A DNA stretch of 64,000 nucleotides from Rugalucina vietnamica (lineage: Eukaryota > Mollusca > Bivalvia > Lucinida > Lucinidae). This document shows, one piece after another, positions 1 through 64,000 of this stretch. The notes beneath the pieces are model-generated. The model saw only the letters and a program-made list of their open reading frames with translations, ran no database searches and was not told the DNA's origin. A program made the position numbers and the translations under genes. The stretch is from NCBI GenBank assembly GCA_964017185.1, contig OZ024876.1, positions 13,021,726 to 13,085,725 of the forward strand. Direction: 5' to 3'. Every line of letters starts with the position of its first letter. Position 1 is the stretch's first letter.

Positions 1-210
1 TATGCATATGCGAAGACAAAGGCGCAGATCAGCTTCGCAATAACTGCGAAGCATGATCTGCACCATTGTTTTCACTACATGGATAGAACGATTCCTCTAC
101 TTTCTTAATCCAAAATTTCAAGCTTCTAGCCATCAGCTTCTGCGACTGAACAGATCGGTTTATGTCGGACCTGTTTGAAAACCACACTTGGTTTTCTCAT
201 GACATGGCTC
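1..210. mobile_element. GAGCC MITE, truncated at window edge
   Basis: Contains the family's internal hairpin (CAGCTTCGC...GCGAAGC) and the right half, ending in ATGGCTC. The left end is outside the window. Confidence 0.75.
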
Positions 211-372
211 AAGTGTCTGATAAAAAAAAAACAACACCAGAAAAACACACCATCTAGTATGGAGCTGTACTACAAAATAAGGTTTTTTCCTGCCAAAACT
301 TGCAATCTGCCAGATTTCCCAAAAGACTGTTGTAATAAAGAAATTAATGATTAAAGGTATAAAAGAGAAGAC

Positions 373-498
373 ATGAGGAGACATGGTGCAAGGCTTACCA
401 TCAGCGAGGCCCTTGGTCGACAGTCGGCGCTCGACCCACTGCAGTCAGGCGGACAAACGAACAGTGCAAGTCTCTCAAAAGCTGAGAAAGAAATTAAG
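373..498 (+). CDS. Coiled-coil gene, exon 1 (first visible)
   Basis: The frame opens at an ATG and ends in SKAEKEIK followed by a GTACCT donor. Its phase 0 end joins exon 2 (ALKGENDKLRKEL) into a continuous heptad pattern, which is the main reason to include it. In-frame codons continue upstream to about 357, where an AAAG acceptor with a poor pyrimidine tract is possible, so this may be an internal exon instead of the start. Confidence 0.65.
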
Positions 499-3400
499 GT
501 ACCTATTTTTATGAGCTTTGTTCCAACCTTATTTGTTGGTTCCCATTATGAAAACTTGCACATGTAATATTCAAAGATTTTTTCAGCTTTAAAAATTGAA
601 AATTTTATGCTGAAAAGTTTTGATATTTTTAGCTCGACTGCACGAAGTGCATAGAGCTATTGCAGTCACCCCGGTCGTCCACGTTCCCGTTCCCGTGCGC
701 GTGCGCGTTCCCGTGCGCGTCACACTTGCGTTAAAGTTTTCTAGAAGTCCATATCTTGACAACCACTCATCAGAAAGCATTCATACTCGGACCATAGATA
801 CCCTGTAGGGTTAGCTTTCATTCCATGGCATCGGGCCCCTGGGTCCAGGCCAGGGGGTGGGGCTGGAGGTTAAAATCTAGAACACCTTCAAAAATGGCAA
901 TTCTTGTGTTAAAGTTTTCTAGAAGTCCATATCTTGACAACCACTCATCAGAAAGCATTGATACTTGGGCCATTGACACCCTGTAGGGTTGGCTTTCATT
1001 CCATGGCATCAGATCCCTGGGTCCATGCCAGGGGGTGGGGCTAGAGGTTAAAATCTAGAACACCATTAATAATAATGGCTTTTCTGTGATATAGTATTCT
1101 AGAAGTCTATATCTTGAAAACTTTTTATCAGAAGGCTTTCATACTCGGACCATAGGTACCCTGTAGGGTTGCGTTTCATTTCATGGCATCGGATCTCTGG
1201 GTCCATGCCTGGGGGGTGGGGCTGGAGGTTAAAAACTAGAACACTGTAAAAAATAGATGTACTGCTGTTTAACTTTTACAAAGAGTCCATATCTTGACAA
1301 CAACTTATCATAAAGCATTCATACTTCATACACTTTAGGTTCCATGACATCGAACCTCTGGGTCGGAGTCAGGGGGGCGGGGCTAGAGGTCAAAATCTAG
1401 AACTCCCCGATTTTTTTTCTTTTTATTTCTTAATAGAAACAACTTAGGAAGATGGTTGGTCATTCATCTTTTGACTTTGTGACACTGACTTGTGTGTCAT
1501 GACGGTAAGGGTCGGTTGACCTACTTTCCATGGTTCAGTGATTTTGCCTTATATCTTGACACTCAATTAGTATTTGTTCTTACTTCTTTCAGATTATGAG
1601 TGAGTACGACCAGGCCTTTGACCCCAATATACTTATAGGTCACTGTGACCTAATTTCACGGTTCAGTGATTTTGCCTTATATCTTGACACTCAATTAATA
1701 TATTTTCATACTTTTTTCAGATTATGAGTGAGTATGACCAGACCTTTGACCCCAATATACTTATAGGTCACTGTGACCTAATTTCACGGTTCAGTGATTT
1801 TGCCTTATATCTCGGTACTCAAATGGTTTATGAACAAACTCCTTTCTAAGTATGTTTGCATATGACAAGACCTTTGACCCTGAAGTAGTCCTAGGTCACT
1901 GTGACCTTATTTCATGGTTCAGTGATTTTACCTTATATCTTGACACTCAATTAGTATATTTTCATACTTTTTTCAGATTATGAGTGAGTATGACCAGACT
2001 TTTGACCCCAGTATACTTATAGGTCACTGTGACCTAATTTCACGGTTCAGTGACTTTGCCTTATATCTCAACACTCAAGTGGTTTATGACCAAACTTCTT
2101 TCACACTATGTTTGCATATGACAAGACCTTTGACCCTAAAGTAGTCTTAGGTCAATATGACCTAATTTCACGGTTCAGTGATTTTACCTTTATATCTCGG
2201 CACTCAACTGGTATATGGACATACTTCTTTCACGATATGTATGAGTATGACAAGACCTTTGACCGTAAAGTATTCCTGGGTCACTGTGACCTAATTTCAT
2301 GGTTCAGTGACTTTGCCTTATATCTCGACACTCAGTTGGTATTTTTTCATACTTCTTTCTGATTATGAATGAGTATGACCAGACCTTTAACCCAAACATA
2401 CTTATAGGTCACTATGACCTAATTTCATGGTTCAGTGGTTTTGCTTTATATCTCAACACTGAATGGGTATATGATCATATTTCTTTCACATTATGAGTAA
2501 GTATCACTAGACCTTTGACCCTGAAATACTTATAGGTCAGTGTGACCTTATTTCACGCTTCAGTGATTTTGCCTTGTGTCTTGGCACTCAGTTGGTATAT
2601 ATATGAACACACTTCTTTCACAATGTGAGTGAGACCTGTTATAGTTAACTTTCATGGTTCAGTGATTTGCCTTATTGCATCAAGGTAAAAAGATGTATGA
2701 GCATAATGCTTTGGGTTACTGGTCGGGTTTGACCTTATGTTTGACAAAGGTCAGAAGCAGTCGAGCACGCTGTCCTGCGACAGCTCTTATTCTTATTTTT
2801 GCTCAAAACATAGATTGTGGGTACACGTTAGAACCACCTCAGCGAGTACCCACAATCTATGGTTTGGAGCAAAAATAGGTATTCCCCTGCAAACCCCAGT
2901 TTTGCTATGTAAAAGTGGGGTTTAAGGGGGTATACATTTCACGGACATGTTTTCCTGATGGTTTTAATAGATAGCTTGTATCCGCAATCATTTTTGAAGA
3001 AAAAACAAAGAAACGGCACAGCTGATTTATGCTTAAATGTTGTTTCAAATGCAAAAGAATGAGTTTCTCGTAATAATGATCATAGAGAGAAAAACTTTAT
3101 ATTTGTTATATTTTATCATTAGACTTTGCACAAGCCTACTTTATAATATAAATTAAGGTAGCAATTACACGTAATATTTCATAAGCATGTAAGCCAAACT
3201 TGTTGGATGAGAATCTTTTCCACTGATTGTTGTTTTAAATTACCGTTACACCCATCAGACTAATCTCTGTCATTCTAATGTGAGGAACATGTTTCTGAGC
3301 AGAGCCTTGATTAGCTGCTATGTATTGTATTTTAACATGCATAAAATCTTGACGATACTCTCAGTGTACTCTCAGTGTTTCAGGAGCTAATAACTCCTGA

Positions 3401-6400
3401 AACACTGAAGAGTATCGTCAAGATTATAATGATGATTTCAGCAAAACAATCGCAAATATTAATAAAGATAGAAAAGTAGAATCCATCATGATTGGTGTTC
3501 AGTGCAGACAGGAAGATTCCAACCAGAGGGTTCAGCGTTCTTATGGGAAACGAGGCTTGCCGAGTTCCACTGGGATGGTGTAACCGAGGGTTTGAATTGT
3601 TCCTGTCTCCACTGAACACCAATGATTGATTCTTTTTCTTACATAGCCTACTCCATGAAATATTCCTATTACTGGTAAAGTCACCTGGTACCATGCTTTA
3701 CCTTGTGTACATTACGTTGCACGGAAATGAGGTCAAATGTAAATAAATTGTTGTCAAAGTTTTGACAGAGGTAAGTAAGAAAAGTCAATCTGTCACAAAT
3801 ATAGGGATCATACACAATTTTTCATTCATTAATATTTGCTAGGTCTCGAGGGGAGTGTTGAAAACCGAGGGTGTAGCCTGAGGTTTTTAACACTCCCTGA
3901 GGGACCTAGTGAATGTTAATGAATGACAAAATCATTCATGATCGCTATTATTGCATAAACTCTGCACAAATGAAAGAAATAATGGTGCACTATATTTTAC
4001 AGCCTCATCACATTTTCATATGCGTAAAAGCTTTCATTTTTAGGCTCGTTCCGGGCAGACTTCAGTTTCTCATTATTAGCACTTGCTTTATGTGGTGCCC
4101 GGTAACGAGCATAAGTAAAAGCCATGTATTGACGGCATGTGCGCGCGTGAATTGCAGTATTAATACATGGCTTTCTCTTCATTAATAAACAGCTGTTAAT
4201 ATCGTGTGACACCGGTATTTTTGTAATAATATGTGTTAAAATTGTCTTGTAGGCATTAAAAGGAGAGAATGACAAGTTGAGGAAAGAACTAAATGATGTC
4301 AGGTATGTTTTTCTTTGTCATGGCCACTGAAAGTTTACTAGAAGGCTAGAAACTTTAAATTTTGGATTTAAGGAGAAGAAGGATTGTACGATCTGTGATG
4401 TAGAAACAAAGGCGCTGATCGGCTGTGCAGTTACTGCATAGCTGATCTCCACCTTTGTTTTTGCATATATGAAAAGCCGGGTTTCTCATGATGCGGAAGG
4501 GTGGTCGGGTGGGAATATGGGCCCCCACCCATTGAGGCTTAAAGAAATAGATGGGCTGCTTGTGCCTCCAGGCAAAGCTTATGCACTGCTGACTGTCCAT
4601 ATGATTATTGGTTAACCTCTCAGGTCTGAGCCTACACAGGATATGTGGTCCAAGTCAAGCATCCATACATATAAGCCTTATTGGCTTAGTTGGGTGGTTA
4701 TTTTTGAAGCACTTTTTGGATGACATCCTAATTTTGGATAAAAGTCCCATAAAATGGCGGCTATGTCCCGACATAACCATTGCTGTTTACTACCCAGGAC
4801 GTAAAGAATCAATTCAATCGAACAAACAAACAGTCATGATGCGGCTTGTTTTGTTTCTGTGTAGGTCATTATACAAGCAGTTGGTCGAGGAGAACGCCCA
4901 TGAGAGATATGATGAGAGGAGAGTTACGCTGTTAAAATCCCAGGTTATACAACTAGAGAGACAGGTGTGTATTTAAACCCAATGTCAAATTTTCTTGTGA
5001 CATGGTTGAATTTACCCATGTGTAATAAATGAGCCGCCTCATGAGAAAAACAACAATCTGCATGCGTGAAACCAGAGGCACAGATCAGCTTCGCTGTAAC
5101 TGCGAAGCTGATCAGCGCCTTTGTTTTCGCGACTCAGTACAATTACTGTACTTTCTTAATCCAAAATTTCCAGCATCTAGCCATCTTCTTTGCTTGTACA
5201 GCTCAGTTTGTGTCAGACCTGTTCGGCAACCACATTGTTGTTTGGTTTTCTGATGATGCGGCTCATTTAACGGACTTCGTTTCTTTGATTGAATTCCTGT
5301 AAACATTTTGTTGTGTCTCGGTCATCATGGGTTGTCTGAAGTTGCATATCAGCCAAACAAAACATAAATTAGGCGGCCCCAGTGGCTGAGAGGTTAAGAG
5401 TGCTTGTATTTCATTACCGCACTTAACCATTCGATCATCTCACCGCTGTTTCTGGTGTGGGTTCGAGCCCCGCTCTGGCCACATGTGAGACAAGCCAAGT
5501 TCTGCTTGCAGGTGTGTCAGGTGGTTTTTCTCGGGGTTCTCCTGTTTTCGCCCCACCTACTGATTGGCCCTTCTCATATGAGCTGAAATAATCTTGAAAG
5601 GGACGTTAAACTGAATATAAAAAAAAAGTGTTAGATAAACACTTGAGAAGTTAGAAGTAATTTTCACTTTTCCAAGTGTTTATTTCACTTTCAAAAAGTT
5701 TTTGCTGGCTACAAATAGAGCGTCTGGTACCACTGGTCTCATCTAGAGCTATTCTGTTTGCAGGTAGGTGATAGAATGTCTACTCCCATAATGTCTATTC
5801 TCAAAATGTCTATTCCCATAATGTCTACTGTGCCAAAATGCATATTCCCATAATGTCTACTGTATAAAAGTTTGAATAAATAGTTAAATTGTGCGTTATT
5901 TCAACAGTTTGAACTTTTTAGCTCACCTGAGCCGAAGATTCACAGGTGAGCTTAAAGTATACCCATGCTCCGTCGTTGTTGTTGTTGATGTCATCGTTGT
6001 CCACACTTTTCAAACATCTTCTCCTCTGAAACCGCTTGGCCGATCAAAGCCAAACTTCATGTAGAACATTCTTAGGAAGGGGGAGCTAAAGTTTGTTTAA
6101 ATGGTCCAGGTCACATGACCAAGATGGCAGCCATGGCTATAAATAGCAAAAATCTTTAAAAATCTTCTAGAACCAGAAGGCCTATGATTTTGAAACTTGG
6201 CATGAAGCATCAGGCAATGAAGCTCTCTGGATGACCTTGACCTATTTTATGGCAAGGTCAACATAGATCACCCATGCATTTGAATGGGGAAAATTGTTAA
6301 AATATGATTTTAAGGGCAAAAGTTGCAGGAAATGGGCAAGTAGAATATTTATGTTTATGAAAAAAATTGTCCCCAGGGGGTTGTCTGCCCCTGACCATAA

Positions 6401-9400
6401 TATTCAAACATCATCTGCTCTGAAACAGCATGGCCAATTAAAGCCAAACTTTATATGGAGGATTGTTAGGAAGGGGCAATGAGAGTTTGATTAAATGGTC
6501 AAGGTCACATGACCAAGATGGCCACCATGGCTATAAATAGCAAAAACCTTTAAAAATCTTCTTCTCCAGAACTAGAAGGCCTATGATTTGAAACTTGGCA
6601 TCAGGCAATGAAGCTCTACAAAGTTTGTATAAATCATGACCCTTGGATGACCTTGACCTATTTTACAGCAAGGTCAACGTAGGTTGTATGTGCATTTGAA
6701 TGGGGAAAATTGTTAAAATGTCATTTGAAGGGCAAAACTTGCAGTAAATTGGCAAATGGACTGAACTTTTATGATTTGAAAAAGAAACTGACTCCAGGGG
6801 TTGCTCTGACCCTGCCCTGGGGTTATATACATGTATATTACCATTCTAGTCAAACAAGTTTATTGGTATATTTCTCAGGTCTCAGGTGAGTGCTTACAGG
6901 ACCATTGGTTCTCTGGTTCATATTTTCAAACAAAATAGTCCACCATTCATTTAATTTAACCTTTATAAAAAATAAAATTTATTGAAACCACTATTTTATT
7001 ACAGTAGACATTTTGGGAGTAGACATTTTTGGCACTGTAGGCATTAGATAATCCCCTAGGGCGCTTGGCTTATATTTTCACAACTTTTATGGCTAACTTT
7101 AGGAAAGACAATGTGTGTCAATCTCACTTCGCGTGCAATGGATTGTGTTGTCTAAAAATTACTGAAATGGCAATTATCACTCGTGAATATACACACAGCC
7201 GATAGGGTTAGTAAACACATTAAGATTTCTATTAGAAAATATGATCTTTCAGTTTTAAATGGGCAAAAGACAGTTAATATTTATTGTTCTCATAGTACCA
7301 TAAAGAGAAACTGTAAGAAAATTGCACCTTGGCAAATGCCTGGCAATCAACTTTTTTTTTTTTTTCGTTTTCTTTTCTTGTAGTACCATAAAGGGAAACT
7401 GGAAGAAACCTAAACCTGGGTGAATGCCTTGCAAATGATCTTTTTATCAGCGAATTCACCCGCACATAACACCTAACAATAAAGGAATATATGGGTAAAA
7501 CAGCGCCTTGGTGCCCCCGTGATTTTTTAAATATTTTTTTTTAGAAGTGGGTGGGCAAAAAATTTGGGATCCTTAAGTGCCCTCGCATTATATCCAACAC
7601 CGCGTTAATTCAAGGCGTAAAGCGGGATTGCCTTGTAATAGATCTTAGATGAGCGTTTACAGGACAATTGGTCCTCTTGTTATGAAGAAATAAGCAAAAT
7701 TATCCTTTAATCCCCTAATTTGGCCTTGTTTCTGTTATTTTTCTAGATTTTACTTCTGAATGAGGCTCTTAGTGCTAGATCAGCTACTCTGTTGGAGGTG
7801 GAAAATGCTCTTACTTGGCTAGCTGACAAATTCAGGTAGAATTTTTTCTCATTATATGAGCCGCTTCGTGGGAAAACCAACAATGTGGTTTTTGACCAGG
7901 TCCGACATAAACCGACCTGTACAGTCACAGAAAAGAGCTAGAATCTTGAAATTCGGATTTAAGTAGCAGAGGAACTGTACTATCCCAGTAGCGAAAACAA
8001 AGGCGGTGATCAGCTTCGCAGTTACTGCGCAGCTGATCTGCGTCTTTGTCTTCGCCTAGGCAGATTGTTGGTTTTCCATGTGGCGGCTCATATGACACTT
8101 TGAGGCGGGATAGTGCTATGTTTGAGCTGTGTCGCAAGAAACCTGGTCTTCTAGGTTGCAAACCAGGTCTGACACAAACTGACCTGTATAGTCACAGAAT
8201 AAGTCTAGAAGCATGAAATTTTGGGTTTATAAACAGGTATTGTACTATCTGAAAAGTGAAAATAAAGGCGCTGATCAACTGTGCAGTTACTGTACAGGTG
8301 ATCTACACCTTTGTTTTTGCATATCTAAAAATCTGTGAGTTTTTTTCATGACACGGCTTATTTTTGCATGACATATTGAATACAAACATCGTTACATGAC
8401 TCGGGTAACCTGACTTTGAAAATGTGAAACCTCTATTAAGTGAAGTGCTCTATGAAAAAAAATAACATGGGAGCTGTACTGTGTCTTTTCTTTTTTGGAA
8501 ATTCTTAATCTTAATTTTCAAATACATGTATTTAACCATCTGTGGCTGTAGGGCCTGACTTTTCATGGGCCTGACCAGAAACCTTTTAGACAGAAAGAAA
8601 CTGATAGGATCCAAACCCTATAAATTCAACTAAAACTATACCACATGAGCCATGACACGAGAAAACTGGTCTTAGGGGTTTCCGACCAGGTCCAACAGAA
8701 ACCGACATGTTCAGTCCCAGTAGAAGGTTATAGGCCAGAAATTTTGGAACTAGAAAGTAGAAGAATTGTATTATCCATGGAGCAAAAACAAAGGCGCTGA
8801 TCAGCTTTGCAGTTACTGCGAAGCTGATCTGTGCCTTTGTTTTTGCCAAGGCAAAAATCCGGTTTTCTCATGACGTGGCTCACATGGCAGAAGGTAGGGG
8901 AAGCTGTAGAGCATCAGACTCGGAATTATAGTGAGATCCATAACTAACATTGCCTTTCAGTATATGAGCTGCACCATCTAAAATCCAAAATTTCAATCTG
9001 AGACTGTACAGCTTGGTCAATGTCGGACCTGTTCAGAAACCACATTGTTTTCTTGTGACGCGGCTCATATTAAAATTGATGAAAGCTGATAGTTTTTAAT
9101 GTACGAAACTACGAATATTATGAAAGCACTTATAGCTTTGTGGTACTATTTGTAGATCCTACATAACAAAAGACGTGAAGGGCCCTGATGTAAATGTTGC
9201 CAGATCTGACTTGACGCTGATGGTTGAGACGGCAGAATCTGCACGTATCAAACTATACAAACAGCTAGAGGTAGTATTTGAACCACCACGTGGGAAAACC
9301 AACAATGTGGTTTCCGAACAGCTCTGACACAAATCAGGCTGCACAGTCACAGAAGCAGGCTAGAAGCTTGAAATTTCTGATTTAAAAAGAGTAGGAAGTG

Positions 9401-12400
9401 TACTATCCGTGTAGCAAAAACAAAGACACTGATCAGCTTCGCGGTTACGGCGAAGCTGATCTGCGTCTTTGTTTTTGCATATGCAGATTGTTTGTTTTCT
9501 CATGAGGTGGCTCATTTCATGACAAAAAACATGCCCATGAAATATACAGATTTTTCCTAAGTTGTAAAAAGTGAAAAATTTCAGTTGAAAAGTTTTGAAT
9601 TTTTTAAAATGTTTCTCAAAACATAAATGCATGTATTGTTCATTTTATTATTTTTTGTTTATTTTGCATAAAAGCCCAAACAAGTAGCAAGTTGTTCCAG
9701 GACAGATCATTTCATCCTACAGCCTTATAGTGATTTCATCTTCATTTTGCTGTTCATTATGAAAATATGCGTATGTAATATACAGATTTGTCTTATTATA
9801 TAATAACTTGTAAAAATTGAAAAAATGACAGTAGAACTTTTTTATAAATACTTTTCTTATTCTTGCTTAAATCATAGATCGTGGGTACACATTAGAACCA
9901 CCTCGCCAAGGCAGTTCTAATGAGTACCCACAATCAGTGTTTTGGACAAAAAAAAAAAAAAGAAAAATAGGTATACTCCAGTTTTGCTACATAAAAGTGG
10001 GGTATAAGGGGTTTTCTTGCACACCAGATAGAGAAATCCTACATTTTACCCCATGTGAGAAATTCTTATCTCACCCTCGTTATCTCACCCCGGTCGCACC
10101 CTGCGTTCAAATGTTCTTTTTTAACACTGGTTGTATAGGACGTCACGTAATTTCGTCGCTAAGCGCACACATCACAATGACGTCAAAACGTTTTAAATCA
10201 AAATGGCGGACGCCGCGATTTTATCATTTTTCTAGGTAAATAGTATAAAAATCCATCTTCGCTGCATTAAGGTGAGCAAGAAAAAGAATCCATCATTCGT
10301 GTCGGTATGGATAGACAAATCTGTCCCTCGGGTCACAATTTGGCATCACTCGGCAAGCCTCGTGATGCCAAAATGTGACCCTCGGGACAGATTTGTCTAT
10401 CCATACCTGACACTCATGTAAGATTCTTATAATATATTACACTGAAACATTATCCTGATGTCTTAGTCATGTTGGTTGTCTCAGAATGAGCAATATGTTC
10501 CCATCAAGAGGCTTTTTTTTTCTATCCCAAAGAACAGAACAACAGAGAAACTGTCGAGACAGCTTTTGTTCTACAATGAATTTATCCACCCGTCTCGGCA
10601 GAATGATGTCACATTGTTGGACGTAGCATCTGGGAGTTTGGAGCATTTGAATATCAAACAAGTGGCAAGTAGAAGTAGAACTGTATCACAAGAAAACATA
10701 TCTTCTGGTTTTCCAGCCTAGTCTCAGGGTTATAAAACTTTTCATACTCCACTCTACTGAGACTAAAATTTATACTGCTCATAAATGTTAAATTGTTTGC
10801 ATTTTAACATTTATGAGTATGATAAATTTTCCACTTACTATGTTAGCATTTATGAGCAGTTGAAATTTCATGCTCTTATGAGCTTGAAAAAAGTTTGATA
10901 ACCTCAAGGTCAGGTCCAACACAATCCGGCTCATACAATCACAGAAGAAGGCTACAGGATTCAAATTTTGGATGTTAGAAGAAGGCATTGCAAATCATTA
11001 TGCTTCATTTCTGAAAATGGGGCAGTAATATGTTTTGCCTGTCCTATCTTATTATAGGTTGTAAATACCACAAATATCAGCATTAGCATAATGCTAAAAC
11101 AAAGCCACAGAGTGACTATTTGTGATTTATCCTATAGACATAGTACAGAGCCTATGGAGACAAAACCATGGTTAAATGAGTTAACGAAAATTAAACAATT
11201 GTTTACTTTTGTTTAAACAACACTTTTTAGACCAATTAATGAGCATCTCATTTAAATATTAAAATAGGCTGGTTTCCAGCCTACATATATAATCAATACT
11301 GGTAACCAAAACCATCCTGACCTTCAGGTCTTTAGTACACTTCATATGTGCCATGGCAAAACAAAGTCTATCTTTAGTGGCTGTACTTTCCATACCATCA
11401 TAATGAAGACACTGATAAGCTGCTCTGTTGTAAAACAGCTGATCTCACAGCTGATCTCAATCTATACATTTTGTATTTTGTACTAAAAGGTCATGTTCCT
11501 GCAAGATTATTTGCACTGGCTGATCACATGTAGATTTACAAAGGTACCTTTTTCATGGCCAATACAGGAAGTGTCACAGTGTCACAAGAGTACAAAGTTG
11601 TGTCACAACAAAACTCATCTTAATGAACATTACTTTTTGTACAGTTACAGTAAGACAAAGACACTGATCACCTGCTCAGTTGTAACAAGCTGGTCTGGAT
11701 CTTACAGTCTATAGGATAAAACAGATAATCAACTGATTTTTTCTTCAAGTGCTGTGTTTTGGAAATTAATTCATAGTTTGAGTGATCTTTCATCAGGACC
11801 CTTTTACTTGCCTTCGGCTTGTAAAAGGTCCTGATGAAAGGTCAATGAACTGTGAATTAATTTCCAAAACACAGCACTTGAAGAAAAAATTAGTTGATTT
11901 ATCTATAACATATTTATGTTCAGGACAGATTTATGTGAAATTTGCACCAAGTGTGCTGACTTACTGTTTAGTAAATGCTCATAACTTTTTAATAACATTG
12001 GCGATTCAACTGATTGAACATTTGAGCCACCCCATGGGAAAACCAACAATCTGCATATGCGAAAACAAAGGCGCAGATCAGCTTCGCGGTAACCGTGAAG
12101 CTGATCAGCGCCTTTGTTTTCGCTACTCGGATAGTACAATTCCTCTTCTACTTAAATCCAAAATTTCAAGCTTCTAGCTCTTTTCTGTGCTTGTACAGGT
12201 CGGTTTGTGTCGGACCTGTTTGGAAACCACATTGTTGGTTTTCCCACGAGGCGGCTCATTTAATGCTGTGAATTATGAAATTTTCATGCAGCTTTTTTTT
12301 GTGAATTTTCCTTTTCAGAGATATTTGCGACGTCTCAATGTGCGAAATAAATGGGTGTGTGTTTAGTCTTTATGGCAGATAGAGAGTCCATTTTGAAGTA

Positions 12401-15400
12401 TTTTCGAAAATTAAATTCTTGCGAACAATTTAGTTATTTCAGAACTTAACATTTTTTTATCTAAACAGTGTATACTTTTTCTGAAATATCAACAAACTAT
12501 TGATGAGTTACAAAAACAGAAGCCTGCACTATTCTGAGACAAACCACAGACGTGTGTTTTATTTGTTTTCAGACAAAGTTAGAGACTAAACTGAGCACAC
12601 TGTACAGAGAGCTGATCAGTCTGCACAGTGCATTAGATCAAGACACTAACCAGGTACTATTTGAGCCGCGACGCAAGAAAACCGGTCTTCGGGGTTTCCG
12701 ACCCTGTCTGACACAAACCGAGCTGTACAAGCACAGAAGATAGCTAGAGGCTGGAAATTTTGGATTTAGAAAGTAGAGGAATTGTACTATCCATACAGCG
12801 AAAACAAAGGCGCTGATCAGCTTCGCAGTTACTGCGAAGCTGATCTGCGCCTTTTTTTTCGCATAAGCAAAAATTCAGTTTTCTCACGACGCAGCTCATT
12901 TTCTCTTGTCGGTGTTACCTTCCCTTACTGGTTTTGCCTGTAAGTCTCCTTGACAGTGGCTTGTGTAAAGGAGTTTGAAAGGTTTGATATCTACACCATG
13001 TAGTTTCATTGAGCTAGACACTTTAAATGCCCCATACTACTTGTGAATGCCTAGGAAGTATTGGCTCCATCCAAACATGACTGAATTTTTTTTTAACTTG
13101 GACATTAATCCAAAACCGATCCAAACCACACCAAAATGTTTCAGTGATAACAACAGCAAAAATTTGAGCCGCCTCATGAGAAAACCAACTATTTTCATAG
13201 GCGAAAACAAAAACGCAGATCAGCTTGGTGGTTACAGCACCTTTGTTTTCATTACTCGATGCTCACTGACATTCACTCTCAATCAGTTTTCTTATCGTGT
13301 GATAAATGTCTGGAACAGCTTACCTCAACATGTCGTGGATGCTGAAACATTAAACAGTTTTAAAGCGCGGTTAGATAAACACTGGCAAGGAAACATGGTG
13401 TATGAGTATTAAACATAAATTGTACTACTATAACCATAGTAGTTGCTGTTACCATAAACAACTCGTATCAGTCACCAAATCACCTTACAAGATACAAGAG
13501 AACTATATAAAGCTGTACTAAAAGAAGTCTGAAAGATGGAGGGCTAAAAAAGGACTTTGTCCTTACAACCGAGCCCGTCAACGATTCTACAGGTATTCTA
13601 CAGGTATTCTACAGGTATTCTACAGGTATTACTGGGAAAGTACAATCCCTCTTGACCTTAGATTTCAAGCTTCTAGCCATCTTCTGTGCTTGTACAGCTG
13701 AGTTTATGTTGGACCTGTTCAAAAACACATTGTTGGTTTTCTCATGACGCGGCTCAAATATTAGCTACTGAAATCCGTCAGTGTTATGATGTCAGAATTT
13801 GAGCCGCCTTGCCGGAAAACCAACAATGTGGTTTCCGACCAGGTCCGACACAAACCAACCTGTACAGTCACAGAAAAGAGCTAGAAGCATGAAATTTTGG
13901 AGTTAAGTAGAGGAGGAATTGTACTATCCGAGTAGTGAAAACAAAGGCGCTGATCAGCTTCGCGGTTACCGCGAAGCTGATCTGCGCCTTTGTTTTCGCC
14001 TAGGTAGATTGTTGGTTTTCCCATGGGGCGGCTCATTTCTTTGTAACACACGGACATGACTTTGTCATTTTTGTGCTTTGACAGACTTCTATCTACATGT
14101 AAATACAAAACAGGGTTATCACTTAGAGATATCAGCAGATATAGTCCCAAGTTTCGATATCGCAAGCTCGCCTTTGTAGATATCCCAACAAGAACAATAT
14201 TTGCTGATATCAGTGTGATAATTCTTTTATCATATTGTTTTGATTAAATTAAGCTGTTTGTTTTCTAGTTTATAATAAGACTACATTCATAATATAGATT
14301 TTCAGCATTGCATTTTAGAGTGACAATTTTGTCCATGACGCCATGAACATTAATTTTGAAGTCATCTTAACTCATTTAAGCCTGGCGTCCCTTTTATGGG
14401 ACATAGGCAAACAGAATAGCCCCAGATGTGACGCCGCAGAACGCGGCGTCCCATCTGGGGCTATTCTGTTTGCTTAGAGAATTTTCATCGAAAAATGAGA
14501 TAAAAAATAAAAATCACTCTTAACACCCATAAAAATGAAAATGGACTCACCCAAATGATAATGATGGGAAAATCCATTCGTCAAATATGGGTTAAATACT
14601 GTTAGGTAATGGTGATATACAAAAAGTAAGAATAGAAAGCACGGAGATAGTACAATTAGATTTAAAATCTCAGACCCAGAAATCACAGCACCAAATACCA
14701 CTAAAATGAGCCGCCTCGTGGGAAAACCAACAATGTGGTTTCCGAACAGGTCTTACACAAACCGGGCTGTACAGCTACAGAAGCAGGCTAGAAGCTTGAA
14801 ATTTTGGAGTTAAGTAGAGGAGGAATTTTACTATCCGAGTAGCGAAAACAAAGGCGCTGATCAGCTTCGCGGTTACCGCGAAGCTGATCTGCGCCTTTGT
14901 TTTCGCCTATGCAGATCAGATTGTTGGTTTTCCCATGAGGCGGCTCAAATATTGCACCACACATGATCAGCAAGATGACTAGCTGTTTCCCAACAAGGTA
15001 GCCATCTGGCTGACCTCAACCAAATACAAAAGTGGAGTGGGCAACAGAGAGATAGACAGAATAAACAGAAAACATGAAGATAAATCACAACAGAACTGAA
15101 TTAAAATGGTCAGTATCCCAGTAAAGGCGCAATATCAAATAAGCATGCTAATATGGAGTGATATTTATACACTTGTCATATTTGTATTAAACTATATGGT
15201 AGAAATAAATAAATTACTGGTAACTAGTGTTCAATATGCATTTTTAAGTTACATGTACATGTATCTTGATTTTCTTACGCTCATATTACCAGGATCCCTC
15301 ATCTTGTATGTGGACATCAGGTCATGTGACCCTGGCTGTCAGAGAGAGGCTGATGACCCAGATTCTCAAATCATGTGCCATCATGAAGGACTGTACATGT

Positions 15401-18400
15401 GACCTGCTGGATCTCTCCTTACTGTTCCCAGCAGCACCTTGGGTAACCACCATTTACTGTTAATTAACATGATTATGTCCCACCCGACCGAAGTTGGGGG
15501 ACATATTGTTTTTGGTGCGGATCCCGTCGGCGTCAGCATCCGCGTCCTCGTCGGCGTACACGTAGCTTCTTTCCGACGCTATTAAACCAGTGGATAGATT
15601 TTGACCGAACTTGCATAGATACATGGTTGGGAGGGGGGAAAGAGTTGATTAGATTTTGGTGACCTTGACCTCATTTTCAAGGTCACCAGCCCATGAAAAC
15701 TGATTAAATTAGGTTTTCCGACGCGATATCTTCTGAACAAATGAATGGATTTTAACAAAACTTGCACAAGAGCATTGTTGGGAGGAGGCTCAGAGTTGAT
15801 TAGATTTTGGTGAGGAGTCTATAAAAACTGTTGAAATTAGTCTTTCCAACGCAATATCTTGTAAACCAATTGATGGATTTTGACCTGCACAGAAGCATTG
15901 TTGGGAGGAGGCTCAGAGTTGATTAGATTTTGGTGACCTTGACCTAATTTTCAAGGTCACGACTCCATAAAAAATGTTGAAATTAGTCTTTCCAACGCAA
16001 TATCTTGTAAACCAATTGATGGATTTTGACCAAACTTGCACAGAAGCATTGTTGCGAGAAGGCTCAGAGTTGATTAGATTTTGGTGACCTTGACCTAATT
16101 TTCAAGGTTGTGAGTCCATAAAAACTGTTGAAATTAGTATTTCCAACGCAATATCTTGTAAACCAATTGATAGATATTGACCAAACTTGCACATAAGCAT
16201 TGTTGGGAGGAGGCTCAGAGTTGGTTAGATTTTGATGACCTTGACCTAATTTTCAAGGTCACGAGTCCATAAAAACTGTTGAAATTAGTTTTTCCGATAC
16301 GATATCTTGTAAACTATTTGATGGATTTTGACCAAACTTGCACAGAAGCATTGTTGGGAGAAGGCTCAGAGTTGATAAGATTTTGGTGATCTCGACCTAA
16401 TTTCCAAGGTCACTATATATAGCTAGTCAAAAACTGTTGAAATTAGTCTTTCTGACGCAATATCTTGTAAACTAATTGATGGATTTTGACCAAACTTGCA
16501 CAGAAGCATTTTTGGGAGGAGGCTCAGAGTTGATAAGATTTTGGTGACCTTGACCTAATTTCCAAGGTCACTAGTTCATAACTGTTGAAATTAGTCTTTT
16601 GGACACGATAATTTGTAAACCAATTGATGGATTTTAACCAAACTTGTACAGAAGCATTGTTGTGAGGCGGTTCAGAGTTTATAAGAATTTGGTGATCATG
16701 ACCTAATTTTAGACAGGGTCCAAAACAAGTTTAAACTACCACACCATACAGAACAAGATGGGCATGGTGTCTTCCATAGAAAAACTTCATATCACAAGGT
16801 AACTACACTTCAATTACCAAACCGTTAATTCTTATTTTAGCCTTCACATGAGAAAACCAACAATTTGGGTTTCTGACTAGGTCCAACACAAACCAGCCTG
16901 TACAGTTACAGAAGCAGGCTAGAACCTTGAAACTTCAGATTTAAGAAGAAGATGAATTGTACTATCCATGTAGCGAAAACAAAGGTGCTGATCAGTTGTG
17001 CAGTTACTTGTATAGTGGCTCATTTAGTTCTTTTCAATGCACATGCTCCAACTAGCACACACCAGGTTTTTGTAACAGCACATTTCATGTGTAAATATAC
17101 AAACAAGTACATTTTGATATTTTCTTATCCTTAAAATCATATTAAATGTACATACCATATTTGTTCTTATTAGCATATATGCTCCAGTAAGTGCACACCC
17201 TGGTCGTTTCCGAAAAACATGCGTAAGCGCACACTGCTCCACTTGCATATTGGTATTTTACACAATTTTTATACAAAAACACTGTGTTAACTGCATTTAA
17301 TCTTAACCTTAAATGGTAAAATACTATTTTGCAACGATTGGAATACTTCATGGACATTATCATTGATTACTTTTGACATGTTTATCTAATCAGTTAATGC
17401 CCTGTTTTTGGTTGGTAGTGTGCGCTTACTAGAACGCTACTTTAGCTTTAAATTATTTTGAAAAGTTAAATGCACTGTGTGCTAATTAGAACGAATACGA
17501 TAATTGTGATATTACAACCAAGCAAGTAGCAGTTTAGTGATCCAGGTGTTTCAAGCATCTCTTAAACAAGTTGTCAAAAAGGGGAATTTCCTGTCCAATG
17601 TTTATATCAACCTTGAAATGTTCATTATCACCAAAGTGCCTCTGATTGGTCACAGTAAGATGTTGACAGATAACAAAGCTGATCAGCGCTTTTGTTTTCG
17701 CGACACAGATATTACAATTCCTCTACTTTCTAAATCCAAAATTTCCAGCCTCTAACCATCTTCTGTGACTGTACAGCCCGGTTTGTGTTGGACCTTCTTG
17801 GAACCCAAATTGTTGGTTTTCTCACGCACAGGCTCAGTTATACTAAGTCTTTTGTGTCTCTGGACTATTTCAGCCCCCTCTGAAGAAGTCAGCCATCAAA
17901 GAAGTTACTGCAGAGAAAGTGTTGAAATGTCTTCCTGGTGTAGCTAGATCAAGGTCTACCGATGGCCAGAAAATAATCCAAGCTCTTGTCAAGGCATACA
18001 ACTATAAAGTGTTCATGCTGAATAATCAGGTGAATTTCTTGGTTTGTTATCAGTTTGTGTTGTTGTCTAATGTCCAAATCAACAGTTTTTCAGTAGCTGT
18101 ATTACCGGTAGTTCTTATCAGCCCACTGTGCCAAGTTGAGTCATAAAGGTACAGAGCTGCAAGCATAGAACATTACATGAGCCGCGATGCAAGGAAACTA
18201 GTCTTAGGAGTTTCCAACCAGGTCTGACACAAATTGGCCTGTACAGTCACAGAAGAAGGCTAGAAGCTAGAAATTTGAGAAGTAAAGGAATTGTACTATC
18301 TTTGTAGCGAAAACAAAGGTGCTGATCAGCTTGACAGTTACTGTGAAGCTGATCTGCGCCTTTGTTTTGGCATAAAGAATACTCAGAAGCAAAATTATGT

Positions 18401-21400
18401 TTGGAAATAATCCCTATGTAACTATGACTGCAACGAAGTTGCATCCTGGAAAAGTCATAATAGGGACAAAAATGGCTGATTTAGTCATCAAAACTTCAAA
18501 ACATTATGAAAAATTGCCCATGCATTATACATAAACTTTGCTGTGTTAAATTGAAAATTTCATAGGAAAATTTTTGATATTTTTATTTTTTTTTTGCTCA
18601 AAACATTGATTGTGGGTACGTTAGAACCACCTCAGCAATGCCTTGGCAAGGCGGTCCTAATGAGTACCCACAGTCAATGTTTTTGATTAATAAGTAAAAA
18701 TTGTATACCCCTTATTATATAAAAGTGGAGTATAAGGGGGTATACATTTCACATATATGTTTCTTCTGATGATTTGCAGGTACAATGTTTACGTGAAGAA
18801 GTGAAGTATCACCATAAAGTGTATAATCTACAGTTGAAGTACACAGAATCTCTTTTCCAAGCTATGAGGTAATTGTTGCTCTTATCTGAGTCCTGTCATG
18901 ACCATCAGGAAAACATGTCCGTGTAACGTATACCCCCTTGAACCCCACTTTTATAATATAAAATACTAGTTATATTGAGAATATGGCTATGAAATTACCT
19001 AAAAATTAATCTTATGATATTCAATTACTGTTTTATGCAAAAAAACTAAATTTTGAATTTTGTGGCCAAGTTGTACCTTTTCCCATGGACAGGCTCATAT
19101 AGCAAAACTGGAGTATGCAGGGGTATACCTATTTTTCTTATTTTTGCTCTAAAACATAGATTGTGGGTACTCGTTAGAACCGCCTCAGCGAGGCAGTTCT
19201 AACGTGTACCCACAATCTATGTTTTGAGCAAAAATAAGAAAAATATCACAAAATTTCTACTGAAAATTTTCAATTTTTAAAACTTGAAAAATCTCTGTAC
19301 ATTGCATGGGCAAGTTTTCGTAATGACTTAGTAAGAACAAAATGAGTATCGTCATGAGAAAACCAGATTCATGCCTATGCAAAAACAAAGGCGCAGATCA
19401 GCTTGCAGTAAATACACAGCTGATCAGCGCCTTTGTTTTCACTACATGGATAGTATTATCCCTCTTCTTTTTAAAATCGGAAATTTCAAGCTTATAGCCT
19501 TTCTGTGAAACTGTACATGTTGGTTTCTGTCCAGTCTGGTCGGAAATTCTGGAGACCGGTTTTCTCGCGTCGCAACTCAAATGGTAGATATGTGAAATGC
19601 AATTGTATAGATCAGCTAAGGGGAAACTATGTAAGTACAAGCTTTGGTTTGGCCGAATAGAACATACAGTTCTTTCCCATACTTAATTGAATATTTCAAG
19701 TGGCTAGCCATCCTGCTTTATGTCTGACTAATAGTTGAAGGTTTGGAAACCCAGCAACAAGTATTATTGTGGCATAACTTAAAATAAGTCACTTCATGAG
19801 AAAACAGGCCTTTTTCACATGTGAAAATGGCAGTGTAGATCAGCTGTTTAGTATTAACTTCATGCGTAGTACAACCCCTTTTCTTCTTAAATCTGAAATT
19901 TCAAGCTTCTAGTTTACTTCTGTGACTGAACAGGCAGGTTTTAGTGCTATCTTATTGGAAAGCATGAAGGAAAGATTTTTGAGACACATCTCAAATGGCA
20001 CTTATTGTTTACAGGGAAGGGTATAGCCAGTTTGAAGAATCAACAAATGAGGTCATTGTTAAACCATTAAAAGGTATGGCTAGATTAGAAGAACATGACA
20101 TTATTATGTGTTCTTTAAGTAATGTTATTTGAAAAAAATAAAGCATTCAAAGTTTTAATGTGTCCAGTGGAAATTTTATGCTGTTAGACAAATGAGCCTC
20201 ATCATGAGAAAACCAGCATTTTGCATATGTGAAAACAAAGGTGCGGATCAGCTGATCAGCCTCTGTTTTCACTTCACAAAAGTGCAGTTCCTATTCTTTC
20301 TATATCTGAAATTTCTAGCCTTTAGCCTGTACAGCTTGTTTTGTGTCGGACCTGTTCAGAAACCACATTGTTAGTTTTCTCATGACACAGCTCAATTTCT
20401 GAGATACAGTGTTTGGATAAAAGCACTGTCTTGCAAAATAAGCAAGAACTTTTAGTAAGAAATTTTATTCTTTTAAGTCAGGCTGAGACAGCTGTGAAAG
20501 TAAGATGATTGACAGATTTGAGCCTCGTCATGAGAAAACCAACAATGTGGTTTTTGAACCGGTCGGACACAAACTGGTCTGTACCATCACAGAACGTGGC
20601 TAGAAGCTTAGAAAGTATAGGAATTGTACTAGCCGTGTAGCGAAAACAAAGGCGCTGATCAGCTTTGCGGTTATGGTGAAACGAAGCTGATCTGCATCTT
20701 TGTTTTTGCATAAGCAGATTGTTGGTTTTCTCATGATGCGGCTCATTTGTGTGCTATTGTCATCATTGTTGATGTGTTTGTTACTGTTGTTGCTGAGGCA
20801 TTTCTTCTGAGCACGCAAATCACAAATTATGGTGGAATAAACTACCATGCTGTAATTATGCAACTTGATCTACTGCAAAGGAGTAATTTGGATGATGTCA
20901 ACACTGGCTTGATTTATACTTTAATATAGGGTGAAGACATGATGTACTTTCAGGATGGAATCATACTGACATCCAAGTTTGCATCACTAGCGATTCAGTT
21001 CATTCTGAAGGGGTGGGGGCCCAGATAAAATCAGAAACCTAATTCAGTCAGGTTGTACTCATAGAGATATAATGAGACAATTGTACATTTTTAGCTTGCC
21101 TGAGGCAGACACCTGGCGAAATCCACACTTTTCAAAGATCTTCTTCCCTGAAACCGCTTGGCCAATCACAGCCAAATTTTATATTAAGCATCTTTGGGAA
21201 GGGGGAACCAATATGTTTATAAATAATCCAGGTCACATGACCAAGATGGCCGTCATGCCCATATATATTAAAAACCATTCAAACATCTTTTCCGGAACCA
21301 CTGGACTGATTTCAATGAATCTTGGCATGTAGCATTTAAGACTAGTGCACTACATTGTGCTTATAAATTATGTTCCTGTTATGACCTTGACCTATGTGGG

Positions 21401-23975
21401 AAAATTGTTAAAATGGCATTTGAAGGGAAAATCTTGCAGGAAATGGGCATGCCAAATAGACTGAAGATTTATGATTCTGAAAAATGGACCCCAGGAGTTG
21501 GGCTGTCTCCACCCTGGGGCAATATACTTGTATAATTCCATACTATTCAAAGATCTTCTCTGAACCCGCTTGGCCAATTAAGCCAAATTTTACTGGAAGC
21601 ATTTATAGGAAGGGGGACCAATGTGTTTATAAATAATCCAAGTCACATGACTAAGATGGCGGCCATGCCCTTCAAAACTCTTCTTTGGAAGGTGATAGCT
21701 GTCCTTAAGCATCATATCATGAATATGTGGGGCTATTAATCTGAAATAAGATAGCCCTACAGTACGCAGCCTCAAAAGGTTCTGGTTTGCCAAAGTTGGA
21801 GTAGATCAAAAGTTGTCATGCAGCAGATCTGTACATTTTTTTTTTATTTTATTTATTTTTTTTTTTTTTTTTTATTTTTTATTTATTTATTTATTTTTTT
21901 TTTTTTTAGCTCACCTGAGCCGTTAGGCTCACAAGGTGAGCTTATAGGATGGCCATGATCCGGCGTCCGTCCGTCGTCCGTCCGTCCACAATTTCAAAGA
22001 TCTTCTTCTCTGAAACCGCTTGGCCAACCAAAGCCAAATTTTATATGAAGCATCTATAGGAAGGGGGAACCAATGTGTATATAAGAAATCCAGGTCACAT
22101 GACCAAGATGGCCGCCATGCCCATATATGGTAAAAACCCTTCAAAAATCTTCTTCTCCAGAACCTGTGGACTGATTTCAACGAAACTTGGCATGAAGCAT
22201 TGATGGCTCAATCACTACAATGTATATATAAATCACGACCCTGTGATGACCTTGACCTATTTTACGGCAAGGTCAACATAGGTCGCCAATGAATTTGAAT
22301 GGGGAAAACTTTTAAAATGTCATTTAAAGTGAAAGTCTTGCAGAAAATGGGCAGTAGGACTGAATATTAATGATTCTGAAAAAAATGGACCCCAGGGGCT
22401 CATATGTCCCCACCCCGGGGCAATATACATGTATATTACCGTAATATTCAAACATCATCTCCTCTGAAACCGGTTGGCCAATCAAAGCCAAATTTTACGT
22501 GAAGCATCAATAGGAAGGGGTTATCAATGTATATATAAATAATCCAGGTCACATGACCAAGATGGCCGCAATGCCCATATATGGTAAAAGCCCTTCAAAA
22601 ATCTTCTTCTCCAGAACCGGTGGATCGATTTCAAAGAAACTTGGCATGAAGCATCGATGGCTCAAGTACTACAATGTGTATATAAATCATGACCCTGTGA
22701 TGACCTTGACCTTTTTTACGGCAAGGTCAACATAGGTCGCCAATGCATTTGAATAGGGAAAACTTTTAAAATGTCATTTAAAGTGAAAGTCTTGCAGGAA
22801 ATGGGCAGTAGGACTGAATATTAATGATTCTGAAAAAAAATGGACCCCAGGGGCTCATCTGCCCCCACCCCGGGGCAATATACATGTATATTACCATAAT
22901 ATTCAAACATCTCCTCTGAAACCGCTTGGCAAATCAAAGCCAAATTTTATGTGAAGCATCTATGGAATGGGGGAATTAATGTACATGTATATATAAATTA
23001 TCTAGTTCACATGACCAAGATGGCTGCCATGCCCATATAAGGTAAAAACCCTCCAAAAATCTTCTTCTCCGAATCTGGTTGACCGATTTCAAAGAAACTT
23101 GGCATAAAGCACCAATGGCTGAAGTACTACAATGTGTATATAAATCATGGCCCTGTGGTGACCTTGACCTATTTTAGGACAAGGTCAACATAGGTCGCCA
23201 ATGCATTGGAACGGGGAAAACTTTTAAAAAGTCATTAGAAGTGAAAATCTTGCAGGAAATGGGTAGTAGGACTAAATATTAATGATTCTGAAAAAAAATT
23301 GGACCTAAGGGCTCATATGTCCACACCCCGGGGCAATATACTTGTATATTACCATAATATTCAAACATCTTCTCCTCTAAAACCACTTGGCCAATTGAAG
23401 CCAAATTTTATGTGAAGCATCTATGGATGGGGGTACCAATGTGCATATTAATAATCTAGGTCACATGACTAAGATGGCCGCCATGCCCATATATGGTAAA
23501 AACCCTTCAGATATCTTCTTCTCTGAAACCGATAGATTGACTTCATTGAAACTTGGCGTGAAGCATTCATGGCAATACTACAATGTATATATGTGATGAC
23601 CTTGACCAAGTTTATGGCAAGGTCAACATGGGTTGCCCATGCATTTGAATGGGAAAAACTGTTAAAATGTCATTTGAAGGGGAAAACCAGCAAGAAATTG
23701 GCAAATGGACAGAATATTGATTATTCTGAAAAAAGAAAACGGCCCATTGGCTTCATCTGCCCCTGCACTGGGGTTAAATACCATAATATTCAAACATGTT
23801 TATTGGTATATGCAGCAGACTCAGGTGAGCGTTTACAGGACCATTGGTCCTCTGGTTTTTTTTTTTGTTTTGCAAAAAGCAGATATTTTTCTCATGACCT
23901 CATTACTCAGTAGTTCAGTTTGGTCATGGCTTAACATCCCAGTCAACAATGTCATTTCAGAATAGAATCACTCAG

Positions 23976-24041
<66 letters not shown>

Positions 24042-27000
24042 ATCCTCCTTCACCGAGGATGTTAACTTTAAATTTTTCAGGTATTTTAGAGGCCTATGTT
24101 GACCTTAACCACACAGCTTCAGAGGCAGCACTGAAAATTTTCCTGAAGAAGTTTAAGGATCAAGCTCCACAGGTACACACTTGTTACCCAGAGACAACCA
24201 GTGTGACTGAGAACCATCAATAGTGAAATCAATAAGCAACAATAGGGAGTATAAACTGTTTGGGAAGAATTTGCCACGAATCAGGGATTTGCAAGTTTGC
24301 CTTGTGAGAAAACTCCGACCAGTTCCATCACAAACCAGCCTGTACAGTGACAGATGCAGCTTGAGACTTTGGATTTAAGAAGAAGAGGGATTGTACTATC
24401 TGTGTAGTGAAAACAAAGGTGCTGATCAGCTTCGCGGAAACCGCCAAGCTGGTCTGCGCCTTTGTTTTCGCATATGCAGATTTTTGGTTTTCTGGTGCAG
24501 CCTTCATTTTGGTTTATCCACTTTCGTTTTACTCAGTCGTATTAATTATCTCTGGAGAACAGGTGTGAGGTCATTAGAACACAGAATGTGACACAAAATG
24601 CAAGGGACCCCCGCCAATTGCGGCCTAGAAGAAATAGATGGGCTTCTTGTGCCTCCAGGCAAAGCTTCTAATCTACTGATCGACCATCTGATTACTGGTT
24701 ATCCGCTCATGTCTGAGCCTGCCCAGGAAATGTGGTTTAGTCAAACCATCCATACATATAAGCCTTATTGGCTTAGTTTGGTGGTTATATTTATGAAGCA
24801 CATTTTGAGTGTCATGACATCTTAATGTTGGGTAAAAGTCTCATAAAATGGAGGCATTGTCCTGACATTGCTGTTGACTGGAACATAAAGCATCAAATGA
24901 AACAAACAACCAAAACAAAATGCGAGGCTGAAGCTTGCCCAGGATCAGTGTGGATATACAGAGAACTTAATGTCCCCATATGAGAAGCGACGCGAGAAAA
25001 CCGATCTTGGGGGTTTCCGACAAGGTCTGACACAAACCTGCCTATGCAGCCACAGAAAAAGGCTAGAAGCTTGAAATTTCGAATTTAGGAACAGAAGAAA
25101 TTGTACTATCTTAGTAGCAAAAACAAAGGCACTGATACTGCACAGCTGATCTGTGCCTTTGATTTCGTATAGGCAAAAATCCAGTTTTCTGATATCGTGG
25201 CTCATATGTACTTGGCTTTTGGATGTAAAACTAGCAAAACTAAAACAATACTGTTGATCACAGTGATTGTTCATGTGGTGGAGTAGTAAATGTCTCTGAT
25301 TTCCGCATTTTTGAGCACTTGTTTATTCTATAATTTCAAAGGGATGTAATTGAGCCACACTAAAATTATTTGGACAAGCTAAATTCTTCTTGCTAATTTT
25401 TCCATGGGGTTATCCTACTTTTAATCTCATTGATTGATTGTCTCTAATTGAGTGCATTAGTCTAGAAAGGGACATACGATTGAATAAAAACAATCTATTT
25501 TCTCTTTCAGTTTGGTGATATTATTGAGACACTAAGCATGAAAGAAGATGAGACTGAAGGTATACTCAACAAACCCTCCCATTCAATATACAGAGACTTT
25601 TATGAAGAATGAAAAAAAATCTGTTGAAAAATTTCCATGTATTTTTTTTAGTTCACATCAGCCAAAGGCTCACAAGGTGAGCTTACAGTATGGGTCCCAA
25701 GCCATCATCCTTGGGTGTGTCCATTCACACTTTCAAATAAAAATATCTCCGCAACCCATATGCAATCAAATTTTACATGAAGCATCATTGGGATAGAGGA
25801 TTGTTTCCATGGCAACAGATAGCTCCCATATGGATATAATGGGGAAAATGTTGTGGCAACTCTAGCAGCTTCATTTTTGATCTGATCTTTTTCATTGGAC
25901 AACCATAATATCTGTGTGTTTTTTATCATAAATAAGAAAAACAATGTATACCCCAGGACACATTTACTCCCCATACTACTGGTTAAGTACCAAGGGAAGG
26001 ATTGACTTTCATGACTGAAATATAATTGACAGGGCCGGTAAGAATCAAATCTACAAACAAACAAATGTTTTTTGTTACAGGGTCCAAGCTATTGTCAAGC
26101 TATGGTGAGGAATTTTTCTCATCCCTAGAGAAACTGGTAAATGATCACCAGATGAAGAGGGACAGGGAGGCAGATCGTATTGATGAAATCAGGGATGAAC
26201 AGGCTAGACTGGACCAAGAATTGAGAGAAATACTGGAAGAACAAGAATCAAGGTTGCATGATATTTCATTAAATTGGACCAATAGAGATGACAGTTTTGA
26301 ACAGAAGCAATGTCAAAATGTGTTCAAAGAAAGTGAAAGTGTGAAAGGGGAGAAAGATTCAGTTTTGAGTGCAGGTAGAAGTAATAATGAAACAAATAAC
26401 AAGGTTAAAGAAGATAGGCAAGATGTAAATTCTCCTGATACTGGTAGAAAATCAGGTATAAAATCTGATAGAAAGGTAAAAAAGGATAGTGTCAAAGATA
26501 AAAGGCCGAAATGGAATAATGATTTCACAGGTGCTATGTCAAATTTATCTATTGATGAAACTGAATTAGATATAGGCAGCAGTAGAGGATTAACTCAGGG
26601 TTCTGTCTCAGGTACTCATTCATTATCAGGTCTCAAAAATGAGAATGTGCAAGGTTCAATGGACTCAGTTATCTCACAGTCAGAACCAAACAGTGAACTG
26701 AATGAAGTAGAATTTTGGAATAGAAATGTCTCGAAGCCACCAAAGTCAAAGAAAAAACCAAGTTACACTCCCAACACATTCGTGCCAAACAGAACTCTCC
26801 AGCTTCGTAGATCAGGAAGCTTGAATAGACTTACTGATAGTAAACCAGACCAGAAAGTTAGCGACCAGTCTACAACAGGAAGCAGTAAGACAGAGGAGCA
26901 GTCTAGGGAAGGAAGAACATGTTCTGGGAGACAAGAACATGTACGGTCATTGTCTAGGGACAGGGCTAAGCTGCCACCAAAGAAACCTGCATTCAAATGA
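373..27000 (+). CDS. Uncharacterised coiled-coil protein, 13 exons (spliced gene, whole span)
   Basis: I joined exons 373-498, 4253-4302, 4865-4964, 7747-7835, 9156-9270, 12573-12653, 15293-15442, 17874-18029, 18780-18868, 20015-20073, 24081-24172, 25511-25559 and 26081-27000. Every internal junction has AG/GT borders, and the phases (0,2,0,2,0,0,0,0,2,1,0,1) keep one open frame of about 691 residues. Residues about 25-95, 160-187 and 390-450 are rich in Glu, Lys, Arg and Leu with heptad-like spacing (coiled coils). The middle (about 188-370) is mostly helical with a Cys cluster. The last 240 residues are Ser/Lys-rich, probably disordered, and end in a basic PPKKPAFK tail. There is no signal peptide or membrane segment. 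I do not recognise the family; a centrosomal, ciliary or cytoskeletal role is only a guess from composition. The start is uncertain: the Met at 373 is the first in frame, and an upstream exon beyond the window is possible. Confidence 0.82.
540..632 (+). repeat. Left part of a GTATACC foldback MITE
   Basis: Matches the left end of the copies at 9750, 18500 and 37300 (ATTATGAAAACTTGC, then AAAAGTTTTGATATTTTT). It is cut off by the array that follows. Confidence 0.5.
730..1430 (+). repeat. Tandem array, 178-bp unit, four copies
   Basis: TTCTAGAAGTCCATATCTTG recurs at about 178-bp steps. Each unit also has ACCCTGTAGGGTT and a GC-rich CAGGGGGTGGGGC. The leading segment (633-725) is GC-rich with CGTGCGCGTGCGCG. 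No coding. Confidence 0.8.
1536..2640 (+). repeat. Tandem array, 128-bp unit, with palindromic GGTCAnnnTGACC in eight units
   Basis: About nine units share TATATCTTGACACTCAATTA. IR3 palindromes of the AGGTCACTGTGACCT type begin at 1637, 1765, 1893, 2021, 2149, 2278, 2406 and 2534 (steps 128,128,128,128,129,128,128). Each unit also carries GACCTTTGACCC, whose complement is a DR1-like repeat. The array lies in intron 1 of the coiled-coil gene. Confidence 0.88.
2785..2962 (+). repeat. GTATACC foldback MITE, right portion
   Basis: A palindrome around TAGATTGTGGGTACACG / GTACCCACAATCTA, then AAAGTGGGGTTTAAGGGGG, TATACATTTCACGG and ACATGTTTTCCTG. Confidence 0.7.
2963..3340. other. AT-rich intron DNA, nothing recognised
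   Basis: No ORF, hairpin or repeat match was found by eye. Confidence 0.5.
3345..3425. repeat. Long palindrome (foldback)
   Basis: Arms AATCTTGACGATACTCT and AGAGTATCGTCAAGATT, plus GTGTTTCAGGAG / CTCCTGAAACAC around the centre at about 3392. Confidence 0.75.
3485..3628. repeat. Foldback element
   Basis: Arms ATTGGTGTTCAGTG and CACTGAACACCAAT, with GACAGGAA / TTCCTGTC nested inside, enclosing a GC-richer spacer. Confidence 0.7.
3817..3930. repeat. Foldback element
   Basis: Arms TCATTCATTAATATT and AATGTTAATGAATGA, with inner GGGAGTGTT / AACACTCCC. Confidence 0.7.
4253..4302 (+). CDS. Coiled-coil gene, exon 2
   Basis: A 50-nt exon between TTGTAG and GTATGT. It encodes ALKGENDKLRKELNDV and ends in phase 2. 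It is strongly charged and has coiled-coil character. Confidence 0.8.
4338..4497. repeat. GAGCC MITE relic with CTGTGCAG-type hairpin
   Basis: AAGGCTAGAAACTT, TGTACGATCTGTG and the hairpin AGCTGATC arms with the GTGCAGTTACTGCA core. The terminus is degraded. Confidence 0.65.
4498..4845 (+). repeat. SINE-like dispersed repeat, copy 1
   Basis: Shares AGAAATAGATGGGCT, TGTGCCTCCAGGCAAAGCTT and ATAAGCCTTATTGGCTTAGT with 24598-24920 and ends in an A/C-rich AACAAACAAACA tail. Confidence 0.65.
4865..4964 (+). CDS. Coiled-coil gene, exon 3
   Basis: A 100-nt exon between TGTGTAG and GTGTGT. It continues the coiled coil (SLYKQLVEENAHERYDER...) and ends in phase 0. A SINE-like repeat ends just upstream. 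Confidence 0.85.
5031..5264. mobile_element. GAGCC MITE, full length
   Basis: Termini GAGCCGCCTCATGAG and ATGATGCGGCTC, with an internal hairpin CTTCGCTGTAACTGCGAAG. Flanks are AAAT/ATTT, so no direct target duplication. Confidence 0.85.
5371..5628 (+). mobile_element. tRNA-derived SINE
   Basis: Pol III A box (TGGCTGAGAGGTTAAGAG, 5383-5400) and B box (GGTTCGAGCC, 5460-5469) in a tRNA-like head. A body with GTGGTTTTTCTCGGGG and the tail CTTGAAAGGGACGTTAAACT plus A9 follow. A 5'-truncated copy is at 33441-33605. Confidence 0.82.
5775..7045. mobile_element. Element with AGACATT inverted ends, hosting a GCTCAC element
   Basis: The left side has TGTCTACTCCCATAATGTCT repeats; the right side has the complement (AGACATTTTGGGAGTAGACA). 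The two sides are separated by the insertion at 5926-6918. Confidence 0.55.
5926..6918 (+). mobile_element. GCTCACCTGAGCC element, copy A
   Basis: Begins TTTTTAGCTCACCTGAGCCG and ends CAGGTGAGTGCTTACAGGAC with CATTGGT. Contains two internal units with GGTCACATGACCAAGATGGC. It has no protein-coding capacity. Confidence 0.8.
7747..7835 (+). CDS. Coiled-coil gene, exon 4
   Basis: An 89-nt exon after TTTTTCTAG and before GTAGAA. It encodes ILLLNEALSARSATLLEVEN and onward, in a helical pattern. A GAGCC MITE begins 22 nt into the following intron. Confidence 0.85.
7858..8089. mobile_element. GAGCC MITE, full length, TSD ATAT
   Basis: GAGCCGCTTCGTGGG to TGTGGCGGCTC, flanked by ATAT at 7854-7857 and 8090-8093. 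It lies 22 nt after the exon 4 donor. Confidence 0.88.
8150..8360. repeat. GAGCC MITE, partial
   Basis: Internal part with CAGGTCTGACACAAACTG and a GTGCAGTTACTGTACA hairpin; the right end is decayed. Confidence 0.6.
8647..8881. mobile_element. GAGCC MITE, full length, TSD ACAT
   Basis: GAGCCATGACACGAG to CATGACGTGGCTC, with ACAT on both sides. Confidence 0.85.
9156..9270 (+). CDS. Coiled-coil gene, exon 5
   Basis: A 115-nt exon after TGTAG and before GTAGTA. It completes the split codon from exon 4 and encodes SYITKDVKGPDVNVARSD and onward. A GAGCC MITE begins at 9280, nine nucleotides into the intron. Confidence 0.85.
9280..9513. mobile_element. GAGCC MITE, full length, TSD ATTT
   Basis: GAACCACCACGTGGG to ATGAGGTGGCTC, with ATTT at 9276-9279 and 9514-9517. 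It lies nine nucleotides after exon 5. Confidence 0.87.
9750..10015 (+). mobile_element. GTATACC foldback MITE
   Basis: The left end ATTATGAAAATATGCG is followed by the GTGGGTACACATT / AGTACCCACAATC palindrome, and the right side contains ATAAAAGTGGGGTATAAGGG. A second left-end fragment lies at 9530-9620. Confidence 0.65.
10295..10415. repeat. Near-perfect long palindrome
   Basis: Arms GGTATGGATAGACAAATCTG / CAGATTTGTCTATCCATACC, with TCCCTCGGGTCACA / TGTGACCCTCGGGA inside. Confidence 0.8.
10741..10870. repeat. Inverted repeat, CTGCTCATAAATG family
   Basis: Arms ACTGCTCATAAATGTTAA and TTAGCATTTATGAGCAGT, with a second inner pair. A related copy lies in the coiled-coil gene 3' region at about 27045-27245. 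Confidence 0.65.
11000..11720. other. Intron DNA with decayed MITE hairpins
   Basis: Scattered GACACTGAT...CAGCTGATC remnants of the GAGCC MITE at about 11410 and 11655. No other structure seen. Confidence 0.4.
11733..11895. repeat. Long palindrome
   Basis: Arms TTTTTTCTTCAAGTGCTGTG / CACAGCACTTGAAGAAAAAA extend inward through AATTAATTCA to a loop at about 11815 (TTGCCTTCGGCTTG). Confidence 0.85.
12024..12257. mobile_element. GAGCC MITE, full length, TSD ATTT
   Basis: GAGCCACCCCATGGG to CACGAGGCGGCTC, ATTT on both sides, and an intact hairpin CTTCGCGGTAACCGTGAAG. Confidence 0.88.
12573..12653 (+). CDS. Coiled-coil gene, exon 6
   Basis: An 81-nt exon in phase 0, after TTGTTTTCAG and before GTACTA. 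It encodes TKLETKLSTLYRELISLHS and onward, with strong heptads. A GAGCC MITE starts at 12663, nine nucleotides into the intron, the same offset as after exon 5. Confidence 0.87.
12663..12897. mobile_element. GAGCC MITE, full length, TSD ATTT
   Basis: GAGCCGCGACGCAAG to CACGACGCAGCTC, with ATTT at 12659-12662 and 12898-12901. It lies nine nucleotides into the intron after exon 6. Confidence 0.87.
13166..13250 (+). repeat. GAGCC MITE left fragment
   Basis: GAGCCGCCTCATGAG, then GCGAAAACAAAAACG. It is truncated and runs directly into a LINE remnant. Confidence 0.6.
13255..13412 (+). pseudogene. LINE reverse transcriptase C-terminal remnant
   Basis: The translation FSYRVINVWNSLPQHVVDAE followed by TLNSFKARLDKHW is the typical C-terminus of CR1/L2-like LINE ORF2 proteins, ending at TAA. 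Only about 50 residues survive, and the upstream frame is MITE-derived. Confidence 0.75.
13573..13632 (+). repeat. Short tandem repeat, 13-bp unit
   Basis: ATTCTACAGGT-type unit repeated four to five times. Confidence 0.8.
13801..14034. mobile_element. GAGCC MITE, full length, TSD ATTT
   Basis: GAGCCGCCTTGCCGG to CATGGGGCGGCTC, ATTT on both sides, and a perfect hairpin CTTCGCGGTTACCGCGAAG. A right-half fragment of the same family precedes it at 13640-13756. Confidence 0.9.
14116..14228. repeat. Foldback element
   Basis: TTATCACTTAGAGATATCAG pairs imperfectly with CTGATATCAGTGTGATAA; inner GATATCGCAAG / CTTTGTAGATATC. Confidence 0.6.
14378..14475. repeat. Foldback element with GC-rich core
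   Basis: GCAAACAGAATAGCCCCAGA pairs with TCTGGGGCTATTCTGTTTGC around a GACGCCGC / GCGGCGTC centre: perfect arms of more than 20 bp. Confidence 0.85.
14708..14946. mobile_element. GAGCC MITE, full length, TSD AAAT
   Basis: GAGCCGCCTCGTGGG to CATGAGGCGGCTC, with AAAT at 14704-14707 and 14947-14950. A close-to-consensus copy. Confidence 0.92.
15293..15442 (+). CDS. Coiled-coil gene, exon 7
   Basis: A 150-nt phase-0 exon after ATTACCAG and before GTAACC. It encodes a segment with four Cys, two of them as CTC (KSCAIMKDCTCDLLDLSLLF), followed by PAAPW. No metal-binding fold is recognised. Confidence 0.82.
15478..16720 (+). repeat. Tandem array, about 155-bp unit, about eight copies
   Basis: Starts with CCGAAGTTGGGGGACATATT. 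Units share AATATCTTGTAAACCAATTG, TTGACCAAACTTGCACAG and GGAGGCTCAGAGTTG. Most units carry TGACCTTGA facing TCAAGGTCA (for example 15934-15942 and 15951-15959). Confidence 0.82.
16838..17030. repeat. GAGCC MITE, internally deleted
   Basis: CACATGAGAAAACCAACAAT to AGTGGCTC, with only the left half of the hairpin. The following 17030-17530 shows nothing recognisable. Confidence 0.55.
17680..17836. repeat. GAGCC MITE, right half
   Basis: AGCTGATCAGCGCTTTTGTT, CAATTCCTCTACTTTC and the terminus CACAGGCTC. Confidence 0.6.
17874..18029 (+). CDS. Coiled-coil gene, exon 8
   Basis: A 156-nt phase-0 exon after CTATTTCAG and before GTGAAT. It is Lys-rich at the start and then helical (DGQKIIQALVKAYNYKVF). 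Confidence 0.87.
18178..18375. repeat. GAGCC MITE, right end lost
   Basis: GAGCCGCGATGCAAG through the hairpin GATCAGCTTGACAG...AGCTGATC, ending at TTGTTTTGGCATAA. Confidence 0.7.
18500..18773 (+). mobile_element. GTATACC foldback MITE, + orientation
   Basis: From ATTATGAAAAATTGCCC, through the GTGGGTACG / GTACCCACAG palindrome, to GGGGGTATACATTTCAC and TTCTTCTGATG, ending about 7 nt before exon 9. Confidence 0.75.
18780..18868 (+). CDS. Coiled-coil gene, exon 9
   Basis: An 89-nt exon after ATTTGCAG and before GTAATT. It encodes VQCLREEVKYHHKVYNLQL and onward. It is bracketed by two GTATACC-type MITE copies in opposite orientations, one ending about 8 nt upstream and one starting about 35 nt downstream. 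Confidence 0.85.
18903..19325 (-). mobile_element. GTATACC foldback MITE, - orientation
   Basis: From TCAGGAAAACATGTCCGTG to GGGCAAGTTTTCGTAATG, the reverse of the 18500 copy, with an internal insertion at about 18970-19100. Confidence 0.72.
19345..19575. repeat. GAGCC MITE, diverged copies
   Basis: ATGAGAAAACCAGATTC to TCGCGTCGCAACTC with the hairpin decayed. A second relic (about 19790-19990) follows. Confidence 0.5.
20015..20073 (+). CDS. Coiled-coil gene, exon 10
   Basis: A 59-nt exon after GTTTACAG and before GTATGG. It completes the exon 9 codon, encodes EGYSQFEESTNEVIVKPLK, and leaves one base for exon 11. Confidence 0.8.
20190..20395. repeat. GAGCC MITE, hairpin collapsed
   Basis: GAGCCTCATCATGAG to CATGACACAGCTC. 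The hairpin is reduced to CAGCTGATCAGC. Confidence 0.65.
20520..20744. mobile_element. GAGCC MITE, full length, TSD ATTT
   Basis: GAGCCTCGTCATGAG to CATGATGCGGCTC, ATTT on both sides. Confidence 0.87.
21088..21700 (+). repeat. GCTCAC element, 3' truncated
   Basis: TTTTTAGCTTGCCTGAGGC, then units with GAAACCGCTTGGCCAATC and GGTCACATGACCAAGATGGC. It stops near 21700 before a poly(T) tract (21836-21907). Confidence 0.65.
21910..23856 (+). mobile_element. GCTCAC element, long copy with four internal 455-bp units
   Basis: Begins AGCTCACCTGAGCCGTTAGG, has GTCCGTCCGTCG, and ends CAGGTGAGCGTTTACAGGAC. Units restart at about 21990, 22445, 22900 and 23358. Each has GGTCACATGACCAAGATGGC (or a variant), CCATATATGG and TGACCTTGACCTATTTTACG. 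No ORF of note. Confidence 0.82.
23972..24040 (+). repeat. (TCA)n microsatellite
   Basis: About 23 uninterrupted TCA triplets, ending 40 nt upstream of exon 11. Confidence 0.95.
24081..24172 (+). CDS. Coiled-coil gene, exon 11
   Basis: A 92-nt exon after ATTTTTCAG and before GTACAC. It encodes ILEAYVDLNHTASEAALKIF and onward. A long (TCA)n tract lies about 40 nt upstream of the acceptor. Confidence 0.85.
24285..24512. repeat. GAGCC MITE relic
   Basis: Diverged termini (CCTTGTGAGAAAACTCC to TTGGTTTTCTGG) around a hairpin CTTCGCGGAAACCGCCAAG. Confidence 0.6.
24598..24920 (+). repeat. SINE-like dispersed repeat, copy 2
   Basis: Same family as 4498-4845; ends with GAAACAAACAACCAAAAC. Confidence 0.65.
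24982..25203. mobile_element. GAGCC MITE, full length, TSD ATAT
   Basis: GAGAAGCGACGCGAG to GATATCGTGGCTC, ATAT on both sides, with a partly deleted hairpin. Confidence 0.8.
25511..25559 (+). CDS. Coiled-coil gene, exon 12
   Basis: A 49-nt exon after TCTCTTTCAG and before GTATAC. It encodes FGDIIETLSMKEDETE and ends in phase 1, matching exon 13. Confidence 0.82.
25650..25810 (+). repeat. GCTCAC element relic
   Basis: TTTTAGTTCACATCAGCC, AAGGCTCACAAGGTGAGCTT, then a short degenerate body inside the last intron of the coiled-coil gene. Confidence 0.6.
26081..27000 (+). CDS. Coiled-coil gene, terminal exon 13
   Basis: A long last exon after TTTTGTTACAG, open to TGA at 26998-27000. It starts with a coiled coil (about residues 390-450, very rich in Asp, Glu and Arg). 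A low-complexity Ser/Asn/Lys region with many possible phosphorylation sites follows, then a basic stretch (SKPPKSKKKPSYTPNTF) and the C-terminal PPKKPAFK. A weak AATAAA lies at 27140-27145. Confidence 0.9.
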
Positions 27001-27044
27001 GCCTAGTGTCCAGGTTATATTTTTTTCATGCTCAACTCAGCTAA

Positions 27045-27245
27045 GTTTGAAATTAAAACTGCTCATAAATTATACTGTATTGGCCCAATCCAGTAGAAAT
27101 TTCAGGTTAAGATCACCAAAACCAGTAACTTAATCCACTAATAAATGTTAAAATGCCAACAATCCACTAATGTTGTTATTTAAACATTTGTAAGCAGGAT
27201 AAATTTTTGTCTCAGCTGAGTTTAGCATGCAAAAAGTTTTATAAC
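27045..27245. repeat. Inverted repeat in the 3' flank of the coiled-coil gene
   Basis: CTGCTCATAAAT and ACATTTGTAAGCAGG arms, as at 10741-10870, flanked by ACTCAGCTAAGTTTGA / CTCAGCTGAGTTT. It may lie in the 3' UTR. Confidence 0.5.
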
Positions 27246-27454
27246 CTTGGTGCCTGGTTGTGAGAGAACCTGAGCAAAGTCATGAGAAAACTGGATTTTT
27301 GCCATTTCAAGATTCTAGCTTTCTTCTGTGACTGTACAACAGCCTTTTTGTGTTGGAGCTGGTCGGAAAACCTGAAGACCGGTTTTCTCACGTCTCCCCT
27401 CATCTGTAGGTGGGCAGACTCATTGTAAAAGATGATCAGACTACAGGCAGACAT

Positions 27455-28330
27455 GCTTGTTATGCCCCCAACTTCGGAAGAAGTTGATGGGGCATATTGG
27501 TTTGGGTCTGTCCGTGCAGTGCAGTGAGTGAGTGCAGTCAGTCAGTCAGTCTGTGATGAGTGAGCACTCGGTCAGGAACCGTTAGAGCTAGGATCTTGAA
27601 ATTTGGTATGTAGCTTGTATATGAAAATTAAGAGGAACCATATTTTTTCTTTCAGGTAAATTCAAGGGGCTAGGGGTCAATTCTGTTAAGTTATTTCCCT
27701 ATTTAATTCTTGATAAAGTGAATAGATAGTGGATACCTTGTGTGCGCAACTCCTCCTACAGTTTTATTCCGATTCTCTTGAAACTTTACAGATGTTGTGA
27801 CCATGCTTTGAAGATATGCATGTGGTTTGGATATTATCCTCAGATTAATTTTTGTCACTTTTTTCGCAATTTGAACTTAGCCATTTTTCGGGCATTTTGA
27901 CAACGAAAGTGAATGCGCAGTGGGTACCTTGTGTGCGCAACTCCTCCTACAGTTTCATGCCAATTCATTTGAAACTTTATATGTAATATGGGCATGGTCT
28001 GAAGATATGCATGTGGTTTGGATATAATTCTTGGATTATTTTTTGTCATTTTTTTCACAATTTGAACTTAGTCATTTTTTCGGGCATTTTAGTGGATGGA
28101 TAGAGGGTACCTTGTGTGCGCAACTCCTACAATTTAATACTGATACTTTTGAAACTTTGCAGACATTGTGACCATCCTTTGAAGATATGCATGTGGGTGG
28201 GATATACTCCTCAGATTAATTTTTGTCACTTTTTTTACAATTTGAACTTAGTCATTTTTTTTACATTTTTACATCTTGAAAGTGGCTTACCAGTTGGGGG
28301 GCATAGTGTTTCATAAACACATTTTCTAGT
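27455..28330 (+). mobile_element. ATGCCCCCAACTTC element (copy 1)
   Basis: Starts TATGCCCCCAACTTCGG and ends GGGGGCATAGTGTTTC with ATAAACACATTTTC. It contains three about 180-bp units with CTTGTGTGCGCAACTCCT and GAAGATATGCATGTGG. A second copy in the opposite orientation is the split element around 37507-42042. Confidence 0.7.
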
Positions 28331-28399
28331 TGATATGAGCCGTGTCGCGAGAAACTCGGTCCTCGGGATTTCCGACCAGGTCCAAATATATTACACCAT

Positions 28400-28740
28400 T
28401 TTGACTGATCCTCGTACCCCGTGATAATTTTGCTCTGCATCAGATTTGATCCTCTAAAGCCAAGTTTAATGTAGAGCCTTATGGAAAGGTGTGAATGAAA
28501 TTTTCAATAAATAGTCCAGGTCACATGACCAGGCCGATCATCATGTACATCTCAACCTCTTGTTGGGGTCCAGTTCTGTTACCGTGTTAGCTATCCAACC
28601 CATGTTATAATGAGAGTATAATGTATAGACTTATAGCAGATATAGTCCAATTGGGGTCCAACAATTATCAGTATTGTATCCAAAATTGTGTCTTAATGAA
28701 CTGTGTTATAAAGAGGTCCAGGTGTATATGATAAAAATCT
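28400..28740. repeat. Relics of a GCTCAC unit and of a pogo-type MITE
   Basis: GGTCACATGACCAGGCCG (about 28517) and a decayed pair of GTTATAATGAG / GTTATAAAGAGG ends. Confidence 0.4.
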
Positions 28741-28800
28741 TCAAAATCTTATTACAGAAAACAGTTTACTTAGCTCCATGTCAGACCTAAAACATAATAT

Positions 28801-29022
28801 GAGCCTGTGCATGAGAAAACCAACAATTTTGGGTTCCGACCTGGTCCGACACAAATGGGGCTGTACAGTCACAAGCTTAGAATTTTGGATTTAAGTATAA
28901 GAGGGATGGTACTATCTGTGTAGCGAAAACAAAGGCGCTGATCAGCTGTGCAGTTACTACACAGCTGATCTGCGCCCTTGTTTTCGCCTAAACATTTTGT
29001 TGGTTTTCTTATGCAGTGGCTC
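28801..29022. mobile_element. GAGCC MITE, full length, TSD ATAT
   Basis: GAGCCTGTGCATGAG to TATGCAGTGGCTC, ATAT on both sides. The hairpin is of the CTGTGCAGTTACTACACAG type. Confidence 0.85.
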
Positions 29023-29199
29023 ATATGTAAATTTAAGCAGAGTATTTATTGATTTTATATTAGTTTTATAAATTTTACAAATGAAATCTGATTTCAACTT
29101 GTGTTTTCACAGCCATGCTTATTACTTGTCTAGCAGAATACAATCAACCATCCCAAAGATGAAATTGATCACCTCCAATAAACAGTCTAGGTAGAATAC

Positions 29200-29575
29200 C
29201 CCACATTAAAGGATTGTATTATTTAAGTGATTATGGAGTCATTAGTCTCTTCCTGGATGGTGCCATTTGAAGGGTATTAATATGTAAGGGTAATTGTTTT
29301 AATGACCCTGGGTCTCTGGCGCATCATGACCTTGGGCTGACCTTAACATACTTTACAGCAAAGCAAAATTTAGTCACATATGCTTTCTAATGGAGAAAAT
29401 GGATTTTTCATTAAGTTTTGAAGCATGTGACCTGAATATTTATGGATACAGACAGTTTAATACTGAGTTTATGAAGTTATGAGAGTATACATGGTCAAGG
29501 TAATTTTGGTCAAAGGTTATTATTCAAAGACAAAATCTCAGGTGAGCATCCTCAGCACGAATGGTCCTTTGGTGT
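29200..29575 (+). repeat. GCTCAC element, 3' half
   Basis: Ends CAGGTGAGCATCCTCAGC with GAATGGTCC, the family's 3' signature; the 5' half is unrecognisable. Confidence 0.5.
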
Positions 29576-29579
29576 TAAA

Positions 29580-31120
29580 ATCAGTCCACCAATTCCAGAG
29601 AAAAGATATTTTAAGCTTTTTTATCAAATACATGTATTGGCATGGTCACCATCTTGGACATGTGACCTGAACCATTTATATACACTGATTCCCCCTTCCT
29701 AAGGATACGCCACATGAAGTTTGGCTTTGATTGCCCAAATGGTTTATCAGGAAATTGTTTGAATGGTTTTTACCATATATGGGCAGTTGGGCATGACAGC
29801 CATCTTGGTTATGTGACCTTGATTATTTATGTACACATTAGTTCCCCCTTCCTAAGATACTTAATACAAAATTTTGTTTTGATTGGCCAAGCAGTTTTAG
29901 AGGAGAGGTTTGAATGGTGATATACATGCATATTGCACTGAGGAGGGGCAGCCCAACCTCTGGGGTCCAATATTTTTCAGAATAATTCATATTTTGTCCA
30001 TATTTCAAAACCCTGCAAGTTTTTCTCGTCAAATAACATTTATGATTTAATAAAATATAATGGTTTGATCCTTTGGAACAGTAAAACATTCAAAGGGAGA
30101 TAGTATGGACTATATTGCCCAATTTCGGGTAATGAACCCTCATTAAACAGTTTTCATCATTCCAGTGCACATACGACCCATGTTGCCCTTGTCGTGAAAT
30201 AGGTCATGGTCAACACAGGGTTAACAAGTAGCCCAAGGGCAACGATCGCTCACCTGAGAGTCAACAAGTTCATCAACTGGACAAAAGAAAAGTAGCTGGG
30301 GTTTTACCATATATGGGCATGGTGGCCATCTTGTTCATGTGACCTGGATTTCATGCATGTACAGATTGGTTTCCCCCTAGTGTCCTCAATGCTACATACC
30401 AAGTTTCTTGAAAATGGACTTGCCGGTTCTGGAGGAGATGATTTTTGAGTGGTCTTTACCATTTATGGGCTTGGTGGCCATCTTGATCATGTGACAAGGA
30501 TTTCACAATCACACTTTTGTTCCCACTACCCATGGAGGCCCCAGATAAAATTTGGCTTTCATTGGCCAAATAGTTTCAAAGAAGATCTTTGAAAAGTGTG
30601 TAAGGACAACAGACCGGCCAAGGTCAAGAGATGACCTTGACCTCCTTCATCTACTCCATTGGTTGTTTGTATCTACCACTAGCTGCAATAGTTTTCAAAA
30701 AATCCATAGTTTTCACTTTTTCCCATGCAAAAGCCAATGTTTCCAAACTTGACCTGACCGTAAAATAGGTCAAGGTCATCACAGGTCATGATTTATATAC
30801 ACATTGTAGTACTTGAGCCATAGATGCTTCATCCCAAGTTTCGTTGAAATCAGTCAACCGGTTCCAGAGAAGAAGATTTCTGAAGGGTTTTTACTATATA
30901 TGGGCATGGTGGCCATCTTGGTCATGTGACCTGGATTACTTATATACACTTTGGTTCCCACTTCCTATTGATGCTTCATAAAAAATTTGGCTTTGATTTG
31001 CCAAGCGGTTTCAGAGAAGAAGATCTTTGAAAATGGTGGACGAGGACGGACGGACGCCGGGTGCCTGCCTATCCTATAAGCTCACCTGTGAGACTTAGGC
31101 TCAGGTGAGCTAAAAATTTA
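29580..31120 (-). mobile_element. GCTCAC element, - orientation, carrying a dead hammerhead relic
   Basis: The - strand start at about 31115 reads AGCTCACCTGAGCC (AAGTCTCACAGGTGAGC). Internal units have the complement of GGTCACATGACCAAGATGGC and CCATATATGG at about 30306 and 30898. A retrozyme remnant lies at 30047-30160. Confidence 0.7.
30047..30160 (-). repeat. Degenerate retrozyme / hammerhead relic
   Basis: On the - strand it keeps GGGTTCATTACCCGAAATTG and ATATAGTCCATACTATCTCC of the 31.5-33.1 kb units. The catalytic CTGATGA reads TTAATGA, and the 5' strand of stem I no longer pairs with TAGTCC, so it should be inactive. Confidence 0.75.
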
Positions 31121-31536
31121 TGTACAAATACACAGTGCTCTCGTCTCCAATGCTATACGCCAACTTTTTTTTAAATCCGTCCATGGAACTGGATAAGATT
31201 TTTAAAGGGTTTTTACCATATATGGGCATGGCGGCCATCTTGGCCATGTGACATGGATTATATACACATTGGTTCCCCCTTCCTATAGATGCTTCATTTT
31301 AGTTGGTTCTTGTCTGCTGCATGGCCCACTGGGGTTCAACTGATGTTTTTCTTTTGCTCCAGGTTTCAGCACCCATGATCTCTATCCTCGGGCAGCTTAC
31401 TGAATCTGTGTGTCCTTGTTTAAAGCTCACCTGAGCCGAAGGCCCGCAAGGTGAGCTTATCCATCCGTCGTCGTCCGTCCACAATTTCAAAGATCTTCTC
31501 CTCTGAAAGCGCTGGGCCAATCAAAGCCGAACTTAA

Positions 31537-31600
31537 AAAGGGCTACTGATGAGGGTTCATTACCCGAAATTGTGCAATATAGTCCATACTATCTCCCTTT
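31537..31600 (+). ncRNA. Hammerhead ribozyme (type I), copy 1
   Basis: GGCTA pairs with TAGTC (stem I). The core CTGATGA is followed by stem II GGGT/ACCC with loop TCATT, GAAA, and stem III ATTG/CAAT with a 2-nt loop. Predicted cleavage is after A at 31579 (AUA triplet). AAAG / CTTT can extend stem I beyond an internal loop. Confidence 0.88.
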
Positions 31601-31910
31601 GAATGTTTTTACTGCTTCCAGAGGATCAAACCTTTATATTTTATTTGCTATTACTGCAGCTGGTGTTGTGCCGTGTGGCGGCCCTAAAAAGTCTCCCCGT
31701 ACATCATCCATAGTGCAGATTATATTTTTATTTAGGTCCTTTGAGATTAGTAAAGGTATTCAGAGTGTTCAAAACACCCACGTTTAGAAACATACTTCTA
31801 AGCAATGTTTAAATTAGTTGACTGCGTTTGGAAATGTGTCTTTTATTTAGACCTCTCATGTAAATTTTCGAAATTACAGTACAATAGTCTGGCTTTCGTT
31901 GCCGGCTTAA

Positions 31911-31974
31911 AAAGGGCTACTGATGAGGGTTCATCACCCGAAATTGTGCAATATAGTCCATACTATCTCCCTTT
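31911..31974 (+). ncRNA. Hammerhead ribozyme (type I), copy 2
   Basis: Same core and stems as copy 1; the stem II loop is TCATC. Predicted cleavage is between 31953 and 31954. Confidence 0.9.
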
Positions 31975-32284
31975 GAATGTTTTTACTGCTTCCAGAGGAT
32001 CAAACCTTTATATTTTATTTGCTATTACTGCAGCTGGTGTTGTGCCGTGTGGCGGCCCTAAAAAGTCTCCCCGTACATCATCCATAGTGCAGATTATATT
32101 TTTATTTAGGTCCTTTGAGATTAGTAAAGGTATTCAGAGTGTTCAAAACACCCACGTTTAGAAACATACTTCTAAGCAATGTTTAAATTAGTTGACTGCG
32201 TTTGGAAATGTGTCTTTTATTTAGACCTCTCATGTAAATTTTCGAAATTACAGTACAATAGTCTGGCTTTCGTTGCCGGCTTAA

Positions 32285-32348
32285 AAAGGGCTACTGATGA
32301 GGGTTCATCACCCGAAATTGTGCAATATAGTCCATACTATCTCCCTTT
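32285..32348 (+). ncRNA. Hammerhead ribozyme (type I), copy 3
   Basis: Identical to copy 2 in the ribozyme; predicted cleavage between 32327 and 32328. Confidence 0.9.
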
Positions 32349-32654
32349 GAATGTTTTTACTGCTTCCAGAGGATCATACCTTTATATTTTATTTGCTATT
32401 ACTGCAGCTGGTGTTGTGCCGTGTGGCGGCCCTAAAAAGTCTCCCCGTACATCATCCATAGTGCAGATTATATTTTTATTTTGGTCCTTTGAGATTAGTA
32501 AAGGTATTCAGAGTGTTCAAAACACCCACGTTTAGAAACATACTTCTAAGCAGTTTAAATTAGTTGACTGTTTGGAAATGTGTCTTTTATTTAGACCTCT
32601 CATGTAAATTTTCGAAATTACAGTACAATAGTCTGGCTTTCGTTGCCGGCTTAA

Positions 32655-32718
32655 AAAGGGCTACTGATGAGGGTTCATTACCCGAAATTGTGCAATATAG
32701 TCCATACTATCTCCCTTT
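32655..32718 (+). ncRNA. Hammerhead ribozyme (type I), copy 4
   Basis: Same stems, stem II loop TCATT; predicted cleavage between 32697 and 32698. Confidence 0.9.
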
Positions 32719-33028
32719 GAATGTTTTTACTGCTTCCAGAGGATCAAACCTTTATATTTTATTTGCTATTACTGCAGCTGTTGTTGTGCCATGTGGCGGC
32801 CCTAAAAAGTCTCCCCGTACATCATCCATAGTGCAGATTATATTTTTATTTAGGTCCTTTGAGATTAGTAAAGGTATTCAGAGTGTTCAAAACACCCACG
32901 TTTAGAAACATACTTCTAAGCAATGTTTAAATTAGTTGACTGCGTTTGGAAATGTGTCTTTTATTTAGACCTCTCATGTAAATTTTCGAAATTACAGTAC
33001 AATAGTCTGGCTTTCGTTGCCGGCTTAA

Positions 33029-33092
33029 AAAGGGCTACTGATGAGGGTTCATTACCCGAAATTGTGCAATATAGTCCATACTATCTCCCTTT
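33029..33092 (+). ncRNA. Hammerhead ribozyme (type I), copy 5
   Basis: A complete ribozyme in the last, 3'-truncated unit; predicted cleavage between 33071 and 33072. Confidence 0.88.
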
Positions 33093-33440
33093 GAATGTTT
33101 TTACTGCTTCCAGAGGATCAAACCTTTATATTTTATTCATGTGGAGCATCCTTTAGGAAGGGGGAATGAAATTTTATATAAATGGTTCAGGTCACATGAC
33201 CAAGACGGCCACCATGCCCATATATGGTAAAAACCATAAAAAAATCTTCTCTGGAACCGGTGGACCAATTTCCACGAAACTTGTTATGTAGCATTGGGGA
33301 CTCTGGCCCATCATAGTTTATATAAATCATGACCTTGGGTTGACCTTGACCTATTTCATGGCAAGGTCAATTTTGCTTACATAAGCTTTTCAATGGAAAG
33401 TGAAAATGTTGAATTTTTCAGGAAGTTTTGAAGCCTATGC

Positions 33441-33605
33441 CACATGCGAGTCTGCCACATGTGAGACAAGCCAAGTTCTGCTTGCGGGTGTGCCAGGTGG
33501 TTTTTCTCAAGGTTCTCCCATTTTCGCGCACCTACTGATTGGCTCATATGAGCTGAAATAATCTTGAAAGGGACCTAAAACTGAAAAAAAAAGAAAATAA
33601 AAAAA
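33441..33605 (+). mobile_element. SINE, 5'-truncated, with target duplication
   Basis: Matches the body of the SINE at 5371 (CACATGTGAGACAAGCCAAG to CTTGAAAGGGACC) with an A-rich tail. AAGCCTATG at 33431-33439 is repeated at 33606-33614, as in target-primed reverse transcription. Confidence 0.82.
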
Positions 33606-34264
33606 AAGCCTATGACCCGAAAGTTGGTAGATACAGACATGTTGAGCCAATGAAGTGTTGAGTATTAAAGGTCAAGGTCATTTCTTGAGCTTAGCCAAAG
33701 GTCAGTTACAACTTAATTTTCGCAGCAACCGCTTGACCAATCGAAGCCATATTTTATATGTAGTATCCTTGGGATGGGGGAATGAAAATTTATACAAATG
33801 CTCAAGGTCACATGACCAAGATGGCCGCTATGGCTATAAATAGAAAAAACCTTTAAGAATCTTCTTCTCCAGAGCCAGAAGGCCTAAGATTTTGAAACTT
33901 GGCATGAAGCATCAGGGGGAGGAGCTATACAAAATTTTTATAAATCATGACCCTTGGATGACCTTGACCTATTTTAAGACAAGGTCAACGTAGGTCGCCC
34001 ATGCATTTGAATGGGGAAAATTGTCAAAATGTCGTTTGAAGGGAAAATCTTTATGGGCATGGGCAAATGGACTGAAGATTTATGATTCTGAAAAAAATTG
34101 GACCCCAGGGGCAGGTCTGCCCCCACAGGGGCAGGTCTGCCCCCACCATGGGGCAATATGTGTATTTCCATAATATTCAAAGATCTTCTCTAAAACCGCT
34201 TGGCCAATCAAAGCCAAATAATTTCATGTGGAGCATTCTTAGGGAGAATGAAAGTTTATATATA

Positions 34265-34451
34265 CAGTTCAACCTCGTTATAACGCGCCTCACTATAGTG
34301 CGGTTTTCAGTATAACACGGTCATGTCATGGCTCCCAAAATGATTATTTTGCTATGTGTCTATTGTAAATAACCTCATTATAACACGGTTCACTTATAAC
34401 ACGGTCTGTTTTCATGGACCCCAAAGATAGCGTTATAATGAGGTTGACCTG
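34265..34451. mobile_element. pogo/Tigger-type MITE (Tc1/mariner group), TSD TA
   Basis: Inverted ends CAGTTCAACCTCGTTATAAC and CGTTATAATGAGGTTGACCTG, flanked by TA. It has no transposase. Confidence 0.85.
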
Positions 34452-36094
34452 TATGATCAAGGTCACATGTCCAAGATAGCCGCCATAGCTATAAATAGCA
34501 AGAACCTTTAAAAATCTCCAGAATCAGGTCTATGATTTTGAAACTTGGCATGAAGCATCAAGCAATGGAGCTCTACAAAGTTTATATAAATCATGACCTT
34601 GATCTATTTTATGGCAAGGTCAACATAGGTTGCCTACGCATTTGAATGGGGAAATTTAGTAAAATGTTATTAAGTGGAGAGGGGGGGGGGGACTTGCTGG
34701 GAATATGCAAATGGACAGAAGATTTATGGTTTTGAAAAAAATTGTCCTCAGGGGGTTGTCTGCCCCTGTCCAAGGGCTATATACATGTATATGACCATAA
34801 TATTCAAACATCTTCTCTGAAACCTCTTGACCAATTAAAGCCAAACATTAAGTGGAGCATCGTTAGGAAAGGGGAGTGAAAGTTAATATGAATGGTCCAG
34901 GTCACATAAACAAGATGGCGGCCATGGCTATAAATTGTAAAAACAATTACATGTATAAATCTTCTTCAGAACCGGAAGACCTATGATTTTGAAACTTGGC
35001 CTGAAGCATCAATGAATGCAGCTCTACAAAGTTTGTATAAATCATGACCCTGGGATGGCCTTGACCTATTTTATGGCGAGGTCAACTTAAATTACATATC
35101 CCAGTTCTCAGGTGAGCATTTACAGGACCATTGGTCCTCTTGTATATTCACCATGGTGGTTATCAGGATTTGTTTGCCTTTAGAAATTCACCACAAGGAC
35201 CTAACAACTCACTAAATGTTGTGAACCACTGCAGATGAGGGTGAGGTTAAAATCGATTTAAGCAGCACTAAGCCCCCAGTAATTATATATTACTGATCAT
35301 TGCAAGGCCATACTTCTGTTGTGGTTCCATTTGTTTTATATTTTCGAGACGAATTTTTGTGCTGTTTGAACAAGTTCGGGAAATAGCTGCTCACTCGGCT
35401 TGTGATATGTTTTCTAAATATTAGTACCTAATTGTCAATTTAGTTTTTCCCATCTCGGTTTTTGGACTGGGAATTTCTTTCTTGATTGTGCCTTTTCCTG
35501 AACATTGCCTATTTGTTCCTTTTCATATAAAATTTGGCTTTGACTGGCTATACATTTTCAGAGAAGAGCTTTGAAAATGGTGGACGACGTGTGCCTACAG
35601 CTTTGATTATTTTAAGGTTTTAAACATATGGACATGGCACCTATCTTGGTCTCTTGACCTAGACCACTTATACAAACTTTCATTCCCCCTTCCCTTGGAT
35701 GCTCACTTGAAGTTTGGCTTTGATTGGCCAAGCTGTTTCAGGAGAGATGTTTGAACATGGTGAACGGCGACAAATGCCAGAGCATACCTATCCTATTTAC
35801 TCACTTTAGAGCCTTTGGCTCAGGTGAGATAATAAACACGTCCAAATCAACTAGAATGAATAGGTTTGTCTGGCTTCACAGGAATATTACCAAGTTCAGA
35901 TTTAATCAAGGTTTAGAAAATATGTGGTGATGGTTGTGTTTGCTTTATGTCTGGTCAACAGCCAAGGTTGTGTGCCGTAGTCAGTTATCCTAGCCACATC
36001 ACTCCTCCTCAGCTTTGTTACAAAATTTAAGAAACGCTATAAATCCTGCCCAGTATATAGCAATTTGTGTTGTCAGCTCATAGGTGTACATGTA

Positions 36095-36827
36095 CAGGTG
36101 ACTCCCATTAACTCAAACTGGAGTGGACGGAGCTTATCACTTAGAGTTATCAGTATTACGAGTTAACCAATTCATGACGTCATAGCTACCAAAATCGTAA
36201 GACATACTGGGTCCTTCATTAGATTGCTAGGTTGTATGATCTGACATTATAAAAGGTTATTCTTACAATAATTTTAAGAATCCTGACCAAGTCTGCCATT
36301 TTAAATCAATTAAGGACGGCTGAAATCACTTAAAGGTGCACCGAGCCGACTTGTTCCACAATAGATCAAACGAGACCCGCACTAACATCAATTATTGTGT
36401 AAGATGTGTCAACACACGGGGTAATTACAGCAGTCATCGTAAAGCCGACCAATAATTCTGTTACACTTGTGTAGTTGTAAAATGAACTGATTGCAAAGCA
36501 GGTCAGTCTGTTTTCACAGCTCATTTAGTTGGGGTAATTAAAAATGACTAAAAGGATTTTATTCACCTATTAATCAGGTAAGATTCGTTCGTTGCAAAAA
36601 AAAACAAAAACTTGCCAACCTAATTTGATGTAGCGTACGAGTTAAGCATCGTAAATTGAACTGAATTTACATGACCGGGACACAAAACTTGTCGATTTAG
36701 GCATGGTTCGAGTTATGCGTTGTTGAAATACAAAGAACATATAGAGAATACGATCGGGACCGGTCTTTAGATTCGACATAAACGACAGTATCGAGGTAAG
36801 GGTTGATGAGGTAACGCGAGCCACCTG
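36095..36827. mobile_element. Possible pogo-like non-autonomous element, TSD TA
   Basis: CAGGTGACTCCCATTAACTC and the complement of GAGGTAACGCGAGCCACCTG face each other, flanked by TA. The arms match at about 15 of 20 positions. The element lies just beyond the RPL17 3' end. Confidence 0.5.
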
Positions 36828-36964
36828 TATTTTAAACACCCATTCTAACAAATTGCATCTATACAAATGATAGTAGACTTTGTTTTCCCAACACCGAATA
36901 GGTGGAGGAATAATACTTAAATAAGGGTAATAAAAGAGTAAAGAAAATAATCTTTTTTTTCCCA

Positions 36965-36970
36965 TTTATT
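36965..36970 (-). terminator. RPL17 polyadenylation signal (AATAAA)
   Basis: A consensus AATAAA on the - strand 30 nt after the RPL17 stop codon, so a very short 3' UTR, as is usual for ribosomal protein mRNAs. Confidence 0.7.
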
Positions 36971-36999
36971 TCCAACTGTTGCACAAAGCACAGCCCTAT

Positions 37000-37148
37000 T
37001 TAGTCTCTCATCATCATTTTTTGTTTCTTTAATTTCTTCTGCGATACTTTTTTCTTTGTGGGTTCATCCTCGACTCCCCCTGGTCTGGGTACAGCCTCCT
37101 CACGCTCCGCCAAGATCAGCTCGATGTGACACGGGCTGCTCATGTATG
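37000..37148 (-). CDS. RPL17: RPL17 coding exon 6 (C-terminus)
   Basis: The exon starts after TTTTTTACAG, encodes (P)[17 protein letters not shown] to the Lys-rich tail, and stops with TAA at 37002-37000. Confidence 0.96.
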
Positions 37149-40100
37149 CTGTAAAAAATAATGTATTGATTATCCAGAGACAACCAGTGCAACTGGGAAT
37201 AACAGCTGCAGGGCGACTGGGAATAACAGCCACTGATGAAATCAATACAAGATTATAGTATTCTAATACCTATCTGGGTACAACTTTACACGGATCCATT
37301 ATGAAAACTTGTCCATGCTATATACAGAGATTTGTTCAATTTCTAAAAATTGAAACTTGGAAAAGTTTTGATATTTTTAATATATTTGCTCCAAACATTG
37401 ATTGTGGGTACACATTGTGAGGCAGTTCTAACAAGTACCCACACTCTCTGTTTTAGATCAAAAACAAGAAAATTAGGTATACCCCTGCAAACCACCGTTG
37501 TACTCTAAACTAGAAAATGTGTTTATGAAACACTATGCCCCCAACTGGTAAGTCACTTTCAAGATGTAAAAATGTCCAAAAATGACTAAGTTCAAATTGT
37601 AAACTAGAGGACCATTGGTCCTGTAGCTCACCTGAGAGATTATCACATTGTAAGCTCATGAGATTTAAACTAATTGAGAATCGACCAATGAAAGTCTATG
37701 CATGGACACTATTGACCCCCGGGGCATGGCCAAATTTGACCCAGGGGCATGACTGGCACAATTTATAATGGGGACTACCAAACATTGCTACATACAAAAT
37801 ATAGAAGCTCTGGGCCTTTTGGTTTCAGAGAAGAAGATTTTTGTTAGTTTTTCCCATTGTAAGTCTATGGAGACTAACTACCCCCGGGGCGTGGCCAAAT
37901 TTGACCCCAGGGGCATGGCTGGCACAATTTATGTAGAGGACTATTAGCCATTGCCACATACAAAATATCAAAGCTGTGTGCACTGTGGTTTCAGAGAAGA
38001 AGATTTTTGAATTTTTTCCCATAGCAAGTCTATTGAGACTATCAACCTCCGGGGCCTGGCCAAATTTGACCCCAGGGGCATGAATGGAACAATTTATGTA
38101 GAGGACCATTAGCCATTGCTACATACCAAATATCAAAGCTGTGGGCCTAGTTAGCTCACCTGAGCCGAAGGCTCACAAGGTGAGCTAATAGGATGGCCAT
38201 GATCCGGCGTCCGTCCGTCGTCGTCCACAATTTCAAAAATCTTCTTCTCTGAAACCGCTTGGCCGATCTAGTTGAAATTTTATGTGGAGCCTCCTTGGGT
38301 AGTGGCATTTCAAGTTTGATCGCGAAATCCAGGTCACATGACCAAGATGGCCGCCACGCCCATATATGTTAAAAACCGCTCAAAAATCTTCTTCTCCAGA
38401 ACCGGTGGGCCGATTTCCTCTAAACTTGGTATGTAGCATCGGGGACTTAAGCCCATCATAGTTTGACAAAATGATGACCCTTGGATGACCTTGACCTATT
38501 TTACGGCAAGGTCAAATTTGGAAACATAGGCTTTTACATGGGAAAAAGTGAAAACTATGGATTTTTTGAAAACTATTGCAGCCTGAGGCCTGAAAAGTGG
38601 TAGATGCAAACAACTAATGGAGTAGATGAAGGTATGTGATTAATTTAGGTCAAGGTCATCTCTTGACCTTGGCCAGTCTGTCGTCCATACACACTTTTCA
38701 AAGATCTTCTTCTCTGAAATTGCTGGGCCAATCAAAGTGAAATTTTATGTGGAGCATCCATGGGTAGGGGAGACGAAAGTTTGATCGCGAAATCCAGGTC
38801 ACATGACCAAGATGGCCGCCACGCCCATATATGGTAAAAACCACTCAAAAATCTTCTTCTCCAGAACCGGCAGGCCGATTTTCATGAAATTTGGTATGTA
38901 GCATTTGGGACTCCAGCCCATCATAGTTTGATAAAATGATGACCCTAGGATGACCTTGACTTATTTTACGGCAAGGTCAATTTTGGAAACATAGGCTTTT
39001 ACATGTGAAAAAGTGAAAACTATGGATTTTTTGAAAACTATTGCAGCCTGATGCCTGAAAAGTGGTGGATGCAAACAACTAATGGAGTAGATGAAGGTAT
39101 ATGATTAATTTAGGTCAAGGTCATCTCTTGACCTTGGCCAGTCTGTCGTCCATACACACTTTTCACAGATCTTCTTCTCTGAAACTGCTGGGCCAATCAA
39201 AGTGAAATTTTATGTGGAGCATCCATGGGTAGGGGAGACGAAAGTTTGATCGTGAAATCCAGGTCACATGACCAAGATGGCTGCCACGCCCATATATGGT
39301 AAAACCACTCAAAAATCTTCTTCTCCAGAACCGGCAGGCCAATTTTCGCGAAAGTTTGTATGTAGCATTTTGGACTCCAGCCCATCATAGTTTGATCAAA
39401 TGCTGACCATAGGATGACCTTGACCTATTTTGCGGCAAGGTCAATTTTGGAAACATAGGCTTTTTCATGGGAAAAGGCGAAAACAATGGATATTTTGGAA
39501 ACTGTTGCAGTCTGAGACCTGAAAGTTGCTAGATGCAGACAACTGATGGAGTCAATGAAGGTAAGTAATTAATGATGGCCAAGGTCATTTCTTGACCTTG
39601 ACCCAAGGTCATTTGAATATCAAAATTAAAATTATAGTTTTCTCAGAAATCACTGGGTTTGGAAACTATTGCAGCCTGAGACCTGAATCTTTGCAGATGC
39701 AGACAACTTATGAATTCAATAAAGGTGTGTGAGTATTCAAGGTCAAGGTCATTTCATGATGACTTAATACTCCAGGATCAGGCTTCAGGTGAGCGTTCTC
39801 AGGACCATTGGTCCTCTGGTGGTTTCAGAGAAGAAGATTTTTTATTTTTTTTTCCCATAGTAAGTCTATGGAGACTATCAACCCCCGGGGCGTGGCCAAA
39901 TTTGACCCCAGGGGCATGAATGGCACAATTTGTGTAGAGGACCATTAGCAATTGCTACATACCAAATATCAAAGCTGTGGGCCTAGTGGTTTCAGAGAAG
40001 AAGATTTTTTTAGTTTTTCCAATTGTAGGTCTATGGAGACTATCGACCCCCGGGGCGTGGCCAAATTTGACCCCGGGGACATGATTGGCACAATTTATGT

Positions 40101-43100
40101 AGAGGACCATTAGCCATTGCCACATACAAAATATCAAAGCTGTGGGCCCTGTGGTTACAGAGAAGAAGATTTTTTAATTTTTTTCCCATAGCAAGTCTAT
40201 GGAGACTATCAACCCCCGGGGCGTGGCCAAATTTGACCCCAGGGGCATGAATGGCATAATTTATGTAGAGGACCATTAGCCATTGCTACATACCAAATAT
40301 CAAAGCTGTTGGCCTAGTGGTTTCAGAGAAGAAGGATTTTTTTAGTTTTTTTCCTATTGTAGGTCTATGGAGACTATCGACCCCCGGGGCGTGGCCAAAT
40401 TTGACCCCAGGGGCATGATTGGCACAATTTATGTAGAGGACCATTAGCCATTGCCACCTACAAAATATCAAAGCTGTGGGCCCTGTGGTTTCAGAGAAGA
40501 AGATTTTTTTTTTTTTTTTTTCCCAGAGTAAGTCTATGGAGACTATCAACCCCCGGGGCGTGGCCAAATTTGACCCCAGGGGCATGAATGGCACAATTTA
40601 TGTAGAGGACCATTAGCCATTGCTACATACCAAATATCAAAGCTGTGGGCCTAGTGGTTTCAGAGAAGAAGATTTTTTTAGTTTTTCCCATTGTAAGTCT
40701 ATGGAGACTATCGACCCCCGGGGCGTGGCCAAATTTGACCCCAGGGGCATGGCTGGCACAATTTATGTAGAGGACCATTAGCCATTGCCACATACCAAAT
40801 ATCAAAGCTGTGGGCCCTGTGGTTTCAGAGAAGAAGATTTTTTATTTTTTTTCCCATAGTAAGTCTATGGAGACTATCGACCCCCGGGGCGTGGCCAAAT
40901 TTGACCCCAGGGGCACGAATGGCACAATTTATGTAGAGGACCATTAGCCATTGCTACATACTAAATATCAAAGCTGTGGGCCTAGTGGTTTCAGAGAAGA
41001 AGATTTTTTTAGTTTTTCCCATTGTAAGTCTATGGGACCTATCTGTTGCCATGGAAACCACAATTTTGATACAATCTGCTCCAAAACCTAATGCCATCAA
41101 TCCCCCAACCCAATTATGGTTCACATTAAATTTGATCAAGATCGGCCTACTAGCTTCAGAAATATTCTTCTTTGAAATTGTGGACGGACGACGGACGGAC
41201 GACGGACGGACGGACGACGACGGATGCCTGCTTATCCTATGAGCTCACCTGTGAGCCTTCGGCTCAGGTGAGCTAAAAAAAGTGACAAAAATTAATCTGA
41301 GGAGTATATCCCAACCACATGCATATCTTCAAAGCATGTTCACAATGTCTGCAAAGTTTCCAAAGTATCGGTATTAAATTGTAGGAGGAGTTGCGCACAC
41401 AAGGTACCCTCTATCCATTCACTAAAATGCCCCAAAAAATGAATAAGTTCAAATTGTGAAAAAAATGACAAAAAAATAATCTAAGAATTATATCCAAACC
41501 ACATGCATATCTTCAGACCATGCCCATAACACATGTAAAATTTAAATGAATTGGCATGAAACTGTAGGAGGAGTTGCGCACACAAGGTACCCACTGCCCA
41601 TTCACTTTCATTGTGAAAATGCCCGAAAAATGGCTAAGTTCAAATTGCGAAAAAAAGTGACAAAAATTAATCTGAGGATTATATCTAAACCACATGCATA
41701 TCTTCAAAGCATGGTCACAACATCTGTAAAGTTTCAAGAGAATCGGAATAAAACTGTAGGAGGAGTTGCGCACACAATGTACCCACTATCTATTCACTTT
41801 ATCAAGAATTAAAAAGGGAAATAACTCTCAAAGAATGGGCCCCTAGCCCCTTGAATTTACCTGAAAGAAAAAATACGGGTCCTCTTAATTTTCATATACA
41901 AACTACATACCAAATTTCAAGATCCTAGCTCTAACGGTACCTGACCGAGTGCTAAGCGTTACTCACGCATCACAGACTCACACCACCCACGGACAGACCC
42001 AAACCAATATGCCCCCTCAACTTCTTCGATGAGGGGGGCATAAAAAGTGGGGTTTAAGGGGGTATACATTTCACGGACATGTTTTCCTGCTGATTCCGAT
42101 TTATGGGAAGTTGTTGTCAGACAGCAATTTATTACCTATTGTCCCATATTGATTTTATCCGAGTTGGTTTTTCTCAGTTGCGTTGGTTGTTTCAAGAATA
42201 CCAGTATGAATAAGAGAACGTTAAAACTTGGACAAAGTTTTCTAAACTTACACCTCTTCGGGAAGCATTCCTCACTCCGCAAAGCTCAAAAGCATGCAAA
42301 AGCAGTTTGTTTTCCAAACAACTAGTTCACCCAAGTTTCCTCATTTAAAGAAAATTGTTACATGTATGTTCAATCTTCAAGGTTGTATAAAGTCTCACCA
42401 TTGCCCACGTTATGTTTCTAGCATTGTGACCCAAAGAGACAACTTTAAGGTTACAAGGCATTTATAAATGTATATGTAAGTTTAACATTCCTGTCAACTT
42501 TTTTTTCTATCAAGAAACTTTCTTTGGATAATTTTCTAATGGCTAAGGAGTCATACGAAAACCCCCTTCATGCAATAACAAAGACACGTACTAGAGGGCT
42601 TTTATTTTTGCTTCAAGGACAGAACAAATTCTTCTTTTTAAATACATTTCAAGCTTCTAGCCTTCTGCAATCGTACATGAAGGTTTGTGTTAGGCATGGT
42701 CAGGAATCATGAAGACAGGTTTTTGCACGATGCTACTCAATTATGACTTGGGCCGATGCATATGGAAACCCAACAATCTGCGTATGCTACACAGACAGTA
42801 CAACCCTTCCTCTTCATAAATCCAAAATTTCAAGCTTAGAGCTATTTTGCATGGCCGTACAGCCTGGTTTGTGTAGGATCTGGTCGGAAACCCAAATTTT
42901 TGTTTTTCTAATGCGAAGCTCACTTACGATTGATTCTGCCGTGAGCTCTGTATGTTCGCCTCCTCATCTTGGGTGCAGCATTTACCATGATGTGTTCAAC
43001 GACTAAATGATCTGTGTCTAAACCCTACAATAGAAAATGCATGCAATCTTCATAAGCTTCATAAAAGCAAAAAATATTTTCCTACCTACCCACTCTGAAA

Positions 43101-46100
43101 TTTTGTGGACACATAAATATAAGCCAAACGGGACTAGCCATTAAATCAGCAAACCTCAAAAGGTTTTCATCCCCAAACAATTTCAGTTTCATTTATTCCT
43201 ATAAAGTAAAATGTCTGCTCAACACAGTACATGTATTACAGGAAGTGATGTCATACGGTTAAAACACCTAAACAATAAATACATGTAAAATTAACATATG
43301 CAAACACAAACCATAGAGGGACAGCTATGCAAGGATCTGTACATGCTTTAACTTTAGCGCTCTCTGGTCTAACTTTATCAGTGATTTATTTACAATCCTA
43401 ATTCCTATAGGTATGGTTCAACTAAATGAGCCACACCATGAGAACATCAACATTTTGCATATGCGAAACCAAACGCAAAGATCAGCTTCGCAGTGACTGC
43501 CAAGCTGATCAGCGCCTTTGTTTTCGCTACACCTATAGTACTATCCCTCTTCTTCTTAGATCCCAAATTTTAAGCTTCTAGCCTGCTTCTGAGATTGCAC
43601 ACGACAGTTTGTGTCGGACCTCAGAAACCACTGTTGGTATTCTCATGACATGGCTCAAATTGATTCCTCCAATAATGACATCAGATGTTCACAGATTATT
43701 TTCTGAGGCCATTGTGAGAAATTTGCTCATTTTGGGGGATGGGGGGGGGGGGGGGGGGGGGACACAAATCACAATGAAATTGGTTGAGAGGAATTTCACC
43801 AATGTCTGTTGAACGTGAAATTTTCTCTATGATATTACAAAGCGAAATTAACCCCTGAATAGTGTAGTACAATAATTTTTGTGAGTTTTGGGACTTGGAC
43901 TACAAGAAATTGCGAGTCCCCAACTGCAAAACTTTGAGTCTGTGTCTCAAGACCAACAGAAACAATCACTGCTTCGTAACTGAACCTTCAATCCTCTAGC
44001 AATCCGAGCCACGTCATCAGAAAACCGCATTTTTGCCTATGCGAAAACAAAGCCGCAGATCAGCTGTGCAGTTACTGCACAGCTGATCAGCACCTTTGTT
44101 TTTGCTAAATGGATAAAACAATTCCTCTTCTTCCTAAATACGGCATTTCAAGCATCTAGCCTTCTTCTATAGCTGCACAGGCCGGTTTGTGTCAGACTTC
44201 ATCGGAAACCCCGAAGACCAGTTTTCTCAAGTCGCGGCTCATACAGTAACAGCCTCATGTGTCAGACCTTGTCAAAATTCTCCACAACTTTCTTTTGGAA
44301 AGCCTGCCCCATGTACATACTTTGGACCATGTCTGACACAAACCAGCCTATACAGTCCCAAAGGAAGGCTAGAAGCTTGAAATTTCGTATTGAAAAAGAG
44401 GGGATTGCAATATGTATGAAGCGAAAGCAAAGCGCTGATCACTTGTGTATCGTCACATGCAGTGATTCGGTTTTTCTCTCTCAATAAAACAGATTTTTCT
44501 TAGATAGGCATTACCTTGAGTTCTGCATTACTCTCAGCATTCTTTATCAACTGGAGAAGAAACTCTGCACTCTTCTTGGGCCACCTTCCCTGGATACACC
44601 CAAATGCCTTGGCCTGTTACAACAGAAATATGACAGCATTGAGCTGCATCATCAGAAAACCAACATTTTGCATATATGAAAACAAAGACGTAGATTAGCT
44701 TCGCAGTAACCACAAAGCTGATCTGACAGCACCTTTGTTTTAGCTACACAGATAGTACAAATCATCTTTCTAAATCCAAAATTTCAAGCCTCTAGTCTAG
44801 CCTTCTGTGACTGCACACTCTGGTTTGTGTCAGACCTGTTGGAAAAGCACATTGTTGGTTTTCTCATGATGCCGCCCATTTTTATTGTAAGTAGATTACA
44901 GGCACCATGAAATGAGCCGCCTCATGGGAAAACCAACAATGTGGTTTCCGACCAGGTCCGACACAAACTGGCCTGTACAAGCACAGGAAAGAGCTAGAAG
45001 CTTGAAATTTCGGACTTAAGTAGAAGAGGAATTGTACTATCCGAGTAGCGAAAAAAAAAAGAGCTGATCAGCTTCGCGGTCACCGCGAAGCTGATCTGCG
45101 CCTTTGTTTTCGCCTATACAGAATGTTGGTTTTCCCATGAGGCGGCTCAAATGCCAGTTTGTGGAGACAAACCCTGCCCAGAGATCCCTCACTCATAGTT
45201 TCCATTCTATCTCACCATCTCCTTGAATTTTGAGGAGGGCAGTGGAAGGTCTCAGGAGTTCAACAACTACCCCCGCCATTTAGTATCCATGAACCAACTC
45301 TCCAACAAGTATTGGTTAACCAGGCTGCCCAGTGCAGTTTGGTACAAAATATATATTTTGGGCTTCAAAAAACAGGAAGTTTATGTCCAAAAAATAGGAG
45401 GAAAATAGGAAATTATCGGCCTAAAATGGCTTTTTTATAGCATTGAAAACCATAAATATTAACATAGCAGCAAGAAGGCAAATCTTACTGGTGTAATTTT
45501 GGTATAGGTGTGTGATCCATTATTTTAAAACCTACTAAAGTTGTAGAAGTAATTTACTTCACGAGATTATCTTGTTTTCTGATGAAGAAAAAATACTTTA
45601 TTTATCAAGTTACGAGCGAGCGAAGCGAGCGACGAAAAAAATGAATGCCAAAGACATCAAAACTGGCATTTCAAACCAAAATTCCATGATTTTTCCTTGA
45701 TATTTCATTATTATCTGCAGCATTTTGAAAAATATAGGAATTTGATGGAAAAAATATAGGATTTGGGATCAAAATATAGGAAAAAATAGGAAGCCCTGAA
45801 AATATAGGAAAAAATAGGAAAAATAGGAGCACTGGGCAGCCTGGAACTTAACACACAACAGTGGCTCCATGACTGTGTTGTTTTCAATGATGGATTTGAG
45901 AGCCCTAAATTAAGACAATTTTCTAGACCTTTTTCATCGTAGAAGTGTGAAAGGTGAAGGTTAGACCATGCTAGCATATTATATGAAGTACATGTTGTTT
46001 GCCTGATATATGCATGTGTCCAAAGACTTTGACAGAATATGAAGGCTCCAGCCTAATCTGAGCCGCATCATGATAAAACCAACAATCAGCACATGCGAAA

Positions 46101-47676
46101 ACAGTAACTGCAAAGCTGATCATCACTTTTGTTTTCCCTACTCAGATAGTACAATTCCTTTACTTTCTTAATAAAAAAATTTGAGCTTCTAGCAATCTTC
46201 CATGACTGTACAGACCAGTTTGTGATGCACCTGTTCGGAAACCACATTGTTGGTTTTCTCATGACATGGCTCAATTCTAATGGCCAAATTACCTGTGCTT
46301 TTCTGCCAACAGTCCCATTAAATCTTCTGAAGGGTACCACCTCCTTCTTAGCAGTTACATTCTTCAGGTACTGTTTTGCTCTCCGTACATGTAAGTGCTT
46401 GATGGCCTGGGCTGTTTCACGGGTGTTCTGAAATACAGGTGAAACCATTAATCCTGATGCATCGAAAATCGAGTACTCTGCTCCTGAATCGAATCATAAT
46501 TCACACTTGACTGGTTCGAATATGATAAAAGTATGTTTTAACCCTAGCTTTGATAAATCCATTAATAAATTGATTTCTGTATATATTTGTCACTTTATAA
46601 TGAAATTCATATTCAGTCTTTTCACTTTTGATATACCTTGCCAAAAACTGAGTCACATACTAAAGCTACAATATCCTCCAGAGTCAAGAACATTGTGGTT
46701 TGAATGCAAGTAAAGGTAATCAACTTTGGAATAAAGTGTCTGTAGATATGTTTAAAATGCTGAAATATTAGAAACCATGTCAATATATCAATGATGATGT
46801 CATTTAGTTGTTCCAATTGTTTCTAAATAGTGTTTGACCAATTAAGGTTAAGCTTTAATGTAGCTTATGTTATTAATGTGTAAAATTGGTGTAAAATACA
46901 TGTACCAACAATATGCTCCTTGAGGCTGTCAAGCAGTGGGCTTATGCACATGTGGCCATGTGCTCATTAGAACGAATACAGTATTTTCTAAAAGTAATTA
47001 TGTACATGTATGCAAAAGAACAGGCTTTCTTATAAGATAGAAAATACTGAGCCAATAAAGATAATAGGTAAAACTTTACTTCCTTTAACCTTACCTTAAA
47101 GTGGACCCGCAAATAGGAACCTCTTGCTTTGGCAGCTGAAATAATATTAGCCCAAATTAACAATTGCAGATATAAAATTTGATGTGTAGTACTTATTAAA
47201 ATTGATAGAAGGTCAGTCTGATAAAGTGGTAAAATATTGTTCCAACTTTTAAGGATCTACAAATTGTCAAAGGTCATTTTTCAAAGACCAAATCACAGGT
47301 ATCATTCTCAGGACCAGTGGTCCTCTGGTTCTTTATACAGGTAAAAATCATACAAGTATTAGATTTTGGCAGAGGACAGACCCTAAAGATATTTGGATTC
47401 AGTAAGAGTTAAAACCACTATCCATGTTTTACATCACAGATGTACTGCTTCAGGTGATGATTTTAAACATTTTGCTGGCTGGTTAAAGAGTGCAACCAAA
47501 TACAATTACAATTAAGTCAGCCTTTGAAACACTGGGCTCTGTGAAAAATTGTATGAAAAAAATGTATGAATCGTGAAGTTTAGCATCAGTCCCAAGATGA
47601 GCTTGGGTGAAAGTTTGATATTTACTGTATACTTACATTTGGTTGGATTCTCGGGCTCTGATGCGTACCGAGTCAT
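37000..47676 (-). CDS. RPL17: 60S ribosomal protein L17 (uL22), six coding exons, complete
   Basis: RPL17/uL22 is a large-subunit protein that binds 23S/28S rRNA and lines the nascent peptide exit tunnel. Joining 47676-47637, 47135-47095, 46427-46293, 44613-44515, 43024-42928 and 37148-37000 on the - strand gives 186 residues, close to the 184 of the human protein. Family landmarks are all present: an N-terminal [65 protein letters not shown], the highly conserved [20 protein letters not shown] tunnel-loop region, and a Lys-rich SQKKLKKQK tail. All junctions are AG/GT. The ATG at 47676-47674 lies 5 nt after an acceptor (TCTTTTCAG), so a non-coding first exon lies further upstream and I could not place it. 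No frame damage is seen, so this is an expressed-looking gene and not a processed pseudogene. Confidence 0.97.
37611..41278 (-). mobile_element. GCTCAC element (- orientation) with 165-bp tandem units
   Basis: Starts with AGAGGACCATTGGTCC (complement of the family 3' end) and closes with GCCTTCGGCTCAGGTGAGCT. The body is about nine units of about 165 bp with CCCCGGGGCGTGGCCAAATT and AGAGGACCATTAGCCATTG. Confidence 0.78.
38152..39822 (+). mobile_element. GCTCAC element (+) inserted in the previous one
   Basis: AGCTCACCTGAGCCGAAGGC to CAGGTGAGCGTTCTCAGGAC. It interrupts a 165-bp unit at GGGCCTAG|TGGTTTC. It has three internal units with GGTCACATGACCAAGATGGC. Confidence 0.82.
42100..42922. other. 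RPL17 intron 5, proximal part: decayed MITE, otherwise nothing clear
   Basis: A GAGCC MITE without its hairpin runs from about 42743 to 42922 (AAACCCAACAATCTGCG to GCGAAGCTC). 42510-42720 is a more decayed relic. 42100-42500 shows nothing. Confidence 0.5.
42928..43024 (-). CDS. RPL17: RPL17 coding exon 5
   Basis: A 97-nt exon encoding [20 protein letters not shown] and [12 protein letters not shown], ending in phase 1 with GTAAGT. The decayed GAGCC MITE end starts at intron position +6, directly after the donor hexamer. Confidence 0.96.
43040..43420. other. RPL17 intron 4, nothing recognised
   Basis: No repeat or ORF support. I could not see a convincing C/D or H/ACA snoRNA by eye. Confidence 0.4.
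43428..43656. mobile_element. GAGCC MITE, full length, TSD AAAT
   Basis: GAGCCACACCATGAG to CATGACATGGCTC, AAAT on both sides. A poly(G) run lies nearby at 43739-43760. Confidence 0.86.
44006..44240. mobile_element. GAGCC MITE, full length, CTGTGCAG-type hairpin
   Basis: GAGCCACGTCATCAG to AAGTCGCGGCTC, with hairpin CTGTGCAGTTACTGCACAG (perfect). No clear target duplication. Confidence 0.82.
44515..44613 (-). CDS. RPL17: RPL17 coding exon 4
   Basis: A 99-nt phase-0 exon encoding [20 protein letters not shown] to NAESNAELK, with a TGTAACAG acceptor and a GTAATG donor. Confidence 0.96.
44641..44880. repeat. GAGCC MITE, diverged
   Basis: GAGCTGCATCATCAG to CATGATGCCGCCC, immediately beside RPL17 exon 4. 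Confidence 0.6.
44914..45148. mobile_element. GAGCC MITE, full length, TSD AAAT
   Basis: GAGCCGCCTCATGGG to CATGAGGCGGCTC, AAAT on both sides, hairpin CTTCGCGGTCACCGCGAAG. Near consensus. Confidence 0.9.
45321..45843. mobile_element. hAT-like non-autonomous element
   Basis: Perfect 15-bp inverted ends CAGGCTGCCCAGTGC / GCACTGGGCAGCCTG, in the CAGG...CCTG style of hAT elements. It is AT-rich inside with repeated AAAATAGGA; no transposase. The target duplication is not clear. Confidence 0.65.
46060..46272. mobile_element. GAGCC MITE, hairpin half deleted
   Basis: GAGCCGCATCATGAT to CATGACATGGCTC, 20 nt from the RPL17 exon 3 donor. Confidence 0.75.
46293..46427 (-). CDS. RPL17: RPL17 coding exon 3
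   Basis: A 135-nt phase-0 exon encoding [18 protein letters not shown] through [20 protein letters not shown] (46060-46272) begins 20 nt into the downstream intron. Confidence 0.96.
46430..47090. other. RPL17 intron 2, nothing recognised
   Basis: AT-rich; no repeat or structure that I can support. Confidence 0.4.
47095..47135 (-). CDS. RPL17: RPL17 coding exon 2
   Basis: A 41-nt exon encoding (S)[13 protein letters not shown], with a TTTCAG acceptor and a GTAAGG donor. Confidence 0.95.
47637..47676 (-). CDS. RPL17: RPL17 coding exon 1
   Basis: Encodes [13 protein letters not shown] plus one base, with a perfect GTAAGT donor. Upstream on the - strand is TCTTTTCAG followed by ACCAGG and the ATG. 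Confidence 0.95.
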
Positions 47677-47699
47677 CCTGGTCTGAAAAGATAATAAGA

Positions 47700-49015
47700 G
47701 CTGCTGCACAGGAGATCCAACAATCTGCATATACGAAAACAAAGGCGCAGACCAACTTCGCGATAACCGCAAAGCTGATCAACGCCTTTGTTTTCCCTAC
47801 ACAGATAGTACAACTCTTCTTCTTAAATCCGAAATTTCAAGTTTCTAGCCTTTTTCTGAGACTGTACAGGGATACAGACTAACTATTTTTTTATAGGGGC
47901 AAGCTGGGCCCCTAAAAAATGAAAACTCGGGGCCCACATGAAAACTTAGGGGCCCACATTTTTATTCGCGTAAAATGGGCAAATGCATCAAAATTTATTC
48001 AAGAACATCAACAATAATATTAATAACAGTGTTCCAGTGTTCTGTGGTTTCCCTTACGCATTCTTGACGCTCAAGATCTGAAAGGCACTGAAAAGTTTAT
48101 CAAATCTGAGACAATATAGGCCTAATCTTGTTTAAAAAAAGTGCATGGCATGGATACAAGTTGAATGGGTTAAAATTACAATATGATTGTTTCTTTTTCT
48201 CTCTATCATTTCTCCTATCTCTGAGTCACTAAGAGAGTCTCAGTTCATCTGGAAGGCAACATTGGCTCAGGCCTAAGAAACTGTTTGTTTGACATTGGTG
48301 ACCCAGGGTCTCACATGAATGCGTCATTCGGTTGCCATTTTAATTGTATTTACAATGTTTTTGTCAAAAGCTAAAACTCGTCAGATCCATACTGGGCCAG
48401 GCAAATCGGCAGATTTTTAGTTTAAATTCAAGAAAGAAGAGCGGTTGTCATGCTCAAGATCGATGCTTGTTCGCATGATTATCAACCATAGTCGGAAAGT
48501 CTTTCCATGATTTATAGAAAAAAGCCTCTTTCATCCGGAACAAACAAACAAAATTCTTAGCATGATCGTAATTCAGTAACTGATCGAACTGTCAACTCAA
48601 GAAGTGTGCGCATGTCTTTTGGACACTTGCTAGACTGCTTTACTGGCGAGTTTATTGTTACACATGCGCAGTGGATTGGCCGATTTGCATACACCCTTGT
48701 GATTAGTCGTCTAAATATATTCGGCGTCTGGTTCACAATATTTTACTGCGATAGATTGCAGATATTTTGCGACATCGAATACCAGTCAAAATAAAACCTA
48801 ATGGAAAAAATGAACCGAAACGGACAGTTTCGGGACGTTACGCTTCGCAGCGTAGTCGCTAACTGGGCGAGCGTCTCTTTAATTTTAGGGGCCCAGCCCG
48901 ATTTTTACTCGCTGTGGGCGAGTGGGCGACCGCTAATCTGTATCCCTGCTGTACAGACTGGTTTTGAGTCAGACCTGGTTGGAAACACAAATTGTTGTTT
49001 TTCTCATGCAAAGGC
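47700..49015. mobile_element. GAGCC MITE split by a 1.1-kb insertion
   Basis: The left part to 47866 carries the hairpin CTTCGCGATAACCGCAAAG. The right part (48954-49015) has CAGACTGGTTTTGAGTCAG and the end GCAAAGGCTC. Confidence 0.72.
47867..48948. mobile_element. Non-autonomous DNA transposon, CAGGGATACAG ends, TSD CTGTA
   Basis: Inverted ends CAGGGATACAGACTA / TAATCTGTATCCCTG. CTGTA is duplicated at 47862-47866 and 48949-48953. GGGGCCCA-type blocks occur near both ends. No transposase ORF. Confidence 0.78.
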
Positions 49016-49128
49016 TCAAATGGCTGAACGCTTAGACCAGACTCAGAACAAGTCAGTTTTAGGGAGTATACTTCGATCTAGGTTTGTGATCTCCACTGAG
49101 GTTTGAAATATGCATGCATATAGACATG

Positions 49129-49133
<5 letters not shown>

Positions 49134-49160
<27 letters not shown>
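49134..49160 (+). repeat. Poly(A) tract
   Basis: About 27 A residues. A duplicated TTTTTTAACTGTGTA...ACTGA segment follows at 49430-49530. Confidence 0.85.
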
Positions 49161-49591
49161 CTGTAGTATACACTATACATGTATAAAGATAAAAATTGCA
49201 AAATTTTGTTTGATAAATCTGTAACAGTGTGTAAATTATGGTCATTTACTTTTTTACATACAACTGTTTGGAAAATTATTTTACAAAACCATTCTTTTGG
49301 CCTAAATGATTTATATGTGTGGTTCGGACTGGTTAGGGTTAGATACAAACTCATTTTATATGTGAGTACCCCCCACCCCCAACTACGGGTACCTAAACAA
49401 AGACTTGTGTCTTGACCGGAGCCTGTAAACCTTTTTTTTTTTTTTTAACTGTGTATTGAGTCAACTGACCATTACCGCAGGATTTTTTTTAACTGTGTAA
49501 TGAGTCAATCATTTACTGACCCATTACCACAGGAATTATGGCTTGCTCATAAAGCGCAGAGTCAACATTCAGTCATCACATTAGTTGCCTG

Positions 49592-50158
49592 TTGAAATAC
49601 TTTGGCCTTACACATGTTTGGGACAATAAAACAACACTATCTGTCCCAAGACTAATGCATGCTGCGAAAAAGACAATGTTTAGTAGATATGAACAATTCT
49701 TTTATGCCTTTATTCAGGGATCCTTTCTTAAAGAGAATTGTACTAATAAATTAAGAACTTATTGCACATTTAAGAAAACATACAACTTTGAAAATTATTT
49801 ATGTGTGTCTGTTGAAAAGAAAATTGTTTCACAATATTCAAGATTTAGATTGTCAAATCACCAATTAAATATTGAAGTTGCTAGATATTCTAGAACGCCA
49901 GTTACTCAACGAACATGCAATATATGTTCTTCTTCTGAAATCGAGGATGAATTTCATTTTCTATGTATTTGTTCTAAGTATGCTAATCTGAGAAATATTT
50001 TTTTCGAAGATATTGGTAAATTTATTGTTGACTTTGATACATTAAGTTTACACGAACGATTTGTGATGTTACTTAGTTCTCAGCAATCTGACGTTAATTT
50101 GCTAGTTGTAAATTATGTGAATAAATGTTTTGAACTTAGAGCCATGCATCAGGAGTAG
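49592..50158 (+). pseudogene. LINE ORF2 C-terminal fragment with CCHC-like zinc motif
   Basis: A 188-codon open frame. The middle has RTCNICSSSEIEDEFHFLCI followed by C, the C-x2-C-x8-9-H-x3-C motif (RxCxxC...EDExHFLxxC) found after the reverse transcriptase in many animal LINEs, with NYLCVSVEKK and SRFRLSNHQLNIE before it. No RT catalytic motif is included, so this is a 5'-truncated copy. The open frame suggests a fairly young insertion. Family assignment needs a search. Confidence 0.75.
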
Positions 50159-50353
50159 TCATGTCAAGACTATTATCTATATATAGAAGTACCATTCAAT
50201 TATTCTTTTTCAAACAAACTTGAATTGGTAGTTTTTTAATATTTAGTCTATGTGACGTCAATGTTGATTCCAGCCTCATATGACGATACAAAATAATAAA
50301 ACAGGGATTCGCTCTTGTTTTTGCTCTTGCGATTGGTTGTGGATACTCTTTAG

Positions 50354-50997
50354 CAGGTCGGGTTGAAACGTGAAAATGAGTATATACCTATTTTTGAGTA
50401 TATACTTAGTTTTAAGGATAGCAGCTCATACTTAGAGATAGGAAAATCAATGCAGAAAATTAAATTATGACTTTACACAGTAAAGAGAAAGAGTTGCAAA
50501 ACCATACTTGGCCAGTTGTTAAAGGTTCATATACACTTTCAGATTTTTAAATAATTTTCAACTTCTACCGTTGCATTTTCTGCATTTTGAAGGAAACATG
50601 CATTTAAGATATGTATGAGACAACCCCTTGAATTTCACACAAATACACACCCTTCTCTCACTTAGTATAGATACCTCCCACTGGGATATTCTCAAAGTAA
50701 ACAATGATTAGTAATAATCAATAAATCTTCAAATGGGAAAATACATACAAAACAAAAAGCGTGCTAACACAACAATGCATCGGTAGATGTTAAAAATTAT
50801 TTTAAAATGTGAAAGTGTATATGACCCTTTAACAACTGGCCAAGTTTGGTTTTGCAACTCTTTCTCTTTATTGTATAAAGTCATTAGTTAGTTTTTTGCA
50901 TTGATTTTCCTATCTCTTAATATGAGCTGCTATCCTTAAAACTAAGTATATACTTAAAAATAGGTATATACTCATTTTCACGTTTCAACTCGACCTG
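50354..50997. mobile_element. MITE with about 200-bp inverted arms, TSD TTTAG
   Basis: Ends CAGGTCGGGTTGAAACGTG / CACGTTTCAACTCGACCTG, with arms extending through ATGAGTATATACCTA and GCAAAACCA. TTTAG occurs at 50349-50353 and 50998-51002. Confidence 0.85.
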
Positions 50998-51002
50998 TTT
51001 AG

Positions 51003-51478
51003 ATCCGTTTCAGTGAGACGGGTGTAGAGGGTGCTCATACCCTTTGTCTTGGTCATTGAAAGAAAATACAACTCAATCTTTTAATAGAAAAAATAGCTAT
51101 TTATTCAAGGCGTTACATAGACATATTTTGCATGTAGACATGATATCATACATATAATTATATTTGGCCCCTGTTTGATTCCAGCTGGTAGTTACAATGT
51201 GTGATGTTTGTGAAGGTGGATCCAACTACTTTGTTTCATGTCATCCGTTGTTTGTGGCCTTTTATATACTTCTGGGATGCATAAATGTTACACAGAGGTC
51301 TGTGTGGGGCCACATGCAGTATGGACGAATTTTTGAGATTGAGTGGTTTGATACACTAGTTAGTACATGTACTTTAGTGACGTCATTACATATATGTTTT
51401 TCATGTCATGTCTGTTATGATACTATATGTTTTGGATTATTTGCAGAATAAATTTTGAATCTTTGAATCTTTGAATGC
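51003..51478 (+). repeat. Possible LINE 3' end with TTGAATC tail
   Basis: Ends in AATCTTTGAATCTTTGAATG, the microsatellite-type 3' tail of CR1/L2-like LINEs. An 84-codon frame at 51197-51451 has no recognised domain. Confidence 0.4.
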
Positions 51479-51489
51479 CACAACGAACG

Positions 51490-51572
51490 ACAACCCGGCT
51501 GAGGATTGAACATGGGACCTCTGGGACCGGAGTCCGACACTCTACCCCTGCGCCACTCAGTCCGCTCCACAA
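51490..51572 (-). repeat. tRNA-like sequence (SINE head or tRNA pseudogene)
   Basis: On the - strand TGGCGCAGGGGTAGAGTG resembles an A box and GTTCAATCCT a B box. The acceptor ends do not pair, so it is not a working tRNA. A second A-box-like stretch (TAGCTCAGTAGGGAGCG, +) is at about 51958. Confidence 0.5.
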
Positions 51573-51574
51573 TG

Positions 51575-52600
51575 TCGTGGATCTTTGAAAAAATGGCTGA
51601 TGAGCAGAATGTAACAGCTGAATAGTTTTGGAGAAAAAATTTTAAAAAAATTCAATAGGGGCAAGTTCATCAAGTTGATTTTTAGAAACTCCTTGCTTCT
51701 TCTGACATCAAAATACCTATCGACGCTTTGAAAAAGAATGAAGCAATCGTTTCAAACCATAAATTATGTTCATTTTTACTGCTATGGAGAAGGATTAAGA
51801 GGGATGTGTGGGATAAACAATATACAAATGCTCACCAAGTTATAAAACCGGAAAAGGAAGTATATGTAAAAACAATCCCGAATGTAAGAGCAACAAACCG
51901 AAACGAACACAATACACCAAAAACTGAATTCTGGTCAACTTGTACTCATCGTCCGCTATAGCTCAGTAGGGAGCGAGGAGGTTTCCTGCTTTGGTAGCAA
52001 TCCACAGTTTTATGAGCATTTTTCAGTTAATTTTGCTAGATCCGCCAAAATTGATAATAGCTCTGTCCAATCTGGTGAACAATCCGATTTCTCCCATAAA
52101 ATCATTAAATCAAATGTCTAACAACAAAATAACATCATTTAAATTGCCTAGAACTGACTATCACCCTACCTGTATTGGGGATATTTTCCCCTACCCCCTC
52201 TTTCAGACCAGTGAATTTTCGTAAAATATGCCTGAAGTCTGGGCCCCCGTGCATATTCTGTGCAAAAGGAAGCCCCATAGATCTCATGCAAATACTTAGA
52301 GAATCGACCCAGGATCATAATGAGCAGTGCACAAATATGTGCCATCCATCTACTTTTTTCGCTATTTGTGAACAAAGATAACCCCTGCAAAAACGACAGT
52401 GAAGAGCGTCACCGGCTATGACTGGCGAACGATCCGGGATCCTTATATAATCCCGGTTTTTACCAGTCTAAAAATAGAAAATAAGTATTTTTCACATGTT
52501 TGAGGCATAATTGATCCGATTTGGGGAAAGATGTCGGCAAATTATTGAAAGAGGATAATTTACAGCCCAATTTCATGCCCTACCCCTTAATATTGAAAAT
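51575..52600. other. Unannotated AT-rich stretch
   Basis: Short open frames only, none resembling a known protein. Confidence 0.4.
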
Positions 52601-53110
52601 TTTGGATGGAACCTTTGCTACATACCACTTTCGTACGGGTTCGCGCCCCACTATGGCCAAATGTTTTTCGGAATAGACATGAATTTACCCATCGAAATGT
52701 ATGTGGTCTGGCTGTCGCCAGGCGGACGCGCTGGTTTCACAGTATATCCCGGATATGTCCTGGCTTTCCTCCACCTCAGGCAGCCCGTTTCACTGTTGCA
52801 TCTGTGGAGAAAGGGGCTTTTGGTAGTATGGTACAACCACAGGGGGGATACTCTCATTTTTTGTGGATATATAGGCGAGACCCCAGCTTCTACCACCAAA
52901 CCCAAAAAATTACTGAGATTTACTGACCACCCCCAAAAAATACCAGTCCTATCCCGCATACCAAAAAAAAAAAAAAAAAAAATACTTGAACTTTTAGCTT
53001 ACCCCCAAAAATTATTCATCTTTTTTATGCCTATTGATGAACTTTCATCACATCCATATGATCTAAGCTGTTGGTGGGATGTTAAATCCCAAATCAACCA
53101 ACCAACAGAA
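52600..53110 (+). repeat. SINE-like sequence
   Basis: A B-box-like GGTTCGCGCCCC at about 52637 and a tail GTTGGTGGGATGTTAAATCC followed by CAACCAACCAAC, a tail type common in mollusc SINEs. The poly(A) tract and CCCCAAAAA blocks inside suggest a composite. Confidence 0.5.
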
Positions 53111-53765
53111 CACGTCACAATACAGTTAGTATATATATGTAGGGACTAGGAAGGAAATACCAAGTTGGATAAAATTTAAAGATTTTATTTATTCTCAAAG
53201 TGGTTATGATAAGTGTTTTGTTTCCATTTGGTTTGCAATCCAGACAACATCATCATGGTCAAGCTTCCAAAATTTCACCGAGACCAGTCATAAGGCATGG
53301 TCGCAAACAAAATTGAATCTTAAGGCCTTGTAAGACATAAGTGTAAGCCACCCAAGAAATGTGCAAAACCCAAAAAATTACTTAAATTATAGATGACCCC
53401 AAAAAAGTATTTCAGAAAAGGCATGACCCCCCAAAAATATCCATAAAAAGCTCACTACCTTAAAAAAATTACTAGTTTTTCAGAAAAACCCCCAAAAATA
53501 TGGAAATTCAAAATTTTGACCCAAAAAAAGTCAGCCTCGCCTATGTATACAGAAAATTTCAGAGTACCCCCACCTGGGGGTACAACAGTGACGTGGTGAA
53601 GGTTAAGGCACAAGGGAGGGAAATCCGCATTGGCAGGATTCTGATATGTGTTAGGGTTATCATTGTCTGAATCTGAATCTGAATCTGAATGGTTTACTGG
53701 TGACACGCCAAATTGACAATACCTCACCAGGGGTGTGCGCCGGGAGGGAAATTAGTCCCTGGCTC

Positions 53766-54677
53766 TCACAAGAGAACAAGAGATGCGAACTTGGACACAC
53801 AGTCATCAGACATTTCAGCAGAGGAGATCAGAGAATCAGGGAGGTCATTCCAGTCCCTGATAGTCTGTGGAAAGAAATTACTTTTATACGCTTCTTTGCT
53901 AGCTGAAGGTATCTGAAAAGCCAAAGAGTGTTGATTTCTACAAGGCCTATTGTTTGGGATAAGGTCTTCTGTAGGTATTCTGGCTTTACCCTTTAGACCT
54001 TTGTATAGCAATATAAGTCTACTATCCTTCCTCCTTTTCTTAAGAGATTCCCATTTCAGTTGACCTAAAATGCCAGTCATGCTCCCAGTTTCGAAAACAT
54101 AATTTCCAGTCACAAACCTTGCCGCACGATTTTTGACCTTTTCCAGTTCTTCTCGGAGGCCATGGGTGTGAGGGTCCCAAACTGAGCTTCCATATTCCAA
54201 GACTGGTCGCACCAGGCTTTTATAAGCTGCTTCTTTCACAAATGGGGGACAAGAATACAAATTTCTCCTCAAGAATCCGAGAGTTCTGTTAGCCTTTGTA
54301 CAAACATTGGAAATATGAGTATTCCATTTCAAATCATTTGCGATAATTACACCTAGGTATTTTATGCTTTCAATGTTTTCCAGTACAGTGCCCTCTAGGA
54401 TGTAGTTAGCCTGTATCTTACTAGATCGTTTATTTGTCAGCTGCATCATGTTGCATTTGACGGGTTGAAATCTCATTCCCCATTTCCTAGCCCAACTGCC
54501 TAAACGATCAATGTCTCTCTGAAGATTCAAGGTATCCTCTTCATTCTTGATTTCACGATAGCAAACACAATCATCAGCAAAGAGTCTTATTTCAGACTCG
54601 ATGTCTGCTGAGATGTCATTTATATACATGGAAAACAGCAAGGGGCCGAGAACTGTGCCTTGAGGGACACCCGACAC
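53766..54677 (-). pseudogene. LINE A reverse transcriptase, palm to C-terminus
   Basis: 303 open codons. SGVPQGTVLGPLLFSMYIND is RT motif B and LFADDCVCY is the catalytic motif C with FADD in place of the usual YADD. KYLGVII follows, then the C-terminal YKSLVRPVLEYGSSVWDPHT and DWNDLPDSLISS. RT copies the LINE RNA at the nicked target. The segment is intact in itself but cut off from its N-terminal part by the foldback insertion. Confidence 0.92.
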
Positions 54678-54770
54678 AACTGGAGCACAATCTGATTTAA
54701 TACCATTTACCAGTACCCGTTGTTGTCTGAAATAAAGGAAAGCATTTATCCAATTCAGTGTTGTTCCACA

Positions 54771-54930
54771 TTCACCATTTTTGCATTATCTGCTGGTTCC
54801 CAGCTTTAAAAAATCAATATTGGAAATACAGGTAACCAGAACCTCCCCTGAGGGGGGTTACTGGTTACCTGTTTTTTCCAATATTGATTTTTGTCAGCAG
54901 GAAACCAGCCGATAATGCAAAAACGGTGAA
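54771..54930. repeat. 160-bp near-perfect palindrome inserted in the LINE A RT
   Basis: Arms TTCACCATTTTTGCATTATC and GATAATGCAAAAACGGTGAA continue inward through CCAATATTGATTTTT and AGGTAACCAG to CCCCTGAGGGG. Confidence 0.85.
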
Positions 54931-55457
54931 TAAACAACTAAACAACTTGCTTTTAAGGAGTTCATGGGGAGGAGTATCGAAAGCCTTTTCAAAACCCAGT
55001 ATAAAAGTGTCAACCTGGCCTTTTTTGTCTAAGATTTTTGCCCAATCATTTATCACCGTAGTCAACTGAGTTTCACAGCTATGCCATTTCCTAAATGTGT
55101 GTTGCCTGTCCGACAGGAGTTCATGTTCATCAAGATGGGCCATAATATTTGAGCATACAATATGTTCAAGAAGCTTACAAGGAATGCCTGTCAAGGAAAC
55201 AGGGCGGTAATTGCGGGCAAGAGACCTGTCGCGTCGCCCTTTTTAAACAGGGGGCAAATATTTGCAAGAGACCATTCTTTAGGACTTTCATCTGTATCAA
55301 TTGACTGCTGGAAGAGATGGGCGAATACATGACCTAATTCCATTGCCAGTTCCTTTAGGACTCTAGGATGAAGCTCATCAGGTCCTAAGGCTTTAGACGG
55401 GTTAAGACCTTTGCGAAGTTTGGTCACCCCTTCCTTTGTGACCACAATATCATACAT
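54865..55457 (-). pseudogene. LINE A reverse transcriptase N-terminal part, frameshifted
   Basis: GLNPSKALGPDELHPRVLKE and ANICPLFKKGDATG in one frame. NYRPVSLTGIPCKLLEHIV and the motif A segment FILGFEKAFDTPPHELL are in the next. The shift is near 55225. The normal catalytic Asp of motif A (LDF..AFD) is Gly here, so the copy is dead at the active site too. Confidence 0.88.
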
Positions 55458-55544
55458 GAACGGGGCAGATCTATCCAGAAGAGGGACCTGTTTGTATTCA
55501 CTTTTAGTGAAAACATCCGAGAACTGACCATTAAATTCTTCCGC

Positions 55545-56063
55545 CTACTCAAATTCGGCTTGTGCAATTCCACTTCCATTCCTCTTTTTCAACGGGGGAA
55601 TACCTTGGGTATCTTTATTCTGACTGTTTATGTACCTATAAAAATCTCTAGGGTTAGCCTTAACATCTCCTACCAAGTTGTTCACGTAAAGATCATGCTG
55701 CTTCCTGATATCAGCTTTGATTTCTCTCCGTAAAGATTCAAATTTAGATCTGAGTTTTGCACTACCAGACTTTTTAGCTTTTGCATGAGTTGCATTTTTT
55801 CTGCGAATCTTATTTCTTATTTCAGGTGTTATCCAAGGGACAGAGGAAACTGCGCAACTAGTTTTTGAGGGGATATGTTTATCTGCCGATTCCTGAATAA
55901 ACGATGTAATGAGATTGAAGTTTTCTTGGACCGACCGAGTATCTGAGTAATCGTTGAAGTATCTTTCTTTTGCAAATTTGAGTGTTTCTGATCTCATAGA
56001 TTCATAATAACCTTTCTGATAACGATACACCTTTCTCCTAGGTTTCTTTATGGGGGATAGCAA
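55545..56063 (-). pseudogene. LINE A linker between endonuclease and RT
   Basis: 172 codons, Lys/Arg-rich. VPWITPEIRNKIRRKNATHA and DFYRYINSQNKD are typical of the region between endonuclease and RT in these LINEs. Confidence 0.8.
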
Positions 56064-56552
56064 TTTTCAATGTGCCAGAGACAATGTCATGATCACTGAG
56101 CTTGTCCTGGGAATGAATGTCTACAAACTGACCAGGAAGAGAGGTCAAAATTAAGTCCAAAGTATTTCTTTCTCTGGTGGGGAAACTGACTAATTGTTCC
56201 AAACCATGGCCATTCATGATATCTATCAAAATCTGACCCTCCGTCTGACTCAATGACGACCCAGATTTATTGAGTCTGTCCGGCCATACAATATCTCTAA
56301 AGTTAAAATCCATTAAAATGTGAATTTAGGGGGTGGGGGGGACGGGGGTAGATACCTTTATTAATATTTTTGATTTTGTCAAGCTGTTCTCTAAATAAGT
56401 TGTCAAATTTTTCCAGGGAATTCAATAAGTCATTTCCATTGTCCGATACTGGTAAATGACCATCGACAGGTGGTCGATACCAGCTAGCCAAAAAGTGAGT
56501 TTTCTTATTTACAAAAAGTTTGACCCAAACTGACTCTGAGTCATTGTCCAAT
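56038..56552 (-). pseudogene. LINE A apurinic-type endonuclease, C-terminal half
   Basis: FLASWYRPP and, in a shifted frame, FNFRDIVWPD, RERNTLDLILT and the catalytic-site motif KLSDHDIVSGTL. The N-terminal half is missing. Confidence 0.85.
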
Positions 56553-56569
56553 TCTGTTAGGGGGCATTC

Positions 56570-56905
56570 TGTGATTTGAGGGGCAATTCTGTGATTGTAC
56601 TGGTGGCGAGCATTAATCCTGTCACTGTGGAGTGGTGATGGTTAGGTGAAGGGTTACCCGTACTCGTGGGTTAAACGAGGTGTGCCAATAATGGCAGAAT
56701 ATATACAATACAATATCATCTATCTATACCTGTGTGGTTTACCACGGGGACCCAACAGTTAATCGTGATTATTGATGCGACGTGGAATGTTAATGCATGC
56801 TATTATGAAGTTTATTATGCGTCGGAGAGATCGTTACGAATGCGACGTTCCACATCCTCTGCCCTTGGACGGTAAGTAGCACATGTTTTGCTCTCGTGGA
56901 AACAA
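56570..56905. other. Unannotated spacer
   Basis: A duplicated GGGGCATTCTGTGATT / GGGGCAATTCTGTGATT at the LINE 5' edge; nothing else seen. Confidence 0.4.
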
Positions 56906-56906
56906 A

Positions 56907-57520
56907 CAAAAAGGTACAAGTAGGCAAAGATCAGGAAAAGGCGCAATCAGAAAAAGATTCCCACTCCAAAAACCGAGGTGGGAAATACACAAACTAACAA
57001 TCAGGTACTTATACCATGAAACATATCGTAAGCCGAATGAGCAGCTATTTTCCCAATAGGTGGCCACTCAGTTACCTTAACTTAACTAAAAATATGATAA
57101 CATACATAAGGCGCCAACAGCACAAAAATATCTTAAACACCAAGACATAAAACAAAAAGAACCACCACAGAAGTATCGACTTGGAACGATCAGTAACACA
57201 AAGTTACTGGCCGAGTTTACAAAGCGAAGTATCGTTCCAAGGCGATACTTCTGTTGTGGTTCTTATTGTTTTATGCCTTGGTGTTTAATTCTTTTTTGTG
57301 CTGTTGGCGCCTTATGTATGTTATCATATTTTAGTTAGGTTTAGGTAACTGAGTGGCCACCTATTGGGAAATAGCTGCTCATTCGGCTTACTAAATGTAT
57401 TCATGGTCTTAGTACCTTATTGTTAGTTTGTTTTTTCCCGCCTCGGTTTTTGGAGTGGGAATCTTTTTCTGATTGCGCCTTTTCCTGTTCGTTGCCTACT
57501 TGTACCTTTTTACAAAGTCG
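56907..57520. repeat. Large inverted duplication of P repeat right end
   Basis: Left arm AAGGTACAAGTAGGCAAAG to GGAACGATCAGTAAC; right arm TATCGTTCCAAGGCGATACT to CTACTTGTACCTTTTT. Arms are about 290 bp and differ at a modest number of sites; the centre is about 57215. Confidence 0.85.
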
Positions 57521-58661
57521 GCGTCCACTATGATCTGCAAAATTCTTCTATGTTCCCACTTGAAGTCAATTGGAATACTTACGGCACTTGTGTTTTTCAG
57601 CTAATGGTTTATAAAGTTGACCTGTAGTACAAAGATGTCACGGAAACTCATTACATTCTTAAAGTCCTTTTGTTTTTCTTTGTCTTGGTCGTAAACTAAG
57701 AAGTATAACACAGTCATGTGGTTGTCGTTATTGAAATATGAGACATATCACAGTAAAACTGGCTTCACATAGTAAACTGAAAAAAATCATGTACGCTTTT
57801 CAAACCTATATCATATTTGCAAACTGAAAATGAATCAATTTAAGATGCAGCTAAAATATCAGCAAAAAACTGAGTTTATCATGAATGGTGATCCCACAAA
57901 TGTTTGCTAAAGACCTTCTTCGGGGATTTCACCCGAGTCTATTGACATTTAAAAAAGATGTGCAAATACTAAACCTAGTGCAGATGCCAATTCAGCAAGG
58001 ACTGCGATGAAGCTCATCAATCAGGCCTAAAGCTTTCTTTGAAAAGTTTTGTCATACCTTCTTTAGATACCACCATGTCTTCCATGAACGGGGCTTTTCT
58101 GTTCAAAAGAGGGACCTGACTATGTCCAGTTTTGGTGAACACATCCGTAAACTGACCATTGATTAAAATCTGATTCAGCAAGACCACTTCCATTTCGCTT
58201 TTTCAAAGGGGGATACCTTGAGCATCTTTTGTCTGATTGTTTATTGCCGATAGAAATCTCTTGGATTAGCCTTAACATCATCAACCAAGTTATTTACATA
58301 CAACTCGTGTTGTTTTCTGATATCTGCTTTGATTTCTCTTCTCAATTCTAAATTTTGCACTTCCAGTTTTCTGAGCGTTAGCGTGAATTGCGTTCTTTTT
58401 CTGTGAATCTTTTTTCTTATTTCACGTGTTAGCCATGGGACTGAGGATACTGAGCGACTAGTCTTTGATGGGATATGTTTATCCGCTGAATCTTGGATAA
58501 AAGATGTGATTAAATTGAAGTTTTCTTGAACCGATCGTGTACCTGAGTAACCATTGAAACATTTTGCAAATTTAAGTGCACCAGCTTTTGTAGATTCATT
58601 ATCACCTTTCTAATGTTTATACACATTTCTCTAAGGTTTCTTGATGGATGAATAACTATTT

Positions 58662-59081
58662 TCAAAGTTCCATAGACAGGGCCATGATCACTAAGCCTGT
58701 CGGGGAATGAATTTCAACAAATTGTCCGGGAAGTGAAGTGATAATCAAATCCAATGTGTTTAGTCCTCTCGTGGGGAAGTGCACTACCCGCTCTAATTCA
58801 TGATAATTAATGAGTTTTACCAACATGATACCTTCAGACATGCTCATTGAAGAACCTTGTTTATTGAGTCGATCTGGCCAAATAATATCTCTGAAGTTGA
58901 AATCAAACATGGACTGAGAGAGGGGTGTTTCCACTATGTAACGTTTTAACCTTTTCAATTTGATTTTGAACAACTCAAGTTCATCTACCTTTCTATCAGG
59001 AGGTCGATACCAACTTGCCACAAAATGAGAAGTTTTGTTTGCAATTACCTTTACCCAAACTGAATCAGAGTCATTATCCAT
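58662..59081 (-). pseudogene. LINE B endonuclease fragment
   Basis: FVASWYRPP, FDFNFRDIIWPDRLNKQG and LNTLDLIITSLPGQFVEIHS, close to LINE A. The SDH motif is lost by a frameshift near 58690. Confidence 0.87.
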
Positions 59082-59375
59082 TTCAGTGATCGGGATATGA
59101 ATAAAAATAAAACTGAAGAATATCTTTACGTATGAGTAACATCACGCCACCACCATCAAGAGTTCTCTAGATTATCTTTCCTATACACATTGTAAGGACA
59201 AGTTTCTGGGAACAATTCTGAGGTTGATATAGTGCTGTCATTTTCAGTTTCTTGAATGGCAACAATCTGAGGTTGATGGAGATCAAGGAAGGCCAACAAC
59301 TCAAGTTTTGTTTTACCTCTAATACTTTTGACATTTATGCTTGAAAATTTTAACCACTGATAAACTTATTTTTGT

Positions 59376-59912
59376 TTATTCCAGATTCACAAGTTTAAGT
59401 ACCACAGCTACTATCGTTTGACATGGAGCAAATCTATTTTGTTCTTCCAAGTTTAATTTATCAGAAAAGAATGAATCCGAGAAGTTGAAGAAGTCACATT
59501 TTGGACAAATCCATGAACAATTCGAATTTTGTATATTTTCATACTGGGTTTCTGAGACAAGGGAGCCTTTATTGTGGACCCACATTTCACATTTGTCATA
59601 TTGAACAGGATTTGCACATGTCGCATAAAAGCGCTTTTCGCAGTCATTGCATGTAACAAATTTGTCGGTTGCATTACAATATTTTTTGCATAGCCGACAC
59701 AGGAACCTAGGACCTTGGTTAATTTTGATGTCTCCAGCCAGGATGAAAGGTGAGCAGGCTGGTTCTTTTGGGAGGCTTAACATTTTGTAGACCTTCAGAA
59801 CTTCTGCGATTACCAAGCTTCCTTGAGTATGCCAAAATTGTGAAATATTGCCTGAAGTTGTTTTTTTTTCAATATATGATTCGGGTCCAAGGAACATGTA
59901 GAGTTGATCCAC
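59376..59912 (-). pseudogene. LINE B N-terminal ORF with PHD-like zinc finger
   Basis: 178 codons. The first half holds DIKINQGP, a motif common at LINE polyprotein starts. It is followed by the Cys/His ladder CRLCKKYC, CNDCEKRFYATCA, HNKGS and WICPKCD, matching a PHD finger. In LINEs such fingers are thought to bind chromatin or nucleic acid. Confidence 0.8.
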
Positions 59913-60225
59913 TTAAAAAACCTGGAACCTAAAATAAGAAGCAAGGCCAACCTACAGAACATTCTGATGTGATAAATAGAATTTGAGCAAGTGACAGTTA
60001 AAATATTTAAGATCTACCGAGTTACTGCGAAAAATCTCACAATTTACAATACCAGCCGGTTAGCGATCTAGCTGACTATATGCGCAAGTTGACTGGAACT
60101 GATCAATGAGTAGAAAACCTGACAGAAATCCAAAGACACTTCAAACAATCTGCAAGTAAACACCTGGCTGGGTTGTTTCCCTACCTAGTGTGTCACTTAC
60201 AGGAAAAACACGAACTGATAACCTA

Positions 60226-60522
60226 AAAATCCAGTGAACTATTCTGTTTTCTTTCTTTGAATCTTTTGAAGGATGCATAGAGTTTGTCTCGCTTCCTTAT
60301 AAGGCGCTTGATTTCTTGCGTTATCCAGGCAAGAGAAGACTTACGCCCTATGGTATTAGCAGGGATATACTCATCCATGTACCTGGTAAGCGTATAAGTG
60401 AAGGAGTTCCATAAGTCTTCGATAGACTTACCTTCATGACTGGAGAGGAAACTTCGTCGGCAAGATTACATTAATGGTTTCAACTTGGGACCAATCTGCT
60501 TTGCGAAACAGATGTACCTTTC
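60226..60522 (-). pseudogene. Linker fragment of a second LINE family
   Basis: On the - strand GKSIEDLWNSFTYTLTRYMD and GRKSSLAWITQEIKRLIRKR encode the region between endonuclease and RT. It is unlike LINE A/B here and ends abruptly against the TTCAGA tail of LINE C. Confidence 0.7.
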
Positions 60523-61020
60523 TATCTGAATCTGAATCTGAATGGTTTACTGGTGACATGCAAAATTGACAATACTTCACCAGGAGGGAAATCAGTCCCT
60601 GACTCTCACAAAAGATGTGAACTTGGTTGGACACACAGTCATCAGACATTTCAGCAGAGGAGATCAGAGAATCATGGAGGTCATTCAAGTCCCTATAGTC
60701 TGTGGAAAAAAATGTACGTTTCTTTGATAGCTGATGGTATCTAAAATGCCATAGAGTGTTGATTTTTACAATGCCTGTTCTTCGGGATAAGGTCATCTAT
60801 AGGTATTCTGGCTTTACCCTTTAGACCTTTGTAAAGCAGTATAGATACTAAAAGAGCAGTGAACACATTAATGAGAAAGGGGATGGGCCATACCGCGGTT
60901 TCGACTATTAAAGTCTCGTCAGTGACCTTTTTGATTTGGCAACATGGAGCCAAAGAGAATTACAGTCTACTATCCTTCCTCAACTTCTTAAGAGATTACC
61001 ATTTTAGTTGACCTAAAATG
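60523..61020 (-). mobile_element. LINE copy C, 3' end fragment
   Basis: KGLKGKARIPIDDLIPKNRH and DLNDLHDSLISSAEMSDDCV match the C-terminus of LINE A. It ends in a (TTCAGA)n tail at about 60523-60540. A foreign segment of about 120 bp sits at 60843-60962. Confidence 0.85.
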
Positions 61021-61275
61021 ATACTTTAGAAGTTTAATTCTAGGAACTGGCTATTGAATGTCGATGAACACACGATAAAACTGTCTTTATAAAAAGGGTG
61101 ACTAAATGATAAACATTTACGATAATCAGTTACAGTCATTAACTTTGAACAAAATAGTGGGTGAATTGTTCTCAGAAGCGTCGTTTAGTTGTCTCAAAAC
61201 ATGTCGGTGAATTGTCTCAAAAACCGTGTATGGATGGATGTACGGATGGATTGATGGATGGGTTGGTGGCAGGGT

Positions 61276-61299
61276 GGATAGATAGATAGATAGATAGAC

Positions 61300-61340
<41 letters not shown>
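61276..61340 (+). repeat. (GATA)n microsatellite
   Basis: About 16 GATA/GACA units. Confidence 0.95.
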
Positions 61341-61341
<1 letters not shown>

Positions 61342-61439
61342 TCTGCATGCTTAGGTTTTAACCCAATCATGGTTGATAACTATGTTGCCTTCTTTAATTG
61401 CACGCCGGTGGGTAGGGCGTCAGACTCTATGATGGCCCC

Positions 61440-62716
61440 GACATAAAGCTATTCATTTTAGTTGGTTGGAGCCGGAGCTTCTTGTCTGTTGCTTGGCCCA
61501 AACGGGGTGCAACTGGTCTTTTTTTTCTTTTTATTCGGCGCCCAGGGATCTCCATCGTCGGGCAGCTTCCTCAATCTGTGAGTCCTCGTTTTTGATTCAT
61601 TATAGTGGTTATCATGATTTATTTGTTTGTCCATGATGATTCATTGACTAGTTAGAGATACACCACGAGGAGCGAACAACTAACTAAATGTCGTTTTGAC
61701 TGATTGATTGATGTTTAACGACGCGTCAACCCTAATGGGTCATTAGCGCCGAAGTCTAAATGTTGTGAACCAGTGCTGAAGATGAGGATGAGGATAGGGC
61801 CCTGTAAAACCGGTATAATCCACCAGTAGTTATATATTACTGATCGTTCCAAGGCGATACTTCTGTTGTGGTTCTATTTGTTTTGAATAAAATATAATTG
61901 TTCGATCCTTTGGAAGCAGTAAAACACTGAAAGAGAGATGGGTCGAGAAGTGTGCTGTTTGAACCTTATGTACGTTTTCAAAAGTTCGGGTAACTGAGTT
62001 GCCACCGATTGGGAAATCGCTGCTCACTCGGCTTACGATATGTTCTCTATGTATAAGTACCTAATTGTCAATTTGGTTTTTTCCGCCTCGGTTTTTGGAA
62101 TTTGAATTTCTTTCTGATTGTGCCTTTTCCTGATCATTGTACCTTTTTAGTCAAGGCTTGTTTTCCAACGCCCTTTGATTTTGTCGACATGCGACAGGCT
62201 TTGACTTTAAAAAGAACTTAATGACTGTGGAATTTAAATTTAATTATCTTTTATTCAACGATTTCTTTTATAATAGTCCAATTATCGGGTATATAAGATG
62301 CTCAAATTCATTTAGCATCACTCTTTGAATTCTCCATAATGCCTGATCTGTGCATTGCTTGTAATGTGCAAACAGCACAAAAATTCAAAACCAAAACTTA
62401 AAACAATTAGAACCAAAACAGAAGCCTCGCCTTGGAACGATCAGTAATATGAAATTATGTGTGTGTGTGTGGGGGGGGGGGCTTAAATCGGATTTACAGG
62501 GGCCTAACCTTAGCTTCAGCATTGGTTCGCAACATTTAGTTAATTGTTCGGTCCTCGAGGTAAATCATCAAGGAAAAACATAACTATGATGACCACCATG
62601 ATGAATTAAAATCGAGGACTCACCGATACAATTGGAAATCCCCGTGCGCCAAACAACATCACTGAATTAAAAGAAAAACACCAAGCAACAGACAAGACGC
62701 TACGGCCCCAACTAAC
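61440..62716. repeat. P repeats in inverted pair
   Basis: A + copy from TTAGTTGGTTGGAGCCGG (61456) to TTGTACCTTTTT (about 62149), and a partial copy in - orientation from 62716 (complement of CCCCAACTAAC) down to about 62350. Between them, a 3' fragment of the retrozyme unit lies at about 61886-61943 (-). Confidence 0.65.
61886..61943 (-). repeat. Retrozyme unit fragment without hammerhead
   Basis: The complement reads ATCTCTCTTTCAGTGTTTTA, CTGCTTCCAAAGGATCGAAC and TATATTTTATT, matching the segment after the ribozyme in the 374-bp unit. Confidence 0.65.
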
Positions 62717-63522
62717 TGTTACGACCTAGCGTAACTAGACAGGTACAGCGAAAAACAACCAAGTAATTTAAACTTAACAATATTTAATCAAACAAATAAA
62801 TGCTGCAAATACATACAAACAAACAAACAGATAAGTAAATAAATAAATAAATAACTTACAAAGTTAATGTCAAATAAGTCCTTGTCCCTCAAATGTAAGT
62901 CCACAATCCAGTAACCAGAATATGAGCACATGTATATTTTAATCCACACTTTTCTTCTAATCCAAAACACTAGTGAAACAACCAAAATTATATACTTTAA
63001 ATCACTTCAAATTTCTGAATACCTACGACTGAATTGGGACCTATATTTATACATCTAAGGAAATTCTCCAGGTTTCTAGAGAATGATATAATAAACTTTT
63101 CTCTAGAAAAGAAACGAACTAAACGAAAGTTCTTTTAAATTCTCCAAAGAGAATTTAGAATTCTCCAGAGAGAATTCAAGGCCGCAACGACCATCAAGAC
63201 TAAACGAGAGTCCACTAGACCCTTCGAGATCTCAGTATACATAGTCCAAATATATTTTAACTTATGGTAAAAAAAAAACACTCACTCCATTTTCATCTGG
63301 AATTATCCACAAAGTGCTCATAGAATTTTCTATACTTCTAAATTATATAACAGTGATAAAAATCAATGACATTCTTCTACAAAGTTCTAGATAATAAATT
63401 GTAGAAACATAAAAAGAAATATATATTAATTAATTGGGTTACTCCCCTTTGATTATATATATATAAATTATAAGTAATAGCTTTTAAAAGAATCAATATT
63501 ATTGAATCAATTATATATAACA
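62717..63522 (-). mobile_element. 3' LTR of a Ty3/gypsy-type retrotransposon
   Basis: 806 bp running from TGTTATATATAA to GGTCGTAACA (TGTTA...TAACA ends). A TATA box (TATAAATATA) is at 63051-63042 on the - strand. U3 has several GAGAATT/AATTCTC motifs. The 5' LTR is outside the window. Confidence 0.82.
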
Positions 63523-63534
63523 CTTCCCCTCTTC
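63523..63534 (-). other. Polypurine tract
   Basis: GAAGAGGGGAAG directly precedes the LTR on the - strand, the usual primer for plus-strand DNA synthesis. Confidence 0.8.
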
Positions 63535-63606
63535 AACGAAAAGAAAGTTTTGTGAAATAAAACTTTCTTTTGCAATACTCATATGCAAACATACAAGGCA
63601 AAACTG

Positions 63607-64000
63607 TCAAGCTCTTGAAAGGGTGTCTGGAATTATATTATCTCTACCTTTTATGTGTCTAATGTCAAGATTGTGCTCTTGCAACATGAGACTCCATCTG
63701 AGCAAACGCTGATTCTTGTTTTTCATTTTGTGTATGAAGGTCAGTGGATTGTGATCACTGAAGACGACAATTGGTGAATTTGCAGAAGACAGATACACTT
63801 GAAAGTGTTGAAGGGCAAGAATAAGAGATAGACATTCTTTCTCTATAGTAGAATAATTTCTTTGATGTTTGTCAAACTTCTTTGAAAAGTAACAAACAGG
63901 ATGATCAACACCATTGTCATCTTCTTGTAACAATACACTGCCTGCACCAACATCACTTGCATCCACCGCCATTTTGAATTCTCTGTCAAAGCGTGGTGCT
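63607..64000 (-). CDS. pol: Ty3/gypsy-type pol, RNase H domain (partial, continues past the window)
   Basis: The frame is open from the window edge to TGA at 63609-63607. It matches the gypsy RNase H domain that removes the RNA strand of the RNA/DNA hybrid: AVDASDVGAGSVLLQ (first catalytic Asp), CYFSKKFDKHQRNYSTIEKE (catalytic Glu), VVFSDHNPLTFI (Asp), RLLRWSLMLQEHNLDIRHIK, and the closing GRDNIIPDTLSRA. In most gypsy elements an integrase follows this point; here the ORF stops and the polypurine tract and LTR begin 73 bp later. Either the integrase has been deleted, or it lies upstream of RT as in Gmr1-type elements. The preserved frame suggests a young copy. Confidence 0.9.
   Translation of the reverse strand, partial: APRFDREFKMAVDASDVGAGSVLLQEDDNGVDHPVCYFSKKFDKHQRNYSTIEKECLSLILALQHFQVYLSSANSPIVVFSDHNPLTFIHKMKNKNQRLLRWSLMLQEHNLDIRHIKGRDNIIPDTLSRA

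Follow-up and report, generated by a model that had tools for sequence, protein, structure and literature searches.

A dispersed non-LTR retrozyme with a fixed internal 3' end in a bivalve genome

Introduction

How did a tandem array of hammerhead ribozymes come to lie inside a GCTCAC repeat of a bivalve genome, and what copied it there? The array lies in a stretch of 64,000 nucleotides, here called the window. Metazoan non-LTR retrozymes are known from coral, mussel and axolotl, in which their circular RNAs have been shown (PMC7229834); the enzyme that spreads animal retrozymes and the point on the circle at which copying starts are treated as open questions in the available text of two papers (PMC7761336, PMC7229834). 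We put at roughly 0.7 the probability that the window array arose when a non-autonomous animal retrozyme of the non-LTR kind inserted here, copied by internal initiation of reverse transcription and with a fixed 3' end. The retrozyme class itself is known; the fixed internal 3' end and a block of sequence shared between families may be new.

The Window Array and Its Five Ribozymes

A first-pass annotation, made from the letters of the window, had described five hammerhead copies in tandem and read them as a candidate retrozyme. A scan for the pattern CTGATGA-N-CGAAA found 5 occurrences against 0.19 expected. A hammerhead descriptor (stem I of at least 4 bp, CTGANGA, stem II, GAAA, stem III, UH, stem I') reported exactly the same five type I hammerhead ribozymes (HHRs) on the plus strand of the window, and gave 0 matches on both strands of 60 dinucleotide-block shuffles of the 64 kb. 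TRF described the array as 374 bp x 4.3 copies (31532-33137, 98% matches).

31533..33137, plus strand: retrozyme array, family 1 (TRF, 31532-33137; BLAST with the unit)
31540..31585, plus strand: type I HHR 1 (descriptor), predicted cleavage 31579|31580
31914..31959, plus strand: type I HHR 2, loop II variant C (descriptor), predicted cleavage 31953|31954; Rfam RAGATH-1 in register, 14.7 bits, below threshold
32288..32333, plus strand: type I HHR 3, loop II variant C (descriptor), predicted cleavage 32327|32328
32658..32703, plus strand: type I HHR 4 (descriptor), predicted cleavage 32697|32698
33032..33077, plus strand: type I HHR 5 (descriptor), predicted cleavage 33071|33072

The predicted cleavage sites are spaced 374, 374, 370 and 374 nt apart, in agreement with the 374-nt (once 370-nt) monomers proposed earlier. 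Numbering the unit from the first nucleotide after predicted cleavage, the array opens with a 5'-truncated copy, continues through four full units (374, 374, 370 and 374 nt) and closes with a 66-nt piece stopping at the usual 3' end of family 1. All five ribozymes have the core and stems first described, with stem I one pair longer than had been claimed: stem I is 6 bp (GGGCTA/TAGTCC), stem II is GGGT/ACCC, and stem III is ATTG/CAAT with a 2-nt loop. Inside the ribozyme the window copies differ by T or C in the stem II loop and by nothing else, as the annotation had stated. The window motifs are thus canonical type I HHRs with all core residues and three helices, and they are predicted to cleave themselves.

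Units 1 and 2 (31580-32327) are identical, including loop variant C, and the remaining window HHRs have T; this identity suggests an exchange between units after insertion. The GC content of the family-1 unit is 0.377. Candidate Pol III boxes in the unit, judged by eye, were dropped because of the T-runs in the unit.

Support for the Hammerhead Fold

The window holds one further ribozyme, on which the first-pass annotation of the array is silent and which belongs to a family other than that of the array.

60843..60965, minus strand: family-3 fragment with a complete HHR at 60886-60927 (descriptor)

Its stem II (GACT/AGTC) and stem III (ACC/GGT) are unlike those of family 1.

The annotation had named a covariance-model score below the noise level as one outcome that would refute it. 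Rfam gave 0 matches to the window array at the gathering threshold and no hammerhead match on 2 kb at E<=5; on 101 nt the sole match was RAGATH-1-hammerhead (14.7 bits, E 2.2), aligned in register. The minus-strand motif scored 19.9 bits with RAGATH-1 and 14.4 bits with Hammerhead_1, in register and below threshold. As far as Rfam goes, these scores formally tell against the annotation, but the only model to match the array was a hammerhead model in register. Three Penelope-like stretches of the same genome carry HHR-like motifs that likewise went unreported at E<=1, and we therefore take these misses to reflect low sensitivity of the models.

Covariation was examined in 16 distinct HHRs of the genome (2 from the window array, 14 from other loci), hand-picked to cover the variants rather than drawn at random. 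Standard pairs filled 95.9% of the pair cells and four pairs had double changes; controls with the partner slid by 1-3 columns gave at most 47.7% standard cells and one double-change pair. The covariation score, the number of paired cells and the number of cells with a double change were reached by 0 of 500 shuffles. Two of the five measures were weak (double-change pairs were reached by 32 of 500 shuffles and pair types by 100 of 500), and all these counts refer to rows that are kin, a relatedness that shuffling does not remove. The comparison suggests that the HHR stems covary between families. The lowest variability of the family-1 unit was at positions 341-360, the catalytic core and stem II (0.008 over 65 units; 0.006 with one unit from each of 36 loci).

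Free-energy folding of the isolated HHR stretch was no better than that of shuffles (z near 0), which counts against a ribozyme and to which we gave little weight. The whole monomer folded with z -1.79 against shuffles.

Copies in the Genome

The exact 24-nt HHR core occurs 1506 times (739 + 767) in the 1.09-Gb genome, and its reversed control 0 times. We read 60 loci with their flanks, the window included: the first 39 were those nearest to the window unit, among the best 40 of 2813 candidates, and a further 20 came from perfect matches to a 100-nt block, so that this second set is biased to the block. Because loci were chosen by likeness to the window unit or the block, young copies prevail in the sample. 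Four of the 60 were judged duplicates of L022 or L074 and left out, leaving 56 in the counts of ends. Their arrays are 0.7 to 4.3 units long, with one of 14.2 units, and 48 of the 56 have at most 2.45 units. Divergence between units is 2.5% within an array and 5.8% between arrays. A search for this HHR in viral contigs gave 0 matches.

Family 2 was first found in L046, and family 3, with a unit of 377 nt, forms a tandem array elsewhere in the genome (L117). L046 (oriented 1118-2452) is a mosaic in which a short family-2-like piece is followed by family-1 units; these end at position 66 and directly abut position 328 of family-2 units, and the latter stop in turn at the 3' end proper to family 2. 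The arrangement looks like template switching or nested insertion.

Insertion Sites

The first-pass annotation had placed the array inside a GCTCAC repeat, and paralogues within the window give that site without the insertion.

31422..31532, plus strand: left flank, the GCTCAC repeat that took the insertion; it resumes at 33138 (comparison of paralogues)

Two empty paralogues (from 5990 and from 29736) read AAACTTCATGT across the site, so the window copy has no duplication, or one of at most about 3 bp; most other GCTCAC paralogues in the window read AAATTTTATGT or similar. Junction repeats of at least 7 nt (7-20 nt) were present at 6 of 49 loci, against 1.3% when the flanks of different loci were paired, and the longest, 20 nt at L009, sits in a local tandem repeat. 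These lengths agree with the TSD of more than 4 bp that metazoan retrozymes have when one is present. Among 34 loci, six having been set aside, the 3' end is followed by C in 16 cases and by A in 13. Flanks common to loci at the junction were found among 55 loci only for three insertions in one repeat: L038, L044 and L077 have different 5' ends and one common site, TTTT|ACAGG, a hint of target choice.

Type I HHRs in tandem, a 374-bp unit, dispersal through the genome, insertion into other repeats and junction repeats in a minority of loci support the retrozyme reading first proposed for this locus: the window array is a dispersed non-LTR retrozyme of the metazoan type.

The GCTCAC-type family that hosts the insertion occupies many places between 5990 and 39600 of the window, and includes 454-465-bp tandem arrays at 22004-23734 and 38231-39600 (TRF). 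A preference for insertion beside older retrozymes was considered and rejected (7 matches in 43 kb of near flank versus about 4 in 54 kb farther out, the interrupted arrays L015, L081, L084 and L087 being left out); of the older retrozymes in the near flank, 6 of 7 have the same orientation.

Fixed 3' Ends and Scattered 5' Ends

The insertions start and stop inside the unit and have no constant terminal repeat. Their two ends behave differently.

33130..33138, plus strand: 3' end of the insertion at unit position 66, TTTTATT|CATG, where most copies read stop; proposed start of reverse transcription

In 49 of the 56 loci the array ends at unit position 61-72, that is, 61-72 nt past the cleavage site (binomial p 1e-65). 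Among the seven exceptions, L015, L033, L081 and L087 are interrupted by other sequence and then resume, ending at 65-66; L073 ends at 77, L089 at 26, and L040 is undecided. The other families behave alike: 3' ends fell at 61-72 in 32 of 37 terminal rows of family 2 among the matches listed (the other five at 48-55), and at 65-69 in five of six copies of family 3 (L018, L114-L117), the window fragment ending at 48. The 5' ends fall all over the unit: a uniform distribution was not rejected (KS p 0.48, n=55), and the HHR region held more of them than expected (15 of 55, p 0.005). Correcting L084 for a nested break raises the latter count to 16 of 55 and leaves the KS p at 0.48. A fixed 3' end with scattered 5' ends is characteristic of target-primed reverse transcription that begins at a defined site, and a start that lies inside a tandem unit implies internal initiation.

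These ends bear on two readings in which reverse transcription has no part. In one, the array is an ordinary satellite, spread and lengthened by unequal crossing-over or DNA circles, and its HHR-like motifs have no function. The tandem layout, the identity of window units 1 and 2 and the lower divergence within arrays than between them are what a satellite would show; the combination of a fixed 3' end with 5' ends that scatter, flanks that are for the most part unrelated, covarying HHR stems and the existence of empty sites are not, and we regard this reading as very improbable. In the other, the array is cargo of a Helentron or another DNA transposon, as reported for satellite-like arrays of oysters (PMC7492417), and short tandem arrays are indeed dispersed in this mollusc genome. 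The 55 loci have no constant flanking element, only the three insertions in one repeat being alike, and their 5' ends are scattered; we consider cargo transport the most far-fetched of the explanations weighed here.

The Template

The arrays extend across the cleavage site, and no more than 2 of 55 begin at it, which disfavours a cut linear monomer as template. Internal initiation of reverse transcription on a circular RNA is probably the route. In such a cycle, genomic arrays would be transcribed and their HHRs would cleave the transcripts into 374-nt monomers, to be circularised by a host ligase, by analogy with published animal retrozymes. The reverse transcriptase of an autonomous element would then bind a module of the circle, comprising a rod stem with an AU-rich internal loop and the hairpin predicted at about 64-141, with the block as the presumed site of binding. 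Copying would begin at position ~66 from a nicked, T-rich target, and the enzyme would run one to several rounds of the circle, stopping at varied points. Copying of this kind would give every insertion the same 3' end, a variable 5' end and a unit count that is not a whole number.

The template might instead be an uncut multimeric read-through transcript, which would equally carry arrays across the HHR site; insertion by the Penelope-like element (PLE) of Anolis proceeds in vitro without cleavage (PMC11167929). Copies of such a transcript would often carry the 5' flank of their source, given that 48 of 56 arrays are no longer than 2.45 units, and no pair of the 55 loci has a common 5' flank up to the junction save for one shared target repeat. 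This test is weak, since the locus from which an insertion was copied may lie outside the sample. Animal retrozymes are also described as making abundant circles (PMC7229834), and we judge the read-through template unlikely. If the circular template were confirmed, the element would be a natural case of retrotransposition from circular RNA with a minimal cis element.

A Block Shared by Three Families

The insertion 3' end coincides with the beginning of a block that is common to the three families.

31639..31718, plus strand: shared block, unit positions 60-139, in unit 1; repeats at 32013-32092, 32387-32466 and 32757-32836

Positions 60-139 were identical when a single unit from each of the three families was aligned; outside them identity was 72% (families 1 and 2), 56% (1 and 3) and 61% (2 and 3). 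Within family 1, variability per site, with the HHR core left out, was 0.013 in the block versus 0.042 in the rest for the first set of loci, which includes three near-duplicates, and 0.010 versus 0.040 without them and with one unit per locus. We infer that constraint, and not recombination between families, has kept the block uniform; under either explanation, it would be needed or favoured.

The three families have a common predicted fold, in which positions 17-48 pair with 156-187 as a rod stem, followed by an AU-rich internal loop and a hairpin of the block at 64-141, with the insertion end at the foot of this hairpin. Two-sided changes occur in 10 of the 93 predicted pairs and none of them lies within the block, whose invariance leaves its hairpin outside any covariation test; folded alone, the block was no better than shuffles (z -0.36). 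The rod with a terminal hairpin is only a prediction. We also infer that the block may act as the module that recruits the reverse transcriptase.

Exact copies of the block's first 29 nt number 4048 in the genome. A slightly shorter pattern following a non-A base gave 147 matches; the 100 listed are mostly T-rich variants, and some have unrelated upstream sequence and were read as 5'-truncated copies. Six matches in odd contexts (6 of 187), examined as candidates for the block outside retrozymes, all turned out to be family-3-like copies, and none of the matches inspected belonged to an autonomous element with the block.

The Reverse Transcriptase Partner

The retrozyme unit, at 374 nt, is too short for an RT/GIY-YIG ORF, and the available text of PMC7761336 states that retrozyme repeats show no conserved motif that helps to deduce an autonomous partner. 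A search of the genome for the GIY-YIG family gave at least 150 matches (the best 150 of 451 candidates), and a PLE ORF in it is 943 aa long. At L060 (G000:C15:425918-437860), PLEs follow one another in tandem every 3893 bp, with GIY-YIG in frames of up to 964 codons; between the ORFs lies an HHR-like motif, and about 158 nt downstream of it, in a predicted hairpin loop, an insertion end.

In PLE-B, 31 of 45 rows end about 158 nt after the HHR-like motif and 12 rows read through, counting from a cleavage point set by eye in a motif that the descriptor scan did not report; the end falls within the loop of a predicted hairpin (z -2.66). In PLE-F, 11 of 57 rows end 51 nt after the HHR-like motif, and another 42 reach the end of the query, so that their own end is unseen. 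The fixed end of the retrozyme, 61-72 nt past cleavage, is thus comparable with the 51 and about 158 nt of PLEs in the same genome. The PLE protein of Anolis also initiates reverse transcription internally: the start lies 111-118 nt into an ORF in which the HHR cleaves at 26, the first 172 nt of this ORF are required, and insertion in vitro did not depend on cleavage (PMC11167929).

This layout in common, an HHR and then a fixed end tens of nucleotides downstream, makes a PLE the most likely donor of the reverse transcriptase, at about even odds and by analogy of layout. Comparison of the unit with PLE stretches (7 stretches and 11 family-A loci in one comparison, 20 stretches in another) gave no convincing match (16-29-nt pieces, best E 0.056), and the PLE ends seen adjoin (TA)n, while the retrozyme ends lie mostly before CA or A.

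The same retrozyme might be mobilised by a LINE, through ordinary target-primed reverse transcription and with no PLE involved. A fixed 3' end, 5' truncation and occasional junction repeats of 7-20 nt are LINE-like, the window has LINE fragments, and the lack of a sequence match to PLEs fits. A 3' end inside a tandem unit does not fit, nor does the absence of a clear TSD from most copies; and the conserved block 3' of the end resembles the RNA that PLE internal initiation needs 3' of its start. We hold a LINE partner to be a real but lesser possibility. For the PLE partner we tentatively propose a broader form, in which animal retrozymes would parasitise PLE reverse transcriptases with a circular RNA as template, the ~80-nt block serving as docking site and reverse transcription starting at its edge, ~66 nt past the cut. 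If this is true, the block would identify which enzyme is the partner, filling the gap in the retrozyme life cycle. The fixed start site and the shared block make the question of the partner testable at the bench.

At L064 and its relatives, inverted PLE pairs surround (TA)n in several places; the inverted piece ends 51 nt past the HHR and the main copy runs further. Such pairs resemble the two starts of reverse transcription reported for the Anolis element.

Relation to Known Elements

The nearest known elements are the metazoan non-LTR retrozymes of Cervera and de la Pena (2020, PMC7229834). Their tandem units measure 170-400 nt and carry type I HHRs, GC lies below 50%, and several families occur per genome alongside PLEs, all of which applies here; their mussel family is the closest, with a unit of about 350-390 bp against 374 bp. 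Tandem units of ~150-450 bp with one HHR each are typical of the class, and those of the window measure 374, 374, 370 and 374 bp; dispersal in many copies, likewise typical, is seen in the 1506 exact cores. The fixed internal 3' end and the family-shared block were not found in the open-licence main texts consulted. Four 18-20-nt words, two from the block and one from each of two HHRs, were not found in open-licence literature text, which says little because such sequence is rarely printed in running text.

PLEs with an HHR in the pseudo-LTR (PMC11167929) are alike in the HHR, in a fixed start of reverse transcription tens of nucleotides downstream and in tandem copies. The retrozyme differs in having no room for RT/GIY-YIG, in its target context from the PLE ends seen and in the 4-bp stem III of its HHR, and the unit has no convincing sequence match to the PLE stretches sampled. 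Plant LTR retrozymes, as described in the same account of animal retrozymes (PMC7229834), also have HHRs in repeats, are non-autonomous and form circular RNA, but their HHRs are of type III and they have LTRs, a PBS, a PPT and a 4-bp TSD, whereas here the HHRs are of type I and no terminal repeat is constant. Schistosome W-elements carry HHRs in repetitive transcribed elements, and no analysis of fixed ends was found in the available text of PMC8490949.

The retrozyme end lies inside a tandem unit and copies exceed one unit, unlike those of SINEs. SINEs are non-autonomous elements with 5' truncation and a fixed 3' end, traits that they have in common with the retrozyme.

Other Sequence in the Window

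LINE-like fragments lie on the minus strand at 53769-54785, 58665-59141 and 59379-59912. They gave a match to RVT_1 (E 2.7e-17) and, weakly and below the cut-off, to Exo_endo_phos_2; an ORF among them matched a PHD finger.
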